NCBI GenBank assembly: GCA_944390575.1 | Contig: CALXQJ010000011.1 | Location: forward strand, 1 to 64,000 | Reading direction: 5' to 3' | Length of the DNA: 64,000 nucleotides | Source: an uncultured Spirochaetota bacterium | GTDB lineage: Bacteria; Spirochaetota; Brachyspiria; Brachyspirales; Brachyspiraceae | Part shown: in pieces, positions 1 to 64,000 of the stretch | Numbering within the stretch: the first letter of the stretch is position 1 | Layout of the letters: each line of letters starts with the position of its first letter | Notes under the pieces: model-generated | Told to the model about the DNA's origin: nothing | Seen by the model: only the letters and a program-made list of their open reading frames with translations | Databases searched by the model: none | Program-made: the position numbers and the translations under genes

Positions 1-120
1 CCTATTTTTTTATAAGTATTATAAATATTCAAAAATATATATTTTTTACAAAAATAAATTGAAATAGTAAATAAATTATATTAAACTTTAGCACATAAAT
101 AAATATATTAGGAGATATTT

Positions 121-765
121 ATGAAAAGAAAAATATTAATAATCAGCTTAATAATTACAATATTTTCTATTAATACCGTATTTGCAGAATTTCAATTTCA
201 CATTAACCCAAAACTTGGTGTTGATATGGGTATAGCAAATTATAATGACTATAATACATTAAATTTTAATTACAAAGCAAACTTAAATATGCAAATAGGT
301 TATGGATTTGGTGTAGACAGTGATATTTTAGATAATGTTGGATTATTATTTGACTTTGGATTAGACAACAACACATTTACAACATCTACAAAATATGATG
401 CTAATCAACAAGCTGCCGTAAAGCTTTTATCTTCTTCATCATATCTTAGTGTATATACTGGTTTGGCATTAAATTTTGAATGTGATAATAATGCTTTTTT
501 TGCTATAGCATCTGGTGCAAAATTTGGAGTTGGTGGCGATAAACTTAATCTAAAAACTCCTATAATAAGCCCTTATGTGAGACTTACATTTGGTGAAACA
601 TTAGTAGAAAAAGAATTCTATTCTATGTCTGTAATGCTCGACTTAGAATATCAATACAATATATTTGATAATGCAGACTATTATAAGCTATTCATAATAG
701 ATAATGTAAAAAACTATCATGACTTAAGCATTACTTTAGGTCTTGGTATCAAGTTTGGTGATTAA
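121..765 (+). CDS. Secreted outer-membrane beta-barrel-like protein
   Basis: A 214-residue protein with a clear signal peptide: a basic start (MKRK), a hydrophobic stretch to about residue 20, and a cleavage-like VFA-E junction. The rest alternates polar and hydrophobic residues, is rich in Gly, Asn and Tyr, and ends in a strand-like segment (LGLGIKFGD). This resembles small spirochaete outer-membrane barrels. The start is supported by AGGAG seven bases upstream. A hairpin terminator follows, so it is probably a single-gene unit. No catalytic motif is visible. The barrel call is inferred from composition, and the specific function is unknown. Confidence 0.6.
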   Translation: MKRKILIISLIITIFSINTVFAEFQFHINPKLGVDMGIANYNDYNTLNFNYKANLNMQIGYGFGVDSDILDNVGLLFDFGLDNNTFTTSTKYDANQQAAVKLLSSSSYLSVYTGLALNFECDNNAFFAIASGAKFGVGGDKLNLKTPIISPYVRLTFGETLVEKEFYSMSVMLDLEYQYNIFDNADYYKLFIIDNVKNYHDLSITLGLGIKFGD

Positions 766-782
766 TTATAACAAATATGAAT

Positions 783-825
783 AAAACACGGTATTTAAGC
801 AAAAACTTAGTACCGTGTTTTTTAT
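783..825 (+). terminator. Rho-independent terminator
   Basis: An 11-bp stem (AAAACACGGTA at 783-793 pairing with TACCGTGTTTT at 811-821) is followed by a T run. It ends the barrel-protein transcript just before the rpmH promoter. Confidence 0.85.
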
Positions 826-837
826 AGTTATTTAATA

Positions 838-866
838 TTGACAAAAAAAAGGCTTTCAAGTAAAAT
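838..866 (+). promoter_or_regulatory. Sigma70-type promoter for rpmH operon
   Basis: TTGACA at 838-843 and TAAAAT at 861-866 are separated by 17 bases. This is close to the housekeeping consensus and lies directly upstream of rpmH, after the preceding terminator. Confidence 0.75.
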
Positions 867-951
867 ATATTAGCAATATTGTTTTATTTATTTTGTTTTT
901 ACTAAAATTAAAAATATAATTTCTCATACAAAATTTTTAAGGAGATGAATA

Positions 952-1095
952 ATGAAACGAACTTATCAACCAAGTAAGTTACGTCGTGCAAGAAAATTTG
1001 GTTTCTTTAAACGTATGGCTACTAAACACGGTCGTGACATCTTAAAAAGAAGAAGAAGAAAAGGAAGATATCGCTTAACTGCTGCTGACGAGTAA
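952..1095 (+). CDS. rpmH: 50S ribosomal protein L34
   Basis: A 47-residue, extremely basic protein that starts [18 protein letters not shown], the classic L34 signature, and continues with [18 protein letters not shown]. The length is normal for L34. AAGGAGATGA lies just upstream of the ATG. It heads the conserved rpmH-rnpA-yidD-yidC-jag order. It is short enough to be easily missed: a competing reading frame on the opposite strand covers the same bases but has no supporting signals. Confidence 0.98.
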
Positions 1096-1110
1096 TAATA
1101 TCTTTTATAA

Positions 1111-1467
1111 ATGGAACGGGGAAAAAAAAAGTATAAAATATACTCTAAAGAACGAATAAAAAAAAGAAATGATATATTGCCTTTCTTTAACAAAAATAAT
1201 AATGCTATAATATATAGTAATTACTTCTATACTATTTTTGTACTTGAAAATAATCGTTCTTATTCACGATTTGCTGTTTCTATTAAAAAAAATAAAGCTA
1301 AAGCAGTTTATAGAAATAAAGCTAAAAGAATAGTGAGAGAAATATATAGAACTGAAAAAGAAAATATCAAAATAGGATATGATTACTTCATCGTTATTAA
1401 CAGATATATTTCCCGTTCTTTTGAAGATTGGAAAAAAGATTTGATAAAATTGTTTCAGAGGGTTTAA
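1111..1467 (+). CDS. rnpA: Ribonuclease P protein component
   Basis: The protein subunit of RNase P, which assists the catalytic RNA in maturing tRNA 5' ends. The 118-residue product carries the family RNR-type motif (YRNKAKRIVRE, about residues 68-78) in a basic protein of usual length. It lies 15 bases after rpmH in the conserved order, and yidD follows within 10 bases. The N-terminus (MERGKKKYKIYSKERIKK) is a little unusual, and no strong ribosome binding site precedes the ATG, so translation may be coupled to rpmH. Confidence 0.93.
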   Translation: MERGKKKYKIYSKERIKKRNDILPFFNKNNNAIIYSNYFYTIFVLENNRSYSRFAVSIKKNKAKAVYRNKAKRIVREIYRTEKENIKIGYDYFIVINRYISRSFEDWKKDLIKLFQRV

Positions 1468-1475
1468 TAATTCTA

Positions 1476-1688
1476 ATGATTAAAAAACTTCTAATAATGC
1501 TTATTCTATTCTATCAAAAAGTAATATCTCCATATTTAAGACCTTCTTGCAGATATATTCCTTCTTGTTCTGAATATGCAAAACAAGCTGTTTATAAATA
1601 TGGTCCTATCAAAGGAAGTTTGCTTGCGATATATAGAGTGATAAGATGTAATCCTCTTGCTAAAAAAATATATGATCCTCTAATATAA
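1476..1688 (+). CDS. yidD: Membrane protein insertion efficiency factor YidD
   Basis: A 70-residue protein with the YidD signature: an amphipathic N-terminus (MIKKLLIMLILFYQKVISP) followed by a Cys-rich core (RPSCRYIPSCSEYA) and a C-terminal RCNPL. The family helps YidC-dependent insertion at the inner membrane. An upstream in-frame ATG at 1428 would overlap rnpA and add 16 residues not found in the family. The ATG at 1476 gives the usual length and start, so I chose it. It sits between rnpA and yidC as in most bacteria. Confidence 0.93.
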   Translation: MIKKLLIMLILFYQKVISPYLRPSCRYIPSCSEYAKQAVYKYGPIKGSLLAIYRVIRCNPLAKKIYDPLI

Positions 1689-1732
1689 ATACATTTTATA
1701 GTGTAATTCTTGTAAGGAGAATAGAGATAAAT

Positions 1733-3562
1733 ATGAATAATAATAAAAGAGTAATTATTGCAATAGCACTATCTGCTCTAATAATGCTTGCATATATGTA
1801 TTATCAATCTACTATAATACAAAAATCGGCTATAAAACAAGAAAATAATAATACAACAAATAATATAGCTAATATAGAAAAAACAACAGAAGAAATAAAA
1901 GAAAATAGTCAAAAAATAGAATACACAACTGTATATACAAATACTGAGAAAAAAGTATTAGAAAATGATTATGTAATAGCTACATTTCAAAATGGTGACT
2001 TAATATCATACAAGCTAAAAGGTTATTATAAACAAGATATAGTAAAAAAAGATAAAATTGTTGTGGATATGGTAGAACAGGTATACAACAATATTCACCC
2101 TTTCACTTTATCTTTTCTAAATCTGTCAAACTCTATAGAAACAAAAGAAAAGTTAATATACAATAGAGTATCAGAATATAATAATACTATAACTTTCTAT
2201 GCAGATACTACTGTAAATAATACACCTATAACTATTAAAAAAACATTTAGTTTTGGAGCTACTCCATATAGAATAGATAATACTGTTTCTATTGAAAATA
2301 AATCTGATAGTCCACTTTCTCTATACTACTCATACTTCTTGGGTACTGGTATTGGTCCTTATAGAAGTGCTGAGAATGCTGTTAGAGAAGATGCTACTAA
2401 AGTACAATACTTAGTAAAAGGAAATGGTAAATCTAAATTATTATTAACTGGGGATATAGTAAAACCTAATATATTCTCTAAATTATTTGGTTTTGGTAGT
2501 GCTAAAACTAATAGCGCTAAGTATAGATCATATCAAGGTGAGAATAAATGGGTAGCTTTAAATAATAGATACTTTGCTATAATAGCTACTCCACCACAAA
2601 ATAACATAGCATTTGAAACTATGACTTTCTCACTTCCTACTACAAATGAATATAGAAACGATTATCATATAGCTAATTTCTTAAATAATAGAGATATAAA
2701 AGCTCGTGAGACTATTACAGACTCATACTCTGTGTATATAGGTCCTAAGGTAAGAAGTATATTTTCTAAAGATTATAGAGAAGAATCTTATGAGTCTATA
2801 TTCCAAGAATCATTCCTTGGACTTAATTTAAGACCTCTTACTTATTTACTTGATATTATATTAAATGCTTTATATAAAATAACACATAGTTATGCTTGGG
2901 CTATTATATTATTTACTTTACTATTTAAGATAGTAACATATCCTCTTAATCATTCTTCTTATAAATCTATGAGAAAAATGCAAATGGTAGCCCCTAAAAT
3001 AGAAAATTTAAGAAAGCAGTATAAAGATAATCCTGAAAAGATGAATGCTGAGGTTATGAATATATATAGAAGAGAAAAGATTAATCCTCTTGGTGGTTGT
3101 TTACCTATGTTACTTCCTTTCCCTCTTCTTATTGCATTTTTCTATTTAATGCAATCTATGGTTGAACTTAGAAATACATCTTTCCTTTGGATAACTGATT
3201 TATCTTCACCAGATAGATTATTTATAGTTCCTGAAAATATTGCACTTATTGGGGGATTTAATTTTAATTTAATTCCTATAATAATGGCACTTACAAGTTT
3301 CTTGAGTATGAAACTACAACCTTCATCTTCAAATAATAATACAGCTGCTGCTGCTCAGATGAAGATGATGAGTACAATATTTCCTCTTATGATGTTGTTT
3401 ATGTTTTATAATTTTGCTAGTGGACTTGCTTTATATTGGACTGCTCAAAATGTATTTGGTATTGCTCAACAGTTTATTACATCTAAGATATTAAACAAAG
3501 AAGAACAACAAAATCCTGCTGAAGAGGTTAAGAAGAATAATAAGAAAAAGAGAAAAAGATAA
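1733..3562 (+). CDS. yidC: Membrane protein insertase YidC
   Basis: A 609-residue insertase of the diderm type. It has an N-terminal membrane anchor (about residues 7-25), an Asn/Thr-rich linker, a large periplasmic beta domain to about residue 360, then the conserved five-helix 60-kDa IMP core. The core includes SMRKMQMVAPKIENLRKQY and the INPLGGCLPMLLPFP segment. The tail is very basic (KKNNKKKRKR), as expected for a ribosome contact. AAGGAG lies 11 bases before the start codon. It acts with the Sec translocon or alone to insert inner-membrane proteins. The neighbouring yidD and jag support the call. Confidence 0.97.
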   Translation: MNNNKRVIIAIALSALIMLAYMYYQSTIIQKSAIKQENNNTTNNIANIEKTTEEIKENSQKIEYTTVYTNTEKKVLENDYVIATFQNGDLISYKLKGYYKQDIVKKDKIVVDMVEQVYNNIHPFTLSFLNLSNSIETKEKLIYNRVSEYNNTITFYADTTVNNTPITIKKTFSFGATPYRIDNTVSIENKSDSPLSLYYSYFLGTGIGPYRSAENAVREDATKVQYLVKGNGKSKLLLTGDIVKPNIFSKLFGFGSAKTNSAKYRSYQGENKWVALNNRYFAIIATPPQNNIAFETMTFSLPTTNEYRNDYHIANFLNNRDIKARETITDSYSVYIGPKVRSIFSKDYREESYESIFQESFLGLNLRPLTYLLDIILNALYKITHSYAWAIILFTLLFKIVTYPLNHSSYKSMRKMQMVAPKIENLRKQYKDNPEKMNAEVMNIYRREKINPLGGCLPMLLPFPLLIAFFYLMQSMVELRNTSFLWITDLSSPDRLFIVPENIALIGGFNFNLIPIIMALTSFLSMKLQPSSSNNNTAAAAQMKMMSTIFPLMMLFMFYNFASGLALYWTAQNVFGIAQQFITSKILNKEEQQNPAEEVKKNNKKKRKR

Positions 3563-3612
3563 ATTTATAATTAATTTTATCTAATTATAAATTGTTAAGG
3601 AGATATATAAAA

Positions 3613-4329
3613 ATGTTAGTTAAAGAGTTTAGTGGTAAAAATGAAAAAGATGCTATAAATAAAGCTCTTGAAGAACTTAATCTTACTGAAGATCAAGTTA
3701 GAATAGAAATAATTGATAAGGGAAAAAAAGGTTTTTTAGGTATTGGAGAAGAAGATACTGTTATTAGAGTATTTTATGATGAAATATCTTCAAATATCTC
3801 TGATATAAAGAGTATTATTAAAGAAATATTAAATTATATGAATATAGAAGGTGAAGTTGATATAAAAGAAGAAAGTGATACTAAAATATATATTAATATT
3901 TCTACTGAAGATTCTGGTGTATTAATAGGAAAAAAAGGGAATACTCTTGAAGCATTACAGTTTATCATTTCACTAATAGCAAGTAAGAAATTTAATAATA
4001 ATACAATAGATGAAGATACAGAAAGATACATTATATTAGATGTAGATGGGTATAGAGATAGAAGAGAAGAAACTTTAAAACACATGGCAAGACAAGCAGC
4101 TCAGCAAGCTAAAAGAACAAGAAGAACAGTATCTCTAAACCCTATGTCACCTTATGAGAGAAGAATTATACACTTAGAATTACAAAATGATCAAGATGTA
4201 GAAACTAAAAGTGATGGTGAACCACCTTACAGAAGTGTAAAAATATATTCTAAAAAGAAATTTAATAATAATTATAACAGAAAACCTAATAGAGGGTATA
4301 AATCTAATTATAGAAATAATCATAGATAA
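3613..4329 (+). CDS. jag: Jag/KhpB RNA-binding protein
   Basis: A 238-residue protein with the three Jag domains in order. There is a Jag-N domain (KEFSGKNEKDAINKALEEL and KGKKGFLGIG), a KH domain (GVLIGKKGNTLEALQFI, about residues 100-116), and an R3H domain (MSPYERRIIHLELQ, near residues 178-191). The tail is Asn/Arg/Lys-rich. The family binds RNA and affects cell-division and envelope gene expression. I chose ATG 3613 because AAGGAG lies 10 bases upstream. An in-frame TTG at 3592 would put that binding site inside the gene. Confidence 0.93.
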   Translation: MLVKEFSGKNEKDAINKALEELNLTEDQVRIEIIDKGKKGFLGIGEEDTVIRVFYDEISSNISDIKSIIKEILNYMNIEGEVDIKEESDTKIYINISTEDSGVLIGKKGNTLEALQFIISLIASKKFNNNTIDEDTERYIILDVDGYRDRREETLKHMARQAAQQAKRTRRTVSLNPMSPYERRIIHLELQNDQDVETKSDGEPPYRSVKIYSKKKFNNNYNRKPNRGYKSNYRNNHR

Positions 4330-4361
4330 TAATATACAAAAATATAATTATTATATATAAT

Positions 4362-4407
4362 AAGGAGCTTTGTTATTTATTATAAAAATAAAGCTCCTTT
4401 GTTTTTT
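4362..4407 (+). terminator. Rho-independent terminator after jag
   Basis: A perfect 10-bp stem (AAGGAGCTTT at 4362-4371 with AAAGCTCCTT at 4390-4399) is followed by TTGTTTTTT. It ends the rpmH-jag operon before the convergent GerMN gene. Confidence 0.9.
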
Positions 4408-4438
4408 ATTAGAATCTTCCAATCAAAATATAATATAA

Positions 4439-6382
4439 TTAGAACCTGCTAAACGGAATATTTTCTATAGAACCTTCAGCTCCTATAGTCTCTCTAAACT
4501 CTCCATTGATTAAAAATACAACATTATTAATACCTTCGAACTGAGTAGCTGTATATACAAATTGATAAATCTGTAATATACTACCTTCATTTCCAAGAGG
4601 ATTATACTGAAAATCTTCATTAAAGTCTAAATAAACAGTGCTATCTTCAATAAAAATATCAAGCAATTTAGTATTTCTTGGTATACTACTAATAATATTA
4701 TGATTATTCTCATAAGTAGTAGCACCATCTAAAAGAGATAGTATAGCATTTTCTATTGTATTTTTTTCAAAACTTCTTTCTTTAAATACTAAAGTAATAG
4801 AACCTGTGTTTTCATTATATTCTATTAAATATATACCTGTATTTTCATATTTTGGTTTTATATTTGAGTAGTCTTTTACTATTTTCTTTTTTTGCTTTTC
4901 TGTTTTATATTTTTTTATATCATTATTTACTTTTTTTGATATAGTTTTTTTATCATATACTGCATTATTTCTCTCTATTGTAGTATTTCTTTCTCTAACT
5001 ATATTATTATTATTCTCTATCTTTGTAATATTTTCTATTTTATTATTTTTTTCTATATTACTATTTTGAACACTTATAGAATTATTATTATTTACACTTG
5101 GATTAACAAGATCATTTATAACCCTATTATAGTCACTGTTAATACTTTGTGGAGCTTTGTATATTGTATTTTCTATTATTTCTTTTTTAGTAGTTTGTGG
5201 TACTTGATAATCTCTTTTTGAGTTATCAGTTTTTTTATTTATTTCTACATTATTATTATCTTTATATGTTATAATTCTTTCTTTATTATTTACATTATTA
5301 TTATTAAATACTGAAGATGTATTTTTTTCTTTATTAGCATCTGTTTTTATATCATCATTTTTTATACTATAATCATTATTATTTACTGCATTTATATCAT
5401 ATAAAAACTTATTAAAATCATCATTTGCTGTAGTATTACTTTCTATACTGTTATTGTTTAAATTATTATTATTATTTAAATACTTTGGAGGTGATGCACT
5501 ATATGTATTTTGTTGTGCAGGTTTCATTGTTCTAATATCTCTGCTTACTTCTCTTTTTGGTTGTAGTATCTCTTTAAATATAGTATTATTTTTCTTTGCT
5601 TGAGTATCACTTTTTGCTATAACTACTTTATTGGTAGATGATACTATATCATTAGTAGATAATTCTTTATTTGTATATACATTATTATTTATATCTAATT
5701 GAGGATTAGATACCTCTTCATTATTCTTAACAACAGCAATATTATTATTTCTCTTATTATTATTTTCTAATAAAATTTGCTCTATAAGATTAACAGGTCT
5801 ATTATTTTTTGCTAATACTATATTATTAGTTTCTTCTAAAGTAATATTAGTAATAATATTTGAGTTATTAGTTAAAGAATATGAAAAATTATTATTGTTA
5901 AATAATATATCATTATTAGAATATATATTATTATTTTCATTATAATCATTAAAAAAAGGTAGTAATGCCTCTCTTGTTATTGTATTTGTTGTTGCTATAA
6001 CATCATCTGATAGCCCAACTTCTAATTTTGAGTTAGTTTCATAAGTTAATACTGATAATGTTTCATTTGTATTAGATTTTATAAAAAAGTTAAATAAAGG
6101 TACTTGATTTAGAAATTTAAGCTTATTTGAAGAGTTATCATCTACACCAGTACTTTCTAATGCTATAGCCTCTTTATGATTAATACTAAAGAAATCTTTA
6201 ATAGCAATATCTATCATAGGTGCATAATTTTTCATTATAGAAAATAAAGCTCCTACAATCAAAATAAAACCTACAGAAACTATAAGTGGTTTTTTAAGAT
6301 TTATTTCTTTACTTTCATTTGTAATTTGCTTAGTATAATAGTAGTTTGAACTTTTTGATTTATATTGTTCGTATCTTGGCAC
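4439..6382 (-). CDS. Membrane-anchored GerMN-domain protein with Asn-rich linker
   Basis: About 647 residues. There is one transmembrane segment near residues 32-50, then a roughly 440-residue linker dominated by Asn, Lys, Thr and Ser with many poly-Asn runs. The C-terminal 130 residues form a GerMN fold (hydrophobic beta strands around SITLVFKERSF, then LDFNEDFQYNPLGNEG and NNVVFLINGE). GerMN domains occur in germination protein GerM and in envelope lipoproteins; their biochemical role is uncertain. The start is ambiguous. GTG 6382 has GGGG about 9 bases upstream, and an in-frame TTG at 6397 would add five residues. The topology suggests a periplasmic domain held away from the inner membrane by a flexible spacer. 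Confidence 0.72.
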   Translation of the reverse strand: MPRYEQYKSKSSNYYYTKQITNESKEINLKKPLIVSVGFILIVGALFSIMKNYAPMIDIAIKDFFSINHKEAIALESTGVDDNSSNKLKFLNQVPLFNFFIKSNTNETLSVLTYETNSKLEVGLSDDVIATTNTITREALLPFFNDYNENNNIYSNNDILFNNNNFSYSLTNNSNIITNITLEETNNIVLAKNNRPVNLIEQILLENNNKRNNNIAVVKNNEEVSNPQLDINNNVYTNKELSTNDIVSSTNKVVIAKSDTQAKKNNTIFKEILQPKREVSRDIRTMKPAQQNTYSASPPKYLNNNNNLNNNSIESNTTANDDFNKFLYDINAVNNNDYSIKNDDIKTDANKEKNTSSVFNNNNVNNKERIITYKDNNNVEINKKTDNSKRDYQVPQTTKKEIIENTIYKAPQSINSDYNRVINDLVNPSVNNNNSISVQNSNIEKNNKIENITKIENNNNIVRERNTTIERNNAVYDKKTISKKVNNDIKKYKTEKQKKKIVKDYSNIKPKYENTGIYLIEYNENTGSITLVFKERSFEKNTIENAILSLLDGATTYENNHNIISSIPRNTKLLDIFIEDSTVYLDFNEDFQYNPLGNEGSILQIYQFVYTATQFEGINNVVFLINGEFRETIGAEGSIENIPFSRF

Positions 6383-6527
6383 TTTTATAAACCCCAAATA
6401 AAATTATCATTTTTATTGTCGAGAAATACGAAAATTATATTAATACTTTTGTTATTCTAAAATTGCTTTGAAAAAAAAATAAACATAGAATATAATAAAA
6501 GCAAAATATACTAAAATAATAATATTG

Positions 6528-6938
6528 ATGATAAAAAAATTTTTACTAATAATTACTATACTAACACTACTAATCTCTTGTGCCACATATAAAGATAATA
6601 TATCAATATCCACAAGTATATTAAATGGTAAAACATATAAATTAGTTAATATGTTTGATAAAAATGCTATAACTATTTCATTTCATAATGAAGAATTCTA
6701 TGGATATGGTGGCGTAAATACTTATTATGGTAAGTATCAAATGAGAATAGGAAATATTATTCTTTTTAATAATATAACAACAACAAGTGTAAATACTGAA
6801 ATGACAGAAGAAGCTCAGATAATCGAAAAAGAATATTTAGATGTTTTAATGTCTGTTGCAAGCATAGAGTTTACATCAGATGGAATAAAACTAATAACTT
6901 TAGATAATACTGAGCTTGTATTCAAAAAATTAAACTAA
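6528..6938 (+). CDS. META-domain (HslJ-like) lipoprotein
   Basis: A 136-residue lipoprotein. A hydrophobic leader ends in a lipobox (LLISC, Cys about residue 18). The mature part resembles META/HslJ domains: an N-terminal NGKTYKLVNM strand, a FYGYGGVNTYYGKYQ core, and MTEEAQIIEKEYLDVL before a final ELVFKKL strand. Proteins with this domain are secreted or periplasmic and linked to stress or motility, but their activity is unknown. An in-frame TTG one codon upstream is less likely than this ATG. Its 3' end overlaps the convergent 53-codon gene by 9 bases. Confidence 0.75.
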   Translation: MIKKFLLIITILTLLISCATYKDNISISTSILNGKTYKLVNMFDKNAITISFHNEEFYGYGGVNTYYGKYQMRIGNIILFNNITTTSVNTEMTEEAQIIEKEYLDVLMSVASIEFTSDGIKLITLDNTELVFKKLN

Positions 6939-7091
6939 CTTAATTTTCTTATCACTTTTTACAGTTACAACCATCTGCTCTTTATACTTAGATATTATAC
7001 TCTTAATATTAGAAGCAGATTCTTCTCTTTGTTCATCTACAATAGTATCATTTTCTATAAGAGTAGGATTTTCTAATAATTCTGTTTGCAT
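6930..7091 (-). CDS. Small acidic protein of unknown function
   Basis: A 53-codon reading frame starting MQTELLENPTLIENDTIVDE, with a near-perfect ribosome binding site (GGAGGAATT, about 10 bases before the ATG). The N-terminal half is acidic. The C-terminal half is Lys-rich and may be helical (SIISKYKEQMVV), ending KSDKKIKLV. It follows the secreted-protein gene by 34 bases on the same strand, so the two may be co-transcribed. There is no signal peptide or membrane segment, and I do not recognise the family. The strong binding site is the main evidence. Confidence 0.55.
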   Translation of the reverse strand: MQTELLENPTLIENDTIVDEQREESASNIKSIISKYKEQMVVTVKSDKKIKLV

Positions 7092-7125
7092 AATACAATT
7101 CCTCCATGAATAATATTCAATTATA

Positions 7126-7710
7126 TTAATAATCACCAATTTTCCAAATTCTAAAATCAGGATAATTAAAATCATTAGATTGTTCACTATACCATTTACA
7201 CGTATATAAAGACATATTAATAACATAAAAATTAAAATCTGTCTTCCAACCCTCATTTTGATATACAGAAAAAGATGGTATAAACTTATTATACGCATAA
7301 TCAAATAAACTTTGTTGTTGTTGAGAGTTAGTTAATTGATTTTCTTTTATAGTAATACGCCATATTAAAAGCATAGACATAGAAGCTAATGTAGATGTTA
7401 TAGTGCTATATTTTGAGTGTAATTCTTCTTGTGTTAAGTTATTTGCTAAGTTTTCTTGCCAAAATTGAATAGTATTTCCAAGTAGTTCTAATTTTTTAGC
7501 ATTAGCTCTTTTATCTGTTATAATATCACAAAAAGATTTAGAAAAATTTGTAAAAGAAATAAGATTGTTTCCTGTATTAATGCTTATATCCTCTTCTATT
7601 TTATTTAACATCATAGCATTAAACATATCTTGACTTGGTGTTAAATTCTTTGCAAAAATACAAACAACATAAAGGAATAAAAAAAATAATACCAATATTA
7701 CTCTTTTCAT
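7126..7710 (-). CDS. Secreted protein of unknown function
   Basis: A 194-residue protein with a signal peptide (MKRVILVLFFLFLYVVCIFA, cleavage after FA). The mature part looks largely helical: DMFNAMMLNKIEEDI, the KLLGNT-like region around residues 70-90, then a Gln-rich stretch before SLFDYAYNKFIP. It ends in aromatic-rich segments with DFNYPDFRIWKIGDY. I chose this ATG because it begins the signal peptide; upstream in-frame starts would add a non-leader segment. It is divergent from the M16 peptidase gene and shares a repeat-rich intergenic region with it. No family is recognised. Confidence 0.65.
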   Translation of the reverse strand: MKRVILVLFFLFLYVVCIFAKNLTPSQDMFNAMMLNKIEEDISINTGNNLISFTNFSKSFCDIITDKRANAKKLELLGNTIQFWQENLANNLTQEELHSKYSTITSTLASMSMLLIWRITIKENQLTNSQQQQSLFDYAYNKFIPSFSVYQNEGWKTDFNFYVINMSLYTCKWYSEQSNDFNYPDFRIWKIGDY

Positions 7711-7746
7711 TAAAATAAAACCACGTAACATAATATTTTTTATAAA

Positions 7747-7820
7747 TATCGACACATATATACTTTTACATTAAAACATTTTTCCTATATAATTATACTT
7801 TTACATATACAGTGTCGATA
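7747..7820. promoter_or_regulatory. Divergent control region with inverted and direct repeats
   Basis: A perfect 9-bp inverted repeat (TATCGACAC at 7747-7755 and GTGTCGATA at 7812-7820) flanks two copies of TATACTTTTACAT (7759-7771 and 7794-7806, a 35-bp step). Each GTGTCGATA copy points toward one of the two divergent genes. This is probably a shared operator or promoter element; the cognate regulator is unknown. Confidence 0.5.
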
Positions 7821-7880
7821 ATGTTGTATATAAAATACTATTATCTATAATATTTAAATAGTTTGGAATAATAATAAGTT

Positions 7881-9146
7881 ATGGTAAAAAGATTAACATT
7901 AGAAAATGGAATAAAAGTTATCTTAGAATATATGCCTATGCTAGAAACAGTATCAACTGGTTTCTTCTTTACGACAGGCTCTTCTCATGAATCTGAAGAA
8001 GAAAATGGCTATACTCATTTTATAGAACATATGCTATTTAGAGGTACTAATAATTTAAGCTCAAAAGAATTAGTTCGAAAAATAGAAGGTGTTGGTGGTA
8101 GCTTTAATGCTTTTACATCAAGACATATGACTTCATTTTATATTAATATTATAGAAAAACACTTTGAAAGAGCATTAGATACACTAGAAGATATTATCTT
8201 AAATTCTATTTTTAATGAAGATGATATTGAAAAAGAAAAAAAAGTTATTATTGAAGAATTAAAAATGTCTAATGATACTCCTGAAGAGATTTCATCTAAT
8301 CAATTTTTTGCAAATGCGTATAAAAACTCAGCTATGGGGTTTCCTATAGGTGGTAGCATTGAGAATATACAAAAAATTACTAAAGATAAAGTATATAATT
8401 ACTTTAAAAACAAATTTAACCTTAATAATTTTATAGTATCTATTGCTGGAAAATTTGACGTAGATTTAGCTATAAAGAAACTATCAAATATAAAATTAGA
8501 TTCAGCAGAAAAAAATGAATATGAAAATATAGACTTCTATTATAATACTGTTGTAACAGAAAAAGAAGATTTAAATCATATATATTTTTCTTTAATAAAA
8601 GATTCATACAAGTTTAATGAACAAGAAAAAAGATATACTATGAATATATTGAGTGATATTTTTGGTGGTAGCTCTTACTCTAAAATATTTCAAAAAATTA
8701 GAGAAGAAAAAGCTTTATGCTATAATATATATAGTGCAAATTATAATTCTATCAATACTGGGAACTTTGAAATATCTGGATCTACTTCTATAAACAACTA
8801 TCAAGAAACATTAGAGAGCATATATAGTGAATTTGAAGATATAATAAAAAATGGAATAACAGAAGAAGAATTAGAAGAAGCTAAAGATAGTTATAAGAGT
8901 AATATAGTATTTAGTAAATTAAGTGCTAACTTTATTATGAATAAAAATGCAAGAAATGAAATTTATAGCTCTTCTTATATGTCATTTGATGATATATATA
9001 AAACTATAGACAGTATTAATATGAAAAATATAGATGAGGTAATAGAAGAGAAATTATCAGATAAAAAATTCTTTCTTACAGCAGTAGGACCTAAATCTAC
9101 TAAAGATATAAGTACTACATTTAGCTCAAACTTTAATATTAATTAA
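7881..9146 (+). CDS. M16-family zinc metallopeptidase
   Basis: A 421-residue processing-protease-like enzyme. The inverted zinc motif HxxEH is present (HFIEHMLFRG, about residues 46-55), with the downstream zinc-ligand glutamate region (KKVIIEELKM, about 120-129). The C-terminal half is the inactive M16C-like lobe (FGGSSYSKIFQKIREEKALCY). There is no signal peptide, so it is probably cytoplasmic. The length matches bacterial PqqL/YmxG-type single-chain members that work as dimers. These enzymes cleave peptides or small proteins; the substrate here is unknown. It is divergent from a secreted-protein gene. Confidence 0.9.
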   Translation: MVKRLTLENGIKVILEYMPMLETVSTGFFFTTGSSHESEEENGYTHFIEHMLFRGTNNLSSKELVRKIEGVGGSFNAFTSRHMTSFYINIIEKHFERALDTLEDIILNSIFNEDDIEKEKKVIIEELKMSNDTPEEISSNQFFANAYKNSAMGFPIGGSIENIQKITKDKVYNYFKNKFNLNNFIVSIAGKFDVDLAIKKLSNIKLDSAEKNEYENIDFYYNTVVTEKEDLNHIYFSLIKDSYKFNEQEKRYTMNILSDIFGGSSYSKIFQKIREEKALCYNIYSANYNSINTGNFEISGSTSINNYQETLESIYSEFEDIIKNGITEEELEEAKDSYKSNIVFSKLSANFIMNKNARNEIYSSSYMSFDDIYKTIDSINMKNIDEVIEEKLSDKKFFLTAVGPKSTKDISTTFSSNFNIN

Positions 9147-9167
9147 TATTTTATTATAAAAAAATGC

Positions 9168-9196
9168 TTGACTTATATATATATTAATGATAGAAT
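9168..9196 (+). promoter_or_regulatory. Sigma70-type promoter for candidate small RNA
   Basis: TTGACT (9168-9173) and TAGAAT (9191-9196) are separated by exactly 17 bases. The expected transcript start is near 9203. Confidence 0.65.
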
Positions 9197-9202
9197 AAAT
9201 CA

Positions 9203-9283
9203 TTGATTGAAAAGTTTAACGTACATACTCCTATGAGTATAAAAGAAAGCTCTCAACTTCCAAAGGAATTGAGGGCTTTTTTT
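9203..9283 (+). ncRNA. Candidate small RNA or terminated leader
   Basis: About 80 nt between a good promoter and a strong terminator, with no convincing reading frame. It contains two hairpins. The first is ATACTC-CTAT-GAGTAT (9225-9240), a perfect 6-bp stem. The second is the terminator at 9246-9283. It could be a free small RNA or an attenuated leader for the acyltransferase gene starting at 9325. It does not resemble a tRNA, and I do not recognise an RNA family. Confidence 0.5.
9246..9283 (+). terminator. Rho-independent terminator
   Basis: An 11-bp outer stem (AAAGCTCTCAA 9246-9256 with TTGAGGGCTTT 9269-9279, one G-U pair) is continued by TTCC-AAA-GGAA inside and followed by seven T residues. 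Confidence 0.85.
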
Positions 9284-9324
9284 ATGAACCTTGAAATTTT
9301 TTTATATTATGTTATACATATAAA

Positions 9325-10056
9325 ATGATTTTTACAATAGTCTATTTTGTATTAAGTACAATTCTAACTATAATATGTGCACTCTTTGCAATTACTTTTG
9401 GATTAATAACAAGACCTTTTAGTAAAAAATTATCAATTCTAATAGTTCATTCAACAGCAAAATTCTGGGGTAGAACAATATTAAAAATGGCTTTTATTTC
9501 TTTTAATATAGAAGGAAAAGAAAATTATAATTATAAAAAAACTTATATACTAACTATCAATCATCAAAGTGCATTTGATATATTCTGTTGTTTTTATATA
9601 TTTAAAGGACTTTATGCCTTTGTATCAAAAGACACTTATGGGAAAGTTCCTTTTGTTGGATTTGGAATGAAGTTGTCTAATTATATTTTTGTTAAGCGTG
9701 GAACTGTTGGAGCTGTTAAGTCTATTGATGATATGGAAGATAGGCTTAAAAATAATACAAGTATAGTTATTTATCCAGAAGGTACACGTAGTAAGGATGG
9801 CGAAATACGAATGCCTAAGCGTGGAATATTAAAAATAGCAGAAAGGTGTAATGATATAGATGTACTTCCTGTTGTATTATATGGTACTAAAGATATAATG
9901 GTTGCTCGTGGATTTAGGGTTAATCCTTTTAGAAAGATAAGAGTACGTATTTTACCTTCTTTTAACTTTAATAAAATAGAAGGAGATGAAAATACAAAAT
10001 TAAAATATTGGTATGATATAATAAATAAAAATTATAATGAATTAAAAAATAATTAA
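9325..10056 (+). CDS. plsC: 1-acyl-sn-glycerol-3-phosphate acyltransferase (PlsC-like)
   Basis: A 243-residue membrane-bound acyltransferase. An N-terminal hydrophobic segment (residues 1-28) precedes the acyltransferase motifs: NHQSAFD (H-x4-D, about residues 79-85), VKRG (about 125) and YPEGTRSKDG (about 151-160). The family adds the second acyl chain to lysophosphatidate in phospholipid synthesis at the inner membrane. The gene lies two bases before uvrC, so the two are probably co-transcribed. The candidate small RNA and its terminator sit just upstream and may control readthrough into it. The exact acyl specificity cannot be seen. Confidence 0.85.
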   Translation: MIFTIVYFVLSTILTIICALFAITFGLITRPFSKKLSILIVHSTAKFWGRTILKMAFISFNIEGKENYNYKKTYILTINHQSAFDIFCCFYIFKGLYAFVSKDTYGKVPFVGFGMKLSNYIFVKRGTVGAVKSIDDMEDRLKNNTSIVIYPEGTRSKDGEIRMPKRGILKIAERCNDIDVLPVVLYGTKDIMVARGFRVNPFRKIRVRILPSFNFNKIEGDENTKLKYWYDIINKNYNELKNN

Positions 10057-10058
10057 TT

Positions 10059-11906
10059 ATGGCAAATCAACAAACTAAAAGCTATATAGCTGAAAAGTTA
10101 AAACATATTCCAGATAAGTCTGGAGTATATTTTATGAAGAACTCTAAAGATGAGATAATATATATAGGAAAAGCAAAGAGTCTAAAAAAAAGAGTTTCAT
10201 CATATTTCACAAAAACAAATAAAGATGCAAAAACAACTGCATTAGTAGAACATATAAGAGATATAGAGTATATTCTAACAGAAAATGAGGTTGAGGCTTT
10301 AATATTTGAAGCTGAAATGATACGAAAGCATAAACCGCATTATAATATACTACTTAAAGATCAAAAATCATTTCCATTTATAGCTGTTACAAATGAACAT
10401 TTTCCAAGAGTTATAAAGGCAAGAAATGTAATTACAAAAGATAGAGATAGTAGATATAAAAAATATTATGGCCCTTATGTTGCTGCTGAGAAGGCTGATA
10501 ATATTACAAAGTTTATAATAGATAACTTCAAGCTTAGAAGATGTAAATATGACTTTCCATTAAAAAAACCAATTAGACCTTGTCTTTATTATCATATTGG
10601 TAAGTGTACTGCTCCTTGTGCAAATAAGATTAGCGAGGAGGAATATGATAAGGATGTTGAGGCTGCTATAATGGTTCTTGAGGGTAATGTTGATCAATTA
10701 ACTCAAAAACTTACTACAGAAATGAAAGAATATGCTGAGAAATTAGAATTCGAAAAGGCAAAAGATTTAAGAGACAAAATAGATTTACTTAAATATATTA
10801 CAGTAGAACAAAGTATATATGTGCCTGATGATGATGATATAGATATTATAGGTGCTTATGGAGAAAATGGATTTTATACTATTGTTATACTTTCTGTTAA
10901 GGGTGGAAAGTTAATAGATAGAAAAACATTTTCTATGCAAGATAATAATAAAGATGATGATAGCTACTTAGAAGAAGGTAGATCTAAATACTCAGATGTA
11001 CTTAATGCTTTTTTTATACAATATTATACACATAGTGAACTTATACCTTCTTTAATATCTACTGATATAAAACTTAATGATGTAGATATTATTAAAAATT
11101 ATTTATCTACTATAGCATCTCGCAATGTAGAGGTAAAGTTTGATAAAAAGAAAATAGGATTAATGAAAATAGCAAATGAAAATGCAAGGCACTTATTTAG
11201 AGAAAAATCACTAATAAGAGAAATACCTCCTGGTATCACAAGATTAAAAGAAATATTCAAACTAAAGAAACCACCAACTATAATAGAATCATTCGATATA
11301 GCTCATATTCAAGGAAGTCATACTATGGCTGGAATGGTTAGATTTGTTAATGGTGTATCTGATAATAAAAATTATAGAATATTTAATATAAAAACAGTAG
11401 AAGGAATAGATGATTTTGCATCTATGAAAGAAGCTGTATATAGACGTTATAAAAGACTCAAAGAAGAAAATCTTACTTTCCCAGACTTAATTCTAATAGA
11501 TGGTGGGCGTGGACAGCTTAATTCTGCAATAGAAGCTTTAAAAGAATTAGATATAAAAGGACAAATTATAATGTCTTTGGCAAAAAGATTTGAAGAGATT
11601 TATCTTCCAAATAGAGAAGAACCTGTACAATTAAAAGATAATGACCCTGCAAGATTATTCCTACAAAAAGTACGTGATGAGACACATAGATGGGTAAATA
11701 CAAGTCATGGTAAAAAGAGAAGTAGAGAAATGCTTAAAAGTGAACTTGAAAATATTAAGGGGCTTGGTAGTAAGGGTATAGAAAAACTATATTCTCATTT
11801 TATAAATATAGAAAATATTAAAAATGCTTCTTTTGAGAGTATTAGAAATATACCAGGAATTAGTTATAAAGTAGCAAATAATATATATGACTATTTTCAT
11901 AAATAA
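10059..11906 (+). CDS. uvrC: Excinuclease ABC subunit C
   Basis: A 615-residue UvrC, the nuclease that makes both incisions in nucleotide excision repair. The GIY-YIG domain is N-terminal (SGVYFMKNS...IIYIGKAKSLKKRV, residues about 20-45). A UVR motif for UvrB contact lies near 210 (LEFEKAKDLRDKI). The RNase H-like endonuclease domain follows (ESFDIAHIQGSHTMAGMV, LILIDGGRGQLN), and a C-terminal (HhH)2 region ends the protein (NIKGLGSKGIEKL, NIPGISYKVAN). The length is normal. It starts two bases after the acyltransferase stop. Confidence 0.97.
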   Translation: MANQQTKSYIAEKLKHIPDKSGVYFMKNSKDEIIYIGKAKSLKKRVSSYFTKTNKDAKTTALVEHIRDIEYILTENEVEALIFEAEMIRKHKPHYNILLKDQKSFPFIAVTNEHFPRVIKARNVITKDRDSRYKKYYGPYVAAEKADNITKFIIDNFKLRRCKYDFPLKKPIRPCLYYHIGKCTAPCANKISEEEYDKDVEAAIMVLEGNVDQLTQKLTTEMKEYAEKLEFEKAKDLRDKIDLLKYITVEQSIYVPDDDDIDIIGAYGENGFYTIVILSVKGGKLIDRKTFSMQDNNKDDDSYLEEGRSKYSDVLNAFFIQYYTHSELIPSLISTDIKLNDVDIIKNYLSTIASRNVEVKFDKKKIGLMKIANENARHLFREKSLIREIPPGITRLKEIFKLKKPPTIIESFDIAHIQGSHTMAGMVRFVNGVSDNKNYRIFNIKTVEGIDDFASMKEAVYRRYKRLKEENLTFPDLILIDGGRGQLNSAIEALKELDIKGQIIMSLAKRFEEIYLPNREEPVQLKDNDPARLFLQKVRDETHRWVNTSHGKKRSREMLKSELENIKGLGSKGIEKLYSHFINIENIKNASFESIRNIPGISYKVANNIYDYFHK

Positions 11907-11909
11907 AAT

Positions 11910-11944
11910 TTAAGCCCTATCTTATTTTCAAAGATAGAGCTTAA
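11910..11944. terminator. Bidirectional hairpin between convergent genes
   Basis: A 14-position stem with one mismatch (TTAAGCCCTATCTT 11910-11923 with AAGATAGAGCTTAA 11931-11944). It separates uvrC from the convergent nanM-like gene. The T runs are weak on both sides. Confidence 0.6.
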
Positions 11945-11971
11945 TTATAGTATTAATAATTTTATAATATA

Positions 11972-13087
11972 TTAGAAAACAGTACCTACATACATCTCAT
12001 TAGTTCTCACACCAGGTTTAATCTCTCCATTAATAGAATATACTTTTCCATTAAGATAAACTAAACCCTCTCCACAAGGAGCAGCAAATGGTACTTCTCC
12101 ATAGCTTTTCCAAGAATCAAAATCAGCATTATAAACTAATACTTTTTTATTCCAATTAAAAGCTTCAGGAGTGCGTGCAAAATACTCAGCTCTAAAGTCA
12201 GCTAATGCAGTATCCTTTAATGTACTAAGATTAGAAACAGCATCATCATAAACAGCTTTATTAAAACCACCTACAACCATCATCTCAGCTTCATTAAGTT
12301 TAATAGAAACAGCTCCAAGCAAAGATATACCCTCATTCTCATCAGCTAATTGAACATCAGATACCTTATGCCAAGTATTATTAAGAATATCATACTTATA
12401 TCCATCAGTATAAGCTATCTTATCTCCACCACTAAATAAATATATACTACCACTCAAAAGCTGAGCAACAGGCTGAGTTCTTGTAGCCTCATTAGGAATA
12501 GAAGCTAACTCTTTTACCTCTTTAGTATTAAGATCATAACTATATACCTTATTTGTAGCAACACCATTTTGCTTGCCTGCTAAAATATATAATTTATTAT
12601 TATCATAAACCGCAACAGCATTTTGTAGTGTGAAAGGTAAATCACCTATATGCTCTATATTAAGCTTATTATCTTTGAGAGTAATATAAAGTATATCATC
12701 ATCAGAAGTAGGCTCAGTAGACCCCCCTATATAGTAAATACCATTAGTAGTAGTAACAGAAGCTCCATACCCTATTTTGTTAATCCAATTAGTATGTTCA
12801 ACAACTTCTAATTTACCATTTTTATCTTCAAGTAAATAAATATCAGAGTAAGTTTCTCTCTTTCCTCCTAAAACCCCATTTTCATAAGGAAAATTAGCAC
12901 CACCACCTACAACTATATACTTATTTTCTAAAGAACCATATAAAACACCAGCAGTACCAATATTTCTCTCAAAACCAGTTTGTGCTGGTAAAAATCCTGC
13001 AGATTTCCAATTAATCTTATCAGATGAAACTGATGAAGAACAAGATATTAAAAAACTCATTAATAATAAAATTAAAGTATTTTTCAT
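11972..13087 (-). CDS. NanM-like kelch lipoprotein (sialic acid mutarotase family)
   Basis: A 371-residue lipoprotein with a lipobox (FLISC, Cys about residue 16) and a kelch beta-propeller. Repeats are marked by YIVVGGGANFPYENG, YYIGGSTEP, YILAGKQNG, YLFSGGDK and MVVGGFNK. The GGGANFP and GGKR region is characteristic of N-acetylneuraminate mutarotase (NanM/YjhT) and cyclically permuted mutarotases, which convert alpha-sialic acid to the beta form outside the cytoplasm. It lies 2 bases downstream of the SSS transporter gene, so the pair probably captures and imports host sialic acid. The sugar specificity is inferred from family and context. Confidence 0.8.
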   Translation of the reverse strand: MKNTLILLLMSFLISCSSSVSSDKINWKSAGFLPAQTGFERNIGTAGVLYGSLENKYIVVGGGANFPYENGVLGGKRETYSDIYLLEDKNGKLEVVEHTNWINKIGYGASVTTTNGIYYIGGSTEPTSDDDILYITLKDNKLNIEHIGDLPFTLQNAVAVYDNNKLYILAGKQNGVATNKVYSYDLNTKEVKELASIPNEATRTQPVAQLLSGSIYLFSGGDKIAYTDGYKYDILNNTWHKVSDVQLADENEGISLLGAVSIKLNEAEMMVVGGFNKAVYDDAVSNLSTLKDTALADFRAEYFARTPEAFNWNKKVLVYNADFDSWKSYGEVPFAAPCGEGLVYLNGKVYSINGEIKPGVRTNEMYVGTVF

Positions 13088-13089
13088 AA

Positions 13090-14625
13090 TTATTTGACTT
13101 CTATATTTTTAACATTTTTAAATGTTAATTGTCTTATTTTATCCTCACTTGGACGTCCAAAGATGAAAGAAGCTAAGAAAGATGCAATCACACCAGAACC
13201 TATAATAATGAATGAAATCATAAACTCAAATATTTTAGGTTTAGTGTATGACGGTATAATCTTAGACACCATTCCTGCAGGATCACTGATATAGAATGCA
13301 AGTAAAATAGAAACTATAAATCCAATCCATACAGCTCTTGAATCTACTCTATCAAAGAATATACCAACTAAGAATATAGCAGCAATAGGTCCACCTAAAA
13401 GACCTGTAATCGCTTGGAAATATAAGAATATATCTCCCTGCCCTTTTATAATAAACTGTATAGCAAGAATTGTACTAACTATACCTACTACCCAACTAGA
13501 TAATTTAGCAAATTTTAATTTAGCATTATCTTCCATATTTGGTTTTAAATACTCTAATAAATCTTTTGTTATACAAGTAGAAACAGAGTTAAGACTTGAT
13601 GATACAGTAGACTGAGCAGCAGCAAAAATAGCAGCAAGTATCAAACCAGATATACCTACAGGAAGAAAATTAATAACAAAGTAAGGTAAAATAGCATTTC
13701 CATTTATAGTTTCAGGAAGTACCTCTTTAGTATGGAAGAATATATATAAAGCAGAACCCATACCAACAAATATAACTATACTAGTACAAAGAAGTGGAAT
13801 ATTTAAAAATAAGCTTTTCTTAGCCTCATGCTCATTTTTATTAGTAGCATATCTCTGTACAATATCCTGCGAACCAACATATGAATATATAGAACTAAAA
13901 AAACCACCTATTATTATAGTCCATATAGAAGACTTAGCTAAATCTAATGTAAAAAAGTCTGGACTTATAATTTTACCATCATTTGCTAATAAACTAAAAG
14001 CATGTCCAAGTCCATCACCAGAAGCTAAAAAACCTACTATAATTACTAAAAATGCACCCAATAATAATACAATAGTTTGAATAGCATCCGACCATAATAC
14101 AGCCTCTATACCTCCAATAGAAGTATATGCCACACAAAATATAGCAACTATAACTGTAATCACTATAGGATTAAGTCCTGGTAATGCTTGTTGTAAAGCT
14201 AAAGTTGGTAAGTATAATACTATAGCCATTCTTATGATATGAAATATAATAAAAGTTAAACTACCTATTAATCTAAAAGAATTATCAAATCTTCTTCCAA
14301 GATATTCATAAGCAGTAGTTACATCAACCCTTCTAAAGAAAGGAACAAATACATAAGCTGCCCAAACTACAATAAGAATAATACCCAAAGGTGCCATACC
14401 AAGCAACCAACTATTATTATAAACAGAAGCAGGTATAGCTATAAAAGAAATAGATGATAAAGCTGTAGCATAAATACTCATAGCCGTCACCCAAGCAGGT
14501 ACACGTCCACCCGCCTTGAAATAATCATCAGTAGATTTAGTTCTTTTAGCAAAAAGCAAACCTATTAAAAACATAATAGAAAAGTATACCCCTATTACTA
14601 CCCAGTCAAACCAATGCCAACTCAT
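13090..14625 (-). CDS. Sodium:solute symporter, probable sialic acid transporter
   Basis: A 511-residue SSS-family symporter with about 13 predicted membrane helices. It opens WHWFDWVVIGVYFSIMFLIG. Family features include KSTDDYFKAGGRVPAWV (about residues 30-46), the SAIQTIV-type core around DAIQTIVLLLGA, and AAAQSTVSSSLNS in helix 8, which carries sodium-site Ser residues. Some bacterial SSS proteins (the SiaT type) import sialic acid, and these often sit beside NanM and NanE. The adjacent NanM-like gene makes that the best substrate guess. AAGGAG precedes the ATG and a consensus promoter lies upstream. Confidence 0.85.
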   Translation of the reverse strand: MSWHWFDWVVIGVYFSIMFLIGLLFAKRTKSTDDYFKAGGRVPAWVTAMSIYATALSSISFIAIPASVYNNSWLLGMAPLGIILIVVWAAYVFVPFFRRVDVTTAYEYLGRRFDNSFRLIGSLTFIIFHIIRMAIVLYLPTLALQQALPGLNPIVITVIVAIFCVAYTSIGGIEAVLWSDAIQTIVLLLGAFLVIIVGFLASGDGLGHAFSLLANDGKIISPDFFTLDLAKSSIWTIIIGGFFSSIYSYVGSQDIVQRYATNKNEHEAKKSLFLNIPLLCTSIVIFVGMGSALYIFFHTKEVLPETINGNAILPYFVINFLPVGISGLILAAIFAAAQSTVSSSLNSVSTCITKDLLEYLKPNMEDNAKLKFAKLSSWVVGIVSTILAIQFIIKGQGDIFLYFQAITGLLGGPIAAIFLVGIFFDRVDSRAVWIGFIVSILLAFYISDPAGMVSKIIPSYTKPKIFEFMISFIIIGSGVIASFLASFIFGRPSEDKIRQLTFKNVKNIEVK

Positions 14626-14676
14626 GTATATTACTCCTTACAAATATTTTGTACATATTTTTACAATAATAAACAA

Positions 14677-14705
14677 AGTATAGTTAATTAAAATTCCATT
14701 GTCAA
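14677..14705 (-). promoter_or_regulatory. Consensus promoter for SSS/nanM pair
   Basis: On the minus strand, TTGACA (14705-14700), a 17-base spacer, then TATACT (14682-14677). It lies about 50 bases upstream of the symporter start codon. Confidence 0.75.
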
Positions 14706-14783
14706 ATAATTTTATAATAATTTATATAACTTAAAATCTAATTACTAAAATAAAATAAATATATATTTTAAGTTAAGATAAAT

Positions 14784-14812
14784 TTGACTTTATAGTATAA
14801 CTATGATATATT
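14784..14812 (+). promoter_or_regulatory. Promoter for rplM-rpsI operon
   Basis: TTGACT (14784-14789), 17 bases, then TATATT (14807-14812). This leaves a leader of roughly 55 bases before rplM. Confidence 0.7.
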
Positions 14813-14876
14813 AAATTACTCGTTACATTTTAAAGTTTAAAAACTACCATATTTAATAAAAACAAGGTGTAATTTT

Positions 14877-15332
14877 ATGAATAAGAAATTATTAAAAACT
14901 AAAGATAATACTTATGTCCTATCTCAAAAAGATATTAAACAAAAATGGCTTATTATAGATGCAAAGGGTAAATCTCTTGGTAGAGTAGCATCTCGTGCTG
15001 CTTTCTTCCTTAAAGGAAAACATAAGCCAGATTATGCTTATAACTTAGATAATGGGGACTATGTTATTGTTATTAATGCTAAAGATATAGTTCTAACTGG
15101 TAATAAAAAGAAAGGTAAAATACACTATAGACATACAGGACACCCTGGTGGTATAAAAGCTATAAGCTATGGTGAATTATTAGAAAAAAATCCTCAAAGA
15201 ATGGTACAAATTGCTGTAAAAGGTATGTTATCGCATAACCCTCTTGGTAGATTACATCTAAAAAAATTAAAAGTATATGCAGATGATAAGCATTTACACG
15301 AAGCAAATAAGCCTACTGTAGTAAACATATAA
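14877..15332 (+). CDS. rplM: 50S ribosomal protein L13
   Basis: A 151-residue L13 with the family sequence WLIIDAKGKSLGRVAS near the N-terminus and MVQIAVKGMLSHNPLGR near residue 117. The first dozen residues (MNKKLLKTKDNTYV) form a short extension. AAGGTG lies upstream of the ATG. rpsI follows after 17 bases, the conserved L13-S9 pair. dksA-like and priA genes continue the same transcription direction. Confidence 0.97.
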   Translation: MNKKLLKTKDNTYVLSQKDIKQKWLIIDAKGKSLGRVASRAAFFLKGKHKPDYAYNLDNGDYVIVINAKDIVLTGNKKKGKIHYRHTGHPGGIKAISYGELLEKNPQRMVQIAVKGMLSHNPLGRLHLKKLKVYADDKHLHEANKPTVVNI

Positions 15333-15349
15333 TTTAGGAGTTATTTAAA

Positions 15350-15748
15350 ATGGCAGCTAAACAATTAACTATTTATACAGGTAAAAGAAAAACATCTAAT
15401 GCTAGAGTAAGAATTACTGCTGGTTCTGGTAAAATATTAATTAATGGTAGAAATTATACTGATTATTTTTGTAATAGAGCTACTCTTATTAAAGTAGTTG
15501 AAGATGCTTTAAGAGTTACTGGTAATTTTGGTAAATATGATGTAATGGCTAATGTGCAAGGTGGTGGAGTTTCTGCTCAGGCTGGTGCTGTTAGACATGG
15601 TATTGCTAAAGCTTTAATTGCTGAAAATCAAGATTTTAGAATTCCATTAAAGAGAAATGGATTTGTTACTCGTGATTCTCGTGTTGTAGAACGTAAAAAA
15701 TATGGTCGTTCTGGTGCGAGAAAGCTATTCCAGTTCTCTAAACGTTAA
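15350..15748 (+). CDS. rpsI: 30S ribosomal protein S9
   Basis: A 132-residue S9. It has the YTGKRKTSNARVRI start, the core VQGGGVSAQAGAVRHGIAKAL (about residues 68-88), and the invariant basic tail ending KLFQFSKR, which reaches the P-site tRNA. It has a clear binding site (AGGAG) and follows rplM in the usual order. Confidence 0.98.
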   Translation: MAAKQLTIYTGKRKTSNARVRITAGSGKILINGRNYTDYFCNRATLIKVVEDALRVTGNFGKYDVMANVQGGGVSAQAGAVRHGIAKALIAENQDFRIPLKRNGFVTRDSRVVERKKYGRSGARKLFQFSKR

Positions 15749-15757
15749 GGTTTTTAT

Positions 15758-16123
15758 ATGAACGCTAAAAAACTAAAAAAATTTAAAGATCTTATCTTAG
15801 AAGAACAAAAAAAGACTTTAGATGAATTATTAAGCGGAAATGAATCTTATGAATCACTTAAAGAAGATTCTCATGGTGATTTAGCTGATATTGCTTTTCA
15901 GGCTTATGAAAAACAATTCTTAGTACAACTTTCGCAAAAAGAAAAAGATAGACTTGATATGCTTAATAATGCTCTTAAGAGAATAGAAGATGGATCTTAT
16001 GGTAAGTGTATTGATTGTAAAGAAGAAATCAATGAAGAGAGATTAACTGCTATACCATATACTTTAAGATGTGTTAATTGTATGACTAAATATGAAGATA
16101 AAAAACGTCGTGAAAAGATGTAA
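15758..16123 (+). CDS. dksA: DksA/TraR-family zinc-finger regulator
   Basis: A 121-residue protein. It has an N-terminal coiled coil with the tip motif DLADIA (D-x2-D-x-A, about residues 41-46) that DksA inserts into the RNA polymerase secondary channel. A C4 zinc finger follows (CIDC...CVNC, about residues 87-111). The family tunes rRNA and stress promoters, often with ppGpp. It starts 9 bases after rpsI, and its stop overlaps the start of priA by one base (TAATG), so translation is likely coupled. Confidence 0.9.
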   Translation: MNAKKLKKFKDLILEEQKKTLDELLSGNESYESLKEDSHGDLADIAFQAYEKQFLVQLSQKEKDRLDMLNNALKRIEDGSYGKCIDCKEEINEERLTAIPYTLRCVNCMTKYEDKKRREKM

Positions 16124-18102
16124 TGTATTTAAAAGTAGTATTTAATCTACCTATAGATAAAATCTTAACTTATAAAAAACCAAATGAAATAAATGAAAGT
16201 TTAGTAGGATGTAGAGTTGTTGCCACTATTAAGGGGAAACCTAATAAGGGTATTGTGATAGAAGAAACTCAGATACTTGATGGTGATTATACTCCACTTC
16301 CTATAAAAACTCGAATTGATAATTTCCCTATATGTTCTGATAAGGAATTTCTATTAGCTAAATGGATGAGTAAGTATTATCACTGCTCATACGGTGAAGC
16401 TTTATTCGCATCTCTTCCTGTAGGAAATCCTTCTAAAAAAGAAAAAAAAATTAAGCCAATAGATACAAAACAAAAACCATATCTAAAATTAAATGATGAA
16501 CAAAGTCTTGCATTAAATAAGATTATAGAAAATATAGAAAGTAAAGAAAAAAAAACTTTTCTACTACATGGGGTAACTGGATCTGGTAAAACAGAAGTTT
16601 ATTTACAAGCTATAAAAAAAGTTGTAGACTTAGATAAACAAGCTATAATCATTCTACCTGAAATATCTCTAACTCCACAAACTATAAAAAAATTTGCTGA
16701 AAGATTTCAAGGAAAAATAGCTGTTATTCATAGCAAACTATCTCCAACTGCAAAATATAAATACTGGCAAATGATTAAAAATAATGAAATCAAAATTATA
16801 ATAGGAGCAAGAAGTGCAATATTCTCTCCAACTGTAAACTTAGGAATCATAGTAATAGATGAAGAACATGAAACAAGCTATAAATCTACAGATACTCCAA
16901 GATATCATACAAGACAAATAGCATTCTATAAAAAAGAAAAAGAAAATGCAACTCTACTACTCGGTAGTGCAACACCTGCTATAGAAACATATTATTATGC
17001 TAAAGAAACAAATATTATAGAATTATTAACTCTGAAAAAAAGAGCTACTTCTATAAATATGCCTGAAGTTAAGATATTAGATCTAAAAAAAGAAAAAAAA
17101 TCAAATATATTTAATATGATGACAGAAAAGCTTGTAGAAGAGATTAATAAAAAACTGGAAAATAAAGAACAGGTTATTTTGTTTCTAAATAGAAAAGGAT
17201 ATGCTCCTATTGTAAGCTGTTCGCATTGTTCTAAGGTATTAGAATGTCCAAATTGTTCTGTTTCTCTTACTTATCATAAGAATAAGAATACTGTTGTTTG
17301 TCATTACTGTGGGTATAGACAATTTCTTACTAAAACTTGTGAGGAGTGTAATATTGGTAATTTAGAGATTATTGGAAGTGGTACTGAGAAAGTTGAGGAG
17401 AATCTTAATATTCTTTTTCCAAATGCTAAAATAGAGAGAATAGATCAAGAGGTTGCAAATACTACTAAAAGTTATGAAAAAATTTTTAAGAGTTTTTCTG
17501 ATAGAGAGATAGATATTTTAGTTGGAACACAGATGATAGCTAAGGGATTAGACTTTCCAAATGTAACGCTTGTTGGAGTATTACTTGCAGATATGTCACT
17601 ACATATACAAGACTTTAGAAGTGCAGAGAGAACTTTTAATTTAATAACTCAAGTTGCTGGACGAAGTGGACGTGGTGAAAAAAAAGGTATTGTATATATT
17701 CAAACATATTCTCCAAATCATTTTAGTATAACCTGTGCACAAAATCATAATTATATAGATTTTTATAATATAGAAATAGAAAAAAGAAAAAGGTCAAACT
17801 ACCCTCCTTTCTCAAGACTTGTTAGAATTGTTGTAAGAGGAGAAGTAGAAAATAAGGTTCAAAGTGATATATCATTAATATCCGACTTACTTGCAAATAT
17901 TACTTTTGGTAAAGATGTAGAGATAGTGGGAACTGTACCATGTACTATAAGCAAATTAAATAAATACTATAGATGGAATATTCTAATAAAAGTTAAAAAT
18001 CATAATATACTAAATGATTTCTTTTATAAATTAAAAACAACATTTATGCCACAAAAAGGAAACTATATAGAAATAGATATAGATCCTATTAATATGATGT
18101 AA
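16123..18102 (+). CDS. priA: Primosomal replication restart helicase PriA
   Basis: A 659-residue PriA. An N-terminal 3'-DNA-binding domain leads into the helicase core, with Walker A GVTGSGKTEV (about residues 149-158), DEEH motif II (about 246) and a zinc region with CSHC, CPNC, CHYC and CEEC pairs between about 366 and 407. Motif V/VI follow (VGTQMIAKGLDFPNV; AGRSGRG). The protein reloads the replisome at stalled forks. The gene is translationally coupled to the dksA-like gene by a one-base overlap and is convergent with the next gene, with only 3 bases between. Confidence 0.97.
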   Translation: MYLKVVFNLPIDKILTYKKPNEINESLVGCRVVATIKGKPNKGIVIEETQILDGDYTPLPIKTRIDNFPICSDKEFLLAKWMSKYYHCSYGEALFASLPVGNPSKKEKKIKPIDTKQKPYLKLNDEQSLALNKIIENIESKEKKTFLLHGVTGSGKTEVYLQAIKKVVDLDKQAIIILPEISLTPQTIKKFAERFQGKIAVIHSKLSPTAKYKYWQMIKNNEIKIIIGARSAIFSPTVNLGIIVIDEEHETSYKSTDTPRYHTRQIAFYKKEKENATLLLGSATPAIETYYYAKETNIIELLTLKKRATSINMPEVKILDLKKEKKSNIFNMMTEKLVEEINKKLENKEQVILFLNRKGYAPIVSCSHCSKVLECPNCSVSLTYHKNKNTVVCHYCGYRQFLTKTCEECNIGNLEIIGSGTEKVEENLNILFPNAKIERIDQEVANTTKSYEKIFKSFSDREIDILVGTQMIAKGLDFPNVTLVGVLLADMSLHIQDFRSAERTFNLITQVAGRSGRGEKKGIVYIQTYSPNHFSITCAQNHNYIDFYNIEIEKRKRSNYPPFSRLVRIVVRGEVENKVQSDISLISDLLANITFGKDVEIVGTVPCTISKLNKYYRWNILIKVKNHNILNDFFYKLKTTFMPQKGNYIEIDIDPINMM

Positions 18103-18105
18103 AAA

Positions 18106-18714
18106 TTAAACATCAACATAAAATCTTAAAGCATTTTTTATTCTAGCCTTAAGCTCATTCTGTCCCACAGGTTTTTGTACATAATCACAAGCACCTTTTT
18201 CAAGACCATTAACTACATCATCTTCATTATAACGCTTTGTAATAATTATAATTAATGTGTTTTTTAACATTATTTCTTTTCTTATATCATCAAGTACAGA
18301 AAAATATTCATAATTATCTGATAAATTAATATCCATTAAAATAAGATCTGGAGATAATTTTTTTAATTCTGAAATAGGGTTTTGTAAATTTCTTATACAA
18401 GTTAAATTATAATCAGACTGCAACCATTCTATATAATTTTTTCTAGTTGCTTCTATAGGTTCTATTATTGCTATTTTATATTTTGATACTTTCCTTTTTA
18501 ATTTAGCTCTTTTATCTCTCTTATTAAAAGCTAAAAACAACTTTAAATCAGCATAGCGTATTTTATACCTTTTACCTGGAGTAGTATCTGCCTTAAGTCC
18601 ATAATACCTAATCCAATAATTAACTGTAGTTCTTGATACTCCAACTAACTTAGCTGCATCTATTGGAGAAAGTAAATCTTCATCATCATATATAATTTCT
18701 TCATTATTGCCCAT
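18106..18714 (-). CDS. HTH plus receiver-domain regulator
   Basis: A 202-residue protein in an unusual domain order. An N-terminal MerR/excisionase-type helix-turn-helix (SPIDAAKLVGVSRTTVNYWI, about residues 16-35, with a wing ending KRYKIRYADLK) is joined by a basic linker to a receiver domain (about 84-202). The presumed phospho-acceptor is Asp in LILMDINLSD, with Thr-Lys-Arg after beta 4 and the conserved Lys in VQKPVG. The acidic pocket reads IIEPIE, so one of the two usual acidic residues is missing and phosphorylation may be altered. No histidine kinase is adjacent. Confidence 0.75.
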   Translation of the reverse strand: MGNNEEIIYDDEDLLSPIDAAKLVGVSRTTVNYWIRYYGLKADTTPGKRYKIRYADLKLFLAFNKRDKRAKLKRKVSKYKIAIIEPIEATRKNYIEWLQSDYNLTCIRNLQNPISELKKLSPDLILMDINLSDNYEYFSVLDDIRKEIMLKNTLIIIITKRYNEDDVVNGLEKGACDYVQKPVGQNELKARIKNALRFYVDV

Positions 18715-18855
18715 ATAATACCCATATAAAAAATAATAAAGAAAGATAATTCATAATCATAATTTTGTCAAATATAAAGCTATAAACTAATGTTGATTTT
18801 TTAATAATTAAAATATATTATAAACTTATATATATTTTTTAAAGGATAAGCAAAT

Positions 18856-19920
18856 ATGAAAATATCTGTTCTAATAATGGCTGGGGGTATAGGAGAGAGA
18901 CTTTGGCCTTTAAGTCGTGAAGAAAAACCTAAACAGTTTTTAACTATATATGATAATAAATCTCTAATAGAACAGACTATAGATAGAGCAAAACAAATCA
19001 CTTCTCTTGAAAATATATTTATCATAACTGGAAATAGATATAAAAGTACATTCAAAAAATATATGCCAGATTTTCAAAATATAATATATGAGCCTATAGG
19101 TAGAGATACTACAGCAGCTATTGCACTTGGTGTGTATTATATTAAAGAAAAAGTTGGAGACTCTATAGTAGTAATAGTACCTGCAGATCCTATTATAAAA
19201 GAAAACAAATTATTTATAGACTCTATAAAAGAAGCCATTGAAAGAACAAAAGAAACAAAAAATATTAGTATTATAGGTATAAAACCAACTCGTGCTGAAA
19301 CTGGATATGGATATATAAAACTTAAAGATATTATAAAATATAATTCATATAATGTAGATAGATTTGTAGAAAAACCTAATTTAGAAAAAGCTAAAGAATA
19401 CTTGAAAGATTCTAATTATCTTTGGAATAGTGGTATGTTTATTTGGGATACTGATAGTATTTTAAAAAAAATAAAAACACTTGCAAATGATACATATAAT
19501 AAAGTTGTAGAAACTTATAAGAATATTAATGATGAAAATAAGGCTTTAGAGATATTTTCTACTATAGAAAAAAAGTCTTTTGACTTTAGTATAATGGAAA
19601 AACTGAATGATATTATTTGTATAAAATCAAACTTTTTCTGGGATGATTTAGGAGCTTTCTCTGCTTTATATAGAATATATGAAAAAGATGAAAATCAAAA
19701 TGTTACTATAGGAGATGTTTTTGTCAAAGACTCTAATAATAATATAATAATAAGTGATGATGATACATTTATGGCTATTAGTGGAGTAGAAAACCTAACT
19801 ATAGTAAAATCAAAAGATGTTCTTTTAATATATTCTAATAATGAAGATAATAGAATAAAAGATATATTAAAAGATATTAAAGAAAAAGAAGAATTAAAAG
19901 ATAAAAGAAAATATATATAG
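18856..19920 (+). CDS. manC: Mannose-1-phosphate guanylyltransferase
   Basis: A 354-residue nucleotidyltransferase that makes GDP-mannose from mannose 1-phosphate and GTP. The signature MAGGIGERLWPLSREEKPKQF (broken here as MAGGIGERLWPLSR then KPKQF) is at residues 9-29. IYEPIGRDTTAAIALG lies near 76, VPADPII near 111, and FVEKPN near 172, with WNSGMF following. It lacks the C-terminal isomerase domain of bifunctional ManC proteins. GDP-mannose would feed surface glycan synthesis, consistent with the glycosyltransferases that follow. An AAGGA binding site precedes the ATG. Confidence 0.93.
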   Translation: MKISVLIMAGGIGERLWPLSREEKPKQFLTIYDNKSLIEQTIDRAKQITSLENIFIITGNRYKSTFKKYMPDFQNIIYEPIGRDTTAAIALGVYYIKEKVGDSIVVIVPADPIIKENKLFIDSIKEAIERTKETKNISIIGIKPTRAETGYGYIKLKDIIKYNSYNVDRFVEKPNLEKAKEYLKDSNYLWNSGMFIWDTDSILKKIKTLANDTYNKVVETYKNINDENKALEIFSTIEKKSFDFSIMEKLNDIICIKSNFFWDDLGAFSALYRIYEKDENQNVTIGDVFVKDSNNNIIISDDDTFMAISGVENLTIVKSKDVLLIYSNNEDNRIKDILKDIKEKEELKDKRKYI

Positions 19921-20742
19921 TTATTTTTTATTAAACTTATAAATAGCATCATTATATAATTTATCTCTAGCCTCTTTTATTTTCTTTTTTCTATCTTCAT
20001 CTATTTTTATACTATTACTGTTTTTGATTAATTCTCCATTAATTAATACATTTTTAAAATCTATTTTTTTATTATAAATAAAATCTTCTGGTATAGTTTT
20101 TCCCTTAAACTCTACATTTTCAAATTGTAGCTTCTTAAAGAAGTATACATTACGAAAATCTACATCACCTTCTACTACAATATTTTGGAATATAGAATCA
20201 TCTCTAAATACAACATTTAAAAAACTCAAATTTCTTTTAAAATGAATATGATTAAAACTAAGCTTTGATAATATTTCACTATTAGAAAAATTAACGTCTG
20301 ATTCTATTTTTATATTATCAAAATCTAAATTAAAAAAATTAGAAAGAGACATATTAAAATCTAAACTAATATTTGAATTCTTTAATATAATATCTTTATG
20401 TATATTAGAAAGTGTTATAAAAAAACCAGAATCAAATTTTGAATTTGTAAAGTCTAGAGAAGATTTTAAGTCTATATTTCTTATTTGAAAAGGACCTGCA
20501 AAAAAAGAATTGGTAAAGTTTATATCAACCCAATCTTCTATTTTTAACCCCTCAAAACTAAAGCCATCATAACTAATAATATGAGAGAAATTATACATTC
20601 CTCTATAAATATCATCTCTAATAATTTTTCTAAATAAATTTGATGGCTTATTTTTATTATCATAATGAATAATACAATACCCATCTCTATATTCTTCTCT
20701 ATCACATTTCTTTGTATTAGTAATACTTTGTTTGCAATACAT
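19921..20742 (-). CDS. Pentapeptide-repeat-like protein with N-terminal Cys/His cluster
   Basis: A 273-residue protein. The N-terminus has C3, C13, C23 and H26 (around DGYCIIHY), a likely small zinc site. From about residue 55 there is a quadrilateral-helix pattern of imperfect five-residue repeats with F or L at the centre: FSFEGLKIEDW, INFTNSFFAG, LDFTNSKFDS, VNFSNSEI, VDFRNVYF and LQFENVEF. Such repeats form right-handed beta helices; functions vary and none can be assigned here. It starts two bases after the UPF0164 gene, so the two are likely co-translated. It is directly abutting and convergent with manC. Confidence 0.7.
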   Translation of the reverse strand: MYCKQSITNTKKCDREEYRDGYCIIHYDNKNKPSNLFRKIIRDDIYRGMYNFSHIISYDGFSFEGLKIEDWVDINFTNSFFAGPFQIRNIDLKSSLDFTNSKFDSGFFITLSNIHKDIILKNSNISLDFNMSLSNFFNLDFDNIKIESDVNFSNSEILSKLSFNHIHFKRNLSFLNVVFRDDSIFQNIVVEGDVDFRNVYFFKKLQFENVEFKGKTIPEDFIYNKKIDFKNVLINGELIKNSNSIKIDEDRKKKIKEARDKLYNDAIYKFNKK

Positions 20743-20744
20743 AA

Positions 20745-21731
20745 TTAAAACATAAATCCTAAAGAAAAATTATGTGAAATATTATTCTTACTAAAGGAAT
20801 CAAAAACAATAGCATAATCTATTCTAAATAGATTAATATATACTCCAAGTCCAAGAGATACTCCTTCAGTACCAACACCAAATCTTGCTAATATACCACT
20901 TGGTAGAAGTGTTGATCTTCTCTTATTTCTTTTAGTTTGTATATCTAAAGCACTTTCTGGCAAATCATCATTAAATGCATAATTATCAGTAATGCCTAAT
21001 TTATTAAAATCCAAAATCATTGCCTCTACTCCAATAGAAGCATTATGACTAATAGAAGGAACACTGATATAATACTGAGCGGTTATACTAATACTACCAT
21101 CTTCTTTAGTGTATGCTATAGATGATATAATATCAGTATCTATAAGTGAAAAAGTATTATCATAAAAACCAAAATTTCTAATACCAAAACCTATTTTTAC
21201 AGCAGGAGTAAATATACTTTGCATATAAGATAAATCTAAAAAAGCTCCAACTTTAGTAGTAGTATCTAAATTGTTAACAACCGTTTTTATATTAACCCCT
21301 ATACTAGAATCATTAACAATAGAATAAGCAAAACCTAAATTAATTAAATAGTTACCATAAAAAGAATCTTTATTCTTATTACCTATACCATCATAAATAT
21401 TTACTTTATCTAATTCTAAAGCAAAACCAACTCCAAGAGCAAAATCATTATTAATATGTGCATAAGATGTATTAAGAATATATTCATTTTCAAAATTATA
21501 AGGAAGCGTATAATTAAAATTAACACTATCTCTTATAACATTCATAAGAGATGCACTATTTACAAATAATGCAGATGAGTCATTACCTATTAAAAAAGAG
21601 GAACGCATTAATGATATGTCTCTAGTACTTGTAGTATTTAATATAGAAATAGAGTGTTTTGAACTTATCTCTGCTAATACTGTAGTATATAAATAACATA
21701 AAATAAAAAAGTATAATACTATTCTTCTCAT
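20745..21731 (-). CDS. UPF0164/PorV-like outer-membrane protein
   Basis: A 328-residue protein with a signal peptide (MRRIVLYFFILCYLYTTVLA, cleaved before EIS). The mature part resembles spirochaete UPF0164 and PorV-type barrels, with RSSFLIGNDSSALFVNSASL at the N-terminus, alternating strands such as YAHINNDFALGVGFALEL, and a terminal NISHNFSLGFMF strand. I chose ATG 21731 because it starts the leader and has AAGAG upstream; an earlier in-frame ATG at 21776 has neither. These proteins are outer-membrane fatty-acid-transporter-like barrels of unknown cargo. Confidence 0.72.
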   Translation of the reverse strand: MRRIVLYFFILCYLYTTVLAEISSKHSISILNTTSTRDISLMRSSFLIGNDSSALFVNSASLMNVIRDSVNFNYTLPYNFENEYILNTSYAHINNDFALGVGFALELDKVNIYDGIGNKNKDSFYGNYLINLGFAYSIVNDSSIGVNIKTVVNNLDTTTKVGAFLDLSYMQSIFTPAVKIGFGIRNFGFYDNTFSLIDTDIISSIAYTKEDGSISITAQYYISVPSISHNASIGVEAMILDFNKLGITDNYAFNDDLPESALDIQTKRNKRRSTLLPSGILARFGVGTEGVSLGLGVYINLFRIDYAIVFDSFSKNNISHNFSLGFMF

Positions 21732-21852
21732 TGTTTTACTCTTATTAATATAAGAAATTATTATAACATATAACATAAATATGTTAATATTGTTTTTTAG
21801 TGTAAAATATGATAATCTAATTATCTATTTTTGACTAAGGGTTATAAACTAT

Positions 21853-22878
21853 ATGAGAATTGATATTTGTTTAGCTTCTAATGATAATTATGCAAAATAT
21901 ATGGCTACAACAATAGCTTCTATACTTTCAAACTCTAAGGAAGATGAAGAGATTTATTTTCATATAATATCTGAAAATATTAGTGATGATAGTAAACAAA
22001 AAATTTTATCTCTAAAAAAAATAAAAGAATTTAATATTAATTTTATTGAACCAAAACAAGAAATATTTCAATATATATCAAAATATAAAATGAAAGCATA
22101 TTCTACTTGGTTTAGATTATCAATTCCATCTTTAATTCCAAATGTAGAAAAAATAGTATATTTAGATTCTGATATGATTATAAATAATAGTTTAAGAGAA
22201 TTATTTTTAGATAATGATTTGGATAATTATTATGCATTTGTAGTAGAAGATGTGATGGACAAAATAGATTTAGTAAAAGAAGGTATTAACTTTAAAAAAG
22301 AAGATAAATATTTTAATGCTGGATTTTTAATGATTAATAATAAATTGTGGAAAGAGGAAAATCTTGAATATAAATTTTATGATACTATAGATAAAATGAG
22401 TCTACTTTCTTTTAAAGATCAAGATATATTAAATTATTGCTTGAAAGATAGAGTTAAATTTATAGATAAAAAATGGAATTTTTTAGAAAGTAAATCTTGT
22501 TATAAGAAAAATAAACCAGATATTAATAATCTTAATATACTACATTTTGTAGGAAAACCTTGGAAAGAAAAAGGTAATATTGGTTTTTTTACAAATGAAT
22601 TTTGGAAATATTATCAATTAACTCCATGGTTCTTAGAGCGTCCTATAGATGCTATTGAAACTATATTATATCAAAGATTATCAGACTATGAAAATACAAA
22701 ACTTAAAATAAATGATATTAAATTCTTTGGTATATATCATAATAGAAATACTCTGCAAATAGTATTGTTTTTTATTAAAATTACTATAGAAATGAATTTT
22801 GAAAATGTAAATAAAATAGCATGGTTCATACCCATAAAGAAGTATAGAGAAGCTTTTAAAAGGGCTTTTAATGTTTAG
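21853..22878 (+). CDS. Glycosyltransferase family 8 protein
   Basis: A 341-residue GT8-type enzyme. It starts with MRIDICLASNDNYAKYMATT, has the metal and nucleotide-sugar DxD in IVYLDSDMII (about residues 100-109) and the later NAGFLMINNKLW and DQDILNYCL motifs. The sugar donor cannot be read, but UDP-glucose or UDP-galactose is typical. It has no signal peptide and acts at the cytoplasmic face, probably on a lipid-linked surface glycan. It is 20 bases upstream of a close paralogue, and both end with a similar tail (AWFIPIKKYREAF). Confidence 0.87.
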   Translation: MRIDICLASNDNYAKYMATTIASILSNSKEDEEIYFHIISENISDDSKQKILSLKKIKEFNINFIEPKQEIFQYISKYKMKAYSTWFRLSIPSLIPNVEKIVYLDSDMIINNSLRELFLDNDLDNYYAFVVEDVMDKIDLVKEGINFKKEDKYFNAGFLMINNKLWKEENLEYKFYDTIDKMSLLSFKDQDILNYCLKDRVKFIDKKWNFLESKSCYKKNKPDINNLNILHFVGKPWKEKGNIGFFTNEFWKYYQLTPWFLERPIDAIETILYQRLSDYENTKLKINDIKFFGIYHNRNTLQIVLFFIKITIEMNFENVNKIAWFIPIKKYREAFKRAFNV

Positions 22879-22898
22879 GAACTAAAAGGAAATATTAT

Positions 22899-23891
22899 AT
22901 GAAATTGGATATTTGTTTTTCTTCAGATAATAGTTATTCTAAATATATGGCTACGACAATAGCTTCTATACTTTCAAACTCTAAAGAAGATGAAGAGCTT
23001 TATTTTCATATTTTAGACTGTGGTATAACAGAAGAAAATAAAAATAGAATATACGAATTAAAAAGTATAAAACAATTTAATATTATTTTTTATAATACAA
23101 ATGAAAATAAATATAATTTACCACATTACTTAAGACTTAACATAGCATCTATAATAAAAGATATAGATAGAGTATTGTATTTAGACTGTGATACAATTGT
23201 ATTAAATAGCTTAGCAGAAATATTTAGTATAGATATTAACAACTATTATGCTATTGTTTGTGAAGATGTTTATCTTAATAGAATTTTTAAATTTAAAGAA
23301 ATGCATGGACTAAATAAAGATGAAATATATTTTAATTCTGGTGTTATGATGATTAATCTAAAATTATGGAGAGAAAATAATTTAGAAGAAATATTTTATA
23401 ATGATTATTTAAAGTTTGGAAATACGGGTCATGCAGATCAAGATATTTTAAATAGAATAATCAAAAATCATATAAAAGTTATAGATTCTAAATGGAATTT
23501 TTTATCACACAAAAAAGTATATAATGAACCTCTAAAAGAAATTAATATTATACACTATGCAGCTGCAAAACCTTGGAAAAAAGATGTATCTAATGTATTT
23601 TTTGTAGAAGAATTTTGGAAATATTATCAATATACTCCTTGGTATAAAATAAATTCACTAGAAACAATAAATACAATAATAGAACAGAAATTTCATGACT
23701 ACGAGCAAATAAAATTAAATATAAATAGAATAAGATTTTTAGGAATCTATAAAAATAAAGATAAAATTGAAATTGTTATTTTCTTTATTAAGATTACTAT
23801 AGAATTAAATTTAGATAATATAAATCGTATGGCTTGGTGGATACCTATAAAAAAAGTTAGAGATAATCTTAGAAAAAGTATTTTACAATAG
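22899..23891 (+). CDS. Glycosyltransferase family 8 protein (paralogue)
   Basis: A 330-residue GT8 enzyme strongly similar to its upstream neighbour. It shares KYMATTIASILSNSKEDEE near the N-terminus, DxD in VLYLDCDTIV, NSGVMMINLKLW, HADQDILN, and a C-terminal module (RFLGIYKNKDKIEIV, WWIPIKKVRDNLRK). The middle, about residues 55-75, is shorter and divergent, suggesting a different acceptor or donor. It probably arose by tandem duplication and belongs to the same transcript. Confidence 0.87.
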   Translation: MKLDICFSSDNSYSKYMATTIASILSNSKEDEELYFHILDCGITEENKNRIYELKSIKQFNIIFYNTNENKYNLPHYLRLNIASIIKDIDRVLYLDCDTIVLNSLAEIFSIDINNYYAIVCEDVYLNRIFKFKEMHGLNKDEIYFNSGVMMINLKLWRENNLEEIFYNDYLKFGNTGHADQDILNRIIKNHIKVIDSKWNFLSHKKVYNEPLKEINIIHYAAAKPWKKDVSNVFFVEEFWKYYQYTPWYKINSLETINTIIEQKFHDYEQIKLNINRIRFLGIYKNKDKIEIVIFFIKITIELNLDNINRMAWWIPIKKVRDNLRKSILQ

Positions 23892-23918
23892 TACACAGTA
23901 TATAAAAATCATTAATCC

Positions 23919-24991
23919 CTAAGGTATTAAATTCTTTTTACGTAAAATTTTTAATATAAAAGGTGGAAATATTTTTCTTATAGAATTATGTAGATAAAAA
24001 AAGTAGTAACAAAACAAATTATAATTTCTTTTTTTTATTATTTTTAAATAAAGTGTTTTTAAATAAAAATTAGAATATTGTAACTCTTTTTTATTTAAAT
24101 TAATTTTAATAAAAAAATCTATAACTATATTATATTTGTCTTTAATAGTATCTATAGTATAAGTGTTATAAATAGTATTAAATAATATATACATATTTAA
24201 ATCGAAAATAGAGCTTACAATTTTTATATTTTTTCGATTAATATTTTTTATAGATTGGTTAAATATCTCTATAGCATTTCCTATATAATCATTATCTACT
24301 ATATGAACACTATAGTCATTACGTTGATAACAATGATATACTGCACTATTATTAAAAGATATTTTAGGATATGAGTCATACAGTTAATAAGAAAAACTAA
24401 ATCTTCACCATTTCTAATATTACTATGAACTATATTATTTTGTAATATATATTCTCTTCTAAATATTTTACTCCAAACAGATGTTGCCATAGAATATTTT
24501 GTATCTTTATAATAATTTAAAGAATCTATTAACTCTTCACATGACAAATTCAAAATACCTTCATTTTTATAATCTAACTTATTTTGCAAATTAGATTTTC
24601 TATTATAATTTTTATCATAAGTCTCTATATTCTCTGTCTTAGTAATATCAGATGAATACTTTATAGCAGTATGATAAAGATTAAAATAATAATCTATATC
24701 TATATAATCATCAGAATCTAAAAAACCTATATATTCCCCTCTAGCTATTTTTACGCCAAGATCTCTATTATACCCAATACCCATATTATGAGTATTTTCT
24801 ACTAAAATTATTCTACTATCATTTTTTTTATACTTATTAATAATTTCAACACTATTATCTATACTTTTATCATCTATACAAATTATCTCTATTTCATTTA
24901 AAGTCTGAGATAAAACACTACTCAAGCACTTATCTAAATATTGAGATGTATTATATACAAGTATAATAACACTAACTTTTATATTAGACAT
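23919..24991 (-). pseudogene. Frameshifted glycosyltransferase family 2 gene
   Basis: The N-terminal frame (24991 to about 24383) encodes a GT2 domain: KVSVIILVYNTSQYLDKCL, IICIDDKSIDNS, ENTHNMGIGYNRD and GFLDSDDYID. The frame then runs into IVFI and a stop at 24299. Moving by one base after NGEDLVFLIN restores a long frame (YDSYPKISFNNSAVYHCY and onward) that stays open to the stop at 23919. The pieces fit one deleted base, or two inserted, at about 24383-24300, giving an intact ancestor of about 357 residues. It may be a real pseudogene or a sequence error. No long homopolymer marks the site. Confidence 0.8.
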
Positions 24992-25022
24992 ATATATAAT
25001 TCTCCAAAAATAACTGCTAAAT

Positions 25023-25943
25023 TTATCTACCTGAAAGACCTATATATCTTAATAAAATAGCCCTTAATTTATTTCTCAATTTAGTAGAAGGGATAAACCA
25101 CATTATCTTAAATATTAATTTTCTTTTTTTTTCTATATCATTAAAAGATTCACTTCCTCCACACTCTACCCATTGATAATGATTATCCCACCAATTCTTA
25201 TTATAAAGTCCTCTCCAAAATTTATTAGAACCTATAGAATGTAAAATAAATGCATCTTTATTACAATCAGATGAAGGTATACAATTATATCTTTGATCTA
25301 ATTTATTTACCTTAATATTAAAATAATTTAAAGCTATACTAATAGTATCTTCATCATTAAGTTTATATTTTATACAAAAATTATAAAGCCAGTTTTTTAA
25401 TTCTTTATAACAATATAAAGTATCATTTATTAAATATATACCAGCTTGTATTTCATTAGCTTGTAAATTAAACCCTTCTTTTTCTAACTCTGATATAGTA
25501 TTTTTATCAACATTATGAATAATTTTATCCATAATTTTTATATGCTCGCCATAATAACAAATACTAAAATCTTCTTTAAGATTAAGTAAATGAGAAATAT
25601 CTTTTTGAATGATAATATCCGTATCTACATAAAATATCTTTTCATAGCTATCTAATAAATCAAAACTTTCAAATCTAGCATATGTAAATAAGCTATAATA
25701 ACTTATAGCATCAAAACCTTTATTTTTTAAAGGAGAATCATATATATTAATAATAATATTAGGAAAGATAGTTTTTAATGCTTTTTCATCTTGATTTAAA
25801 AGTTTATCTGTATAAAATATAACATCATATTCATTATTATCTAAACTATGAAATAAGTATTTCTTAGCACCAATAATAACATTTCCAACAGCAAAAGCTT
25901 CATTACCTGTAGAGCATAAAAGTAAAGCAAATTTTTTTTTCAT
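25023..25943 (-). CDS. GT8-like glycosyltransferase
   Basis: A 306-residue protein. It opens KKKFALLLCSTGNEAFAVGN and has a DxD in KIFYVDTDIIIQKDIS (about residues 102-117), then QAGIYLINDTLY and the late HSIGSNKFWRGL, a layout close to GT8 enzymes. The C-terminus (MWFIPSTKLRNKLRAILL) resembles the tails of the two GT8 proteins on the plus strand, perhaps a shared membrane or partner contact. It is transcribed with the frameshifted GT2 gene, 31 bases apart. Donor and acceptor are unknown. Confidence 0.78.
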   Translation of the reverse strand: MKKKFALLLCSTGNEAFAVGNVIIGAKKYLFHSLDNNEYDVIFYTDKLLNQDEKALKTIFPNIIINIYDSPLKNKGFDAISYYSLFTYARFESFDLLDSYEKIFYVDTDIIIQKDISHLLNLKEDFSICYYGEHIKIMDKIIHNVDKNTISELEKEGFNLQANEIQAGIYLINDTLYCYKELKNWLYNFCIKYKLNDEDTISIALNYFNIKVNKLDQRYNCIPSSDCNKDAFILHSIGSNKFWRGLYNKNWWDNHYQWVECGGSESFNDIEKKRKLIFKIMWFIPSTKLRNKLRAILLRYIGLSGR

Positions 25944-26014
25944 AATTAATATAATACAACCATAAATATATAAAAATAATACTAATTATATAACATAATA
26001 ATATAAAAATAAAT

Positions 26015-26042
26015 TTGATTATTAAAAAAAATAATATATACT
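26015..26042 (+). promoter_or_regulatory. Probable promoter for galT
   Basis: TTGATT (26015-26020), 16 bases, TATACT (26037-26042), followed by a 43-base leader with GGAG before the galT ATG. Confidence 0.55.
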
Positions 26043-26085
26043 ACAATGTATATTATTCATTATTAGTAAAAATGGAGTAAATATT

Positions 26086-27060
26086 ATGGCAGAATTACGT
26101 TTTAATCCACTATTAGGTGATTATGTAATGATAGCAAGTCACAGACAAGCAAGACCTCAAATGCCTAAAGATTGGTGTCCTTTTTGTCCTGGAAGTGGAA
26201 AAGTACCTGATAATTATGATGTACTAAAGTATGATAATGATTTTCCTGCTCTGTCATATAATCCTCCAACTCCTGATGATGTTCATAATAATAAGTTATT
26301 TAATACAGCTAAGTCTATAGGTAAATGTGAAGTAATTTTATATTCTCCAAATCATACTGCTACTTTAAAAGAATTATCAGTAGAACATATTACAAAACTT
26401 GTTAGACTATGGCAAGAGAGAATGACAGAAATATCTAAAAACACAGATATAAAATATATAATGCCTTTTGAAAATAAAGGAGAGGTAGTAGGTGTAACTA
26501 TGCCACATCCACATGGTCAAATATATGGATATAGCTGGATACCATTAAGAGTACAAAGAAAAGTAGATATGGCTAAAAGCTATTATGAAAAAAATAAATC
26601 TAATTTATTTATGGATATGATTAGCCAAGAAGTAGAAGATGGAAGAAGAGTTATATTTGAGAATGATCATTTTATTTGTTTTTTACCGTTTGCAAGTGAG
26701 TATCCATATGGTATTATGATTATGCCTAAGAAAAGAACAATTAATATAACTGATTTTAATAATGAAGAAAGTATTTCTTTGGCTGATAGTCTAAAAAAAG
26801 CTACATCTACATTAGATGCTTTATTTAATACAAAATTTCCATATATGATGTGTATGTATAGTTCCCCTATAAATGATGGTGTAGATTATAATAATATATG
26901 GAATTATCATATAGAGTTCTTTCCACCTATGAGAAGTGCTGATAAACAAAAATTTAATGCTTCTTCAGAAACAGGTGCTTGGGCTCCTTGTAATCCTACT
27001 GCTCCTGAAGATATGACTAAAGATCTTAGAGAAGCATATAACAGAGCTATTGGAAATTAA
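26086..27060 (+). CDS. galT: Galactose-1-phosphate uridylyltransferase
   Basis: A 324-residue GalT of the Leloir pathway, which swaps UMP between UDP-glucose and galactose 1-phosphate. The active-site HPHGQIY motif is at about residues 143-149, with the nucleophilic His in the HxHxQ pattern. CPFCPGS near residue 31 and the YNNIWNYHIEFFPP segment near 267 match the zinc/iron-binding parts of the family. It supplies UDP-galactose, plausibly for the surrounding glycosyltransferases. The GT2 gene starts 3 bases after its stop. Confidence 0.93.
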   Translation: MAELRFNPLLGDYVMIASHRQARPQMPKDWCPFCPGSGKVPDNYDVLKYDNDFPALSYNPPTPDDVHNNKLFNTAKSIGKCEVILYSPNHTATLKELSVEHITKLVRLWQERMTEISKNTDIKYIMPFENKGEVVGVTMPHPHGQIYGYSWIPLRVQRKVDMAKSYYEKNKSNLFMDMISQEVEDGRRVIFENDHFICFLPFASEYPYGIMIMPKKRTINITDFNNEESISLADSLKKATSTLDALFNTKFPYMMCMYSSPINDGVDYNNIWNYHIEFFPPMRSADKQKFNASSETGAWAPCNPTAPEDMTKDLREAYNRAIGN

Positions 27061-27063
27061 ATA

Positions 27064-28059
27064 GTGTCATTAAAAGTTACTATAATAATACCACATAGGA
27101 TTAATGAGAATATATCAAATACTTTAGAAGAGATATATAAATCTGATTATAATCAAGATAATATAGAAATATTTCAAGCAGAAGGCACTCATCCCACAGT
27201 ACAACGCAATGAATGTATCAAATTATCTTCTGGGGATATTATATATTTTATAGATAATGATTCTATAATAGATATTAATAATATCAAAAATGCTATTAAA
27301 ATTTTTGAGGAAAACAAAAACGTAGCTATAGTGGGAGGACCTGCTATTCATATAGTCTCTACAGAAAAAGAAAGATATATAGATAAAACTATGCGATCAT
27401 ATTATGCTGTAGGTCCTATAGCTAAAAGATATAGCATTAGTAAATCTCATTATAGAGAAGGCAGTGATAAAGACGTTATACTTTGCAATTTATTTATTAG
27501 AAGAGAAGTTTTATTAGAAGTTGGACTTTTTAATGAAAACTTATATCCTAATGAAGAAAATGAATTAATAGATAAAATACTATCTCTTGGTTATAAGCTT
27601 ATGTATGATCCAGAAATAGTTGTCAAAAGACCTCCAAGAAAAAACTTAAAAGAATATATAAAAATGCTTATTAATTATGGTAGAGGTAGATTTGAACAGT
27701 TATATATAAATTTTAATTTTAAAAACTTAATATTCACTATACCCGCTATATTTAGTATATATATATTATCAATACCTATTATGTCTATATTGTATTTCCT
27801 AATAAAAAACAATATTATACTATTATATTTTATACCTATAGTAATATACTCTATATCAACAATATTTTCAGCTATACTATATTCTCTAAAAGAGAGTGGT
27901 ATTAAAAATAAAATAAAGGGAATATTTATATATCCATTTATGTTTTTTATTACTCATTTCTTTTATGGATTTGGTTTTTTCTTTGCTATAGGTAGAATTA
28001 TAATTACACCAAAAAAAAATATAAAATTTAAAATTATAAAATACAAAAATCTAAATTGA
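27064..28059 (+). CDS. Membrane-associated glycosyltransferase family 2 protein
   Basis: A 331-residue GT2 protein with a GTG start three bases after galT. The N-terminal GT-A domain has VTIIIPHRINENI, IYFIDNDSII (DxD-like, about residues 61-70) and NLFIRREVLLEVGLFNE. It is followed by three or four hydrophobic segments (about 220-315), as in polyprenyl-linked or cell-surface GT2 enzymes. It ends with TGA at 28057-28059, showing that TGA works as an ordinary stop in this genome. Its substrate is unknown, but linkage to galT and a glycan locus suggests envelope polysaccharide synthesis. Confidence 0.83.
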   Translation: MSLKVTIIIPHRINENISNTLEEIYKSDYNQDNIEIFQAEGTHPTVQRNECIKLSSGDIIYFIDNDSIIDINNIKNAIKIFEENKNVAIVGGPAIHIVSTEKERYIDKTMRSYYAVGPIAKRYSISKSHYREGSDKDVILCNLFIRREVLLEVGLFNENLYPNEENELIDKILSLGYKLMYDPEIVVKRPPRKNLKEYIKMLINYGRGRFEQLYINFNFKNLIFTIPAIFSIYILSIPIMSILYFLIKNNIILLYFIPIVIYSISTIFSAILYSLKESGIKNKIKGIFIYPFMFFITHFFYGFGFFFAIGRIIITPKKNIKFKIIKYKNLN

Positions 28060-28083
28060 CTAAAAAAAAAAAATAATTATAAT
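28056..28083 (+). promoter_or_regulatory. Promoter-like site with A12 tract in the spacer
   Basis: TTGACT (28056-28061) and TATAAT (28078-28083) are separated by 16 bases, 12 of which are an unbroken A run (28062-28073). The site overlaps the preceding stop codon and lies just before ATG 28085. Transcription from it would start beyond that ATG, so it could only serve a leaderless mRNA starting near the second ATG (28091). Confidence 0.3.
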
Positions 28084-28084
28084 A

Positions 28085-28735
28085 ATGAAAATGAAAATAA
28101 ATAAAATTATTATACTTATAATTATGGGTTCTATAAGTATTCTATATATTTTAGGATTAAAGCCTAGAATTGGATATTTATCAGAATTTAATCTACAAAT
28201 AGAAAATACTCTTAAACTTAATAATATTTATTATACAAATATAATAGATGAAAATAATTATAAAGAATCAAAATATTTACTAAATAATAATAGAGAAAAA
28301 TTTAATTCAGAAACTATAATAAAGTTTATTAATACAAATAAAAATATAACAAAATACGAATATAGTTTTAGGATAAAATACTATACTAAAATATTTAGAA
28401 ATTCCAATATATATGATGTATATATAAAAACAAATAATATAATTTATAATTATAATTTTATAAAACTAATAAATATAAATAATAAAAGTCCATATGGATC
28501 TTTAATATCAAGTAAACCCATAATAGAAAAAAATTTATATAATATTCAATATTTTCTAAAGATAAAAATGTCTTTAATGATTATTTTATTTATAGTAAAT
28601 GTACTTATTTACTATATTAAATATATATACTTTTTTAGTAAGATAATTTTATTTAAAACATACTGTATAATAAAAAAATATATAAATATGTATAGTAAAT
28701 ATCTATGGTGGTGGGGGGGGGTATATTATGTTTAA
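28085..28735 (+). CDS. N-terminal part of probable phase-variable membrane protein
   Basis: A 216-codon frame. There is one hydrophobic segment at residues 7-25, an Asn/Tyr/Ile-rich extracytoplasmic stretch, and hydrophobic segments from about 165. It ends prematurely at LWWWGGVYYV just after a run of nine G residues. One added G, or two removed, joins it in frame to the multi-spanning protein that follows, giving 735 residues. No ribosome binding site precedes the ATG; ATG 28091 is an alternative. As the sequence stands, only this truncated form would be made. Confidence 0.6.
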   Translation: MKMKINKIIILIIMGSISILYILGLKPRIGYLSEFNLQIENTLKLNNIYYTNIIDENNYKESKYLLNNNREKFNSETIIKFINTNKNITKYEYSFRIKYYTKIFRNSNIYDVYIKTNNIIYNYNFIKLININNKSPYGSLISSKPIIEKNLYNIQYFLKIKMSLMIILFIVNVLIYYIKYIYFFSKIILFKTYCIIKKYINMYSKYLWWWGGVYYV

Positions 28736-30291
28736 TATATTTACTTATTAAATATAATAATTATTTATTTGTTATATATTTTGCCATTATATTATATATA
28801 ATATATTTATTTTCAAAAAATTTTATTGTAATATCCATATATTTAAATATACTATTATTCTTATTCCACTTTATATTAACATTTCCTGGCTTTTTCAATA
28901 ACTATGATAACTTAGTTATATTAAAACAATCTGTTAATAAAGATTTTTCAAATTGGCATCCTGTTATTATAGCTTATACATTAAGTTTTTTATATAAAAT
29001 ATTTGGACAACATACATTTTACATAACTTTAATTAATTTATTATGTCTCTATATAGGGAATTCAATTATTATAATCTCAATATATCAGAAATACAAAAAT
29101 AAGAATATTATTTATATATTATTAACTTTATGTATAGCAAATGTATATTTTCCTGTTATTACACAACTAAAAGATATAACCGCATCTATGTATATATACT
29201 TAGCATGCTCATTAATATTATATATAACTTTAAAAAATAAAAAGATAAAAATAAACTATAAAATTATATTATATATAATAATATACTATTTACTAATCCT
29301 TGCTATGTTATGGCGTCATAATGCAATAGTGACTATATACCCTATAGTATTATTCACATTATTTCAAGAAATTAAAAATAATGAAAAAATGAACAATATA
29401 TTAAAAATATTTATATTTTTTATATCATCATTTATAATTGCTATATTTATGGTAATAATTATTAAAATTACACCACATATTATAATATCATCTAATGAAG
29501 GATATATATCATACAACTCTAAAAGAGATGAAGTATATGAAAAATACGGATATATTATAGATTATTTTAAATGGCAAGATATTAACGACAGATTTGCAAA
29601 GAATGCTCCTAATGCTATATTTATACAACAAATTATAGCATGTGCTGCACCTAATAATGATGATTCATTAATTCCAAGAAACTGGTATGAATATGGAAAA
29701 ACATTTGAAGATGCAAAAGAAATTTACTATAAAAATAAAGTATTTGCTGATCCGCTTATACTATCTTTTTTTGAAAATAGAGTATTTAATCCTATATATT
29801 TAGAAAAATTACCAAATATATGGCTAAAGTATATATTAAAATATCCAAAAGATTTTGCTAAACATATATTAAATTACACAATAGTTATAATGAAAAGAAA
29901 AGAAATTTGGATTCCAAGTTATAATCAAATTAATAATCTTGAAGGACTACAACTAAATTATAAAGAATATAATATATACTATTCGGATTTAAGAAAAATA
30001 ATATATAATAAATTAAAATCTTTATTACCTTCTTTCAATTACTATATATTTTCTATAATTTCTATTATAGTGTTTTTATCATCAATAATAAGGATATTTA
30101 GTAAGAATATAAAAAATAAAGACATTACTATATTTTCAATATTTATATCATTTTCTTCTATAGTAACTATTTTAATAGTTTCTATATTCAGTCCAGATAT
30201 CGATACAAGATATTTATATCCTACAGTTCCATTATCTATTTTATCTTTTACATCATTTATATTTTCTAATATAAAAAATATTAATGAATAA
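28705..30291 (+). CDS. C-terminal part: polytopic GT-C-like membrane protein
   Basis: A 528-codon frame with about ten hydrophobic segments and a loop carrying NKDFSNWHPVIIAYTLSFLY (about residues 81-100). This resembles large polytopic glycosyltransferase-like membrane proteins in the GT-C and DUF6020 style; that assignment is from motif memory only. The large soluble loop near residues 265-400 is Lys/Asn-rich. Its own first ATG lies within the overlap just before the G tract, with no binding site, so it is probably the distal part of the upstream frame. Expression therefore depends on tract length or on inefficient restart. Confidence 0.6.
   Translation: MVVGGGILCLIYLLIKYNNYLFVIYFAIILYIIYLFSKNFIVISIYLNILLFLFHFILTFPGFFNNYDNLVILKQSVNKDFSNWHPVIIAYTLSFLYKIFGQHTFYITLINLLCLYIGNSIIIISIYQKYKNKNIIYILLTLCIANVYFPVITQLKDITASMYIYLACSLILYITLKNKKIKINYKIILYIIIYYLLILAMLWRHNAIVTIYPIVLFTLFQEIKNNEKMNNILKIFIFFISSFIIAIFMVIIIKITPHIIISSNEGYISYNSKRDEVYEKYGYIIDYFKWQDINDRFAKNAPNAIFIQQIIACAAPNNDDSLIPRNWYEYGKTFEDAKEIYYKNKVFADPLILSFFENRVFNPIYLEKLPNIWLKYILKYPKDFAKHILNYTIVIMKRKEIWIPSYNQINNLEGLQLNYKEYNIYYSDLRKIIYNKLKSLLPSFNYYIFSIISIIVFLSSIIRIFSKNIKNKDITIFSIFISFSSIVTILIVSIFSPDIDTRYLYPTVPLSILSFTSFIFSNIKNINE
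28713..28721 (+). repeat. G9 homopolymer, likely phase-variation tract
   Basis: Nine consecutive G residues in very AT-rich surroundings, placed exactly where two membrane-protein frames fail to join by one base. With nine G the upstream frame stops at 28735; with ten (or seven) the frames fuse. Confidence 0.8.
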
Positions 30292-30354
30292 AATTGCATA
30301 TAAACTGTTTAAATGTTATTATGTAATACTTAAAAAAATAAGGTATCAGTATCA

Positions 30355-31311
30355 ATGAAAAAAATTATCATATTATCTATTTTGATTCTAAGTAAAAGCA
30401 TATTTTTATATTCAGATGTTGTAAATAGTATAGTTGCTACTGTAGGTTCTATTCCTATTACGTATGAAGATTTTATTAGTAGAAAATCATTTTTAACATT
30501 ACAAGCAAGATCTGTAGGGCAAAGAGTTACAGATAAAATGGTGTATAAGGATTTAGTAGAAGAGAGAATAATGTATTTAAAACTAAAAGAGTTTAATTAT
30601 ACAATAGAAGAAACAGATATTAGCAGAAGATTAGAAAATATAGCAAAACAATATAATCTTACTATTAAACAATTTGAAAGACAATTAAAGAGTGAAGGTA
30701 TATCATACGAAGAGTATAGAAACTCTATAAAGAAACAAATAGCTATAGAAAATTTAAGTGGACTTGTTATTAATAATGCTGAGGTTACTGATGAAGAGGC
30801 TGATGAGTTTTATAAGAGTACAAAAAATAAGTCTATGTTTGAATCTGATACTTTAGTAAAAATATCTTGGATATTCTTTGAGGCTAAAACATTTGTAGAG
30901 AAAGGTGAAAAAAGAGATTTAGCTATTAGAGTTAGAAATATAGCTATTAATAATAATAAAAGCTTTGAAGAATTGGCTAAGATGTATAGCGATGATAAGA
31001 GAACTAAAAATAGTGGTGGAGATTTGGGATATAATCTTTTATATGATGCTGGAAAAAGATCTTTACCTGCTCAAGTGAATGTAGGACTTTCCCTTGTAAA
31101 AAGAGGATATAGAGCTGGTACTGTTAGTACTGTTAGAGAATTAGTTGGTAGAGGATTTTATATAGTAAAAATAACTGCTGTAGAAAAAGATAATGATAGC
31201 ATTAGAACTAGAGTAAAAAACTATCTTAGTGAACAAAAATTAAGAGAATCCTTTGTAAAATGGCTTGATGATGAAACAAAAAGAGTAGCTATTAAAGTAT
31301 ATGAAGAATAA
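30355..31311 (+). CDS. SurA-like periplasmic peptidyl-prolyl isomerase
   Basis: A 318-residue protein with a signal peptide (KKIIILSILILSKSIFLYS). A SurA-type N-terminal chaperone domain follows (VNSIVATVGSIPITYEDF, then LVEERIMYLKLKEF), and a parvulin domain covers about residues 168-280 (SFEELAKMYSDDKRTKNSGG, then FYIVKITAVE). SurA helps outer-membrane barrels fold in the periplasm. It overlaps by 11 bases the start of a barrel-like gene, a fitting neighbour. One parvulin domain rather than two is present. Confidence 0.85.
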   Translation: MKKIIILSILILSKSIFLYSDVVNSIVATVGSIPITYEDFISRKSFLTLQARSVGQRVTDKMVYKDLVEERIMYLKLKEFNYTIEETDISRRLENIAKQYNLTIKQFERQLKSEGISYEEYRNSIKKQIAIENLSGLVINNAEVTDEEADEFYKSTKNKSMFESDTLVKISWIFFEAKTFVEKGEKRDLAIRVRNIAINNNKSFEELAKMYSDDKRTKNSGGDLGYNLLYDAGKRSLPAQVNVGLSLVKRGYRAGTVSTVRELVGRGFYIVKITAVEKDNDSIRTRVKNYLSEQKLRESFVKWLDDETKRVAIKVYEE

Positions 31312-32215
31312 AAGCAATCATTTTATACTTATTACTATACTATTATTAATACAAAGTATAGAATTATTTTCGCAAAATACTAATCATATGGATTATAACT
31401 TTGAAAATCCATTTAGACTTTATGAAGTAGATAAGTACTACATGGGATTTCAAGACCCTAGAGCTTTTACAAGTAGATTATTATTTGCAAAAAATATAGG
31501 GGTAGAAGATTCTTTAACTATTATAGCGCCACAGACAGAATGGAGCTTTCAAACAGTAGCTTTATATGTAGATGCACGAGTTGCTAGTGAACTTATGTTT
31601 TATAGAAATAATTATTTTTCTATTGGTATGGGTGGTGCTATTGAGATTTCTATTCTTGGAAGAGTTGATGGTATATTTGACGTTTATGATTTAAGTGGTC
31701 AATTTGCTGTTTTTACAGATTTATGGCTACAAAACTTAATAGGTTTAAATATTAAAATTAGATTTATACCTATGTATCATCAATCTACACATTTAGTAGA
31801 TGGATTTAGGGGCAATAATCATATTAGAAGCGGTAGTAGTTATGAGATGGCTTCTGTTGCTACATACTATTATATTAATAATTTTACTATTTATGGGGGA
31901 ATAGAATTTTCATACAATGCTATAGGAAATAGCCCACAGTTATTTAGAATACATAGTGGTGTAGATTATAGATACCCTATTTATAAGGATTATATAAAAG
32001 TTATAGCAGGGCTTAATATTGCGGGTATTTTAGATAAAAAAGATAGATTAGGTTTGATAAAAGAACCTTGGCACGCGGCTATTAATATTGCTACGGGGTT
32101 AGAATTTTATAGACTAACGGTAGCCTTAAAATATGGATTTTCCAAACCGCGTGGTGCTTCAAGCTATTTTAACTATGAACACAAAATTGGAGTAGAAATA
32201 GGACTACTATTTTAA
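31301..32215 (+). CDS. DUF1207-like outer-membrane protein
   Basis: A 304-residue protein with a signal peptide ending in IELFSQ. The mature region has DPRAFTSRLLF, YHQSTHLVDGFRGN (like the conserved QSSHLGDE segment of DUF1207) and many amphipathic strands, ending IGVEIGLLF. It is probably a beta-barrel. Its start overlaps the surA-like gene by 11 bases, so translation is likely coupled. Its stop overlaps the convergent ftsQ-like stop by 4 bases. The function is unknown. Confidence 0.7.
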   Translation: MKNKSNHFILITILLLIQSIELFSQNTNHMDYNFENPFRLYEVDKYYMGFQDPRAFTSRLLFAKNIGVEDSLTIIAPQTEWSFQTVALYVDARVASELMFYRNNYFSIGMGGAIEISILGRVDGIFDVYDLSGQFAVFTDLWLQNLIGLNIKIRFIPMYHQSTHLVDGFRGNNHIRSGSSYEMASVATYYYINNFTIYGGIEFSYNAIGNSPQLFRIHSGVDYRYPIYKDYIKVIAGLNIAGILDKKDRLGLIKEPWHAAINIATGLEFYRLTVALKYGFSKPRGASSYFNYEHKIGVEIGLLF

Positions 32216-32964
32216 TTAACAGTAATAGCTTCATTAAATCTAAAGTCTATTCTGTAAGTTCTAGTAGCTTGTTGATTTACTGTTCTAAGAACCCCTGCCA
32301 ACTCTACAAACTTTTCGGCTTTAACATACTTTTCTAATATAACTTGAACAGGATACCCTCTTGTATATAAGATAAGATCATTTCCATAAGCATTTATTTC
32401 TGATACTATATTATAAATATCTATATTATGATATTTTAAATTAGAAAGAACAGTAGTTAAATACTTAGTATAATCATTTTCAACTATTTTATTAGTAGGG
32501 TTAATCATAAGACCTGTAATATAAGGCACATTATAATTACGAATAACGCTTTCTTTTATCATATACCCTTCATCTGTTATTTCATATATACCATACTTAG
32601 ATTCTAATAAATATAAAGTATCTCTCTCTGTAACATTTATAACAAGAACATCAGGAAATGATATTTTGATACTATTAACCTTTAAACGTAAATTTTCTTC
32701 TATACGAGATATAATCTCTTTTTTAGGTATACGAAATAAACTAATATTATTAAAATCAGACAAAGAAGAATCAGAAATAATATCTATAGGATTTAAATAT
32801 TTAAGTCCTACTATCTCAACTCTAAGTATTCTTGCTCTATTAATTGAATAAAAAAGAAATAAAATAAAAGATATTAATATAATATATAAAAATGTTTTTT
32901 TTAAAAAAACACGTTTCTTATTTGCATCATCTATTTTCTTTTTTAATTTACTCTTTTTCTTCAT
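32212..32964 (-). CDS. ftsQ: FtsQ/DivIB-like cell-division protein
   Basis: A 250-residue bitopic protein. It has a very basic N-terminus (KKKSKLKKKIDDANKKR), a membrane helix near residues 25-43, a POTRA domain (ILRVEIVGLKYLNP...RIEENLRLKVNSIKISFPDVLVINVTER in the expected order) and the FtsQ domain beyond residue 130. The family organises septal peptidoglycan synthesis with FtsL and FtsB. It is not in a visible division cluster: metG lies 7 bases upstream on the same strand. The order is unusual, but the fold pattern is clear. Confidence 0.8.
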   Translation of the reverse strand: MKKKSKLKKKIDDANKKRVFLKKTFLYIILISFILFLFYSINRARILRVEIVGLKYLNPIDIISDSSLSDFNNISLFRIPKKEIISRIEENLRLKVNSIKISFPDVLVINVTERDTLYLLESKYGIYEITDEGYMIKESVIRNYNVPYITGLMINPTNKIVENDYTKYLTTVLSNLKYHNIDIYNIVSEINAYGNDLILYTRGYPVQVILEKYVKAEKFVELAGVLRTVNQQATRTYRIDFRFNEAITVN

Positions 32965-32971
32965 AATAGTA

Positions 32972-34921
32972 TTAATTTACTTGACATCCAGCATCAAAAT
33001 CTTTTTCAGTAGTCATCATAGATAATGTTTTACCATTATCTGCAAGTAATAACATACCATGAGACATAACACCTCTAAACTTCTTAGGCTTTAAATTAGC
33101 TAAATAAAGAACTGTTTTTCCAATAAGCTCATTAGGTTTATAATACTCAGCAATAGATGATACAACTACACGTTGTTCTCCATTTCCTATATCTAATACA
33201 AACTTAAGTAGCTTATCAGCATTCTCAACTTTCTCACAAATAACAACCTTAGCAGTTAAAAACTCAAGCTTAGCAAAATCCTCATATTCTATATAAGGTT
33301 TATGTATATCTTCCTTAGGTGGATTAATTTCAGGCATAATATCTTTACTCTTACCTATTTCTTTTTCAATATCAAATCTATTAAATAAAGGCTCCCCTCT
33401 CTCTACTTTTATACCAGCAGGTAAGCTCCTCCAATTCTTAGCAGAATCTAAAGCAACAAAATCACCTAATCCAAGTCTATTAAATACTTTTTTTGGTGTT
33501 TCTACAAAAAATATCTGTAAATATGCAGTAATGATATAATAAGTTTGAAAAGAAATATACATAACATTAGCTAAATGATCTTTCTTACTCTCATCTTTAG
33601 CCAAAGACCAAGGAGCAGATTCTTCCACATACTTATTAGTCATTCTAATAACTTCCCAAATATAAGATAAAGCCTCATTAAACTTAAAATCATCAAGTGC
33701 AAACTCTACATTAGCATCTAAAGTAAGAACCATCTTTTTAAGTTCTCTTTCTCTCTCTCCATAAACACTCTCTACTTCATCAGGTAAAATAGAGTTAAAA
33801 TACTTCTCAAGCATAGTAGTAATTCTATGCCACAAATTACCATAATCATTAGCTAAGTCACTATTAATTCTTTTTAAGAGAAGCTCTTGAGAATAATAAC
33901 CATCAATACCAAAATTAATTTCACGCATTAAAAAATATCTTAAAGCATCAACACCATATTTATCTATTAAAGCATTAGGTTCAACAACATTTCCCCTACT
34001 CTTACTCATCTTCTTTCCATCATCAAATAAAATCCAACCATGACCATATACTTTTTTAGGTAGAGGTAAATCAAGCATTTTTAAAATTATAGGCCAAATA
34101 ATAGCATGAAAACGTATAATCTCTTTTCCTGCAAAATGTACATCACAAGGCCAATACTTAGAGAAGTTAGAATCTAATTTTTCAGGATATCCAAGTGCTG
34201 TTATATAATTACTTAAAGCATCTACCCAAACATAAATACTATGTTCAGAATCTATAGGACAAGGTATACCCCAACTAACGCCCTTACGAGTAACAGCCAA
34301 ATCTTCAAGTCCAGGCTCTAAAAAATTTTTAAGCATCTCATTCTCTCGTTCTTTAGGCTCTAAAAACTCAGGATGCTCTTTATAATAATTTATAAGCCAA
34401 TCACCATAAGAAGAAAGTTTAAGATAATAACAATCCTCTTCTTTATACTCTAATTCCTTTTCACAATCAGGACAACAATTCTTATCATCCTTTTTTATTA
34501 TTTGACTATCAGTAAAAAATGCCTCACAACTAACACAATAAAGCCCTTTATATGATCCTTTATAAATATGCCCTTTATCATATAATTGCTTAAAGATTAA
34601 TTGAACTCTTTTTTCATGATAATAATCAGTAGTTCTTATATAATGAGAATAATCTATATTAAGTTTTTTCCAAAGCTCTTTTGTTGCTTCTACTATTTTG
34701 TCTACATATTCTTTTGGAGTAGTTTTTGCTTCTTGTGCTTTTCTTGCTATTTTCTCGCCGTGCTCATCTGTACCTGTTAAAAAATATACATCATACCCCA
34801 TTATTTTTTTATACCGTGCCATTGTATCTGCGGCGATTGTACAATAACAATGCCCTATATGTAGATAGTCTGAGGGATAATAGATTGGGGTGCTTATATA
34901 AAATTTTTTATTTTCTGACAT
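32972..34921 (-). CDS. metG: Methionyl-tRNA synthetase
   Basis: A 649-residue class I synthetase. The HIGH-type motif is in YLHIGHCYCTIAADT near the N-terminus, the zinc knuckle has CVSC and CPDC (about residues 135-155), and KMSKSRG near 321 binds ATP. The C-terminal 100 residues are a tRNA-binding EMAP domain (LEFLTAKVVICEKVENADKL). I chose ATG 34921 (MSENKKFYIS), with GGAG 12 bases upstream; an in-frame GTG at 34942 would put that site inside the gene. A TTTACA/TATAAT promoter lies upstream. Confidence 0.96.
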   Translation of the reverse strand: MSENKKFYISTPIYYPSDYLHIGHCYCTIAADTMARYKKIMGYDVYFLTGTDEHGEKIARKAQEAKTTPKEYVDKIVEATKELWKKLNIDYSHYIRTTDYYHEKRVQLIFKQLYDKGHIYKGSYKGLYCVSCEAFFTDSQIIKKDDKNCCPDCEKELEYKEEDCYYLKLSSYGDWLINYYKEHPEFLEPKERENEMLKNFLEPGLEDLAVTRKGVSWGIPCPIDSEHSIYVWVDALSNYITALGYPEKLDSNFSKYWPCDVHFAGKEIIRFHAIIWPIILKMLDLPLPKKVYGHGWILFDDGKKMSKSRGNVVEPNALIDKYGVDALRYFLMREINFGIDGYYSQELLLKRINSDLANDYGNLWHRITTMLEKYFNSILPDEVESVYGERERELKKMVLTLDANVEFALDDFKFNEALSYIWEVIRMTNKYVEESAPWSLAKDESKKDHLANVMYISFQTYYIITAYLQIFFVETPKKVFNRLGLGDFVALDSAKNWRSLPAGIKVERGEPLFNRFDIEKEIGKSKDIMPEINPPKEDIHKPYIEYEDFAKLEFLTAKVVICEKVENADKLLKFVLDIGNGEQRVVVSSIAEYYKPNELIGKTVLYLANLKPKKFRGVMSHGMLLLADNGKTLSMMTTEKDFDAGCQVN

Positions 34922-34963
34922 ATATTCATTAATCTCCAACACAGTATTTTTTTAGACAGTAGA

Positions 34964-34992
34964 ATTATACAGAATTTACTTACTTTTGTAAA
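34964..34992 (-). promoter_or_regulatory. Promoter for metG-ftsQ
   Basis: Minus strand TTTACA (34992-34987), 17 bases, TATAAT (34969-34964). Confidence 0.65.
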
Positions 34993-35016
34993 GCTGTATT
35001 AATTCTATAAAAATAG

Positions 35017-35229
35017 CTATTTAGAGATTATTCTCATAACAATAGAAAGTATTATACTTATAATAATACAAGTAACTATTGGAAAAGCAAAAGTAAAATT
35101 ATCCTTTTTTATAACTATATCACCAGGCAATTTACCAAATGGAAGTTTAATATTTAATAGTAATAATATACCTATTATAATGGAAATAATTCCTATAATA
35201 ATCAAAAATTTTGCAATACTATTATTCAT
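35017..35229 (-). CDS. DUF2905 small membrane protein
   Basis: A 70-residue protein with two membrane helices (residues about 7-25 and 48-66) around the conserved family loop LPFGKLPGDIVIKKDNFTF, diagnostic for DUF2905. No role is known for the family. It lies 8 bases after the KtrA-like gene on the same strand and is probably co-transcribed with it. The short length is normal for the family. Confidence 0.85.
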   Translation of the reverse strand: MNNSIAKFLIIIGIISIIIGILLLLNIKLPFGKLPGDIVIKKDNFTFAFPIVTCIIISIILSIVMRIISK

Positions 35230-35237
35230 TATAGTCC

Positions 35238-35921
35238 CTAAGACATTCTCTTTGCTAATTTTTCTATATCTTTATCATGTCCAGCAATAACAAGTATATC
35301 ATTTTCAACTAAAAGCTCATCAGGATCAGGAGTACAATCTACAACAGTTTTTTCATTACCTAATATACTTGTAGTTTCTTTTTTTATAGCAACTACATTG
35401 ATTTTATACTTTTTTCTTAAGTCTAATTCTTTTAAGCTTTTACCTGCAAAATCAGAACTAACCTTAAACTCTACTATAGAATGATATTCTGTAAGATCAT
35501 AAAGGAGAGTGGAATTTCCTACCTCAAGCTGTTCGGCAATATGCGTACCCATAGACTCTTCTGGACTTACCAAATTTGTAATACCTATCATACTCAGTAT
35601 AGCTTTATGTTTTTCATCTGAATATCTTGCTATAATGTTTTTTACATTGAGCTCTTTTAGAAGTAATGCAGTTAATACACTAGTCATCATATCATCACCC
35701 ATAGTAACAATAACCGCATCAAACTTATTAATCTCAATAGCCTCAAGAGCTTCTTTTTGAGTAGAGTCTATTCTCATAGCTTGAGTAACACTATTTTTGA
35801 TGGCTTCTATTTCTTTAATATCATTATCAAAAGCCATAACCTCAACTGAAGGTTTATTCATAAGTCTTTTTATAAGAGCCTTACCTAAAGTACCAACACC
35901 TATGACTGCATATTGTAGCAT
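35238..35921 (-). CDS. ktrA: KtrA/TrkA-type potassium channel regulator
   Basis: A 227-residue RCK protein. It has an N-terminal nucleotide-binding Rossmann fold (YAVIGVGTLGKALIKRL with GxGxxG, residues 4-20; FDAVIVTMGDD near 70) and a C-terminal RCK_C domain (VSSDFAGKSLKELDLRKKY). This cytoplasmic ring subunit gates a KtrB/TrkH potassium channel according to ATP/ADP or NAD(H). No channel subunit gene is in the window, so its partner must lie elsewhere. A perfect consensus promoter lies about 35 bases upstream, and GAGGTG precedes the ATG. Confidence 0.9.
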   Translation of the reverse strand: MLQYAVIGVGTLGKALIKRLMNKPSVEVMAFDNDIKEIEAIKNSVTQAMRIDSTQKEALEAIEINKFDAVIVTMGDDMMTSVLTALLLKELNVKNIIARYSDEKHKAILSMIGITNLVSPEESMGTHIAEQLEVGNSTLLYDLTEYHSIVEFKVSSDFAGKSLKELDLRKKYKINVVAIKKETTSILGNEKTVVDCTPDPDELLVENDILVIAGHDKDIEKLAKRMS

Positions 35922-35955
35922 AACACCTCATAAAAAATATAAAAATACAACTATA

Positions 35956-35984
35956 ATTATATTGCTAATATAAAAAATTGTCAA
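35956..35984 (-). promoter_or_regulatory. Consensus promoter for ktrA
   Basis: Minus strand TTGACA (35984-35979), 17 bases, TATAAT (35961-35956): a perfect sigma70 consensus. Confidence 0.8.
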
Positions 35985-36008
35985 AAATAAATTTTGTATT
36001 ATATATAC

Positions 36009-36037
36009 TTGATATTGTTTTATTAGGGTTATATAAT
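36009..36037 (+). promoter_or_regulatory. Promoter for LPP20-like lipoprotein
   Basis: TTGATA (36009-36014), 17 bases, TATAAT (36032-36037), divergent from the ktrA promoter. Confidence 0.75.
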
Positions 36038-36093
36038 ACAAAAAATAGTTATAATGCTATTTTCAATTTTTTAATTAAGGAATTATATATATT

Positions 36094-36591
36094 ATGAAAA
36101 AGCACTCTCTTATAATATTTCAAATAATAATTCTAATAATAATTACTGGATGTTCTACTGGAGTAAGTCAGAAAAATCCTGAGGGGTGGGTTAATGCTGA
36201 TACTTTTAGAGTAATAGGTAGAGGTAGCCCTAGTGATTCTGTTGATCCTAATGATGTATTTAGGAGAGAGACTACTTCAAAAAGAGCTGCTGAACTTGAT
36301 GCTAAAAATAAGATAGTAGCTAAAATAGTAGGATCTTATATAGAATCTTTAAGCTCTACTGAAAAGGGTATGCTTGATGAAGATGTTATACAAGAGAGAG
36401 TTTCTGGTAGAGTTCGTGGTGTTTCTATTGTTGAAACTAAGTGGGATAATATGCAAAACTGTACTGTTGTTGCAGAACTTTATTCTAAGGGCTTAAAAAA
36501 GCAAATGGATACTTTAATATCTAAGTATCTTCAAGAAGTTGGACTACAATATACAGCTCAGGATGTTGCAGGTAAGATAGATCCTAAATAA
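36094..36591 (+). CDS. LPP20-like lipoprotein
   Basis: A 165-residue lipoprotein with a lipobox (IIITGC, Cys about residue 20). A conserved-looking N-terminal segment (NPEGWVNADTFRVIGRGSP) is followed by a helical ETTSKRAAELDAKNKIVAKIVG stretch, resembling LPP20/DUF-type lipoproteins in which an alpha helix packs on a small sheet (VVAELYSKGLKKQ). It is probably attached to a periplasmic membrane face. It has a strong promoter of its own. The function is unknown. Confidence 0.7.
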   Translation: MKKHSLIIFQIIILIIITGCSTGVSQKNPEGWVNADTFRVIGRGSPSDSVDPNDVFRRETTSKRAAELDAKNKIVAKIVGSYIESLSSTEKGMLDEDVIQERVSGRVRGVSIVETKWDNMQNCTVVAELYSKGLKKQMDTLISKYLQEVGLQYTAQDVAGKIDPK

Positions 36592-36635
36592 AAAAGTAAA
36601 TAATATTATAAAAGTAATATTAGGGTTTTATATTT

Positions 36636-37418
36636 ATGTATAAAGAAAATATAAGTGGAAAAATAGCTTTTATATCTGGAGCTTCTGCTGGTATTGGTGA
36701 GGCTACTGCTAAAATGCTTGCTTCTAATGGTGTTCATCTTATAATTTCTGCAAGGAGAATTGATAGATTACAAAAATTAAAAGAAGAATTAGAAAAAGAG
36801 TATAAAGTTAAAGTATTAGCTTTAGAAATAGACTTTGCTAATATAGAAAATATAAAAAGTGCTATAGGTAGTTTAGATAAAGAATGGCAAAATATAGATA
36901 TACTTATAAATAATGCAGGTCTTGCTTTAGGTAAAGACTTGTATGAAAATAATACAATAGAAGATAGCCTTCAAATGATACGAGTAAATTGTGAGGGGCT
37001 TATTGTTTTAACTAAGTTGCTTTTACCTTATTTACTTAATAATAAAAATGCACATATTGTAAATTTATCGTCTGTGGCTGCCGATGAAGGATATAGTGGT
37101 GGTGCTATTTACTGTTCTACTAAGGCTTTTGTTGATATGTTTGGCGATGCACTTAGAATTGAACTTATAGATAAGCCTATTAAGGTTACTAATATCAAAC
37201 CTGGTGCTGTAAATACTGAGTTTTCTACTGTAAGATTTAGAGGCGACAGAGAAAAAGCAGACAAGGTTTATGATGGATTTGAACCTTTATATGCCGAAGA
37301 TATAGCCGATAATATAGAGTATGTACTAACTAGAAAAAAACATATTCAAATTTCAACTATAACTATATTAGCAGAAAATCAGGCCACTGCTACTATGATA
37401 CATAGGAGTATAAAGTAA
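36636..37418 (+). CDS. Short-chain dehydrogenase/reductase
   Basis: A 260-residue SDR. The cofactor motif SGASAGIGEATAKML (TGxxxGxG type) is at about residues 14-28, NNAG at about 92, and catalytic Ser-Tyr-Lys in NLSSVAADEGYSGGAIYCSTKAF (Tyr and Lys in the YxxxK unit). The C-terminal KPGAVNTEF matches the classical cluster of YdfG-like 3-hydroxy acid dehydrogenases, probably NADP-dependent. The substrate is unknown. The next gene begins directly after its stop codon. Confidence 0.9.
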   Translation: MYKENISGKIAFISGASAGIGEATAKMLASNGVHLIISARRIDRLQKLKEELEKEYKVKVLALEIDFANIENIKSAIGSLDKEWQNIDILINNAGLALGKDLYENNTIEDSLQMIRVNCEGLIVLTKLLLPYLLNNKNAHIVNLSSVAADEGYSGGAIYCSTKAFVDMFGDALRIELIDKPIKVTNIKPGAVNTEFSTVRFRGDREKADKVYDGFEPLYAEDIADNIEYVLTRKKHIQISTITILAENQATATMIHRSIK

Positions 37419-39155
37419 ATGAAAAACATAGAGCACACGGAAATAGAAAACACAAGAGAAAGGTTAAAACTTAATCATTTAGAGAAGACTACAAGAAAAG
37501 ACTTATTTGATAAGTTTGTTAATGCTGGTGGAGAAGTGATGAATCCACCTAAGAAACCTATTAAAAGAAATGCTCCTATTTTAAATAAAGATAAAGCAAA
37601 TGGTAATAATTTAAACAAGTCAAAACAAGAAGAAAATTTATATAAAAGAAATAGTAAAGCTAAAAAAAGTGCAAATAATGCCAAAGCAAATAGTGCTGAA
37701 GATCAAAAAAATAATCTATTTGCAAATATTGCTTTATGGTTTGAGGCGTATAGTTCTGGGCTTATATCACTTAGTGGTGGTAAGGTAAATCCTAAATTTC
37801 TAAACTTTATAGATAAAACTGTAACCGCTTCATTGTTAGAAATGGACAGTTATATGTTTTCTGCTCTAAATCCATATAGTGAAAACCCTTTAGAAGCAGT
37901 TGAAAAAAAGGAACAAGTATTATCTGTATTTGAAAAAGATCCTGAAAATTTAGAAATATTAGAAAGAATTAAAAATCAGTATAATGAAAGAGCTTATAAA
38001 AGTTTTTTAAAACCTTTTAAGGAATTAAACTCTCCTGTTATAGCTAGTAGTTATGTTAATGAGCTTAGAGATATGTTTAAGCCTTTATATGTATTGAAAT
38101 TATATACTGATAGAATGAAATCTTCTGCTGAAAAAGCATTAATTAAATATTCTATTGTTGATAATATGAGTAAGGAATTAGTTAATAGTAGAATAACTAA
38201 TTTCAAAAAGGATGTAGATATTATATATAATAAGTATTATCACAAATTGTTAATACTATTACGGTATGCTGCTAAAGAAAAGTTAGAGCAGGCTGAAGAT
38301 TGTATGCATTTTTTAAATATTACTGATGAAGATCTTTTAGGATATTATACTAAGCTTAAAGAAGAAGCTGAGAAAATGCAGGAAAAAAGAATAGAAGAAG
38401 TTAAAGAAAATATTGGAAAGAATGTTGAAGATAATGATAAATTAAGCAAAATAGAGAATATAGGTATTAACCTAATAGAAAAGGTAGTATCTTTTAAAAA
38501 ACAGCATAATAATATTAATTATGAAACTGATCCTTTTTATAGTGTTGATGAACTCGATAAAATATACAGAATAAAAGTTTTAATAGACTTTTTGGATGTA
38601 GAGTATTCTGTATTGTTTGTTAGTAATAAGGTAAAGTATACTCCTATATATGATAATAATGAGAGAAAAGACTATAAGGAAAGTTTTAATAATATTTTCT
38701 TATCTTTGTCTGATTTGAACTCTCGCTTTAATGAATATAGTAGTGTATGTAAGAATATATCAAAAATAGAAGAAGATGCTACTATAAAACATGAACATAA
38801 AGTATCTATATTAGCAGAGAAAAACTCAGAAAGAACATACTTAGCAAAAAATATAAAATCTAATGTAATAGAACTTATAACAACATTAAAAAATATGCTT
38901 GATACTCTATTATTAGATAAAGAAGAAAGAGAAAAAATAATATCAAATCCAACAGATATAATCACATTATCAGAAATATCTGGTAATAGTAAGAGAATAC
39001 AAGGTTATGATGTTATGAAAGCTCTAACAGAAGCATACTACTTTATATCTGGATTTTATAAGCTAATAACAAGAGGTGAGTTATATGGAGCTGGACTGTT
39101 AATAGACTTACCTAATACTAAAAAAACAGAAAATAAAGATATAATAAAAGAATAA
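37419..39155 (+). CDS. Large helical protein of unknown function
   Basis: A 578-residue protein without signal peptide or membrane segment. Residues about 40-105 are a basic, low-complexity Lys/Asn/Ala stretch (NLNKSKQEENLYKRN region). The remainder is dominated by charged amphipathic helices (DCMHFLNITDEDLLGYYTKL, EEAEKMQEKRIEEVKENI), suggesting a cytoplasmic structural or adaptor protein. It starts immediately after the SDR stop and is followed after 24 bases by lpxL. No family is recognised; spirochaete-specific is my guess. Confidence 0.6.
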   Translation: MKNIEHTEIENTRERLKLNHLEKTTRKDLFDKFVNAGGEVMNPPKKPIKRNAPILNKDKANGNNLNKSKQEENLYKRNSKAKKSANNAKANSAEDQKNNLFANIALWFEAYSSGLISLSGGKVNPKFLNFIDKTVTASLLEMDSYMFSALNPYSENPLEAVEKKEQVLSVFEKDPENLEILERIKNQYNERAYKSFLKPFKELNSPVIASSYVNELRDMFKPLYVLKLYTDRMKSSAEKALIKYSIVDNMSKELVNSRITNFKKDVDIIYNKYYHKLLILLRYAAKEKLEQAEDCMHFLNITDEDLLGYYTKLKEEAEKMQEKRIEEVKENIGKNVEDNDKLSKIENIGINLIEKVVSFKKQHNNINYETDPFYSVDELDKIYRIKVLIDFLDVEYSVLFVSNKVKYTPIYDNNERKDYKESFNNIFLSLSDLNSRFNEYSSVCKNISKIEEDATIKHEHKVSILAEKNSERTYLAKNIKSNVIELITTLKNMLDTLLLDKEEREKIISNPTDIITLSEISGNSKRIQGYDVMKALTEAYYFISGFYKLITRGELYGAGLLIDLPNTKKTENKDIIKE

Positions 39156-39179
39156 TGATATAAATAATAGGATAATAAA

Positions 39180-40109
39180 TTGTATAAGTCTCCAAGAACA
39201 GTAATGCTTGAATATATTCCACTTAGAATAGTAATGGAATTATTTGCATTTTTACCTATGATCTTTATTATTTTATTTGCTAAAGTAATAGGGTCATTAA
39301 TATATTATTTATCTCCAAATACAAGAAAAGTAGCATTGATAAACCTTAAGCAAGCTTTTCCAGAGAAGAGCTTTAGAGAGAGAAAAAAAATAGCAAAACG
39401 ATCTATTAAAACTATGATAATGACTTTTGCAGAGTTTATAAAAGCATCAAAAATGTCGGATAAAAGATTGCTTAAAAGAATTACAGCAGAAGGAATAGAT
39501 AAATTCGACAAAGCGCTTTATGATAAAAACATAGGAATTATAGCAATAACAGGTCATATTGGTAATTGGGAATATGTAGCTTCATACTTTGGACTTAAAG
39601 GTTATAATCCTCATGTTATAGTTCGTCCTTTGGATAATCCAAAACTTAATGCTCACTTAGAAAGCTGGAGAGAAAAACGTGGTGCAAAATGTATTTCAAG
39701 GTGGGGTGATTTAAGAGCTATGTTTGAGGCTTTAAAGGAGAATAAGCCTGTTGCATTTTTAGCAGATCAAAACTTTTTGGATGGAATATTTGTAGAGTTT
39801 TTTGGTTGCTTATGCAAAACGGCTACAGGACCTATAGCACTTGCTATGAAAACAAAAGCTCCTATTGCAATACTTTATGATGTACCAAACAGATATGGAT
39901 ATCATAAGGTTGTTGTATCTGAAATAATGTATATAGAAGAAAAAGAAAGTAAAGAAGAGACTATAAGACATAATACTCAAAGGTATACAAAAAAACTTGA
40001 AGATATTATTCGACAATATCCAGAAAATTGGCTTTGGGTACATCCTAGGTGGAATACTAGACCTAATGGTGAAGCTGAAGTTTTTTATAAACACAATAAT
40101 TTTAAATAA
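39180..40109 (+). CDS. lpxL: Lipid A lauroyl/myristoyl acyltransferase
   Basis: A 309-residue LpxL/HtrB-type enzyme. It has an N-terminal membrane helix (residues about 15-45) and the catalytic H-x4-E motif in TGHIGNWE (about residues 120-127). Conserved ADQN (about 198) and the C-terminal WLWVHPRWNTRP (about 282) follow. It adds secondary acyl chains to lipid A precursors on the inner membrane, supporting a lipooligosaccharide-bearing cell. The start is TTG at 39180, with AGGAT 6 bases upstream. It is probably co-transcribed with the two genes before it. Confidence 0.9.
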   Translation: MYKSPRTVMLEYIPLRIVMELFAFLPMIFIILFAKVIGSLIYYLSPNTRKVALINLKQAFPEKSFRERKKIAKRSIKTMIMTFAEFIKASKMSDKRLLKRITAEGIDKFDKALYDKNIGIIAITGHIGNWEYVASYFGLKGYNPHVIVRPLDNPKLNAHLESWREKRGAKCISRWGDLRAMFEALKENKPVAFLADQNFLDGIFVEFFGCLCKTATGPIALAMKTKAPIAILYDVPNRYGYHKVVVSEIMYIEEKESKEETIRHNTQRYTKKLEDIIRQYPENWLWVHPRWNTRPNGEAEVFYKHNNFK

Positions 40110-40180
40110 ATATATTTTTACTTTGTTTTTTTGTATATTGTTTATATATTAAAATGAAATTAGAGAGAGGAGGTTTAGAT

Positions 40181-41692
40181 ATGAAAGATAGAAATCGATC
40201 GTTTATGTTCTTTTTAAACTTGGGACTTACATTTACACTAATTGGAATACTTGCTTCATTTTTTATTTTTTCTTATGAAAAAAATTATAAAAGTGACAAC
40301 TTTAAAGTTCATGCACAATCAACTCCTAAACGTAGCTCTAATAATAACTCTTTAAATGGAGCTTTAGATGTACAAGATGCTATTAGAAATGTTGTAGATA
40401 TGAATATGCCTGCTGTTGTGAACATCTCTACAGAAATGGATGCTCAAATTAGTGAGCAAGATAGATATACAGAAGAGTTTTTTAGATTTTTCTTTGGTGA
40501 GCAGATACCTAGAGAGAGAAGAAGTCAGAAGTCGCTTGGAAGTGGATTTATTGTTAATGAAGATGGGTATGTATTATCTAACTATCATGTTGTTAAGGGT
40601 GCTAGTAAAATTACTGTTGTATTATATGGTGAAAATGAAGAGCTTCCTGCTAAACTTATTGGATATGATGAGGCTTATGATCTTGCTTTATTAAAAATAG
40701 AATCTAAGAGAAAGTTTCCTTATGTAACTTTGGGGGATAGTGATTCTATTGAGCCTGGAGAGTTTGCTATTGCTATTGGAAATCCTTATGGACTTAATAA
40801 TACTGTTACTTTTGGTATAGTATCTGCTAAGGGTAGAAGTGATGTTGGTGCTAATAGATATCAGAGATATATACAAACTGATGTAGCTATTAATCCTGGT
40901 AATTCTGGTGGACCTTTATTTAATATTCATGGGCAGGTTATTGGAATTAATACTTTAATATATTCTACTTCTGGTGGTAATATTGGTATTGGTTTTGCTA
41001 CTCCTATTAATATTGCAAATTCTGTTATGAATGAATTAAAAGAGACTGGAAAAGTTACTCGTGGATATTTGGGCATATATTTACAGGATATTGATGAGAA
41101 CTTATCTCGTGGACTTAATATGAAACCTTATAGTGGTGTATTTGTTTCTGAGGTTATTGCTAATTCTCCTGCTGAAAAGGCTGGTCTTCAAGATGGGGAT
41201 ATTATTATAGAGTTTGATGGCGATGTTATGACTAATTCTGGAGATTTATTTAATAAAGTAGCTACTACTAAAATTGGTAAGAAAGTGAATGTTAAATATC
41301 TCAGAAATGGGCGAGAAAGAAGTACAAAAGTTACTATAGAAAGTAGAGAAAATGATGTTAATGTAGTACCTACTAGAAATAGTAAGGATGATAAAAATGC
41401 TAATAGACAATCTTGGATGGGTATAGAGGTTTCTGAGGTAACTCCTGAGCTATCACAGAGACTTCAAATTAGAGAAAATGAGCGTGGGGTTGTTGTTGTT
41501 AATATGAGTCAGCGTTCTAGTGCATATCAAGCTGGACTTAGACCTGGAGATGTTATTAAGGCTATTAATGGTAAGACTATATCTAATATAGATGATTATA
41601 ATAACTTTGTTAAAAGTAGTGGTAAGGATGAAGAATTTACTGTTACAATTAAACGTTCTCGAATGACTTATGTTGTTATTATAGAAAAATAA
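40181..41692 (+). CDS. DegP/HtrA-type periplasmic serine protease
   Basis: A 503-residue HtrA protease. A membrane anchor near residues 12-31 precedes the trypsin-like domain, with His in LSNYHVVKG (about 130-138), Asp in YDEAYDLALLKI and Ser in PGNSGGPL (about 240-247). Two PDZ domains follow (GYLGIYLQDI; SWMGIEVSEV). It degrades or refolds damaged envelope proteins. I chose ATG 40181 because AGAGAGGAGG lies just before it; the upstream in-frame ATG at 40154 would place that binding site within the coding region. Confidence 0.93.
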   Translation: MKDRNRSFMFFLNLGLTFTLIGILASFFIFSYEKNYKSDNFKVHAQSTPKRSSNNNSLNGALDVQDAIRNVVDMNMPAVVNISTEMDAQISEQDRYTEEFFRFFFGEQIPRERRSQKSLGSGFIVNEDGYVLSNYHVVKGASKITVVLYGENEELPAKLIGYDEAYDLALLKIESKRKFPYVTLGDSDSIEPGEFAIAIGNPYGLNNTVTFGIVSAKGRSDVGANRYQRYIQTDVAINPGNSGGPLFNIHGQVIGINTLIYSTSGGNIGIGFATPINIANSVMNELKETGKVTRGYLGIYLQDIDENLSRGLNMKPYSGVFVSEVIANSPAEKAGLQDGDIIIEFDGDVMTNSGDLFNKVATTKIGKKVNVKYLRNGRERSTKVTIESRENDVNVVPTRNSKDDKNANRQSWMGIEVSEVTPELSQRLQIRENERGVVVVNMSQRSSAYQAGLRPGDVIKAINGKTISNIDDYNNFVKSSGKDEEFTVTIKRSRMTYVVIIEK

Positions 41693-41716
41693 CAAATAAT
41701 ATTTTTTAATATATTA

Positions 41717-41750
41717 AAATAGAGGTGTTAATATAATGCCTCTATTTTTT
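41717..41750 (+). terminator. Rho-independent terminator
   Basis: AAATAGAGG (41717-41725) pairs with CCTCTATTT (41739-41747), followed by more T residues. It ends the protease transcript. Confidence 0.85.
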
Positions 41751-41793
41751 ATGTGAAAAAGATAATAATTTATATTTTTTTTTTAATTTACTA

Positions 41794-41866
41794 TTGACAA
41801 ATCATATATATATTGTATAAAGTAAAAGATATTGTACTTAATAATATCATTTCTTAATAATTAAGT
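41794..41866 (+). promoter_or_regulatory. perR promoter with downstream inverted repeat
   Basis: TTGACA (41794-41799), 16 bases, TATAAA (41816-41821). Downstream, ACTTAAT (41836-41842) and ATTAAGT (41860-41866) form an inverted repeat, with an overlapping ATAAT/ATTAT pair. This may be a PerR autoregulatory operator. Confidence 0.45.
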
Positions 41867-41893
41867 ATTATCTATAAAGAATAAGGGATAACT

Positions 41894-42271
41894 ATGAATA
41901 CAAGAAATACAATACAAAAACAAGTTATTTTAAATGCTGTTAGAGAACTTAAAAATCATCCTACTTCTGAAGAGATTTATAATTATATAAAACCAAATTT
42001 TCCTTCTATTAGTTTAGGTACTGTATATAGAAACCTAAATATTTTATCAGAAAATAATGAAATACAAAAAATTTCTGTTATAGATGAAGCTATTCGTTTT
42101 GATCATCTACCTGAAGATCATTATCATTTCAAATGCACTAAATGCAAAAAACTTGTAGACTTAGATATGGAATATGATACATCTTTAGATAAAAAGGTAG
42201 CTGAAAAATATAATCTAAACATTATAAAACATAATATCGTTTTTGATGGAATATGTGAAGATTGTAAATAA
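41894..42271 (+). CDS. perR: PerR-type Fur-family peroxide regulator
   Basis: A 125-residue Fur-family protein. The winged helix carries TSEEIYNYIKPNFPSISLGT, then YRNLNIL. Metal-site residues include His in ELKNHPTSE, the Asp and His in RFDHLPEDHYHF (close to the PerR Asp85/His91/His93 arrangement), and the structural zinc pairs CTKC and CEDC. In PerR, iron-catalysed oxidation of these His residues lifts repression of peroxide defences. The RFD-x5-DHYH match favours PerR over Fur. Confidence 0.85.
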   Translation: MNTRNTIQKQVILNAVRELKNHPTSEEIYNYIKPNFPSISLGTVYRNLNILSENNEIQKISVIDEAIRFDHLPEDHYHFKCTKCKKLVDLDMEYDTSLDKKVAEKYNLNIIKHNIVFDGICEDCK

Positions 42272-42336
42272 TATCTTGATTTTTAATTAATTAATTATAT
42301 ACTATTATAATATAATATATTATAAGGAATATTTTT

Positions 42337-43926
42337 ATGTCAAAAGGTTATCTTGCTTTGGTATTACACGCTCATCTTCCATACGTAAGACACCCAGAAC
42401 ATAATAATTTTTTAGAAGAAGATTGGCTATACGAAGCTATTACAGAAACATATATTCCGCTATTAGATGCTTATGAGAGAATGGCAAATGATGGAGTAAA
42501 CTTCAAAATTACAATGAGTATAACTCCACCTCTTATGAATATGCTTTCTAATGAGCTTCTACAAAATAGATATTTAAAGTATATAGATAAATTAATAGAA
42601 TTATCAAAATTAGAGTGTGAAAGAACTGTAGATGATAGTAATTTCAAATATACTGCTATATTCTACAAAGAAAAATTTTTAAAAATAAAAGATATTTTTC
42701 TAAACAAATATAATAAAAATATATTAAATGGTTTTAGATATTTCTTAGAAAGAGGAAACTTAGAAATTATAACTTGTGGTGCTACTCATGGATTTTTTCC
42801 ATTTATGCAAGACTACCCTAATGCTATAGAAGCACAATTAAAAATGGCTGTAAAAACATATGAAAGACATATGGGTAGAAAGCCTACTGGTATTTGGCTT
42901 GGGGAGTGTGGTTTTTTTCCTGGACTTGAAAAACATTTACTTAATAATGGAATAAAATACTTCTTTGTAGATACTCACGGAATAATGAATGCAGATAGAG
43001 CTCCTAAGAATGGGGTGTATGCTCCTTTATATTGTTCTCGTGAAGCGAGAGTTGCTGCTTTTGGACGTGATTTGGAAAGTTCTCGAAGTGTATGGAGTGC
43101 TGAAGTTGGATATCCTGGAGATTCAAGATATAGAGAGTTCTATAGAGATATAGGGTATGATTTAGATTTTGAGTATATTAAAGACTATATTCAAGATAAT
43201 GGTCTTCGTAAAAATACTGGTATTAAATATTATAGAATAACTGGGAAAGATGGACATAAAGAACCTTATAATCCCGAGTGGGCTTCTGAGGCTGCTGCTG
43301 AGCATGCTGGAAACTTTATGTTTAATCGTGAGAAGCAAATTGAATATTTAGCTTCTATAATGGATAGACCTCCTATTGTAGTATCTCCTTATGATGCTGA
43401 GTTATTTGGACATTGGTGGTATGAAGGACCTATGTTTATAGAGTATCTTATGAGAAAGATTCACTATGATCAAGATACAATAGAGCCTATAACTCCTAAA
43501 GAATATTTAGAAAGACATCCTGTTAATCAAATTGCTATGCCTTCTCTATCTAGTTGGGGGGCTAATGGATATGGTGAAGTTTGGCTTAATGGTAGTAATG
43601 GTTGGATTTATAGACATTTGCATAAAGCGTCTGAGAGAATGATAGAACTTGCTAATGATTATTATAATGAAACGGGGCTTTATGAGAGGGCTTTAAATCA
43701 GGCTGCTCGTGAATTATTATTGGCACAAAGTTCTGACTGGGCTTTTATTATGCATACGGGAACTATGGTTGAATATGCTGTGAATATTACTAAGATATAT
43801 ATTAATAGATTTACAGATCTTTATTATGCTATAAAAAATAGGGATCTTAATGAAGAGTGGCTAAGCAAGATAGAATGGAGAGATGATATTTTTCCTGATA
43901 TGGACTTTAGAATATATAAAAGTTAA
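42337..43926 (+). CDS. GH57 1,4-alpha-glucan branching enzyme
   Basis: A 529-residue GH57 enzyme. The N-terminal LALVLHAHLPYVRHPEH is typical. The catalytic glutamate sits in GIWLGECGFFPG (about residues 187-198), the catalytic aspartate in SPYDAELFGHWW (about 350-361), and a C-terminal helical domain follows (AARELLLAQSSDWAFIMHTG). It introduces alpha-1,6 branches into glycogen. An AAGGA binding site precedes the ATG. No other glycogen gene is adjacent. Confidence 0.9.
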   Translation: MSKGYLALVLHAHLPYVRHPEHNNFLEEDWLYEAITETYIPLLDAYERMANDGVNFKITMSITPPLMNMLSNELLQNRYLKYIDKLIELSKLECERTVDDSNFKYTAIFYKEKFLKIKDIFLNKYNKNILNGFRYFLERGNLEIITCGATHGFFPFMQDYPNAIEAQLKMAVKTYERHMGRKPTGIWLGECGFFPGLEKHLLNNGIKYFFVDTHGIMNADRAPKNGVYAPLYCSREARVAAFGRDLESSRSVWSAEVGYPGDSRYREFYRDIGYDLDFEYIKDYIQDNGLRKNTGIKYYRITGKDGHKEPYNPEWASEAAAEHAGNFMFNREKQIEYLASIMDRPPIVVSPYDAELFGHWWYEGPMFIEYLMRKIHYDQDTIEPITPKEYLERHPVNQIAMPSLSSWGANGYGEVWLNGSNGWIYRHLHKASERMIELANDYYNETGLYERALNQAARELLLAQSSDWAFIMHTGTMVEYAVNITKIYINRFTDLYYAIKNRDLNEEWLSKIEWRDDIFPDMDFRIYKS

Positions 43927-43930
43927 TATA

Positions 43931-44695
43931 TTAATGAAATATTTTATTTAAAAAATCTTTTATTCTTTCATTAGCTTGATTATTAAAAAAGTTATAAGAA
44001 TTATCTAAAGATATTATTTTCCCTTTGTCCATAAAGGCTATATTTGAAGATAAGTCCTTAACAAAATTAAGCTCATGACTTACTATAATCATAGTCATAT
44101 TTTCTTTTGCAAGATCTTTTAAAACTAAAAGAACTTCACCTACTAATTCTGGATCTAATGCTGATGTTGGCTCATCACAAAAGAGTATTTCTGGTTTCAT
44201 AGCTAATGCTCTTGCAATGGCTACTCTTTGTTTTTGACCGCCTGATAATTCTGAAGGATAATTATTTTTTTTATCTAATAACCCTACTCTATTTAATAAG
44301 TAAAGAGCTTCTTCTATAGCTTCTTTTTTATTGATTTTATTAACTATAATAGGAGCTTCTATTATATTTTCTAATACCGTTTTATGTGGGAACAAATTAA
44401 AATGTTGAAATATCATTCCTATCTTTTCTTTTCTCTTTAAAAAAGAGTGCTTTGGTATATGTACTTCTTTATCTTTTTTTGAAAATAAAACTTCATTGTC
44501 AATATATATTTCACCATAATCTGGCTTATCAATTAAAATAAGATTACGAAGAAGTGAGCTTTTACCCACACCTGATGGACCTATGATAGAAAGTATTTCT
44601 CCCTTATTAAGAGTAAATGAAACACCATCTATAGCAACATTATTATTATAACTTTTTTTTATATCTAAAACTTTTAAGTTAGCCTCTAAGCACAT
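43931..44695 (-). CDS. Amino-acid ABC transporter ATP-binding protein
   Basis: A 254-residue ATPase of the polar amino-acid type (GlnQ/HisP). It has Walker A IGPSGVGKSSLLRN (about residues 37-50), Q-loop MIFQHFNLFPHKT, signature LSGGQKQRVAIARAL (about 150-164) and Walker B EILFCDEPTSALDP, followed by the SHEL switch. Its start overlaps the end of the permease gene by 17 bases, so they form one operon. No substrate-binding protein gene is adjacent, so the amino acid cannot be named. Confidence 0.9.
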   Translation of the reverse strand: MCLEANLKVLDIKKSYNNNVAIDGVSFTLNKGEILSIIGPSGVGKSSLLRNLILIDKPDYGEIYIDNEVLFSKKDKEVHIPKHSFLKRKEKIGMIFQHFNLFPHKTVLENIIEAPIIVNKINKKEAIEEALYLLNRVGLLDKKNNYPSELSGGQKQRVAIARALAMKPEILFCDEPTSALDPELVGEVLLVLKDLAKENMTMIIVSHELNFVKDLSSNIAFMDKGKIISLDNSYNFFNNQANERIKDFLNKIFH

Positions 44696-45332
44696 ACTTC
44701 TTCTCCAATTTCTTAAATATTAATACTAAAATAGAAGTAAACAATAAATATATAATAGATGCTATTATAAATGGTATCAAATTAAAGTCTCTTGTAAGAA
44801 TTTCTCTTGCATGTAGCATTAAATCTCCTATACCTAATACAATAACTAAAGAAGTATCCTTTACAAGTGTAATAGCCTCATTAGAAAGAGGTGCTAATAC
44901 CCTACGTATTGCTTGTGGAAGAATTATTCTACTCATAAGCTGAAAATAACTTAAATTCAATACATAAGAAGCTTCATATTGACCCTTATCTATACTCTCT
45001 ATACCCGATCTTATTATTTCCATTAAATAAGCAGAATAATTTAATATAAATGTTATAGAAGCAGATGTAAATGCTGATACAACTATATTATTATTAGTCA
45101 TTAATGGAATACCATAATAGAAAAAAATTAATTGTAAAATTAAAGGAGTACCTCTAAAAACCCAAGCATAAATATCTAATAAATATTTGATAACTTTAAT
45201 AGTAGTACTAAAATGAATAATTGCTAATATTAGAGAGATAGGAAAAGAAAATAATAATGTAATAAAATATAGTGTAAAAGTTGTGTATGAACCTTTTAAT
45301 AAGTATTTACTTACTTCTAAAATATATTCCAT
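44679..45332 (-). CDS. Amino-acid ABC transporter permease
   Basis: A 217-residue permease of the HisMQ type with about five membrane helices. It opens YLLKGSYTTFTLYFITLLFS and carries the family EAA-like loop (EASYVLNLSYFQLMSRIILPQAIRR, given here in two parts: EASYVLNLSY, then LPQAIRRVLAPL) that contacts the ATPase. FRGTPLILQLIFFYYG near residue 60 is typical. The adjacent ATPase starts inside its 3' end. A binding protein must be encoded elsewhere or shared. Confidence 0.88.
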   Translation of the reverse strand: MEYILEVSKYLLKGSYTTFTLYFITLLFSFPISLILAIIHFSTTIKVIKYLLDIYAWVFRGTPLILQLIFFYYGIPLMTNNNIVVSAFTSASITFILNYSAYLMEIIRSGIESIDKGQYEASYVLNLSYFQLMSRIILPQAIRRVLAPLSNEAITLVKDTSLVIVLGIGDLMLHAREILTRDFNLIPFIIASIIYLLFTSILVLIFKKLEKKYVLRG

Positions 45333-45382
45333 AAATTAAAAAATCCTATAATTTCTAATTAAAGAATTATATATTTTTTATA

Positions 45383-45414
45383 TAAAAAAGCTACTATAAA
45401 ATATATAGTAGCTT
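45383..45414 (-). terminator. Rho-independent terminator for nucleotidase gene
   Basis: Minus-strand stem AAGCTACTAT (45414-45405) with ATAGTAGCTT (45397-45388), followed by TTTTTT. Confidence 0.85.
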
Positions 45415-45440
45415 ATATAGAATAAAATTATTTATAATAA

Positions 45441-46967
45441 TTACTCAAATATAACTCTTGGCTTAGTATCAATAAAGTCTAAAGGGACATTATTAAGTTC
45501 TTTTAATTTACTAATCATAGCATCACGAATATCATTACCTGTCATAATAGCTTTTTTAGCATTAAGTCCTATAGCCTCTCCATTAGAATTCACATATCCA
45601 TCACCACCAAAATACATAAAGCTTGATAATATAACCTTATAGTCCTTATTAGCATCTATATCAACACCATTAAGCTTAGCATAAACTAAATGATTATTAT
45701 TTATACCAATTTCAAGTCCTCTAGATAATTGTAAAAAAGCACCTCTTCCTCTCTTTTGAGCCGATATAGAAAGAATATCTAAAATATCTTGTCCACTTAA
45801 AGTAAGAATTACAACCTCATTATCAAAAGGGAAAAATTCATTTTGAATATTACCAAGTGTTATATCACCACCATAAAGTTTAGTTCTTAAAGACCCTGAA
45901 TTAATTAAAGCAATATCAATATCATCATAAGAATCTAATAGCAAATCACAAGCAAAATTACCAAGTGCTGTAGAGTTAGAACGTATACCATCATGTTCTA
46001 AATCAAAAGGTAAAGTAGCAATACGTACATTAAACTCTTTATCAACTGTACCCTTCATCTCTTCAATAAACTTTAGCATATCTTCATCTTGTTTAATACT
46101 CTCATCCATCTCTACTAATTTATACTTTAAGCTACGTCTATCTATTTTCCCATTTTTTACATTAAAATTAATATTACCTAAATATCTACCATAAGATCCA
46201 GCCTGTACTATCATAGTATCTTTTACAAAAGTAGGTTCAAAAAGCTCTGTATGACTATGTCCACCAACAATAATATCAAACACATTAGGAAACTCAGAAG
46301 CAATTCTTTTATCTTCATCATAACCTATATGACTCAATAAAATAGTTATATCATTAGTTTTATTAAGAGGTGTATCAGACAATAACTTCTTTATAGATTC
46401 AACCTCCTCTACAAAAACTAAATCTTTTATATAATCTGGATTATAAACAGAATCTGTTGTAGTAAGCCCTATAACAGCAATATTAACTCCATTTATATTA
46501 GTAGTAATATAGGCTTTTGTATATAAGCTATTATCTTTATTTAAAATATTTGCAGAAATAGTTGGGAATTTTCTCTCTTTTAAAAGCTCATCAAAATTTT
46601 CTTTACCATAATCTACAAAATGATTACCAATAGTAACAACATCAACTCCTATCATATTCATAATATCAACCTCATCTAATCCCTTAAAAACTGTAGAGTA
46701 TATACTACCAGTAATAGTATCTCCAGCATGTAATATCAATATATTATCATTTGTAGATTTAAAATCTTTAATATAAGTAGCCCTACGTGCAGCACCATAT
46801 TTATAATTTGTTTGTGTTTTATCTGATGATACTATTAACTCTTCTTCATCCTTACCGTGAGTATCATTCATATGTATAATACTAATGTTTACAATATCAT
46901 TATTATTACTACAAGAGATAAAAACAAAAAATAAAAAAATTGATAATTGTTTAAAAATGTTTAACAT
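45441..46967 (-). CDS. 5'-nucleotidase/UshA-family lipoprotein
   Basis: A 508-residue lipoprotein with a lipobox (FISC, Cys about residue 19). The metallophosphatase domain has MNDTHG (about residue 33), LHAGDTITGSIYS, IGNHFVDYG (about 118) and GGHSHTELF (about 237), the metal-binding motifs of the UshA/CpdB family. The C-terminal nucleotidase domain (NSGSLRTKLYGGDITLG) binds substrate. It probably hydrolyses extracellular nucleotides for uptake. I chose ATG 46967 because GGAG lies 5 bases upstream and the leader starts there. Confidence 0.9.
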   Translation of the reverse strand: MLNIFKQLSIFLFFVFISCSNNNDIVNISIIHMNDTHGKDEEELIVSSDKTQTNYKYGAARRATYIKDFKSTNDNILILHAGDTITGSIYSTVFKGLDEVDIMNMIGVDVVTIGNHFVDYGKENFDELLKERKFPTISANILNKDNSLYTKAYITTNINGVNIAVIGLTTTDSVYNPDYIKDLVFVEEVESIKKLLSDTPLNKTNDITILLSHIGYDEDKRIASEFPNVFDIIVGGHSHTELFEPTFVKDTMIVQAGSYGRYLGNINFNVKNGKIDRRSLKYKLVEMDESIKQDEDMLKFIEEMKGTVDKEFNVRIATLPFDLEHDGIRSNSTALGNFACDLLLDSYDDIDIALINSGSLRTKLYGGDITLGNIQNEFFPFDNEVVILTLSGQDILDILSISAQKRGRGAFLQLSRGLEIGINNNHLVYAKLNGVDIDANKDYKVILSSFMYFGGDGYVNSNGEAIGLNAKKAIMTGNDIRDAMISKLKELNNVPLDFIDTKPRVIFE

Positions 46968-47001
46968 AAAAACTCCAAATAAATAATTAATAGATATAAA
47001 A

Positions 47002-47030
47002 AGTATATTATTATTAAAAATAAATATCAA
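47002..47030 (-). promoter_or_regulatory. Promoter for nucleotidase gene
   Basis: Minus strand TTGATA (47030-47025), 17 bases, TATACT (47007-47002). Confidence 0.65.
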
Positions 47031-47043
47031 TAATTCAAAATAA

Positions 47044-47072
47044 TTGACTTTAACAAAAAATTATACTATTAT
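47044..47072 (+). promoter_or_regulatory. Promoter for CoA-transferase gene
   Basis: TTGACT (47044-47049), 17 bases, TATTAT (47067-47072), back to back with the nucleotidase promoter. Confidence 0.6.
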
Positions 47073-47154
47073 ATAAATAGCATTCTATATTTTTTCATAT
47101 TGTTTTTTATATTTAAACTAATATAAAAAATATATCTTTTAGGAGAATTAAATA

Positions 47155-48507
47155 ATGGATTATTCTAAAATATATAAAGATAAATTAACTACATCTTCTG
47201 AGGCTGTTAAAGTTGTAAACTCAGGAAACTGGATAGATTATGGGTGGGTAACTTCTACTCCTATTGATTTAGATAAAGCACTTGCAAATAGAATAAAAGA
47301 ATTAAATGATATAAATATAAGAGGGGGTATCTTATTACAAGAACCTGAGATTTTTAAAATAGATAATCCTCAAAATCATTTCACTTGGAATTCTTGGCAT
47401 ATGGGTGGTATTGAAAGACGTGCTATAGAAAAGGGCTTTTGCTTTTATTCTCCTATGCGTTATTCTGAAATGCCACGATATTATAGAGATTTACCTTTTG
47501 GTATAGATGTTGCTATGTTTCAAGTATCTCCTATGGATGAAGATGGTTTTTTTAACTTCGGACCTAATTGCTCACATATGAGAGCTATGATAGAACGTGC
47601 TAAGTATATTATTGTAGAAGTTAATACAAATATGCCTTATTGTTATGGATTTAGAAAACTTGGAGATAATAGGGTTCATATTACAGAAGTTACGCATATA
47701 GTAGAAGGAAGTAATACTAATATATTACAATTACTCTCTAAAGATAATATTGCTGATGTAGATAAAAAAATTGCTGATATTATAGTAAATGAAATACCTA
47801 ATGGTGCTTGTTTACAACTTGGAATTGGTGGGCTTCCTGATGCTGCTGGAAAATTAATAGCTCAATCTGACTTAAAAGATCTTGGAATACACACTGAAAT
47901 GTATACTGATGCTTTTGTTGAGATGGCTATATCTGGAAAAGTTACTGGAAACAAAAAAAATATTAATACTGGATATCAAGTTTATGCTTTTGCTGCTGGA
48001 AGTAATAAGTTATATGAATATATAAATAATAATCCTAATTGTATTGCTTGTCCTGTAGACTATACTAATAATGCTTCTGTTATTGCTTCTTTAGATAATT
48101 TTATTTCTATTAATAATGCTGTTGAGGTAGATTTATTTGGTCAGGTTAGCTCTGAATCTAGCGGGCTTAAACATATTAGTGGGGCTGGTGGACAATTAGA
48201 TTTTGTTATAGGGGCTTATTTATCTAAGGGTGGAAAGAGCTTTATTTGTTTATCTTCTACTATTAAAGATAAAAATGGAAATGTGTTTTCTAGAATAGTG
48301 CCTACTTTTAAAGATGGTACTATTATTACAGATACAAGAGCGAATACTCATTATATAGTAACAGAATATGGAAAGGTAAATCTTAAAGGCTTAACAACTT
48401 GGCAAAAAGCTGAAGCTATTATATCTATAGCTCATCCTGATTTTAGAGATGAATTGATAAAAAAGGCTACTGAACAAAAAATATGGAGAAAATCTAATAA
48501 GATATAA
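47155..48507 (+). CDS. Butyryl-CoA:acetate CoA-transferase family protein
   Basis: A 450-residue class I CoA-transferase of the 4-hydroxybutyrate/butyryl-CoA:acetate type. The catalytic glutamate is expected in [12 protein letters not shown] (about residues 245-256). Supporting segments are [11 protein letters not shown] (about 222-232), [13 protein letters not shown] and a terminal AHPDFRDEL. It would transfer CoA from butyryl-CoA to acetate as the last step of butyrate formation, or act in the acetate direction. Strong AGGAG precedes the ATG. The exact acyl preference is inferred. Confidence 0.87.
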
Positions 48508-48529
48508 GTTTTATTAATATTTTTTTAAT

Positions 48530-50287
48530 ATGTTCAGATATATTTATAGAAAATTCATTTACAAAATAGATAAAATTCTAAATAAGGGTTTCTTACATCA
48601 AGTAGTATTTCTAATTTTATTTATTACAATAGCATTAATTATAATATCAACCTTTGTATCATTATCTTTTAATTTTTCTTTTCCAAATGCATTTTGGCAA
48701 AGTCTAATGCAATTTATTGATACTGGAAATATTTCTTCTGTTGAGGGTGATAAGAAATTAGTAATTACATTCTTATTTGTTACTTTTTTTGGTGTATTTG
48801 GATGGGGATTATTAATAGCTATGATTAATAACTCTCTACAAGATAGAATAAAAAATCTAAGTAAGGGTAATATCTTTATTATGGAAAAAAATCACTCTAT
48901 TATACTTGGATATGGGGAAGAAGTTTTTTCTATAATAGAAGAACTTAAAAATGGAAAAGTAAAGAATATTGTACTACTATCTGAATATGATTCTAATTAT
49001 ATAAAAAAAAGAATTGTGTTTTCTAAGATAAATAAAAAAGTAAATATTATAGTAAGAGAGGGTAATCCAAGTATTATAGAAAATTTAAAACTACTTAATA
49101 TCAAAAAAGCTCATAGTATAGCTATTATTAGCAATGATGATACACAGTCATTAAAAATATTATTATCTCTAAAAAACTTTATATTAAATGATTATAAAGA
49201 TGATGATGATAAAATGAATGTTTCTATATTAGTTGCAAATAAAGAAAATATAGAGATTATAAAGTCTATACAAAATGAAGTAGAAAATCAATTTAAAATA
49301 CATATTATATATAAATATGAAATTCTATATAAAATTATAGGTCAAAGTATGATATACACAGGGCTTAGTAGTGTATATGAAGAATTATTTAGCTATAAAT
49401 GTATAGATATAAAATTAGAAGATAAGCATAATTATGAGAATTATACTTTTAATGAAGTTGCTCTAAAGTATATGGAAAATAAAATGATATTATTTGGCAT
49501 TATCAATGAAGAATATCCATTATATATACCAGATAAAAATTATAAAATACAAAAAACAGATACTCTAACATTATTTCACAGTAATGATGATAACACTATA
49601 GAACATAGAAAAATTAAAGATGAAGATATTAATTATAATCATAAAGTATTACTTATATTAGATAATAATAAAGAAAAAGAAGTAATAAATGAAATTACAT
49701 ATTATATAAATAGAGAAGATATTATAAAAACATATTATAAAGATATAGAAGAGGAAGATAGTAAGTATAATTTCCTTTTCAAAAAAATTAAAAATAATGA
49801 TATAACTAAAATAGTATTAATATCAGATCATATAGAAACAGATATTAATACAATAAATATACTTCTTATAATAAGACATATTATAAATAAAGAAAAACTT
49901 AATATTTCAATACTATCATTAATCACATCTATAGAAAATAGAAATCTAATATTCTCAGAAGATATAAAAGACTTTATAGTAAGTGGTAGATTAATAGGTA
50001 CTTTAATAGCACATTCACTAATTAATCCTAAAATATTATATTTATTTGAAAATCTACTAACAAAAAATGGTAATGATATTATAATGATTAAAGCAAAAGA
50101 TTATTTTGACTTTAATGATAAAAAAACATTTGAAGATATATATAACTTCTTTATAAATAAAAAATCAATACCTATAGGACTAAAAATACAATCAAATATT
50201 ATATTAAATCCTGATAAAGATATAGAAGTTAATGATAAATATGAAATTATAATTATAGTTAGAGATGAAGATCTATTATTATCATAA
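48530..50287 (+). CDS. CASTOR/POLLUX-like ion-channel protein with RCK domains
   Basis: A 585-residue protein. Two N-terminal membrane helices (about residues 22-47 and 75-100) flank a weak pore loop (AFWQSLMQFIDTGNISS). The conserved FGWGLLIAMINNSLQDRI linker leads to ILGYGEEVFSIIEEL, a Rossmann-type RCK entry. A second RCK-like region (LLILDNNKEKEVINEI) lies near 360. This layout resembles plant CASTOR/POLLUX and their bacterial relatives, ring-gated cation channels. The ion is not certain. Its 3' end overlaps the convergent TPR gene by 6 bases. Confidence 0.75.
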   Translation: MFRYIYRKFIYKIDKILNKGFLHQVVFLILFITIALIIISTFVSLSFNFSFPNAFWQSLMQFIDTGNISSVEGDKKLVITFLFVTFFGVFGWGLLIAMINNSLQDRIKNLSKGNIFIMEKNHSIILGYGEEVFSIIEELKNGKVKNIVLLSEYDSNYIKKRIVFSKINKKVNIIVREGNPSIIENLKLLNIKKAHSIAIISNDDTQSLKILLSLKNFILNDYKDDDDKMNVSILVANKENIEIIKSIQNEVENQFKIHIIYKYEILYKIIGQSMIYTGLSSVYEELFSYKCIDIKLEDKHNYENYTFNEVALKYMENKMILFGIINEEYPLYIPDKNYKIQKTDTLTLFHSNDDNTIEHRKIKDEDINYNHKVLLILDNNKEKEVINEITYYINREDIIKTYYKDIEEEDSKYNFLFKKIKNNDITKIVLISDHIETDINTINILLIIRHIINKEKLNISILSLITSIENRNLIFSEDIKDFIVSGRLIGTLIAHSLINPKILYLFENLLTKNGNDIIMIKAKDYFDFNDKKTFEDIYNFFINKKSIPIGLKIQSNIILNPDKDIEVNDKYEIIIIVRDEDLLLS

Positions 50288-50863
50288 ATCTTTTAACTTT
50301 TCAATAGCCTTTTCATATCCAAGATTTGCTGATTTCTCTAAAGCCTTATAAGCCTTACTACTATACTTCTCTCTTTTTTCATCATCTTTTTCAACTTCTG
50401 ATAACTTATTATATAATTTATAAATATCATAATAGGCTATATAATCTTCATTATTATAGTTTAATGTTTCTTTTAAGTAGTATAGTGACTTTTTTAATTG
50501 TTTCTTTTTTCTATATATAACAGACATCAAATAATATGTATCAGGATATGCTGGATTCATTTTAATAACTTTCTCTAAATCGAGAATTGCCTCATCAAAT
50601 AAACCCATATAAAAATATATTTCAGCTCTACTATAATATATATCAGAGTCATGAGCATATATTTCTATAGACTTATTATAAGTTTTTATAGCATTATCAT
50701 AATCCTTCATCTCTACATAAGCCTTAGCCAAATTATAATAAGCGTCCAAGTTTTCAGGAGATATTTCTATTAACTTAAGTAAATCACTTATAGCATCATC
50801 ATAATTTTTATTATTCAAATTATTTAAAGCACTATAAAAATATTCATTTTCTTTACTAATCAT
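50282..50863 (-). CDS. Tetratricopeptide-repeat protein
   Basis: A 193-residue protein made of about four TPR units, each a helix pair: YFYSALNNLNNKNYDDAISD, LDAYYNLAKAYVEMKDYDNA, SDIYYSRAEIYFYMGLFDEA, and PDTYYLMSVIYRKKKQLKKS. The C-terminus is a SEL1-like helix (ALEKSANLGYEKAIEKL). TPR proteins are protein-interaction scaffolds; the partner is unknown. There is no signal peptide. It lies downstream of the arsenic operon on the same strand but beyond a hairpin terminator. Confidence 0.85.
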   Translation of the reverse strand: MISKENEYFYSALNNLNNKNYDDAISDLLKLIEISPENLDAYYNLAKAYVEMKDYDNAIKTYNKSIEIYAHDSDIYYSRAEIYFYMGLFDEAILDLEKVIKMNPAYPDTYYLMSVIYRKKKQLKKSLYYLKETLNYNNEDYIAYYDIYKLYNKLSEVEKDDEKREKYSSKAYKALEKSANLGYEKAIEKLKDL

Positions 50864-50901
50864 TATAATAAAACCACCAATTAAAAAATTTTTAAATAGA
50901 A

Positions 50902-50942
50902 AAGAGTTTAAAAAACTTAAATAAAAAGTTAATTAAACTCTC
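50902..50942 (-). terminator. Hairpin terminator of the arsenic operon
   Basis: Stem GAGTTTAA/TTAAACTC (50940-50933 with 50911-50904 on the minus strand) plus an inner AACTT/AAGTT pair, followed by a T-rich stretch. It separates the thioredoxin-like gene from the TPR gene. Confidence 0.6.
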
Positions 50943-50962
50943 TTTTATTATATAAACTATGA

Positions 50963-51301
50963 TTATAAATTATTTTTTAATAACTCAATAATCTCTTCCT
51001 TAGTTAAAACCTTACCATAAGAAAGAACTTTATAATCTAAAGCCAAAGCAGGAGTACTCATAACCCCATAAGCAGTAATCATCTCAGGATCTTCTATCTT
51101 ACTTACTTCTAAGTCTAAATTAGCTTCTTTTATAGCTAAAACAGTATTATCATATAATTCAGTACAATTAGCACAACCTGTACCTAAAATTTTTACTCTT
51201 CCTTCTTTTACAACTTCACCCGAAGTTTTAGGAGAAGGTGCTCAGCCACAACCAGAGTTTGAATCTTCACTAAATAAGATTTTTTTTAATTTATCAAACA
51301 T
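50963..51301 (-). CDS. Thioredoxin-like selenoprotein candidate
   Basis: A 112-residue frame if the in-frame TGA at 51244-51242 is read as selenocysteine (residue 20). The start has AAGGAG about 10 bases upstream. The N-terminus is MFDKLKKILFSEDSNSGCG-U-APSP; Cys-rich N-terminal tails are usual in ars-linked thioredoxin_3 proteins. The main domain has KILGTGCANCTELY (CxxC, about residues 39-52), DLEVSKIEDPEMI and the cis-Pro segment YGVMSTPALALDYK, then SYGKVLTKEEIIELL. It is the last gene of the arsR operon. A hairpin with a GGGU loop lies 20 bases after the TGA. If TGA were a stop, the gene would be a useless 19-residue peptide. Confidence 0.8.
51201..51238 (-). promoter_or_regulatory. Candidate SECIS element (thioredoxin-like gene)
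   Basis: Reading down the minus strand from the TGA, CCTTCT (51238-51233) pairs with AGAAGG (51206-51201). Two further pairs lie in a 5x5 internal region, and AACTTC (51227-51222) pairs with GAAGTT (51217-51212) around the loop GGGT. The loop starts 20 bases after the TGA, as expected for a bacterial SECIS. Confidence 0.7.
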
Positions 51302-51373
51302 AATAAATAGTCTCCTTAAAATATATTTATTATAAGCTAACAAACATTATATACATTTTTTAATAATTGTAAA

Positions 51374-52390
51374 TTATATAAATAAAAAATAAAATATATT
51401 AAATAAATATCCTATAATAATAATTCCAATAGTTACTATCATCACAAATATAAGTAAAAGTTTAGTTTTCATCACTTTTTTAAGCATTATAATAGAAGGA
51501 AGAGAAAGTGCTGTAACCGACATCATAAAAGATAAAACAGTACCAATACCAGCTCCCTTATAATATAAACTCTCAGCAATAGGAATAACACCAAATATAT
51601 CAGCATAAATAGGAACACCAATAATAGAAGCTATTATTACAGAATACCAATTATTTTTTCCAAGAATAGATTCTATAAAATGTGATGGTATTACATTATG
51701 AATAAAAGCTCCTATTGCAACACCTATTATAATATATAGATATATCTTTTTTATAGTATCTAAAACTTGTTTTTTAGCATATAAAAGCCTCTCTTTTGTT
51801 GTTAAGCTAACTTCTTGTATACAACAATTATTAACTTGAATATTTTGAACATAATCTTCTAAATATCTCTCTAATCTTAATTTTCCAATAATACTACCCC
51901 CAACAACAGCAAGTACAATACCAACCAAAACATAACATATAGCAATCTTAAAACCAAATATACTTGTAAGTAGTATAAGAGAAGCCAAATCTACAAGAGG
52001 AGAAGATATTAAAAAAGAAAATGTCATAGATATAGGAATACCAGCACTTGTAAAACCTAAAAATAAAGGTATTGAAGAACAAGAACAAAAAGGTGTAACT
52101 GTACCTAATAATGCTGATAATATATTTGCAGTTATACCATTAAACTTAGATAAAATATTTCTCGCTCGCTCAGGAGGAAAAAATGACTGTATGTATGATA
52201 TAGCAAAAATAAGTATACAAAGAAGTATAAATATTTTAATAATATCATATATAAAAAATTGTAAAGCCCCTCTTAATACTTCATTTTCTATAAAATTAGA
52301 TAATATATTACCTATTATATTATTAAGCCATTTCATAGATAAAACTTGCTCTTCTAAAAAGACAAAAAATGATTTCACACTTTCTCCCAT
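51374..52390 (-). CDS. ArsP/YraQ-type permease (PF03773)
   Basis: A 338-residue membrane protein with about eight to ten helices. The family cysteine motif TPFCSCSSIPLFLG is at about residues 100-113, and IGVPIYADIFGVIPIAESL at about 251-269 is a second conserved loop. Related proteins include ArsP, which exports trivalent organoarsenicals, and YraQ permeases. Its place between the rhodanese and the thioredoxin-like gene in the ars operon supports an arsenic role. A Cys pair (NNCCIQ, about residue 186) in the cytoplasmic loop may bind metalloid. AGGAG lies 11 bases upstream of the ATG. Confidence 0.85.
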   Translation of the reverse strand: MGESVKSFFVFLEEQVLSMKWLNNIIGNILSNFIENEVLRGALQFFIYDIIKIFILLCILIFAISYIQSFFPPERARNILSKFNGITANILSALLGTVTPFCSCSSIPLFLGFTSAGIPISMTFSFLISSPLVDLASLILLTSIFGFKIAICYVLVGIVLAVVGGSIIGKLRLERYLEDYVQNIQVNNCCIQEVSLTTKERLLYAKKQVLDTIKKIYLYIIIGVAIGAFIHNVIPSHFIESILGKNNWYSVIIASIIGVPIYADIFGVIPIAESLYYKGAGIGTVLSFMMSVTALSLPSIIMLKKVMKTKLLLIFVMIVTIGIIIIGYLFNIFYFLFI

Positions 52391-52425
52391 AATTAAAATA
52401 CTCCTAACACTAAAAATTATAATAA

Positions 52426-52749
52426 TTAAATATTTTCAAGTCCTTGTTTAAGTTCTCTATGACCAGCACCAGATAAACTATTTAAGTTCTTAAATCCATT
52501 TTTTTTCATAAATTCGCTAACTGCGAAAGCTCTACCTCCACTTCCTCAGTAAAGTAGATACTCTACATCTCTATCAAGTTGTAATATCTCATTAGAAATA
52601 TCAGAAAGTGAAGTATCTATTAGTATACTACCATCTATATATCCTATCTCTTCTCTCTCCTTTGCAGAGCGAGTATCTAATAATTGTATTTTTTTACTTT
52701 TAAGAAGTTTTACAGCTTCTTCTAAACCTATTTTTTTTATTTCACTCAT
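52426..52749 (-). CDS. Rhodanese-like selenoprotein candidate
   Basis: A 107-residue single-domain rhodanese if TGA at 52548-52546 is read as selenocysteine (residue 68). The fold signature is clear: IGLEEAVKLLKSKKIQLLD, TRSAKEREEIGYIDGSILID, DVEYLLY-U-GSGGRAFAVS and the closing LNSLSGAGHRELKQGL. In ordinary rhodaneses the position after LLY is the catalytic Cys that opens the CRSGxR loop, so the TGA falls exactly on it. GGAG lies about 12 bases before the ATG. Read as a stop, the protein would lose its active site and last third. It lies 7 bases after acr3. Confidence 0.85.
52513..52527 (-). promoter_or_regulatory. Candidate SECIS element (rhodanese gene)
   Basis: Minus-strand TTCGC (52527-52523), loop AGTTA, GCGAA (52517-52513), a perfect 5-bp stem with G at the second loop position. 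The loop begins 23 bases after the TGA. The flanking bases pair poorly, so the stem is shorter than in the thioredoxin-like gene. Confidence 0.5.
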
Positions 52750-52756
52750 AATGTTT

Positions 52757-53827
52757 TTAAACTCCTTTTTGAAATTTATCTTTTGTTTTATTTGAAATAT
52801 TAACTAAAAAAAGCATAACAGGAACTTCAACTAATACTCCAACTATAGTAGCAAGTGTAGCACCAGAGTTTACTCCAAACAATGATATAGCAACAGCAAC
52901 AGCAAGTTCAAAAAAATTTGAAGCCCCTATCATAGCAGCAGGTGATGCTATATTATGTGGTAGTTTTAATATATATGCTATTATGTATGATAGTGCAAAT
53001 ATAATAAATGTTTGAAGTATTAATGGTATAGATATTAATATTATATGTAGAGGGTTTGATAATATAATATTTCCTTGAAATGAAAATAATAATACTAAAG
53101 TAAGCAATAAGCCTATTATTGTTATATTATCAAATTTATGTATGAATATGTTGCTAAAATACTCTACTCCATATTTCTTACAAACTACAATTCTTGTAAC
53201 AATGCCAAGTATAAGAGGTATTAATACAAACAAAATAATAGATAAAAACAAAGTAATCCAAGGCACAAATATATCAGATATTCCAAGTAAAAATTTTACT
53301 ATAGGAACAAATAAAAATAAAATAATAAGATCATTAGTAGCTACTTGCACTACTGTATATGAAGAATTTCCTTTAGTTAAAGCACTCCACACAAATACCA
53401 TAGCAGTACAAGGCGCAGTACCAAGTAATACAGCACCTATTAAATATTCCTTTGCCAAATTAGTAGGTATAATATTTTTAAATAAAAAATAAAAGAAAAA
53501 TGAAGAGATAAAAAACATACTAAAAGGTTTTACAAGCCAATTTATAATCCAAGTAAGATAAAGACCCTTTGGATTTTTGCTTATATCTCTAATACTTTCA
53601 AAATCTACACTCATCATCATAGGATATATCATAAGCCATATAAGTATAGCAATAGGTATAGATACATTAGCATATTCTAATCTACTTAAACTTAATGGTA
53701 TTATAGGTATATACTTAGAGATTAATACTCCCACTATCATACAAGCTACAACCCAAACACTCAAATACTTTTGAAAAAAATTAATAGAAGATTTTTCAGT
53801 AGAAACATTATTATCAGTATTTTTCAT
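52757..53827 (-). CDS. acr3: ACR3-family arsenite efflux transporter
   Basis: A 356-residue transporter with about ten membrane helices. It carries the ACR3 segment LGTAPCTAMVFVWSALTKGN (about residues 134-153), including the essential Cys, and the later PAAMIGASNFFELAVAVAIS. It exports arsenite driven by the proton gradient. It lies 11 bases after arsR and 7 bases before the rhodanese gene. GGAG precedes the ATG. ArsB and the ATPase ArsA are absent from the operon. Confidence 0.93.
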   Translation of the reverse strand: MKNTDNNVSTEKSSINFFQKYLSVWVVACMIVGVLISKYIPIIPLSLSRLEYANVSIPIAILIWLMIYPMMMSVDFESIRDISKNPKGLYLTWIINWLVKPFSMFFISSFFFYFLFKNIIPTNLAKEYLIGAVLLGTAPCTAMVFVWSALTKGNSSYTVVQVATNDLIILFLFVPIVKFLLGISDIFVPWITLFLSIILFVLIPLILGIVTRIVVCKKYGVEYFSNIFIHKFDNITIIGLLLTLVLLFSFQGNIILSNPLHIILISIPLILQTFIIFALSYIIAYILKLPHNIASPAAMIGASNFFELAVAVAISLFGVNSGATLATIVGVLVEVPVMLFLVNISNKTKDKFQKGV

Positions 53828-53838
53828 ATTAAAACTCC

Positions 53839-54150
53839 TTAATTACATTTTATATTATTACTTGTATAATTAATGTCTTTTGACAAATAGTAATTCAAAA
53901 TATCCTTTATATTCTCAATACTATCACAATTAAAGCTATAATAAGTCCATTTACCTTCTTTACGAGAATTTAATATATTAGCATCACAAAGTATTTTCAT
54001 ATGATGAGATAATGTAGACTGAACTATATTAAGCCTATCTAAAATCTCACAAGCACATATTTCTCCCCCCTTTATAATCTCTAATATTTGAAGTCTATTC
54101 TCATCAGCAAGTGCTTTAAAAATAAGAGTATTATCTTTATAATCTATCAT
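53839..54150 (-). CDS. arsR: ArsR-family arsenic-responsive repressor
   Basis: A 103-residue winged-helix repressor. The arsenite-sensing Cys pair is in GGEICACEILDRL (CxC, about residues 30-34), like ELCVCDL of classical ArsR. The DNA-recognition helix is VQSTLSHHMKIL, followed by the wing (NSRKEGKWTYYSFN). The C-terminal tail has an extra Cys. I chose ATG 54150 because GAGGTG lies 6 bases upstream; an earlier in-frame start at 54213 would fall within the promoter. Confidence 0.92.
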   Translation of the reverse strand: MIDYKDNTLIFKALADENRLQILEIIKGGEICACEILDRLNIVQSTLSHHMKILCDANILNSRKEGKWTYYSFNCDSIENIKDILNYYLSKDINYTSNNIKCN

Positions 54151-54175
54151 AAAAAACACCTCATATCTATAAACA

Positions 54176-54213
54176 TCGATATATAATATATAATACATAT
54201 CGAATATTGTCAA
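54176..54213 (-). promoter_or_regulatory. ars operon promoter and likely ArsR operator
   Basis: Minus strand TTGACA (54213-54208), 17 bases, TATATT (54190-54185). A perfect 7-bp inverted repeat, TCGATAT (54176-54182) and ATATCGA (54197-54203), lies across the -10 region, a suitable place for ArsR to block initiation. Confidence 0.65.
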
Positions 54214-54264
54214 TATATAAAATTTAAAATATTTTTAGCATAAACCTATCAAAAATCAAAATAT

Positions 54265-54292
54265 TTGACAATTAAAACGTTTTAAATATACT
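54265..54292 (+). promoter_or_regulatory. PTS promoter with palindromic operator in its spacer
   Basis: TTGACA (54265-54270), 16 bases, TATACT (54287-54292). The spacer is almost wholly the perfect 14-bp palindrome TTAAAACGTTTTAA (54272-54285), with a central CG as in LacI/CcpA-family sites. A repressor here would block the promoter directly. Confidence 0.65.
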
Positions 54293-54327
54293 TATATAGT
54301 AAAAAATTATAAATAAGGAATTATAAA

Positions 54328-55770
54328 ATGAAAGAAAAGTTAGAAGCAATGCTATATAAGGTAGTAGAACTATCAAATAATAAATATATAGCAGCAATTA
54401 AAGAAGGAGTTATATCTGTAATAGGTATAACAATAATAGGAAGTTTTTTTCTATTAATAGCATATCCCCCAGTACCACAACATTGGTTTGAAACTATTGG
54501 AATATTTAAATGGATTGCACAAAATAGGGAAATAATACTATTACCATTTCAAGCTACAATGAGTATAATCACAATATTTGTTATTATAGCAACAGCTCAT
54601 CACTTAGCACGCTCATCAGAATTACCAGTAATACCAACTATTATAATTTCTTTAATAGCATTCTTTATGACATTAGATTGGACAAGAGTTATAGAAGCTA
54701 TATCTTTCAAAGAGATAATAATTACAGCAGAAAATCAAAATATGATGATGCAATTATTACAGTTGGATACTCTTCCTAATATAGGAGATAAGTTTAATAT
54801 AGCATCTGGTAGTATAAAGTCATTAGGATTAGTAATGCCACTTAGTAATATGGGTTCTAAGGGTATGTTTGTTGGATTTTTATGTGTTATAATTGTTTGT
54901 TCTATTTTCAAGTTTTTTAAGACAAGAAATCTTACTATAAAAATGCCTGATGGTGTACCTGATGGTGTTATACGTTCATTTGAAGCATTGATACCATTAT
55001 TAGTGATAGTATTATTATTCTTGTCATTACATTTAATACCAGCGTTCTTACCAACAGTATTCCCAGATGGCATTATAGATTTACATAAATTATTACAAAA
55101 ATTATTCTTCTGGCTACCATTAATAGTAAATAGCCTACCAGGTGCATTAATAATGGTATTTTTTATTTGTCTATTATGGTGTATTGGTATTCATGGAAGT
55201 TCCGTAGTAGAAGCATTTACTTTTCCTGTATTATTACAACTATTTGAAGCTAATGCACAGGCATTTATAAATGGAGAGCATATACCTTATATATTAACAA
55301 ATCAGTTTTACTATTCTTTTGTTTGGATTGGTGGAGGCGGTGGTACTTTAGGACTTGTTATATTAATGGCTTTTATGTCAAAGTCAAAATATATGAAAGT
55401 ATTAGGAAAATCATCATTAGCACCTTGCTTATTTAATATTAATGAACCTATAGTATTTGGTACACCTATTGTATTAAATCCATATTTAATGCTTCCATAT
55501 ATTGTAGGACCTATGATTTGTGTTATTATTTCATATTTAGCTACAAAACTTGGATTTATAAGTCAAACTGTAGCTGCTGTGCCTTGGACATTCCCTGCAC
55601 CATTATATGCTTATTTTGCTACTGGTGGAGATTGGAAAGCTATAATACTTGTTGTAGTGAACTTATCAATTCTTACTATAATGTATTTACCTTTCTTTAT
55701 TAAGTATGATAAAAAACTTCTGTTAGAAGAGATGAATGAAAGTAAGGATAGTAGTGAAAATAAAGACTAA
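54328..55770 (+). CDS. PTS lactose/cellobiose-type EIIC permease
   Basis: A 480-residue EIIC with about ten membrane helices. Key segments are KEGVISVIGITIIGSFFLLI near the N-terminus, IGIHGSSVVEAF (about residues 287-298), the Gly-rich FVWIGGGGGTLG, and LFNINEPIVFGTPIV (about 369-383), the substrate loop with the conserved Glu. It imports a beta-glucoside or chitobiose-like disaccharide with phosphorylation. EIIA and EIIB are not adjacent. The acidic Ser-rich tail is unusual. The next gene starts 18 bases on. Confidence 0.88.
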   Translation: MKEKLEAMLYKVVELSNNKYIAAIKEGVISVIGITIIGSFFLLIAYPPVPQHWFETIGIFKWIAQNREIILLPFQATMSIITIFVIIATAHHLARSSELPVIPTIIISLIAFFMTLDWTRVIEAISFKEIIITAENQNMMMQLLQLDTLPNIGDKFNIASGSIKSLGLVMPLSNMGSKGMFVGFLCVIIVCSIFKFFKTRNLTIKMPDGVPDGVIRSFEALIPLLVIVLLFLSLHLIPAFLPTVFPDGIIDLHKLLQKLFFWLPLIVNSLPGALIMVFFICLLWCIGIHGSSVVEAFTFPVLLQLFEANAQAFINGEHIPYILTNQFYYSFVWIGGGGGTLGLVILMAFMSKSKYMKVLGKSSLAPCLFNINEPIVFGTPIVLNPYLMLPYIVGPMICVIISYLATKLGFISQTVAAVPWTFPAPLYAYFATGGDWKAIILVVVNLSILTIMYLPFFIKYDKKLLLEEMNESKDSSENKD

Positions 55771-55788
55771 TATAGGAGTATATAAAAA

Positions 55789-56739
55789 ATGAAAAAAAGA
55801 ATATTTGAACTTACATTAGAAGATGTATTAAATATGAAGGCATCTAATTTAAAAGAGATTGTTAAGAAGTCTGAAGGTAGAAGTGTTATGGCTGAGGTTT
55901 GTTGCGAACATCAACCTCTTATAGATGCTGTATCTAATGCTGAGGCTGCTGCTACTTTTGGGGCTGATTTTGTAACTTTAAATTTATTTGATATGAATAG
56001 ACCTTTTGTATGGGGATTTAGAAGTGAGAATCATTCTACTGAAGAGAAAAGCTGGATTGAAAATAGGTTTAGAGGTTTAATGAATGATATTGATAATAAA
56101 GAAAATGAAAATATTATTAGAGATTTAAAAAAAGTTACTGGTAGACTTATAGGAGTAAATTTAGAACCTGTGCCTAGTGGTAGTAATTATAACACAGGTT
56201 TTTGTGCTAATAAAGAAAATTATGAAAAGCTATTAAAATATGGGTTTGATTATGTTGTATTAACTGGAAACCCTAAAACTGGTGTTACTATAGAAAGTAT
56301 TGCTAATGCTACTAAAGAAGTAAAAAGCATTTGTAAAGATGATGTTCTTATTATTTCTGGAAAGATGCATGGTGCTGGTGGTGACAATGTATATTCTCTT
56401 GATGAGCTTGATAGTATGGTAAAAGCTGGTGCTGATGTTGTTATGGTGGGTGCTCCTTCTACTTTACCTGGATATACTGTTGATTTTGTGTATGAACAGA
56501 TTAAGAGAATACATAGTTTTGGTGCATTAGCTAAAACTGCTATTGGAACTTCTCAAGAGGGTGCTGATACTAATACTATTAGAGATATAGCATTATGGTC
56601 TAAAATGGCTGGAGCAGATATTGTTCATATTGGAGACGCTGCTTATAGTGGAATGTCTCTACCTGAAAATATTATGGCTATGAGTATTGCTATTAGAGGA
56701 ATAAGACATACTTATAGAAGAATGTGCTATAGAAAGTAA
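55789..56739 (+). CDS. TIM-barrel-like protein linked to PTS (DUF7916-like)
   Basis: A 316-residue protein with repeated beta-alpha units: GRSVMAEVCCEHQPLIDAVS, AATFGADFVTLNLFDMNRP, TGRLIGVNLEPVP, LKYGFDYVVLTGNP, VLIISGKMHGAGGDN and VKAGADVVMVGAPSTLPGY. The C-terminus holds TAIGTSQEGADTNTIRDIAL and MAGADIVHIGDA. This looks like a phosphosugar-binding barrel near PTS transporters; I believe the family is DUF7916, with no settled reaction. It is co-transcribed with the EIIC gene, so it probably acts on the imported phosphosugar. Confidence 0.7.
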   Translation: MKKRIFELTLEDVLNMKASNLKEIVKKSEGRSVMAEVCCEHQPLIDAVSNAEAAATFGADFVTLNLFDMNRPFVWGFRSENHSTEEKSWIENRFRGLMNDIDNKENENIIRDLKKVTGRLIGVNLEPVPSGSNYNTGFCANKENYEKLLKYGFDYVVLTGNPKTGVTIESIANATKEVKSICKDDVLIISGKMHGAGGDNVYSLDELDSMVKAGADVVMVGAPSTLPGYTVDFVYEQIKRIHSFGALAKTAIGTSQEGADTNTIRDIALWSKMAGADIVHIGDAAYSGMSLPENIMAMSIAIRGIRHTYRRMCYRK

Positions 56740-56783
56740 TTTGAAGTCAAAATAAAACTATAAAAAAATAAAATTATTATAAA

Positions 56784-56815
56784 AAAGTCTCCTTAAAATA
56801 AATTAAGGTGACTTT
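56784..56815. terminator. Bidirectional terminator
   Basis: AAAGTC-T-CCTTAA (56784-56796) pairs with TTAAGG-T-GACTTT (56803-56815), a 12-bp stem with one T-T mismatch. T runs lie on both sides, between the convergent TIM-barrel and BI-1 genes. Confidence 0.8.
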
Positions 56816-56819
56816 TATA

Positions 56820-57554
56820 TTAATCTCTGCTTCTTATTTTTGATAATAACTTTAATATCTCTAAATATAACCAAACCAAAGTAACCAAAAGTCCAAAAGC
56901 AGTATACCATTCAAAATATTTAGGCATATTTCTGTTTTCACACTCTTCCATAAAATCAAAATCTAATAATAAATTAAAAGAAGCTACAGCAACTATAAAT
57001 ACACTAATACCAATACTAATAGGAGAAGAATCATATAAAAAAGGCATAGATTTACCAAAAAAGCCTAATATCATATTTATAAGATAAACAACCCCAATAC
57101 ATAAAGTAGCACCCACTACAACACTTCTAAATTTATTATTAACTTTTATAATTCTAAACTTATAAAGAAGCAACATAATAAATAAATCTAAAAAAGTAAA
57201 AAATACAGCCTGTACAACTATACCATCATAAATACTATTAAAAATAAATGATATACACCCAATAGCAACACCCTCTAAAATAGCATAAAATATAGAAAGT
57301 CCACGAGCCATTTCCTTTTTAAAATTCATAATAATAGCTAAAATTAAAGCCCCTATAGAAGAACCAATAGTAGCAGGCATAAAAAGACTTGGATTTCTTG
57401 CTATAATAAAATATACACTAGTCATAGCAGACAATATTAAAACTAAAGAAAGTATCAAAGCCTTATTAATAGCACCAGATACAGTCATAGAATCTGTATC
57501 AGAATTAGATATTCCATAATCAAATGCATTTTCATTTAACATAGGATTAGCCAT
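56820..57554 (-). CDS. Bax inhibitor-1/YccA-family membrane protein
   Basis: A 244-residue protein with seven predicted helices after a short polar N-terminus (ANPMLNENAFDYG). Family features include YAILEGVAIGCISFIFN (about residues 90-106) and the late DFDFMEECENRNMPKYFEWY with acidic residues, and an Asp-rich pair typical of the pH-sensitive leak site in BI-1 proteins. They may leak protons or calcium or regulate FtsH; the role here is unknown. Confidence 0.85.
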   Translation of the reverse strand: MANPMLNENAFDYGISNSDTDSMTVSGAINKALILSLVLILSAMTSVYFIIARNPSLFMPATIGSSIGALILAIIMNFKKEMARGLSIFYAILEGVAIGCISFIFNSIYDGIVVQAVFFTFLDLFIMLLLYKFRIIKVNNKFRSVVVGATLCIGVVYLINMILGFFGKSMPFLYDSSPISIGISVFIVAVASFNLLLDFDFMEECENRNMPKYFEWYTAFGLLVTLVWLYLEILKLLSKIRSRD

Positions 57555-57620
57555 ATTTTATATCTCCATTATTTACATATTTTTATAAAAATAAAACAAT
57601 AATATCAAAAACAAGTAAAA

Positions 57621-60182
57621 TTACTTAACTACAATATTTACAAGTTTCTGCTTAACATATACAACCTTAACAATATTCTTTCCAGCTATAAACTCCTGAA
57701 CCTTATCATTTTCTAAAGCCATATTCTTAGCATCCTCTTCAGAAATATTAATATCAGCATCAGCACGACCACGTATCTTACCATTAACCTGAAATACAAG
57801 CTCAAAACTATTATCAGTACAATACTCATCTCTATACTCTATCCAACTACCATCAACTATCATTTTTTTATTCTCAAGTATAGAATTAAGTTCTTCTGTA
57901 ATATGCGGTGCTATTGGGTTTAGAAGTATTAAATAGCCATTAACTATTTCTCTAAATAAGAAAAAGTCTTCATTTGTTTGTGGTTTAAATGTTGTCATAT
58001 CATTTAGTAATTCCATTAAACTTGCTATTGCTGTATTAAAATGGAATTTATCTTTTATATCTAATGTTACCTTTTTTATAGTTTTATGATATTTTCTATA
58101 TAGTTCTTGAGCTTCTTTTGATAAAGTATTATAGTCAAATGTATTATAGTTTTTAAAAGAATCTACATCCTTATATTTTAAAAACAAATTCCAAACCCTA
58201 TTTAAAAATCTCGAAGCTCCCTTAACACCCTCATCAGACCACTCCTTATCTTTCTCAGGAGGAGAAACAAACATAACAAATACTCGAACAGCATCCGCAC
58301 CAAATAAATCTATAATCTCAGTAGGGTCCACTCCATTAGCCTTAGACTTAGACATCTTCTCCATCTTAATAGTAATATCATCTTTTGATATACCATCTTT
58401 CTCATAGGCCCTATCATTCATCTCTTCTTGAGTATAGAATTTTTTAAGTTTCTTACACTCATAACTATTAGCCAAAACCATACCCTGAGTTAAAAGTCTC
58501 TTAAAAGGTTCATCCCCAATAACAAGCCCAATATCACGCATAAACTTATACCAAAAACGTGAATAAAGTAAATGCATACAAGCATGCTCAATACCACCAA
58601 TATATTGATCTACTGCAAACCAAGAGTTCGCAATATCACTATCAAAAGGCATATTAGAATTATGATTATCAGTATAACGAGCAAAATACCAAGAAGAACA
58701 AATAAAAGTATCCATAGTATCTGTTTCACGCTTAGCAAAAGCTCCACACTTAGGACAAGTAGTATTAACAAATGTATTAGACTTTTTTAATGGATTTTCT
58801 CCAACAGTAAATTCTATATCCATAGGAAGTGTAATAGGCAAATCCTTCTCAGCAACAGGAACAACCCCACACTTATCACAATGTATAAATGGAAGAGGAT
58901 TACCCCAATACCTTTGTCTTGAAATAAGCCAATCTCTAAGTTTATACTGAACTTCCTTGCGTCCAAAACCTTTTTCTGTAGCATAATCTATTGCTTTTTT
59001 AATAGCTTCTTTTGAACTTAAACCATTTAAAATATCAGAGTTTACACAAACACCATCATCTGTATAAGCCTCAGTCATAGAAGATGCATTAATAGTGTTT
59101 TCTTTATTTTGTATTACAACTTTTATATCTATATTATATTTCTTTGCAAACTCAAAATCTCTCTCATCATGAGCAGGTACAGACATAACAGCACCAGTAC
59201 CATATTCAGCTAAAACAAAATTTGCAGCATAAATTGGAACTTTCTCATTATTAAATGGATTAGTAGCATAACGACCCGTAAATACACCCTCTTTTTCATA
59301 ATCTGATTTTTGATCTACCTTAGAAGCTCTCTTTATAAAATCAGAAACATCATTTTTTCTATCTTCAGTACAAAAATCAAGAATATTCTCTCTATTCCAA
59401 GCAATAGCCATATATGTAACACCATAAATAGTGTCGGCCCTTGTAGTAAATATTGGAAAATCGCTACCATCATCAAGTTTAAAATTAATATAAGCACCAA
59501 AACTCTTACCAATCCAATTTCTTTGCATAGAAATAACATTCTCAGGCCAATATCCAGATAATTTATCTAAATCTCTATCAAGCTCCTCCGCATAATCAGT
59601 AACCTTAATATACCACTGCTCTAATTTCTTCTTCTCAACATCACTATCACATCTCCAACAAGTTCCCTCAGAAGTAACCTGCTCATTAGCAAGAACAGTA
59701 TTACAATGATTACACCAATTAACATCGCCTCCCTTTCTATAAAGAAGTCCACGCTCATACATCTTTAAAATAAACCACTGCCCCCACTTATAATACTCAG
59801 GTAAACAAGTAGTAACCTCTCTATCCCAATCATAAGAATATCCAAGCAATTTAAGCTGTTCTCTCATATTCTCTATATTTTTTAAAGTCCACTCAGCAGG
59901 ATGTGTTTTATTATCAATAGCAGCATTCTCCGCTGGCATACCAAAAGAATCCCACCCCATAGGATGTAATATGTCATATCCTAATAATTTATAATATCTT
60001 GCAATAGAGTCTCCTATGGTATAATTTGATACATGCCCCATATGCATCTTACCTGAAGGATATGGAAACATCTCAAGTACATAGTATTTTTTATCTTTTA
60101 CTTTTTTTACCGTTGTAAAAGAATTATTATCTTTCCAGATTTTTTGCCATTTTTTTTCTATGGTTGTGAAATTATATTCCAT
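57621..60182 (-). CDS. leuS: Leucyl-tRNA synthetase
   Basis: An 853-residue class I synthetase. The HIGH-type motif is in PSGKMHMGHVSNYTIGDS (about residues 40-57), the editing domain has TTRADTIYGVTYM and PAHDERDFEFA, and the zinc knuckle has CDKC and CPKC. The ATP-binding KMSKSKANGVDP is at about residues 609-620, with a C-terminal LVFQVNGKIRGR domain. The length is normal. No T-box leader is visible. Confidence 0.97.
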   Translation of the reverse strand: MEYNFTTIEKKWQKIWKDNNSFTTVKKVKDKKYYVLEMFPYPSGKMHMGHVSNYTIGDSIARYYKLLGYDILHPMGWDSFGMPAENAAIDNKTHPAEWTLKNIENMREQLKLLGYSYDWDREVTTCLPEYYKWGQWFILKMYERGLLYRKGGDVNWCNHCNTVLANEQVTSEGTCWRCDSDVEKKKLEQWYIKVTDYAEELDRDLDKLSGYWPENVISMQRNWIGKSFGAYINFKLDDGSDFPIFTTRADTIYGVTYMAIAWNRENILDFCTEDRKNDVSDFIKRASKVDQKSDYEKEGVFTGRYATNPFNNEKVPIYAANFVLAEYGTGAVMSVPAHDERDFEFAKKYNIDIKVVIQNKENTINASSMTEAYTDDGVCVNSDILNGLSSKEAIKKAIDYATEKGFGRKEVQYKLRDWLISRQRYWGNPLPFIHCDKCGVVPVAEKDLPITLPMDIEFTVGENPLKKSNTFVNTTCPKCGAFAKRETDTMDTFICSSWYFARYTDNHNSNMPFDSDIANSWFAVDQYIGGIEHACMHLLYSRFWYKFMRDIGLVIGDEPFKRLLTQGMVLANSYECKKLKKFYTQEEMNDRAYEKDGISKDDITIKMEKMSKSKANGVDPTEIIDLFGADAVRVFVMFVSPPEKDKEWSDEGVKGASRFLNRVWNLFLKYKDVDSFKNYNTFDYNTLSKEAQELYRKYHKTIKKVTLDIKDKFHFNTAIASLMELLNDMTTFKPQTNEDFFLFREIVNGYLILLNPIAPHITEELNSILENKKMIVDGSWIEYRDEYCTDNSFELVFQVNGKIRGRADADINISEEDAKNMALENDKVQEFIAGKNIVKVVYVKQKLVNIVVK

Positions 60183-60270
60183 AAATTAAACTCCATTTAT
60201 AAGTTTACATATTTATATTATTATATAGAAAATAAATTATATTGTAAATTATACTTTTTTTCAAATATTA

Positions 60271-60306
60271 AAAAAAATAAGCTATATTATTAAATTATAA
60301 TATAGC
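60271..60306 (-). terminator. Rho-independent terminator after msrA
   Basis: Minus-strand GCTATATTAT (60306-60297) pairs with ATAATATAGC (60290-60281), followed by TTATTTTTTT. Confidence 0.85.
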
Positions 60307-60343
60307 CTATTTTTTCATATATTAAAGAATGGGGGCAAAATTG

Positions 60344-60985
60344 TTAGAATATCTTATTATAAAAATGACAATAAGGAAGTGAACCTTTTCTTTCATAATA
60401 ATCTTGATGATAATCCTCTGCTGGATAGAAATTCTTATAAGGACGTATCATAGTAGCAGGTTTATATCCTTGAGATGCTAATAAATTAAAATATTTTTCT
60501 GCCATAGCCTTCTCTTCATCATTTTGATAAAAAATAGCTGATAAATATTGTGAACCTATATCTGGACCTTGACCATTTTTTTGCTCAAAATTATGTGTCT
60601 CATAATATAGTTTTACCAAGTCTTCATAAGTAACCTTTTGAGGATCATATATTACTTCTACAGTCTCTAAATGTCCTGTAAGTCCTGTTACAACCTCTTG
60701 ATATGTAGGATTCTCTTTATGCCCTCCTGCATATCCACTGATAACAGCATAAACACCGTCCATCTTCTCAAACCAATACTCAGTACCCCAAAAACAACCA
60801 GATGCAAAATATGCTTTTTTAGCTGTATCTGGTATTTCATCTATTTTATAACTCACTGTTTGATCCTTTAATTTAAAATTATACTTATCTTGCTCATTAA
60901 TACTTACATTTGAAGATGCTTTATTATTATTACAAGATAAAATAAAAAATATACTACTTATTATAAATAATAACTCTTTTTTCAT
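60344..60985 (-). CDS. msrA: MsrA methionine sulfoxide reductase lipoprotein
   Basis: A 213-residue lipoprotein with a lipobox (ILSC, Cys about residue 18). The MsrA domain has the catalytic Cys in FASGCFWGTEYWFEKMDGVY (about residues 61-80), the GYAGG and PTYQEVVTGLTGHLETVEV segments, and EDYHQDYYERK near the end. It reduces methionine-S-sulfoxide, here outside the cytoplasm. It lies 12 bases downstream of the msrB lipoprotein gene on the same strand, so the two stereospecific enzymes are co-transcribed. Confidence 0.95.
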   Translation of the reverse strand: MKKELLFIISSIFFILSCNNNKASSNVSINEQDKYNFKLKDQTVSYKIDEIPDTAKKAYFASGCFWGTEYWFEKMDGVYAVISGYAGGHKENPTYQEVVTGLTGHLETVEVIYDPQKVTYEDLVKLYYETHNFEQKNGQGPDIGSQYLSAIFYQNDEEKAMAEKYFNLLASQGYKPATMIRPYKNFYPAEDYHQDYYERKGSLPYCHFYNKIF

Positions 60986-60997
60986 AAATATCCTTAA

Positions 60998-61480
60998 TTA
61001 TTTATTATCAATTTTTTTAAAACTTAATGAAACAGAATTTATACAATATCGAGTGCCTTTCTCTGTAAATCCTTCATTATAGAATACATGCCCCATATGA
61101 GCACCACAAACAGCACAAGTAACCTCTACTCTATCACCATCAGGAACTAATTTAATATTCTCAACTATAGCATCATCAAAAGAAGGCCAACCAGTTCCAG
61201 AGTTAAATTTATCCTCAGACTTAAATAATTCAGTACCACAAATCTTACAAGAATATGTACCAACTTCTTTATTATTTAATAACTCTCCAGTAAAAGGAAA
61301 TTCAGTACCCTTATTAATAAGTACATTAATCTCTTGTGGAGTTAAGGCTACTTCACAATTATTAAAAGTAACAACCTTCTTACCATCATCAGCTAATGTA
61401 GAATCTCCTTTATTAGGTTTGCCACAAGATATAATAAAAATTATAGAAATTATAAGAATACTCGATATTTTCTTAAACAT
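60998..61480 (-). CDS. msrB: MsrB methionine sulfoxide reductase lipoprotein
   Basis: A 160-residue lipoprotein with a lipobox (FIISC, Cys about residue 19). The MsrB fold is shown by zinc pairs CKIC (about residue 83) and CAVC (about 124), FNSGTGWPSFDDAI, HMGHVF and the catalytic Cys in GTRYCINSVSL. It reduces methionine-R-sulfoxide. I chose ATG 61480 because the leader starts there; AAGGAG lies about 12 bases upstream. The catalytic residue is Cys, not Sec. Confidence 0.93.
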   Translation of the reverse strand: MFKKISSILIISIIFIISCGKPNKGDSTLADDGKKVVTFNNCEVALTPQEINVLINKGTEFPFTGELLNNKEVGTYSCKICGTELFKSEDKFNSGTGWPSFDDAIVENIKLVPDGDRVEVTCAVCGAHMGHVFYNEGFTEKGTRYCINSVSLSFKKIDNK

Positions 61481-61540
61481 ATATAAAAACACTCCTTTGT
61501 AATTGTTATAATAATATAACAATTAGTTACTTAAAGCTGT

Positions 61541-61594
61541 AAAAAAAATTACACTTAAAATAATCAATTATCTTAGATTAATTTAAGTGTAATT
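61541..61594 (-). terminator. Rho-independent terminator after rpsA
   Basis: Minus-strand AATTACACTTAAA (61594-61582) pairs perfectly with TTTAAGTGTAATT (61560-61548), followed by eight T residues. Confidence 0.9.
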
Positions 61595-61619
61595 AAAATA
61601 TTATATATAAAATATATTA

Positions 61620-63281
61620 TTAAATATTATCAAAAGGGTTATAAGTAATAGAGTTAGGATCTTCTTTAGAAATATAATTTTGAGTTTCCTTTTTGTTTTG
61701 AACTTCTTGATACTCTCTACGAGAAAGGAATATTCTTCTCTTAACCTGATTAACTTCTCTTACAACAAAAGGATAAGTCTCTCCAACCTTAATCACAGTC
61801 TCTAAAGTCTCACCCTTAGGAATATCTACCTGAGAAATATGCATATATCCTTCTAAATCATTATCCAAAGAAATAATAGCACCAGAATCTATAATATTCT
61901 TAACAATACCATCAACAATGCTACCCTCTGGATGAGCTTTAGCAAATATTCTCCAAGGACTTTCAGTAGTATGCTTATAGCTAAGTTTAATTCTCTGCTT
62001 AGTTCTATCTATAGACATAATAACCATATCTACTTCTTTACCTTCTTGAACATAATCCTTCATATTGACAATATTCTGCTTCCAATCAAAATCAGATATA
62101 TCACAAATACCCTCAAGTCCATTAGGAAGCTCAAATACAGTAAAGTTTTTAAACATTCTAAGAACCTTACACTTAACAGTAGTCTTAACAGGGAAATCAT
62201 TTTCTATAGTATCCCAAGGATTATCCTGTATCTGTTTAAGTCCAAGAGTAAGTTTTCTCTCTTCAACATTAATGTCTAATATCTTACACTCTACATAATC
62301 ACCAGTCTTAACAAAATCATTAGGATTATTAATATGAGTATTCCAACTTAAGTCAGAGATATGAAGAAGTCCCTCTACATTCTCATATACTTTAACAAAA
62401 GCACCAAACTTTTTAACATTAGTAACTTCACCCTTAACAACATCCCCAACTTTATGCTCTTCTACAAATTTAATCCAAGTATCATCCTCAAGTTGCTTAA
62501 GTCCAAGATCAACTCTCTTTTTATCCTTATCAACAGATAATACCTTAAACTTTCTCTCATCACCACGATTAAGAATAGATTTAGGATTAATACTCTTAGC
62601 CCAAGACATATTAGGTATAGCAAGAAAACCATCAAGCCCCTGAGTAATCTCAACAAAAGTACCAAATTTCTCTATATTCTTAACCTTACCTTCAATAACA
62701 TCACCCTCTTTTAAAGAGTTTAAGAAAGTATCAATAGAAGCATTCTGAGCCTCTTCTTGTAATACCCTTCTAGATACTACTATATCTTTAAGATTCTTAT
62801 TCTTAATAACTCTAAAATCATAAACCTTACCAATATGCTCAGAAGGATTAGTACCCTTAGCAATATCTATCTGAGAAGAAGGACAAAAAGCCTTATATCC
62901 CATAATAGTAACACTAAAACCACCTTTAATACTTTCTTTCACCACACCCTGTATAACTTCATTATTTTTAATAGCTTCTTCTATAACACTCTGAGCCTTT
63001 TTTCTATCAAGAGCAGCCTTAGATAATAGAACATATCCTTTTTCAGTACCTTTAATAACAGCTTCTACCTCTTCACCTATAACAGGCTCTGTGTAGAACT
63101 CATGTCTATCTATTCTACCTTCAACTTTATATTCAAAATCAATAAAAACATCAGAATCATCAAACTGTACTATTTTACCTTTAACAATATTTCCAACCCT
63201 AAAAGAAGTAGCATTGTCAGCTTCTTCTAAAGCCTTCATAAACTCCATTTGTTCACTAGATAAATTCTTATTATCTTCCAT
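61620..63281 (-). CDS. rpsA: 30S ribosomal protein S1
   Basis: A 553-residue protein with six S1-type OB domains: GNIVKGKIVQF, VIQGVVKESIKGGF, GDVIEGKVKNIEKFGTFVEI, GDVVKGEVTNVKKFGAFVKV, a divergent fifth (TVKCKVLRMFKNFTVFEL) and GSIVDGIVKNIIDSGAII. S1 helps the 30S subunit bind and unfold mRNA. cmk lies directly upstream on the same strand, the conserved cmk-rpsA order. GAGGG precedes the ATG. Confidence 0.95.
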   Translation of the reverse strand: MEDNKNLSSEQMEFMKALEEADNATSFRVGNIVKGKIVQFDDSDVFIDFEYKVEGRIDRHEFYTEPVIGEEVEAVIKGTEKGYVLLSKAALDRKKAQSVIEEAIKNNEVIQGVVKESIKGGFSVTIMGYKAFCPSSQIDIAKGTNPSEHIGKVYDFRVIKNKNLKDIVVSRRVLQEEAQNASIDTFLNSLKEGDVIEGKVKNIEKFGTFVEITQGLDGFLAIPNMSWAKSINPKSILNRGDERKFKVLSVDKDKKRVDLGLKQLEDDTWIKFVEEHKVGDVVKGEVTNVKKFGAFVKVYENVEGLLHISDLSWNTHINNPNDFVKTGDYVECKILDINVEERKLTLGLKQIQDNPWDTIENDFPVKTTVKCKVLRMFKNFTVFELPNGLEGICDISDFDWKQNIVNMKDYVQEGKEVDMVIMSIDRTKQRIKLSYKHTTESPWRIFAKAHPEGSIVDGIVKNIIDSGAIISLDNDLEGYMHISQVDIPKGETLETVIKVGETYPFVVREVNQVKRRIFLSRREYQEVQNKKETQNYISKEDPNSITYNPFDNI

Positions 63282-63300
63282 AAGTATAACCCTCTCTCTT

Positions 63301-63314
63301 ACTGTATATACAGT
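63301..63314. repeat. 14-bp palindrome between cmk and rpsA
   Basis: ACTGTATATACAGT is perfectly self-complementary. It lies about 20 bases upstream of the rpsA start, so it could be an operator or a hairpin in the mRNA leader. Confidence 0.4.
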
Positions 63315-63339
63315 TTATTATATATATAAAGCTTTTTAT

Positions 63340-64000
63340 CTAATTATATAAAGCCCTTATATTAGAAATTACATCAGTAATTTTTTTTACAACCTCATCA
63401 ATAGTCATATTAGTAGTATCTATAATAGTAGCATTATCAGGCACCATTAAAGGACTATTTTTTCTATTAGAGTCATACTCATCACGACAACGAATACTCT
63501 CTCTAACCTCTTCAAAGGAAATATTATCTCCCTTGTCTAATAATTCTTTATGTCTACGCTTAGCACGTTCATCTACAGAAGCATCTATATAGAATTTATA
63601 CTTAGCATTAGGTAGAACAACACTTCCAATATCTCTACCATCTACAACATAATAACCATTATTAGTAATCATTCTTTGAAGCCTCACCATATTGTCTCTA
63701 ACTATATCAAGAGAAGCCACTTGAGAAACAAAAGCTACAATACGAGACTCTCTAATTTTATCTGTTACTTCTACATTATTTAGATAAACTTTATTATTAG
63801 TATCAAATTCAATATTTATACTATCAAGAGCATTTAATACTTGAGCTTTATCATTAATATTGATATTATTTTCAATAAAGTATAAAGTAACAGATCTATA
63901 CATAGCACCTGTATCTAAGTATTTGAAAGAAAGATTTTTAGCTAAAAGTTTTGCTATTGTACTTTTTCCTGCACCACTTGGACCATCTAATGATACTATT
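63340..64000 (-). CDS. cmk: Cytidylate kinase (5' end outside window)
   Basis: The frame stays open to the window edge, giving at least 220 codons; the true start lies beyond 64000. The beginning visible here carries the P-loop SLDGPSGAGKSTIAKLLA and then YLDTGAMYRSV. Further on, VVDGRDIGSVVLPNAKYKFY and DASVDERAKRRHKELLD match the CMP-binding part of Cmk. It phosphorylates CMP and dCMP to the diphosphates. An internal ATG at 63903 lies after the P-loop and is not the start. Confidence 0.95.
   Translation of the reverse strand, partial: IVSLDGPSGAGKSTIAKLLAKNLSFKYLDTGAMYRSVTLYFIENNININDKAQVLNALDSINIEFDTNNKVYLNNVEVTDKIRESRIVAFVSQVASLDIVRDNMVRLQRMITNNGYYVVDGRDIGSVVLPNAKYKFYIDASVDERAKRRHKELLDKGDNISFEEVRESIRCRDEYDSNRKNSPLMVPDNATIIDTTNMTIDEVVKKITDVISNIRALYN

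Follow-up and report, generated by a model that had tools for sequence, protein, structure and literature searches.

The Brachyspira selenoproteins Sec.1 and Sec.2, annotated as redox-active disulfide protein 2 (Thioredoxin_3), were published in 2017 (Santesmasses 2017; PMC5330540). The passages dealing with them describe a PF13192 domain preceded by a short Sec-bearing N-terminal extension, encoded by a gene cluster in the genus, with no mention there of an arsR-acr3-permease context, ars genes or a rhodanese (PMC5330540). The thioredoxin described below answers to the same description, a PF13192 protein whose N-terminal extension bears Cys/Sec, but it retains the CxxC motif in its domain unlike Sec.1, and its genome holds one match to the family compared with three in that account (PMC5330540). 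Its domain model offers a link to a second system. The ArsEFG system, reportedly described by Chen, Zhang and Rosen in 2019, shares with it the NCBIfam name of TIGR00412, 'MTH895/ArsE family', a likeness by name, and differs in that the protein considered here carries Sec. Within ArsEFG, ArsG is named as an efflux transporter (PMC9144182). In Campylobacter jejuni, ArsP is reported to mediate trivalent organoarsenical efflux and is encoded together with Acr3 in a single operon, as in the present locus, whereas a Sec protein, a thioredoxin and a rhodanese go unmentioned in the passages on that operon (PMC6205960). The SAO and Tso operons (Haft 2023, 2025) likewise encode several selenoproteins each, though of different families; Sao proteins are linked to metal(loid) resistance and TsoB is a rhodanese fusion, according to the sections concerned (PMC13188914). 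Membership of either group was ruled out, since the TsoR (47.1 of 115 bits) and SaoE models fall far below their cut-offs and the window proteins give no TsoB match at E 0.01. The literature search, which did not extend to Haft 2023 and 2025, the likeliest sources, recognised no description of a selenoprotein-arsenic operon with a rhodanese, and among literature titles none was found that connects arsenical feed drugs with Brachyspira. The first-pass annotation had called such an operon unknown, which holds only in part, since the Sec-thioredoxins of Brachyspira were already in print in 2017 (PMC5330540).

The window is a 64,000-nucleotide stretch of the genome of an uncultured gut spirochaete of the Brachyspiraceae (contig CALXQJ010000011.1), and it carries arsR, acr3, a Sec-rhodanese, an arsP-like permease and a Sec-thioredoxin (Table 1). 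The gene order, together with family matches over their cut-offs, confirms the proposal of one minus-strand ars operon, with gaps calculated from the coordinates of 11, 7, 35 and 72 bp between successive genes. The preferred reading, to which a probability of roughly one half is given, is that this is an arsenic-efflux operon common to Brachyspira, that a Sec-rhodanese was inserted into it in one lineage, and that the selenoproteins handle the sulfur or redox state of arsenicals prior to export. What the sequence supplies towards it is the gene content, UGAs at redox positions, the Sec machinery, a conserved promoter-operator and the linkage of permease and thioredoxin.

Table 1. Positions of the operon's genes and candidate regulatory elements in the window.
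Feature	Position	Strand	Description
arsR	53839-54150	minus	ArsR/SmtB repressor, 103 aa, ATG start
acr3	52757-53827	minus	arsenite efflux transporter, 356 aa
Sec-rhodanese	52426-52749	minus	107 aa, loop UGSGGR, TGA = codon 68 at 52546-52548
arsP-like permease	51374-52390	minus	PF03773 (ArsP_1), 338 aa
Sec-thioredoxin	50963-51301	minus	Thioredoxin_3, MTH895/ArsE family, 112 aa, TGA = codon 20 at 51242-51244
promoter and ArsR-type operator	54151-54213	minus	TTGACA-17-TATATT, TCGATAT...ATATCGA inverted repeat around -10
rhodanese candidate bSECIS hairpin, tentative	52513-52527	minus	UUCGC-AGUUA-GCGAA
thioredoxin candidate bSECIS hairpin	51201-51238	minus	inner stem AACUUC-GGGU-GAAGUU, outer stem CCUUCU/AGAAGG
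AT-rich terminator-like hairpin	50890-50948	minus	-16 kcal/mol, z -4.47, 0/200 shuffles as good

The assignment to arsenic starts from the regulator and the first pump. An ars resistance operon is defined here by an ArsR-family regulator with a dedicated arsenite pump, and both are found: the arsR product matches PF01022 at 3.2e-12 and NF033788 with 89.6 bits (cut-off 55), and Acr3 matches TIGR00832 with 367.6 bits (cut-off 282.8). The HTH region of ArsR contains a Cys-Ala-Cys pair, and such pairs presumably bind As(III). ArsC is common in ars resistance operons but not required; its families PF03960 and PF01451 have no match in the operon or in the whole genome, which upholds the earlier observation that ArsC is absent for the two families covered. 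The promoter (54213-54185) matches at 11/12 positions and encompasses an alternative TTG start of arsR at 54213. Since the promoter scan yielded 40 sites against 28.9 expected, the promoter call rests on its conservation: the blocks TTGA[CT]A, TCGATAT and AT[CT]GAT are kept in 21/21 aligned upstream regions, the window and 20 of the 23 genus loci (without L084, L116 and L119). As for the terminator first proposed, a strict scan found none for the operon, but an AT-rich terminator-like hairpin is present (Table 1). A sub-threshold Rfam match to the ylbH leader (26 of 50 bits) was dismissed as chance.

The constant part of the operon across the genus is the permease-thioredoxin pair. Of 25 other Brachyspira genomes two (G006 and G021) lack a thioredoxin match, and at the remaining 23 loci the thioredoxin is always paired with a permease or its remnant. 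One locus (G002) is cut off by the end of its contig and is excluded from the figures on acr3 and reading frames; among the other 22, acr3 occurs in 12 and is intact in 10, and the thioredoxins stay at the 10 loci where it is absent. The permease frame is intact in 17/22 and looks broken in five, by a stop or frameshift in G005, G007, G008 and G013 and as a remnant in G011, although assembly errors may account for this. UGA-bearing thioredoxins persist beside the broken permeases and may therefore have a job beyond the permease, and the preferred reading is held less firmly because of these frames. Outside the genus, a PF03773-like permease lies within 3 kb of the thioredoxin at 28 of 29 other Spirochaetota loci, which were taken from the high-ranking thioredoxin matches out of 134 genomes matched. 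A scan of named genomes with the permease alignment returned 13 loci, all from Brachyspira, and occurrence beyond the genus was therefore judged from the Spirochaetota genomes and plasmid records. Flanking genes are common to the window and seven of the nine relatives compared (nine of the 23 genus loci), so the operon was probably inherited in place, and transfer of the whole operon is unsupported.

The rhodanese, whose match to PF00581 (48.6 bits, cut-off 22.2, 1.2e-12) runs across the UGA, has a very different distribution. It is absent from all 23 Brachyspira loci and all 29 other Spirochaetota loci, so that linkage to ars genes, which the first-pass annotation had set in advance as a test, is observed for the thioredoxin (ars-type genes at 23/23 genus loci, a PF03773-like permease at 28/29 others) and not for the rhodanese. 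At one locus (L156) a single weak rhodanese match lies on the opposite strand about 3.2 kb away. In a phylum search covering 392 genomes only two outside the genus pass E 1e-12, both without UGA. As a member of the Brachyspira ars cluster the rhodanese is so far confined to this genome. Its nearest relative is a UGA-containing paralogue on another contig (C17), 58% identical and placed as its sister with support 85/75; no ars gene occurs in the 19.9 kb surveyed around this second copy, and the family is therefore not dedicated to arsenic. The rhodanese of the operon has the appearance of a gene recruited in this lineage, in a genome that holds a second Sec paralogue at another site. It is possible, if doubtful, that it is only a passenger, being a Sec-rhodanese for sulfur trafficking in general that was duplicated into the operon and has no arsenic role, leaving arsR, acr3, permease and thioredoxin as the functional unit. 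Its absence from the other loci and its unlinked sister speak for this, whereas its spacing, 7 bp past acr3 and 35 bp ahead of arsP, fits co-transcription. Moreover, in Thioalkalivibrio jannaschii a rhodanese in an operon adjoining ars genes is reported to rise under arsenite, whereas the rhodanese operon of Thioalkalivibrio thiocyanoxidans, not beside ars genes, is not induced (PMC6620896).

Plasmid records also speak against the passenger interpretation. A permease match occurs in 970 and a thioredoxin match in 33. Ten records were examined, two of which have no annotated features in the region, and in some of the ten the permease-thioredoxin pair lies near genes for ArsC, Acr3, ArsR, ArsH or ArsJ. 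On two Alphaproteobacterial plasmids, of NT-25 and Cereibacter azotoformans, permease, thioredoxin and rhodanese are clustered as in the window, there in a row; the Cereibacter cluster has ArsR and that of NT-25 has arsC genes and a gene for arsenical resistance close by. Unlike in the window, these rhodaneses carry Cys rather than Sec, have a Cys-rich tail and follow the thioredoxin, in a unit without Acr3. Plasmid records of Monoglobus, Ilyobacter, Peptoclostridium and Neotabrizicola contain arsR, a PF03773 permease (46-61% identical) and thioredoxin in the order of the window, with thioredoxin frames lacking UGA and no rhodanese annotated adjacent; the Monoglobus thioredoxin has a Cys-rich arm.

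The permease matches PF03773 with 216.5 bits (cut-off 32.3, 5.8e-64) and is 72-75% identical to six Brachyspira relatives; its putative substrate is assigned from the family alone. The thioredoxin matches PF13192 with 77.3 bits (cut-off 24.8, 9.5e-22) and TIGR00412 with 88.5 (cut-off 62), and combines an N-terminal Cys-Gly-Sec arm with the domain motif CANC. It is rather unlikely that this pair serves another thiophilic toxicant (a metal, a selenium species or reactive sulfur) with Acr3 alone devoted to arsenic, or that the Sec-thioredoxins act independently of the permease. Two subfamilies of PF03773, the SO_0444 Cu/Zn transporters and SaoE, do give weak matches to the permease, below cut-off (99.7 of 300 and 100.8 of 325 bits), and the thioredoxins outlast both acr3 and intact permeases; against this, ArsR and ars genes surround the pair on plasmids as well as in the window.

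Under the preferred reading of an arsenic-efflux operon, the genus unit would comprise arsR, acr3, the arsP-like permease and the ArsE-type Sec-thioredoxin, with the Sec-rhodanese inserted between acr3 and arsP. Trivalent arsenic would release ArsR, Acr3 would export arsenite and the permease would export a thiol-reactive arsenical, probably a trivalent organoarsenical. The thioredoxin, by means of its CANC motif and Cys-Gly-Sec arm, may keep the arsenical or protein partners reduced or pass the arsenical to the permease. The rhodanese may strip or carry sulfane sulfur from arsenic that is bound to sulfur, or from persulfides, in the sulfidic gut, and would be reset by the thioredoxin. A narrower and improbable version makes the Sec-rhodanese a thioarsenical desulfurase, in an ArsC-free, selenium-dependent detoxification of sulfur-bound arsenic in the sulfidic gut. 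Monothioarsenate is similar to thiosulfate, from which rhodaneses classically take sulfur. Its sulfur would pass to Sec, freeing arsenite for Acr3; methylated thioarsenicals would yield a trivalent species that ArsP could export, and the Se-S adduct left on the rhodanese would be reduced by the Sec-thioredoxin.

That the rhodanese instead replaces the missing arsenate reductase, as suggested early on, is very unlikely. The lack of matches to the two ArsC families would leave room for such an enzyme, and yeast Acr2p is predicted to have a rhodanese/Cdc25 fold (PMC6272796). However, the loop comprises six residues with four, not five, between Sec and Arg, the Cys(Sec)-X4-Arg sulfurtransferase type; such loops are tied to sulfur or selenium substrates, whereas the seven-residue Cys-X5-Arg loop that marks Acr2/Cdc25 arsenate reductases is of the arsenate/phosphate type in the cited passages (PMC6272796). 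Arsenate reduction is thus not a likely purpose of the operon.

Neither TGA has the look of an ordinary stop, and both are predicted to encode Sec. The same genome contains tRNA-Sec (60.5 bits, gathering 47), SelB (277.9 bits, cut-off 242.25) and SelD (354.6 bits, cut-off 125), with SelA inferred by eye only from an ORF beside selB. The family matches bear out the report of two UGA-bearing redox genes in an ars operon. The rhodanese TGA aligns with Cys in all 24 genus relatives (26 rows in all, with the window copy, the paralogue and one best match from each of 24 of the 25 other genomes, G006 being left out), and the second copy also has UGA. The thioredoxin arm position is Cys or UGA in genus copies, with UGA-bearing relatives genus-wide, and downstream of its TGA the first in-frame ATG, GTG or TTG is codon 74, within the domain. 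The thioredoxin UGA is followed by a SECIS-like hairpin of -13.5 kcal/mol (z -2.1 to -2.25) whose UUC-loop-GAA core recurs in all 24 UGA-bearing rows, although the consensus fold of these rows is weak (-1.39 kcal/mol), the alignment placing the window out of register. The rhodanese hairpin starts 21 nt past the U of UGA, within 24 nt that the paralogue shares without a difference (P 0.027, codon shuffles). It can be traced in the sequence, but the minimum-energy fold predicted for the window copy is a different one (z -1.25). The notion that both UGAs are real stops in broken genes, although under table 11 the rhodanese shrinks to a 67-aa fragment and the thioredoxin has no ORF of 60 aa, is scarcely credible and was rejected because of the genus-wide UGA thioredoxins, the aligned Cys and the lack of an early restart codon, with the shared rhodanese UGA, the hairpins and the Sec machinery also against it.

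Overall, published but unexplained Brachyspira selenoproteins can now be assigned to an ars operon, where they lie beside a PF03773 permease and are headed by a conserved promoter of ArsR type, and therefore acquire a testable function. One lineage appears to have added a second selenoprotein, of the sulfurtransferase type, beside its arsenic pumps. Selenols bind arsenic tightly, and therefore selenium may be advantageous in arsenic handling, or these enzymes may need shielding from arsenic.

The operon comprises five closely spaced genes on the minus strand, arsR, acr3, a rhodanese gene, a PF03773 permease gene and the gene of a Thioredoxin_3 protein. All five products score above the curated threshold of one or more Pfam or NCBIfam families, which bears out the single ars unit described in the first-pass annotation. 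The absence of ArsC was also correctly called, as neither of the two ArsC families searched (PF03960 and PF01451) gives a match in the genome. The rhodanese gene carries a TGA at codon 68, the catalytic cysteine position in all 24 genus (Brachyspira) relatives aligned, and the thioredoxin gene carries one at codon 20, within a Cys-Gly-Sec arm that precedes the domain with its CANC motif. The thioredoxin is not listed among the ORFs of 60 aa under table 11, and its reading frame from the TGA to the domain contains no ATG, GTG or TTG. This gene might also be transcribed on its own from a second promoter-like match.

Coordinates of the operon and of related features
Sequence	Position	Feature
Window	50963-54150	five-gene operon, minus strand
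Window	51346-51373	second promoter-like match, TTTACA-16-TATAAT (11/12), directly 5' of the gene for the Sec-thioredoxin
Window	54328-56739	genes of a PTS permease and a TIM-barrel protein, oriented divergently to arsR
Locus L044 (contig C17, match 24565-24876)	9551-9877	second UGA-rhodanese, loop UVSGKR
Locus L116 (genome G011)	5722-6892	broken or remnant permease adjoining surviving UGA-bearing thioredoxins
Loci L083, L085, L114, L117		as in L116
Locus L131	5286-5780	plasmid rhodanese 3' of permease and thioredoxin; C-terminal Cys-rich tail looks metal(loid)-binding
Locus L132	4213-4665	as in L131

The genome encodes a tRNA-Sec above the Rfam gathering score as well as SelB and SelD above their cut-offs, and the ORF adjoining selB, judged by eye, is probably selA. 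The RNA 3' of the thioredoxin UGA folds into a hairpin, AACUUC-GGGU-GAAGUU, extended by an outer stem (-13.5 kcal/mol, z -2.25). All 24 UGA-bearing rows (the window copy plus 23 from the genus) contain UUC-loop-GAA and 22 contain CUUC-loop-GAAG; the distance from the U of UGA to the start of the stem is 17-20 nt. The stem sequence is translated in either of two codon registers, a pattern that points to selection acting at the RNA level. Two results weigh against this: in 6 of the 24 rows the longest helix is a different one, and RNAalifold gives a weak consensus (-1.39 kcal/mol), with the window out of register in the alignment. At the arm position some genus copies have Cys and others UGA. 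The genus copy without CxxC has UGC (UxC) and the CxxC copies have CGU (CxU); the Sec.1 and Sec.2 motifs shown in a review (PMC13188914) are reversed relative to what the text of PMC5330540 implies. The candidate hairpin of the rhodanese, UUCGC-AGUUA-GCGAA, lies inside a 24-nt block identical in the second UGA-rhodanese of the genome (P 0.027 for the run by codon shuffles), and is only tentatively regarded as a SECIS because the minimum-energy fold of the window copy is a different hairpin (z -1.25).

Thioredoxin matches occur in 23 of the 25 other genus genomes, and the surroundings of all 23 were examined. The gene order is arsR-(acr3)-permease-thioredoxins, and the promoter-operator TTGA[CT]A ... 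TCGATAT ... AT[CT]GAT is kept in all 21 aligned upstream regions, the window among them. The permease is a more steady companion of the thioredoxins than Acr3, though not intact everywhere: it or its remnant is present in 23 of 23 loci, with an intact frame in 17 of the 22 counted (G002, whose locus runs to a contig end, is left out), and acr3 is found in 12 of the 22 loci reaching its place, two of these copies being broken. Stops or frameshifts affect the permease in genomes G005, G007, G008 and G013, and only a remnant persists in G011 (assembly errors are possible); in G011 arsR is broken as well, yet two UGA-bearing thioredoxins are kept. That these thioredoxins outlast a broken permease suggests that they may have a function additional to it. 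A TIM-barrel gene lies between the permease and the UGA-bearing thioredoxins in G007, G014 and G018, joined in G007 and G018 by a PTS permease gene, and G001 has a gap of similar size there; in the window, genes related to these lie on the other side of arsR. None of the 23 loci contains a rhodanese.

Outside the genus, 29 other Spirochaetota loci chosen by thioredoxin match contain, on the same strand and within 3 kb, a PF03773-like permease in 28 (many at only 21-35% identity), ArsR in 20, Acr3 in 13 and a rhodanese in none; one weak rhodanese match (L156) lies on the opposite strand about 3.2 kb away. Among the matches listed, one thioredoxin outside the genus (G050) is flagged with a TGA, and its alignment shows none within the domain. 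Plasmid records from Monoglobus, Ilyobacter, Peptoclostridium and Neotabrizicola have arsR-permease-thioredoxin in that order; Acr3 and ArsR adjoin permease and thioredoxin on a Cetobacterium plasmid, as do ArsC, Acr3 and ArsH on an Acinetobacter plasmid. On the NT-25 and Cereibacter plasmids the thioredoxin is followed by a rhodanese, in NT-25 close to an arsenical-resistance gene and two genes for arsenate reductase; these rhodaneses are Cys forms with Cys-rich tails, whereas the window copy has UGA. The gene set, for which the first-pass annotation had suggested a search in other genomes, therefore recurs with Cys on plasmids, but in another order and only in part.

The nearest relative of the window rhodanese is the UGA-rhodanese on contig C17 of the same genome (58% identical); the 19.9 kb examined around that copy is free of ars genes. 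The two copies pair as sisters with moderate support (85/75), and the Cys rhodaneses of four genus genomes join them in a wider, supported group (95/92). The simplest account of these sequences is that a lineage-specific rhodanese copy was inserted between acr3 and the permease.

The proposal that the redox proteins reduce arsenate does not fit the rhodanese loop, UGSGGR. Loops of this six-residue type are linked in PMC6272796 to sulfur or selenium as substrate, and arsenate reductases with the rhodanese fold have Cys-X5-Arg instead (PMC6272796). The permease is assigned as ArsP-like by family only, and Campylobacter ArsP is described in PMC6205960 as exporting trivalent organoarsenicals, not arsenite. 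From the six-residue loop, the lack of a match to the two ArsC families and the ArsP precedent we infer that arsenicals already in the trivalent state, or sulfur-bound, would undergo sulfur and redox handling before export, with the thioredoxin as the putative reductant. A bolder version, thioarsenical desulfuration by the Sec-rhodanese, is suggested because monothioarsenate structurally resembles thiosulfate, a similarity cited for Sox enzymes in PMC6620896, and seems improbable. The same source describes a Thioalkalivibrio jannaschii rhodanese that is encoded in an operon adjoining ars genes and raised under arsenite, and one in a second Thioalkalivibrio species that is neither arsenite-induced nor beside ars genes. 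No thioarsenical-desulfurating enzyme was recognised in the literature search.

Sec Thioredoxin_3 proteins have been reported as a gene cluster in every Brachyspira genome analysed (Santesmasses 2017; PMC5330540), in a section that leaves ars genes unmentioned, and a 2026 review lists several forms of Sec rhodaneses together with the SAO and Tso selenoprotein operons (PMC13188914). The selenoprotein family, Sec Thioredoxin_3, is known, and its arsenic setting is one that we have not found discussed; in one lineage a second selenoprotein, the Sec-rhodanese, was probably recruited as well.

Follow-up and report, generated by a model that had tools for sequence, protein, structure and literature searches.

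The stretch of DNA analysed here (the window, 64,000 nucleotides from an uncultured Spirochaetota bacterium of the Brachyspiraceae) contains an operon in the order arsR-acr3-rhodanese(Sec)-arsP-trx(Sec), with all genes on the minus strand and separated by short gaps. The ArsR/SmtB-family regulator (53839..54213; PF01022 and NF033788 above cut-off) and the ACR3-family arsenite efflux transporter (52757..53827; TIGR00832, 367.6 bits against a cut-off of 282.8) place the run among the ars operons, defined by an ArsR protein and an arsenite exporter in one gene run. The rhodanese-domain gene (52426..52749) is followed by an ArsP_1 family permease (51374..52390; PF03773, 216.5 bits), which lies directly upstream of trx, as it does across Brachyspira. 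Members of the ArsP_1 family differ in substrate, and the window permease falls under the SaoE and SO_0444 cut-offs. The trx gene (50963..51301) is the last of the run, and after it comes an AT-rich inverted repeat (50895..50949; 24-nt arms, 83% complementary, 7-nt loop), a possible operon terminator at which a consensus terminator scan makes no call.

The trx gene comprises 112 codons and a TAA stop, and is preceded by a ribosome-binding site region (AAGGAGACTATTTATT; 51302..51317, minus strand) with an AAGGAG ahead of the ATG. Its frame is interrupted only once, by a TGA at codon 20 (51242..51244, minus strand) after exactly 19 sense codons, and the product around this codon reads MFDKLKKILFSEDSNSGCG-U-APSPKTSGEVVKEGRVKILGTGCANC..., with the context SGCG-U-AP. 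These coordinates, the length, the strong binding site and the position and context of the TGA had been proposed in a first-pass annotation made from the sequence, which left the strand unstated, and all of them are borne out by the translation and the upstream region. A gene on the plus strand of the same interval was considered and discarded, given that translation yields none. A restart downstream of the TGA can also be set aside, since the first ATG, GTG or TTG after it is codon 74, and Met74 lies within the thioredoxin domain, so that the domain can only be produced by reading through the TGA.

Residues 35-109 match the Pfam domain Thioredoxin_3 (PF13192; 77.3 bits, cut-off 24.8) and the protein also matches TIGR00412, the NCBIfam MTH895/ArsE family (88.5 bits, cut-off 62), which places it in the family that the first-pass annotation had named. 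The CXXC motif is C43-A-N-C46 (CANC), and both Cys columns are invariant in the alignment. The AlphaFold prediction gives a thioredoxin-like fold for residues 36-111 and an unstructured tail for residues 1-32 (pLDDT below 50); the model is a modest one (11 sequences, pTM 0.58) and is uninformative on contact between tail and active site. Compared with its relatives, the N-terminal tail closes with Cys-Gly-Sec in place of a Cys-rich tail.

A putative bacterial SECIS lies immediately 3' of the TGA (51195..51244 with the TGA included, minus strand), supported by folding energy, codon sampling and conservation. It is a two-part hairpin, with an outer CCUUCU/AGAAGG stem, an inner AACUUC/GAAGUU stem and a GGGU apical loop, which begins exactly 20 nt past the TGA, as had been noted in the first-pass annotation. 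Its minimum free energy is -13.5 kcal/mol, with a moderate z score of -2.2 (4 of 200 shuffles are as stable). When 10,650 sense codons from the long ORFs of the window were sampled, an equally stable fold followed 0.45% of them, and 0.16% combined a stable fold with simple loop rules.

The genome that carries the window (2.0 Mb, 99.8% complete) encodes the full bacterial machinery for selenocysteine, including a tRNA-Sec with anticodon TCA (60.5 bits, above the Rfam cut-off), SelB (277.9 bits) and SelD (354.6 bits), both above their cut-offs, and a 489-aa ORF between selB and the tRNA-Sec gene that reads as SelA by eye and by position. Glycine reductase subunit GrdB is a well-known selenoprotein, and in this genome its gene has a TGA at the known UGTC site, where Sec is expected, with a GGU loop at +18. 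SelB, the Sec-tRNA and the hairpin would thus together place Sec at residue 20 of trx.

The trx family is found in 24 of 26 Brachyspira genomes, most of which carry it as a paralogue cluster with at most three members. Type A starts with MFFKKK... or a short MSSEK... and has a Cys-rich tail and a CXXC motif, type B (FGUGCLPDP...) lacks the CXXC, and type C (GGCGUGP...) has it. The window species has a single copy, which shares 57-66% identity with types A and C. In the paralogue tree this copy falls between the two on a long branch (0.72) and in no well-supported set, so that it may be the form that preceded the duplications or a member of either type. Its genome is also the smallest, the other Brachyspira genomes having 2.5-3.4 Mb. 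One near-complete Brachyspira genome (G001) has no match to the trx family, and the type C gene of another (G002; L043:6321-6660) is apparently frameshifted near its 3' end, by decay or by sequencing error.

Without exception, the 21 type C genes and the 19 aligned type B genes have TGA at the codon aligned with that of the window gene, and in type A this codon is TGA in 4 genes versus TGC or TGT in 13, so that the aligned residue is always Sec or Cys in the three types. For type C together with the window gene, pN/pS is 0.35 before the TGA and 0.18 in the domain, and values below 1 on both sides indicate purifying selection before and after this codon. The four type A genes with TGA (L043, L052, L055 and L060) come from four species, and type A corresponds to the Cys homologue of the 2017 description of the family. 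Sec and Cys forms of type A interleave in the tree, which implies that Sec and Cys were exchanged more than once or that one was repeatedly lost.

The hairpin follows the same distribution. Types A and C and the window gene together supply 26 genes with the TGA, and each of these has a stem of at least 4 pairs and a 3-4 nt loop (GGGU, GGU, GUU or AGUU) that starts 18-24 nt past the TGA. Many type B hairpins were missed by the simple finder used, which allows loops of at most 6 nt, and RNAfold draws these with 8-nt loops. The inner four pairs are nearly invariant among relatives and, because they hardly vary, covariation is weak; at the fifth pair the window gene has A-U and type A has C-G, while 5 type C genes have U-A and 16 others a mismatch, and this variation may be taken as weak backing for the helix. 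A better control than covariation is provided by type A itself, in which the four TGA-coding genes all retain a CCUUC-AGUU-GAAGG hairpin while the Cys-coding genes have none. The first-pass annotation had named two findings that would speak against a selenoprotein, namely homologues with neither Cys nor Sec at this position and an unconserved hairpin, and neither was found.

Three readings of the TGA were weighed. It could be a genuine stop, in which case trx would be a pseudogene or code for a truncated leader peptide, and indeed standard ORF calling yields no intact trx, with no ORF of at least 60 aa listed at the locus, as had been anticipated. The same TGA is nevertheless present in most Brachyspira genomes, a conservation that already makes truncation unlikely, and the domain 3' of it is under purifying selection in a lineage where the window genome encodes the full Sec machinery, so that this reading has very little probability left. 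The codon could also be read as Trp or Cys, through a variant code or near-cognate suppression, considering that what the DNA directly shows is only a stop codon being read. Such decoding is equally improbable, given that the adjoining genes do not use TGA as a sense codon, that a tRNA-Sec with anticodon TCA exists, that paralogues and outgroups have Cys at the corresponding position, and that a SECIS-like hairpin comes after the TGA. On these sequence comparisons, Sec is almost certainly the residue inserted at position 20, and a true Thioredoxin_3/TIGR00412 selenoprotein is, with high probability, the best explanation of the gene as a whole.

The rhodanese-domain gene (52426..52749, minus strand) is the second selenoprotein gene of the operon and presumably the one that the first-pass annotation had counted as first. 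It has an in-frame TGA at residue 68 (LLYUGSGGR), followed by a UUCGC-AGUUA-GCGAA hairpin whose loop lies 23 nt past the TGA. Another rhodanese gene of the same genome (L163:3551-3877, minus strand, on contig C17 of G000) has a TGA in the same place (LLYUVSGKR); the two proteins are 58% identical and their hairpin sequences are identical. The rhodanese relatives in other Brachyspira have no in-frame stop, and the genus-wide gene order is arsR-(acr3)-arsP-trx paralogues, without a rhodanese. Rhodanese selenoproteins are already known as a kind (PMC13188914), and the window protein scores far under the NF041203 cut-off.

Outside Brachyspira, the Cys-rich N-terminal tails that had been predicted for relatives are indeed seen. 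Spirochaete outgroups with arsR-arsP neighbours carry them (e.g. CSCGGSC), and among the 78 best non-Brachyspira relatives, which are the best of a longer list and whose counts are not unbiased frequencies, 39 have at least 2 Cys in the tail and 28 have no tail. A TGA within the tail occurs in none of these 78 best relatives, so that, as far as this sample goes, Sec in the tail seems peculiar to Brachyspira.

Gene neighbourhood and family names together point to an arsenic- or metalloid-linked redox role for trx, which we hold to be an evenly balanced proposition. In mechanistic terms, the Cys-Sec pair of the tail and the CANC pair of the domain could form a thiol/selenol relay, or a binding site for soft metalloids, that serves the ArsP/Acr3 exporters; metalloid export would then draw on the joint action of the flexible Cys-Gly-Sec tail and the CANC domain. 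A more specific and distinctly speculative version is that selenium takes part in arsenic handling in Brachyspira, in such a way that the tail would bind or reduce trivalent arsenicals (or antimonials) and hand them to ArsP/Acr3, the Sec rhodanese being a second selenium-dependent step. The alternative that trx is a selenoprotein for general peroxide/thiol redox, for instance as a partner of thioredoxin reductase, with its adjacency to arsP and acr3 incidental, is rather unlikely. Thioredoxin reductase and peroxiredoxins are among the STRING neighbours given for the family in passages of PMC5330540, and arsP adjoins relatives with a tail and relatives without one alike, both of which fit a general role; against it, arsR is present in every Brachyspira trx cluster with enough flank and arsP adjoins almost every one, and an arsP homologue lies within a few kb of 64 of the 78 best relatives listed from other bacteria.

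These results confirm a recoded trx, missed by simple gene callers, in a deep or divergent Brachyspira, and they tie the family to an arsenic-type operon holding a second, rhodanese-type selenoprotein, which makes selenium-assisted metalloid handling directly testable. The single copy of the window species allows trx function to be tested free of paralogues, and the type A genes offer a natural control for SECIS prediction, with the hairpin in TGA genes and not in Cys genes.

The gene had been described as hidden in the first-pass annotation, which holds for naive gene calling and does not hold for the literature, as the family was published for Brachyspira in 2017. Santesmasses et al. (PMC5330540) found there, according to the passages of that paper on the family, a thioredoxin selenoprotein family in which a Thioredoxin_3 domain carries a short extension with Cys/Sec, encoded by three clustered genes with a putative SECIS 3' of the TGA, and unannotated or annotated in truncated form. 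A 2026 review (PMC13188914) lists the Brachyspira thioredoxin-like selenoproteins as Sec.1 and Sec.2. The window trx resembles the 2017 family in its Pfam domain, genus, N-terminal extension with conserved Cys/Sec and putative SECIS, and has a CXXC like Sec.2. It differs in copy number, the passages giving three genes (two Sec, one Cys) per analysed genome as opposed to one in the window species, but the three-gene set is there an observation rather than a definition, so the window trx is still assigned to the family. The arsR/acr3/arsP context and the Sec rhodanese of the operon are features of the window that those passages do not mention.

Other known systems share parts of this arrangement. 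MTH895/ArsE of TIGR00412 (1ILO), the only PDB match to trx in a sequence search (E 2e-12), has the same thioredoxin-fold domain with CXXC; it is 77 residues long, however, and lacks both the tail and the Sec that the window protein has. Redox-active disulfide protein 2, a name borne by the TIGR00412/Thioredoxin_3 family, has been noted in ars operons, with a proposed electron-transfer role (PMC2963123), but those operons mostly contain arsC and CcdA, neither of which lies between arsR and trx in the window, and the tail residue is Cys in that ars-operon family and Sec in the window trx. The SAO system (SaoT, NF040730; SaoE, NF040736) likewise pairs a thioredoxin-like selenoprotein with an ArsP_1-type permease. 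The identity of trx with SaoT is ruled out, as NF040730 is unmatched (at E 0.001 only TIGR00412 is reported), and the window permease reaches 100.8 bits against SaoE, whose cut-off is 325. The window trx is thus a correct independent rediscovery of a known family in another species, set apart by its single-copy arrangement and the adjoining Sec rhodanese.

Follow-up and report, generated by a model that had tools for sequence, protein, structure and literature searches.

A putative selenocysteine-containing rhodanese encoded in an arsenic-resistance operon of a Brachyspira genome, next to a second predicted selenoprotein

The DNA stretch that we analyzed (the window; 64 kb in total) stems from a 2.0-Mb Brachyspira genome assembly that is 99.84% complete. 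Its minus strand carries a cluster of co-directional, closely spaced genes in the order arsR-acr3-rhodanese-arsP-trx, which unites an ArsR-type regulator with an arsenite efflux transporter and thus has the make-up of an ars operon. The third gene, here designated R1, encodes a rhodanese with an in-frame TGA codon at its catalytic position; its membership in an ars operon, which the initial annotation of this DNA had asserted, is borne out by this layout. The intergenic gaps from acr3 onward amount to 7, 35, and 72 nt. The features of the locus are as follows:

54185-54213, minus strand: promoter-like sequence TTGACA-17-TATATT upstream of arsR (a consensus match only)
53839-54213, minus strand: arsR/smtB-type repressor gene (the ATG at position 54150 is the more likely start)
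52757-53827, minus strand: acr3, arsenite efflux transporter (TIGR00832, 367.6 bits against a cut-off of 282.8)
52426-52749, minus strand: R1, putative rhodanese-domain selenoprotein gene (107 amino acids, Sec at residue 68, UGSGGR, a U-X4-R loop)
52546-52548, minus strand: in-frame TGA of R1, the predicted Sec codon (codon 68) at the catalytic Cys position
52513-52527, minus strand: putative bacterial SECIS hairpin of R1, TTCGC-AGTTA-GCGAA (loop 23 nt after the UGA)
51374-52390, minus strand: ArsP_1-family permease gene (PF03773; does not reach the cut-offs of the SaoE and SO_0444 models)
50963-51301, minus strand: putative ArsE/MTH895-family thioredoxin-like selenoprotein gene (112 amino acids; TIGR00412, PF13192)
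51242-51244, minus strand: in-frame TGA of the thioredoxin-like gene (Sec at residue 20, N-terminal SGCGU, a CGU motif)
51212-51227, minus strand: putative SECIS hairpin of the thioredoxin-like gene, AACTTC-GGGT-GAAGTT (loop 20 nt after the UGA)

The thioredoxin-like gene at the end of the operon had been overlooked in the initial annotation, as had the published Brachyspira thioredoxin selenoproteins to which it is related (PMC5330540); because of its own in-frame TGA, it is missing from the list of open reading frames. It combines a PF13192 domain with a Sec codon in a short N-terminal extension and a SECIS-like hairpin (local fold of -13.5 kcal/mol), the features of the Sec.2 type of these Brachyspira proteins. 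Ordinary ORF calling therefore misses this gene altogether, and it halts R1 at the TGA so that R1 appears as a truncated ORF of 67 residues. Elsewhere in the window, the minus-strand gene at 45441-47030 encodes an UshA-like 5'-nucleotidase that scores far below the cut-offs of the UshA-like (seleno)protein models and has no in-frame TGA.

The reading frame of R1 starts with an ATG at position 52749 and ends with a TAA at position 52426; the TGA at codon 68 is its single internal stop and its only lesion. The read-through translation runs ...DVEYLLY-U-GSGGRAFAVSEFMKKNGFKNLNSLSGAGHRELKQGLENI, just as the initial annotation had read it around the TGA (DVEYLLY-TGA-GSGGRAFAVS). The same source had described a normal rhodanese C-terminus downstream of the TGA, and the Pfam Rhodanese profile (PF00581) indeed spans the codon, matching residues 10-94 with an E-value of 1.2e-12 and 48.6 bits, compared with a gathering cut-off of 22.2. 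When R1 is aligned with the Cys-containing rhodaneses of Brachyspira, the TGA falls into the column of their invariant catalytic Cys (YLLY-U-GSGGR vs. YLLY-C-ASGGR), in agreement with the position originally claimed for it; all other Brachyspira homologues that we have seen carry Cys at this site. AlphaFold2 predicts a full rhodanese fold for the read-through protein (mean pLDDT 90.4), in which residue 68 belongs to the loop that leads from the strand formed by residues 63-67 to the helix formed by residues 72-83. The segment U68-GSGG-R73 has the length and the end points of the six-residue catalytic loop C/U-X4-R. The closest solved folds are those of the single-domain sulfurtransferases RDL2, TSTD1, GlpE, and Sud, and the rhodanese domains of CoA-persulfide reductases are structurally near as well.

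The initial annotation had pointed to a search for selA, selB, selC, and selD, whose absence would have spoken against Sec, and all four genes were found in this genome. The tRNA-Sec scores 60.5 bits against an Rfam cut-off of 47 and is recognized by ARAGORN as a tRNA-SeC with the anticodon TCA, SelB scores 277.9 bits against a cut-off of 242, and both genes are located on one contig (G000:C2) with selA between them. SelD was found with 354.6 bits; it is the Cys form of this enzyme (EGGCSAK). The GrdA and GrdB genes of the same genome contain UGA codons, and hence UGA-to-Sec decoding is in use in this organism. Within the 64-kb window itself, we detected neither a tRNA nor any match to an Rfam family.

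A hairpin with an AGTTA loop does follow the TGA of R1 as had been noted; the reported distance of 23 bases holds for the loop, not for the stem, which begins 18 nt after the TGA. The published bacterial SECIS model demands a G within the first two nucleotides of the loop, frequently with G or U as the next base, a loop of 3-9 nt, a stem of 4-16 bp, a distance of 16-37 nt from the UGA, and a minimum free energy of -7.5 kcal/mol or below (PMC13188914). With its 5-bp stem, the loop AGTTA and a spacing of 23 nt, the R1 hairpin agrees with that model in the place of its G, the length of its loop and stem, and its distance from the UGA, but its local energy of -4.4 to -5.2 kcal/mol is weaker than the -7.5 kcal/mol of the model. 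The minimum-energy fold of the 59-nt region (-11 kcal/mol) uses another hairpin, one that is not conserved in the paralogue R2 described below. Among 28 Cys-rhodanese sites, seven have any hairpin that passes, none of them better than -2.6 kcal/mol. Such a site would seldom arise by chance: we scanned all 1914 TGA triplets on both strands of the window, and 0.42% of these are followed by a SECIS-type hairpin at -4.4 kcal/mol or better; when open frames on both sides of the triplet are demanded in addition, exactly two TGAs remain in the 64 kb, that of R1 and that of the thioredoxin-like gene of the same operon. Since the SECIS elements of GrdA and of the Sec.1 thioredoxins do not fit this simple hairpin scan and are missed by it, the scan is not a complete detector.

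A second putative Sec-rhodanese gene, R2, that had escaped the initial annotation is present on another contig of the same genome:

G000:C17:24565-24876 (L004:6557-6877), minus strand: R2, putative Sec-rhodanese gene with the same TGA codon and the same hairpin as R1

The R2 protein is 58% identical to R1 and has its TGA at the same codon. R2 is a stand-alone gene with an endonuclease III gene beside it. In the hairpin stretch, R1 and R2 are exactly alike (TTC GCA GTT AGC GAA TTT ATG), whereas the nearest Cys homologues encode nearly the same residues with other codons (TTT GCT GTA TCG CAA TAT ATG). At degenerate codons for identical residues, R1 and R2 use the identical codon in six of six cases within this stretch, as opposed to 32 of 53 elsewhere. 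In a phylogenetic tree, R1 and R2 are found together, next to the Cys clade of B. pilosicoli; the R1/R2 pair with one very long-branched Geobacter sequence has a support of 89/86, which is not strong, and forcing R1 and R2 together incurs no likelihood cost. This tree position suggests, without proving it, that a single Cys-to-Sec change was followed by a duplication that gave rise to the two genes, so that a likely Cys-to-Sec change would have been caught here in one lineage. Among the matches listed in a search of 393 spirochaete genomes, there was no further TGA-containing rhodanese; a single scan of a contig collection for relatives of R1 yielded only a Cys homologue from B. pilosicoli besides distantly related rhodaneses, and none were found among plasmids, phages, and viral contigs. 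The Sec form of this rhodanese is represented by one species only, with two genes.

Ten other Brachyspira genomes contain a comparable operon in which arsR-acr3-arsP is followed by thioredoxin-like genes, some of which contain UGA. These comprise one form that mostly has Cys (CxxC motif) and the UGA-containing forms Sec.1 (FGU) and Sec.2 (GCGU), although we did not see all three of them in each genome. Santesmasses and co-workers described in 2017 a Brachyspira cluster of thioredoxin-like selenoproteins with three clustered genes per genome in a report that mentions neither rhodanese nor arsenic (PMC5330540). Since this cluster follows arsR-acr3-arsP in the ten genomes, we identify it as the tail of the ars operon, and these previously unexplained selenoproteins can now be assigned to an arsenic-resistance operon; as far as the literature shows, this placement seems to be new, although priority is not certain. 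In none of the ten operons is acr3 separated from arsP by a rhodanese gene, and those Brachyspira Cys rhodaneses that we examined are located elsewhere. A rhodanese is therefore not essential to such an operon. By comparison, the operon studied here has a rhodanese added and retains only one, Sec.2-like, thioredoxin.

Two genomes merit a brief remark. In the ars operon of genome G002, the first thioredoxin gene (L130:3619-3945) has a UGA in the motif SCG-U-GGSC where most of its relatives have CCCGGSC, followed by the hairpin CCTTC-AGTT-GAAGG, and apparently encodes a third Sec thioredoxin of that operon. The acr3 gene of genome G021 appears to be broken by several TAA codons, and this operon may be decaying; the assembly is fragmented and 86% complete.

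Sec-rhodaneses as such are known. The initial annotation noted correctly that they had been proposed before: predicted families of the COG0607 and COG2897 types are contained in PMC1088965 and PMC2398784, and PMC13188914 distinguishes forms 1-5, of which forms 2 and 4 (PF00581) have the motif UxxG. R1 shares with forms 2 and 4 the rhodanese domain, the Sec residue and, as UGSG, this motif; the likeness seen to MBM9537886 and MCY3690685 of these forms is that of the motif. The available sections of the three papers name no spirochaete and no arsenic-operon example for these forms, and R1 and R2 lie beside the Brachyspira Cys rhodaneses in the tree, which suggests a local Cys-to-Sec change. R1 falls short of the model for form 3 (CxU; NF041203, rhodanese_LYCAU) with 22.3 bits against a curated cut-off of 115. 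TsoB (NF045694) has a Sec-containing rhodanese domain as well, but in PMC13188914 it is listed as a rhodanese/DsbD fusion-like protein with two Sec residues (UxxxxU), whereas R1 is a single-domain protein with one; R1 did not match the TsoB model, and the ArsR protein of the window matches the NCBIfam ArsR-type regulator TsoR below its cut-off. With the published thioredoxin selenoproteins of Brachyspira, the operon shares a last gene of the same family and a Sec residue in an N-terminal extension (CGU), yet it has one such gene (Sec.2-like) along with the Sec-rhodanese instead of three (PMC5330540). It resembles ars operons with Acr3, ArsP, and an ArsE/MTH895-type thioredoxin in its ArsR, Acr3, ArsP_1 permease, and ArsE-family thioredoxin, and differs from them by its two Sec codons, the rhodanese between acr3 and arsP, and the lack of arsC. 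What seems to be new for Sec-rhodaneses, as far as the literature shows and with priority not certain, is their occurrence in Brachyspira in two copies, their apparently local origin, and the association of one copy with arsenic, in an ars operon beside a second selenoprotein gene.

From the identity of the genes, the Sec machinery, the UGA at the catalytic Cys codon of two genes, the SECIS-like hairpins, selection on the read-through portion, and the layout of the operon, we conclude that R1 very probably is a translated Sec-rhodanese that belongs to the ars operon. We infer its translation with Sec, its induction by arsenic through ArsR, and the chemical reaction that it would carry out. Decoding of the UGA as Sec would yield a single-domain rhodanese with the nucleophile U68 in the loop UGSGGR. 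Its selenolate might take up sulfane sulfur or become oxidized by a substrate, and could then be reset by thiols or by the thioredoxin-like selenoprotein of the operon; this chemistry would aid the detoxification of arsenicals ahead of their efflux via Acr3 and ArsP. Organoarsenicals are plausible substrates of the operon because the ArsP protein of Campylobacter exports trivalent organoarsenicals (PMC6205960). We propose such a role in sulfane-sulfur or thiol-redox chemistry tentatively, at somewhat short of even chances; its arsenic-specific part is deduced from the gene order only, and R2 stands alone. The presence of a Sec-rhodanese together with a second selenium protein in one ars operon suggests that the arsenic handling of these gut spirochaetes depends on selenium, and it would tie the two elements together at the level of a single operon with two Sec codons.

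The arsenate reductase ArsC is common, although not universal, in ars operons. In this genome, ArsC proteins of both the glutaredoxin type (PF03960) and the low-molecular-weight phosphatase type (PF01451) are absent, while control profiles matched. Sec decoding being accepted, R1 could be the missing arsenate (or arylarsonate) reductase: U68 would attack As(V), the thioredoxin-like selenoprotein would recycle the enzyme, and As(III) would leave the cell via Acr3 or ArsP. The absence of either type of ArsC makes this role attractive, as does the existence of eukaryotic rhodanese-fold arsenate reductases such as the plant enzyme HAC1, whose rhodanese domain has a CX4R catalytic loop of the same length as the U-X4-R loop of R1 (PMC9454679); the same operon also supplies a thiol-redox partner. 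HAC1 itself is a eukaryotic Cys enzyme, R1 a bacterial protein with a predicted Sec. However, the closest structures and sequences to R1 are sulfurtransferases and persulfide enzymes, and the ten other Brachyspira ars operons do without any rhodanese. We therefore regard a reductase function as possible but rather unlikely. Still a little more doubtful is the broader proposal that the Brachyspira ars operons constitute a selenium-dependent detoxification system in which UGA-encoded thioredoxins handle arsenicals and, in the species studied here, a rhodanese newly converted from Cys to Sec replaces ArsC as the arsenate or arylarsonate reductase.

Three explanations that dispense with Sec in R1 were considered and rejected. 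If the TGA were a true stop, R1 would be a pseudogene leaving a truncated 67-residue fragment, a reading in keeping with the ORF calling and with the existence of Cys homologues. Decay of this kind, which the initial annotation expected to show as other stops or frameshifts in close homologues, is not what we found: no homologue seen has a different stop at this site, and the paralogue retains the TGA. By the NG86 method, the comparison of R1 with R2 gives dN 0.364 and dS 0.992 before the TGA (ratio 0.37), dN 0.319 and dS 0.813 after it (ratio 0.39), and dN 0.410 and dS 1.242 beyond the hairpin (ratio 0.33). Since dN/dS is equally low on both sides of the TGA, a sign of equal purifying selection, R1 is not decaying; moreover, the 39-codon frame behind the TGA would stay open by chance in about 3% of cases at this base composition. 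Taken with the SECIS-like hairpin, the complete Sec machinery, and the lack of other lesions, these data make a pseudogene very improbable. Even less credible is the insertion of an amino acid other than Sec (e.g., Trp) at the TGA through general reassignment or near-cognate suppression, which would account for the open frame past the TGA; the UGA occupies a Cys and not a Trp position of rhodaneses, and tRNA-Sec(TCA), SelA, and SelB are present. A sequencing or assembly error in a TGT or TGC codon can practically be dismissed, for although a single base change would restore Cys, R1 and R2, which lie on separate contigs, would both have had to suffer it independently, and the two share a downstream hairpin that the Cys homologues lack.

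The preferred reading of R1 as a Sec-rhodanese leaves a hairpin of low stability as its candidate SECIS, and similar hairpins of the same loop class, just as weak, follow the UGA of the Brachyspira Sec-GPx genes. These have the sequences TTCTG-AGTTG-CAGAA, TCCTG-AGTTG-CAGGA, or TTCTGC-GTT-GCAGGA, with energies of -3.7 to -5.6 kcal/mol and a loop 22-23 nt after the UGA; no such hairpin is present in seven Cys-GPx genes of the genus. The codons of the Sec-rhodaneses that form the hairpin can be aligned with those of their Cys relatives that do not, and they illustrate by what route a SECIS element can emerge in a sequence that stays constrained by its coding function. Likewise, the Sec and Cys forms of GPx in Brachyspira represent a natural SECIS control inside one gene family; the GPx of the genome studied here is the Cys form.
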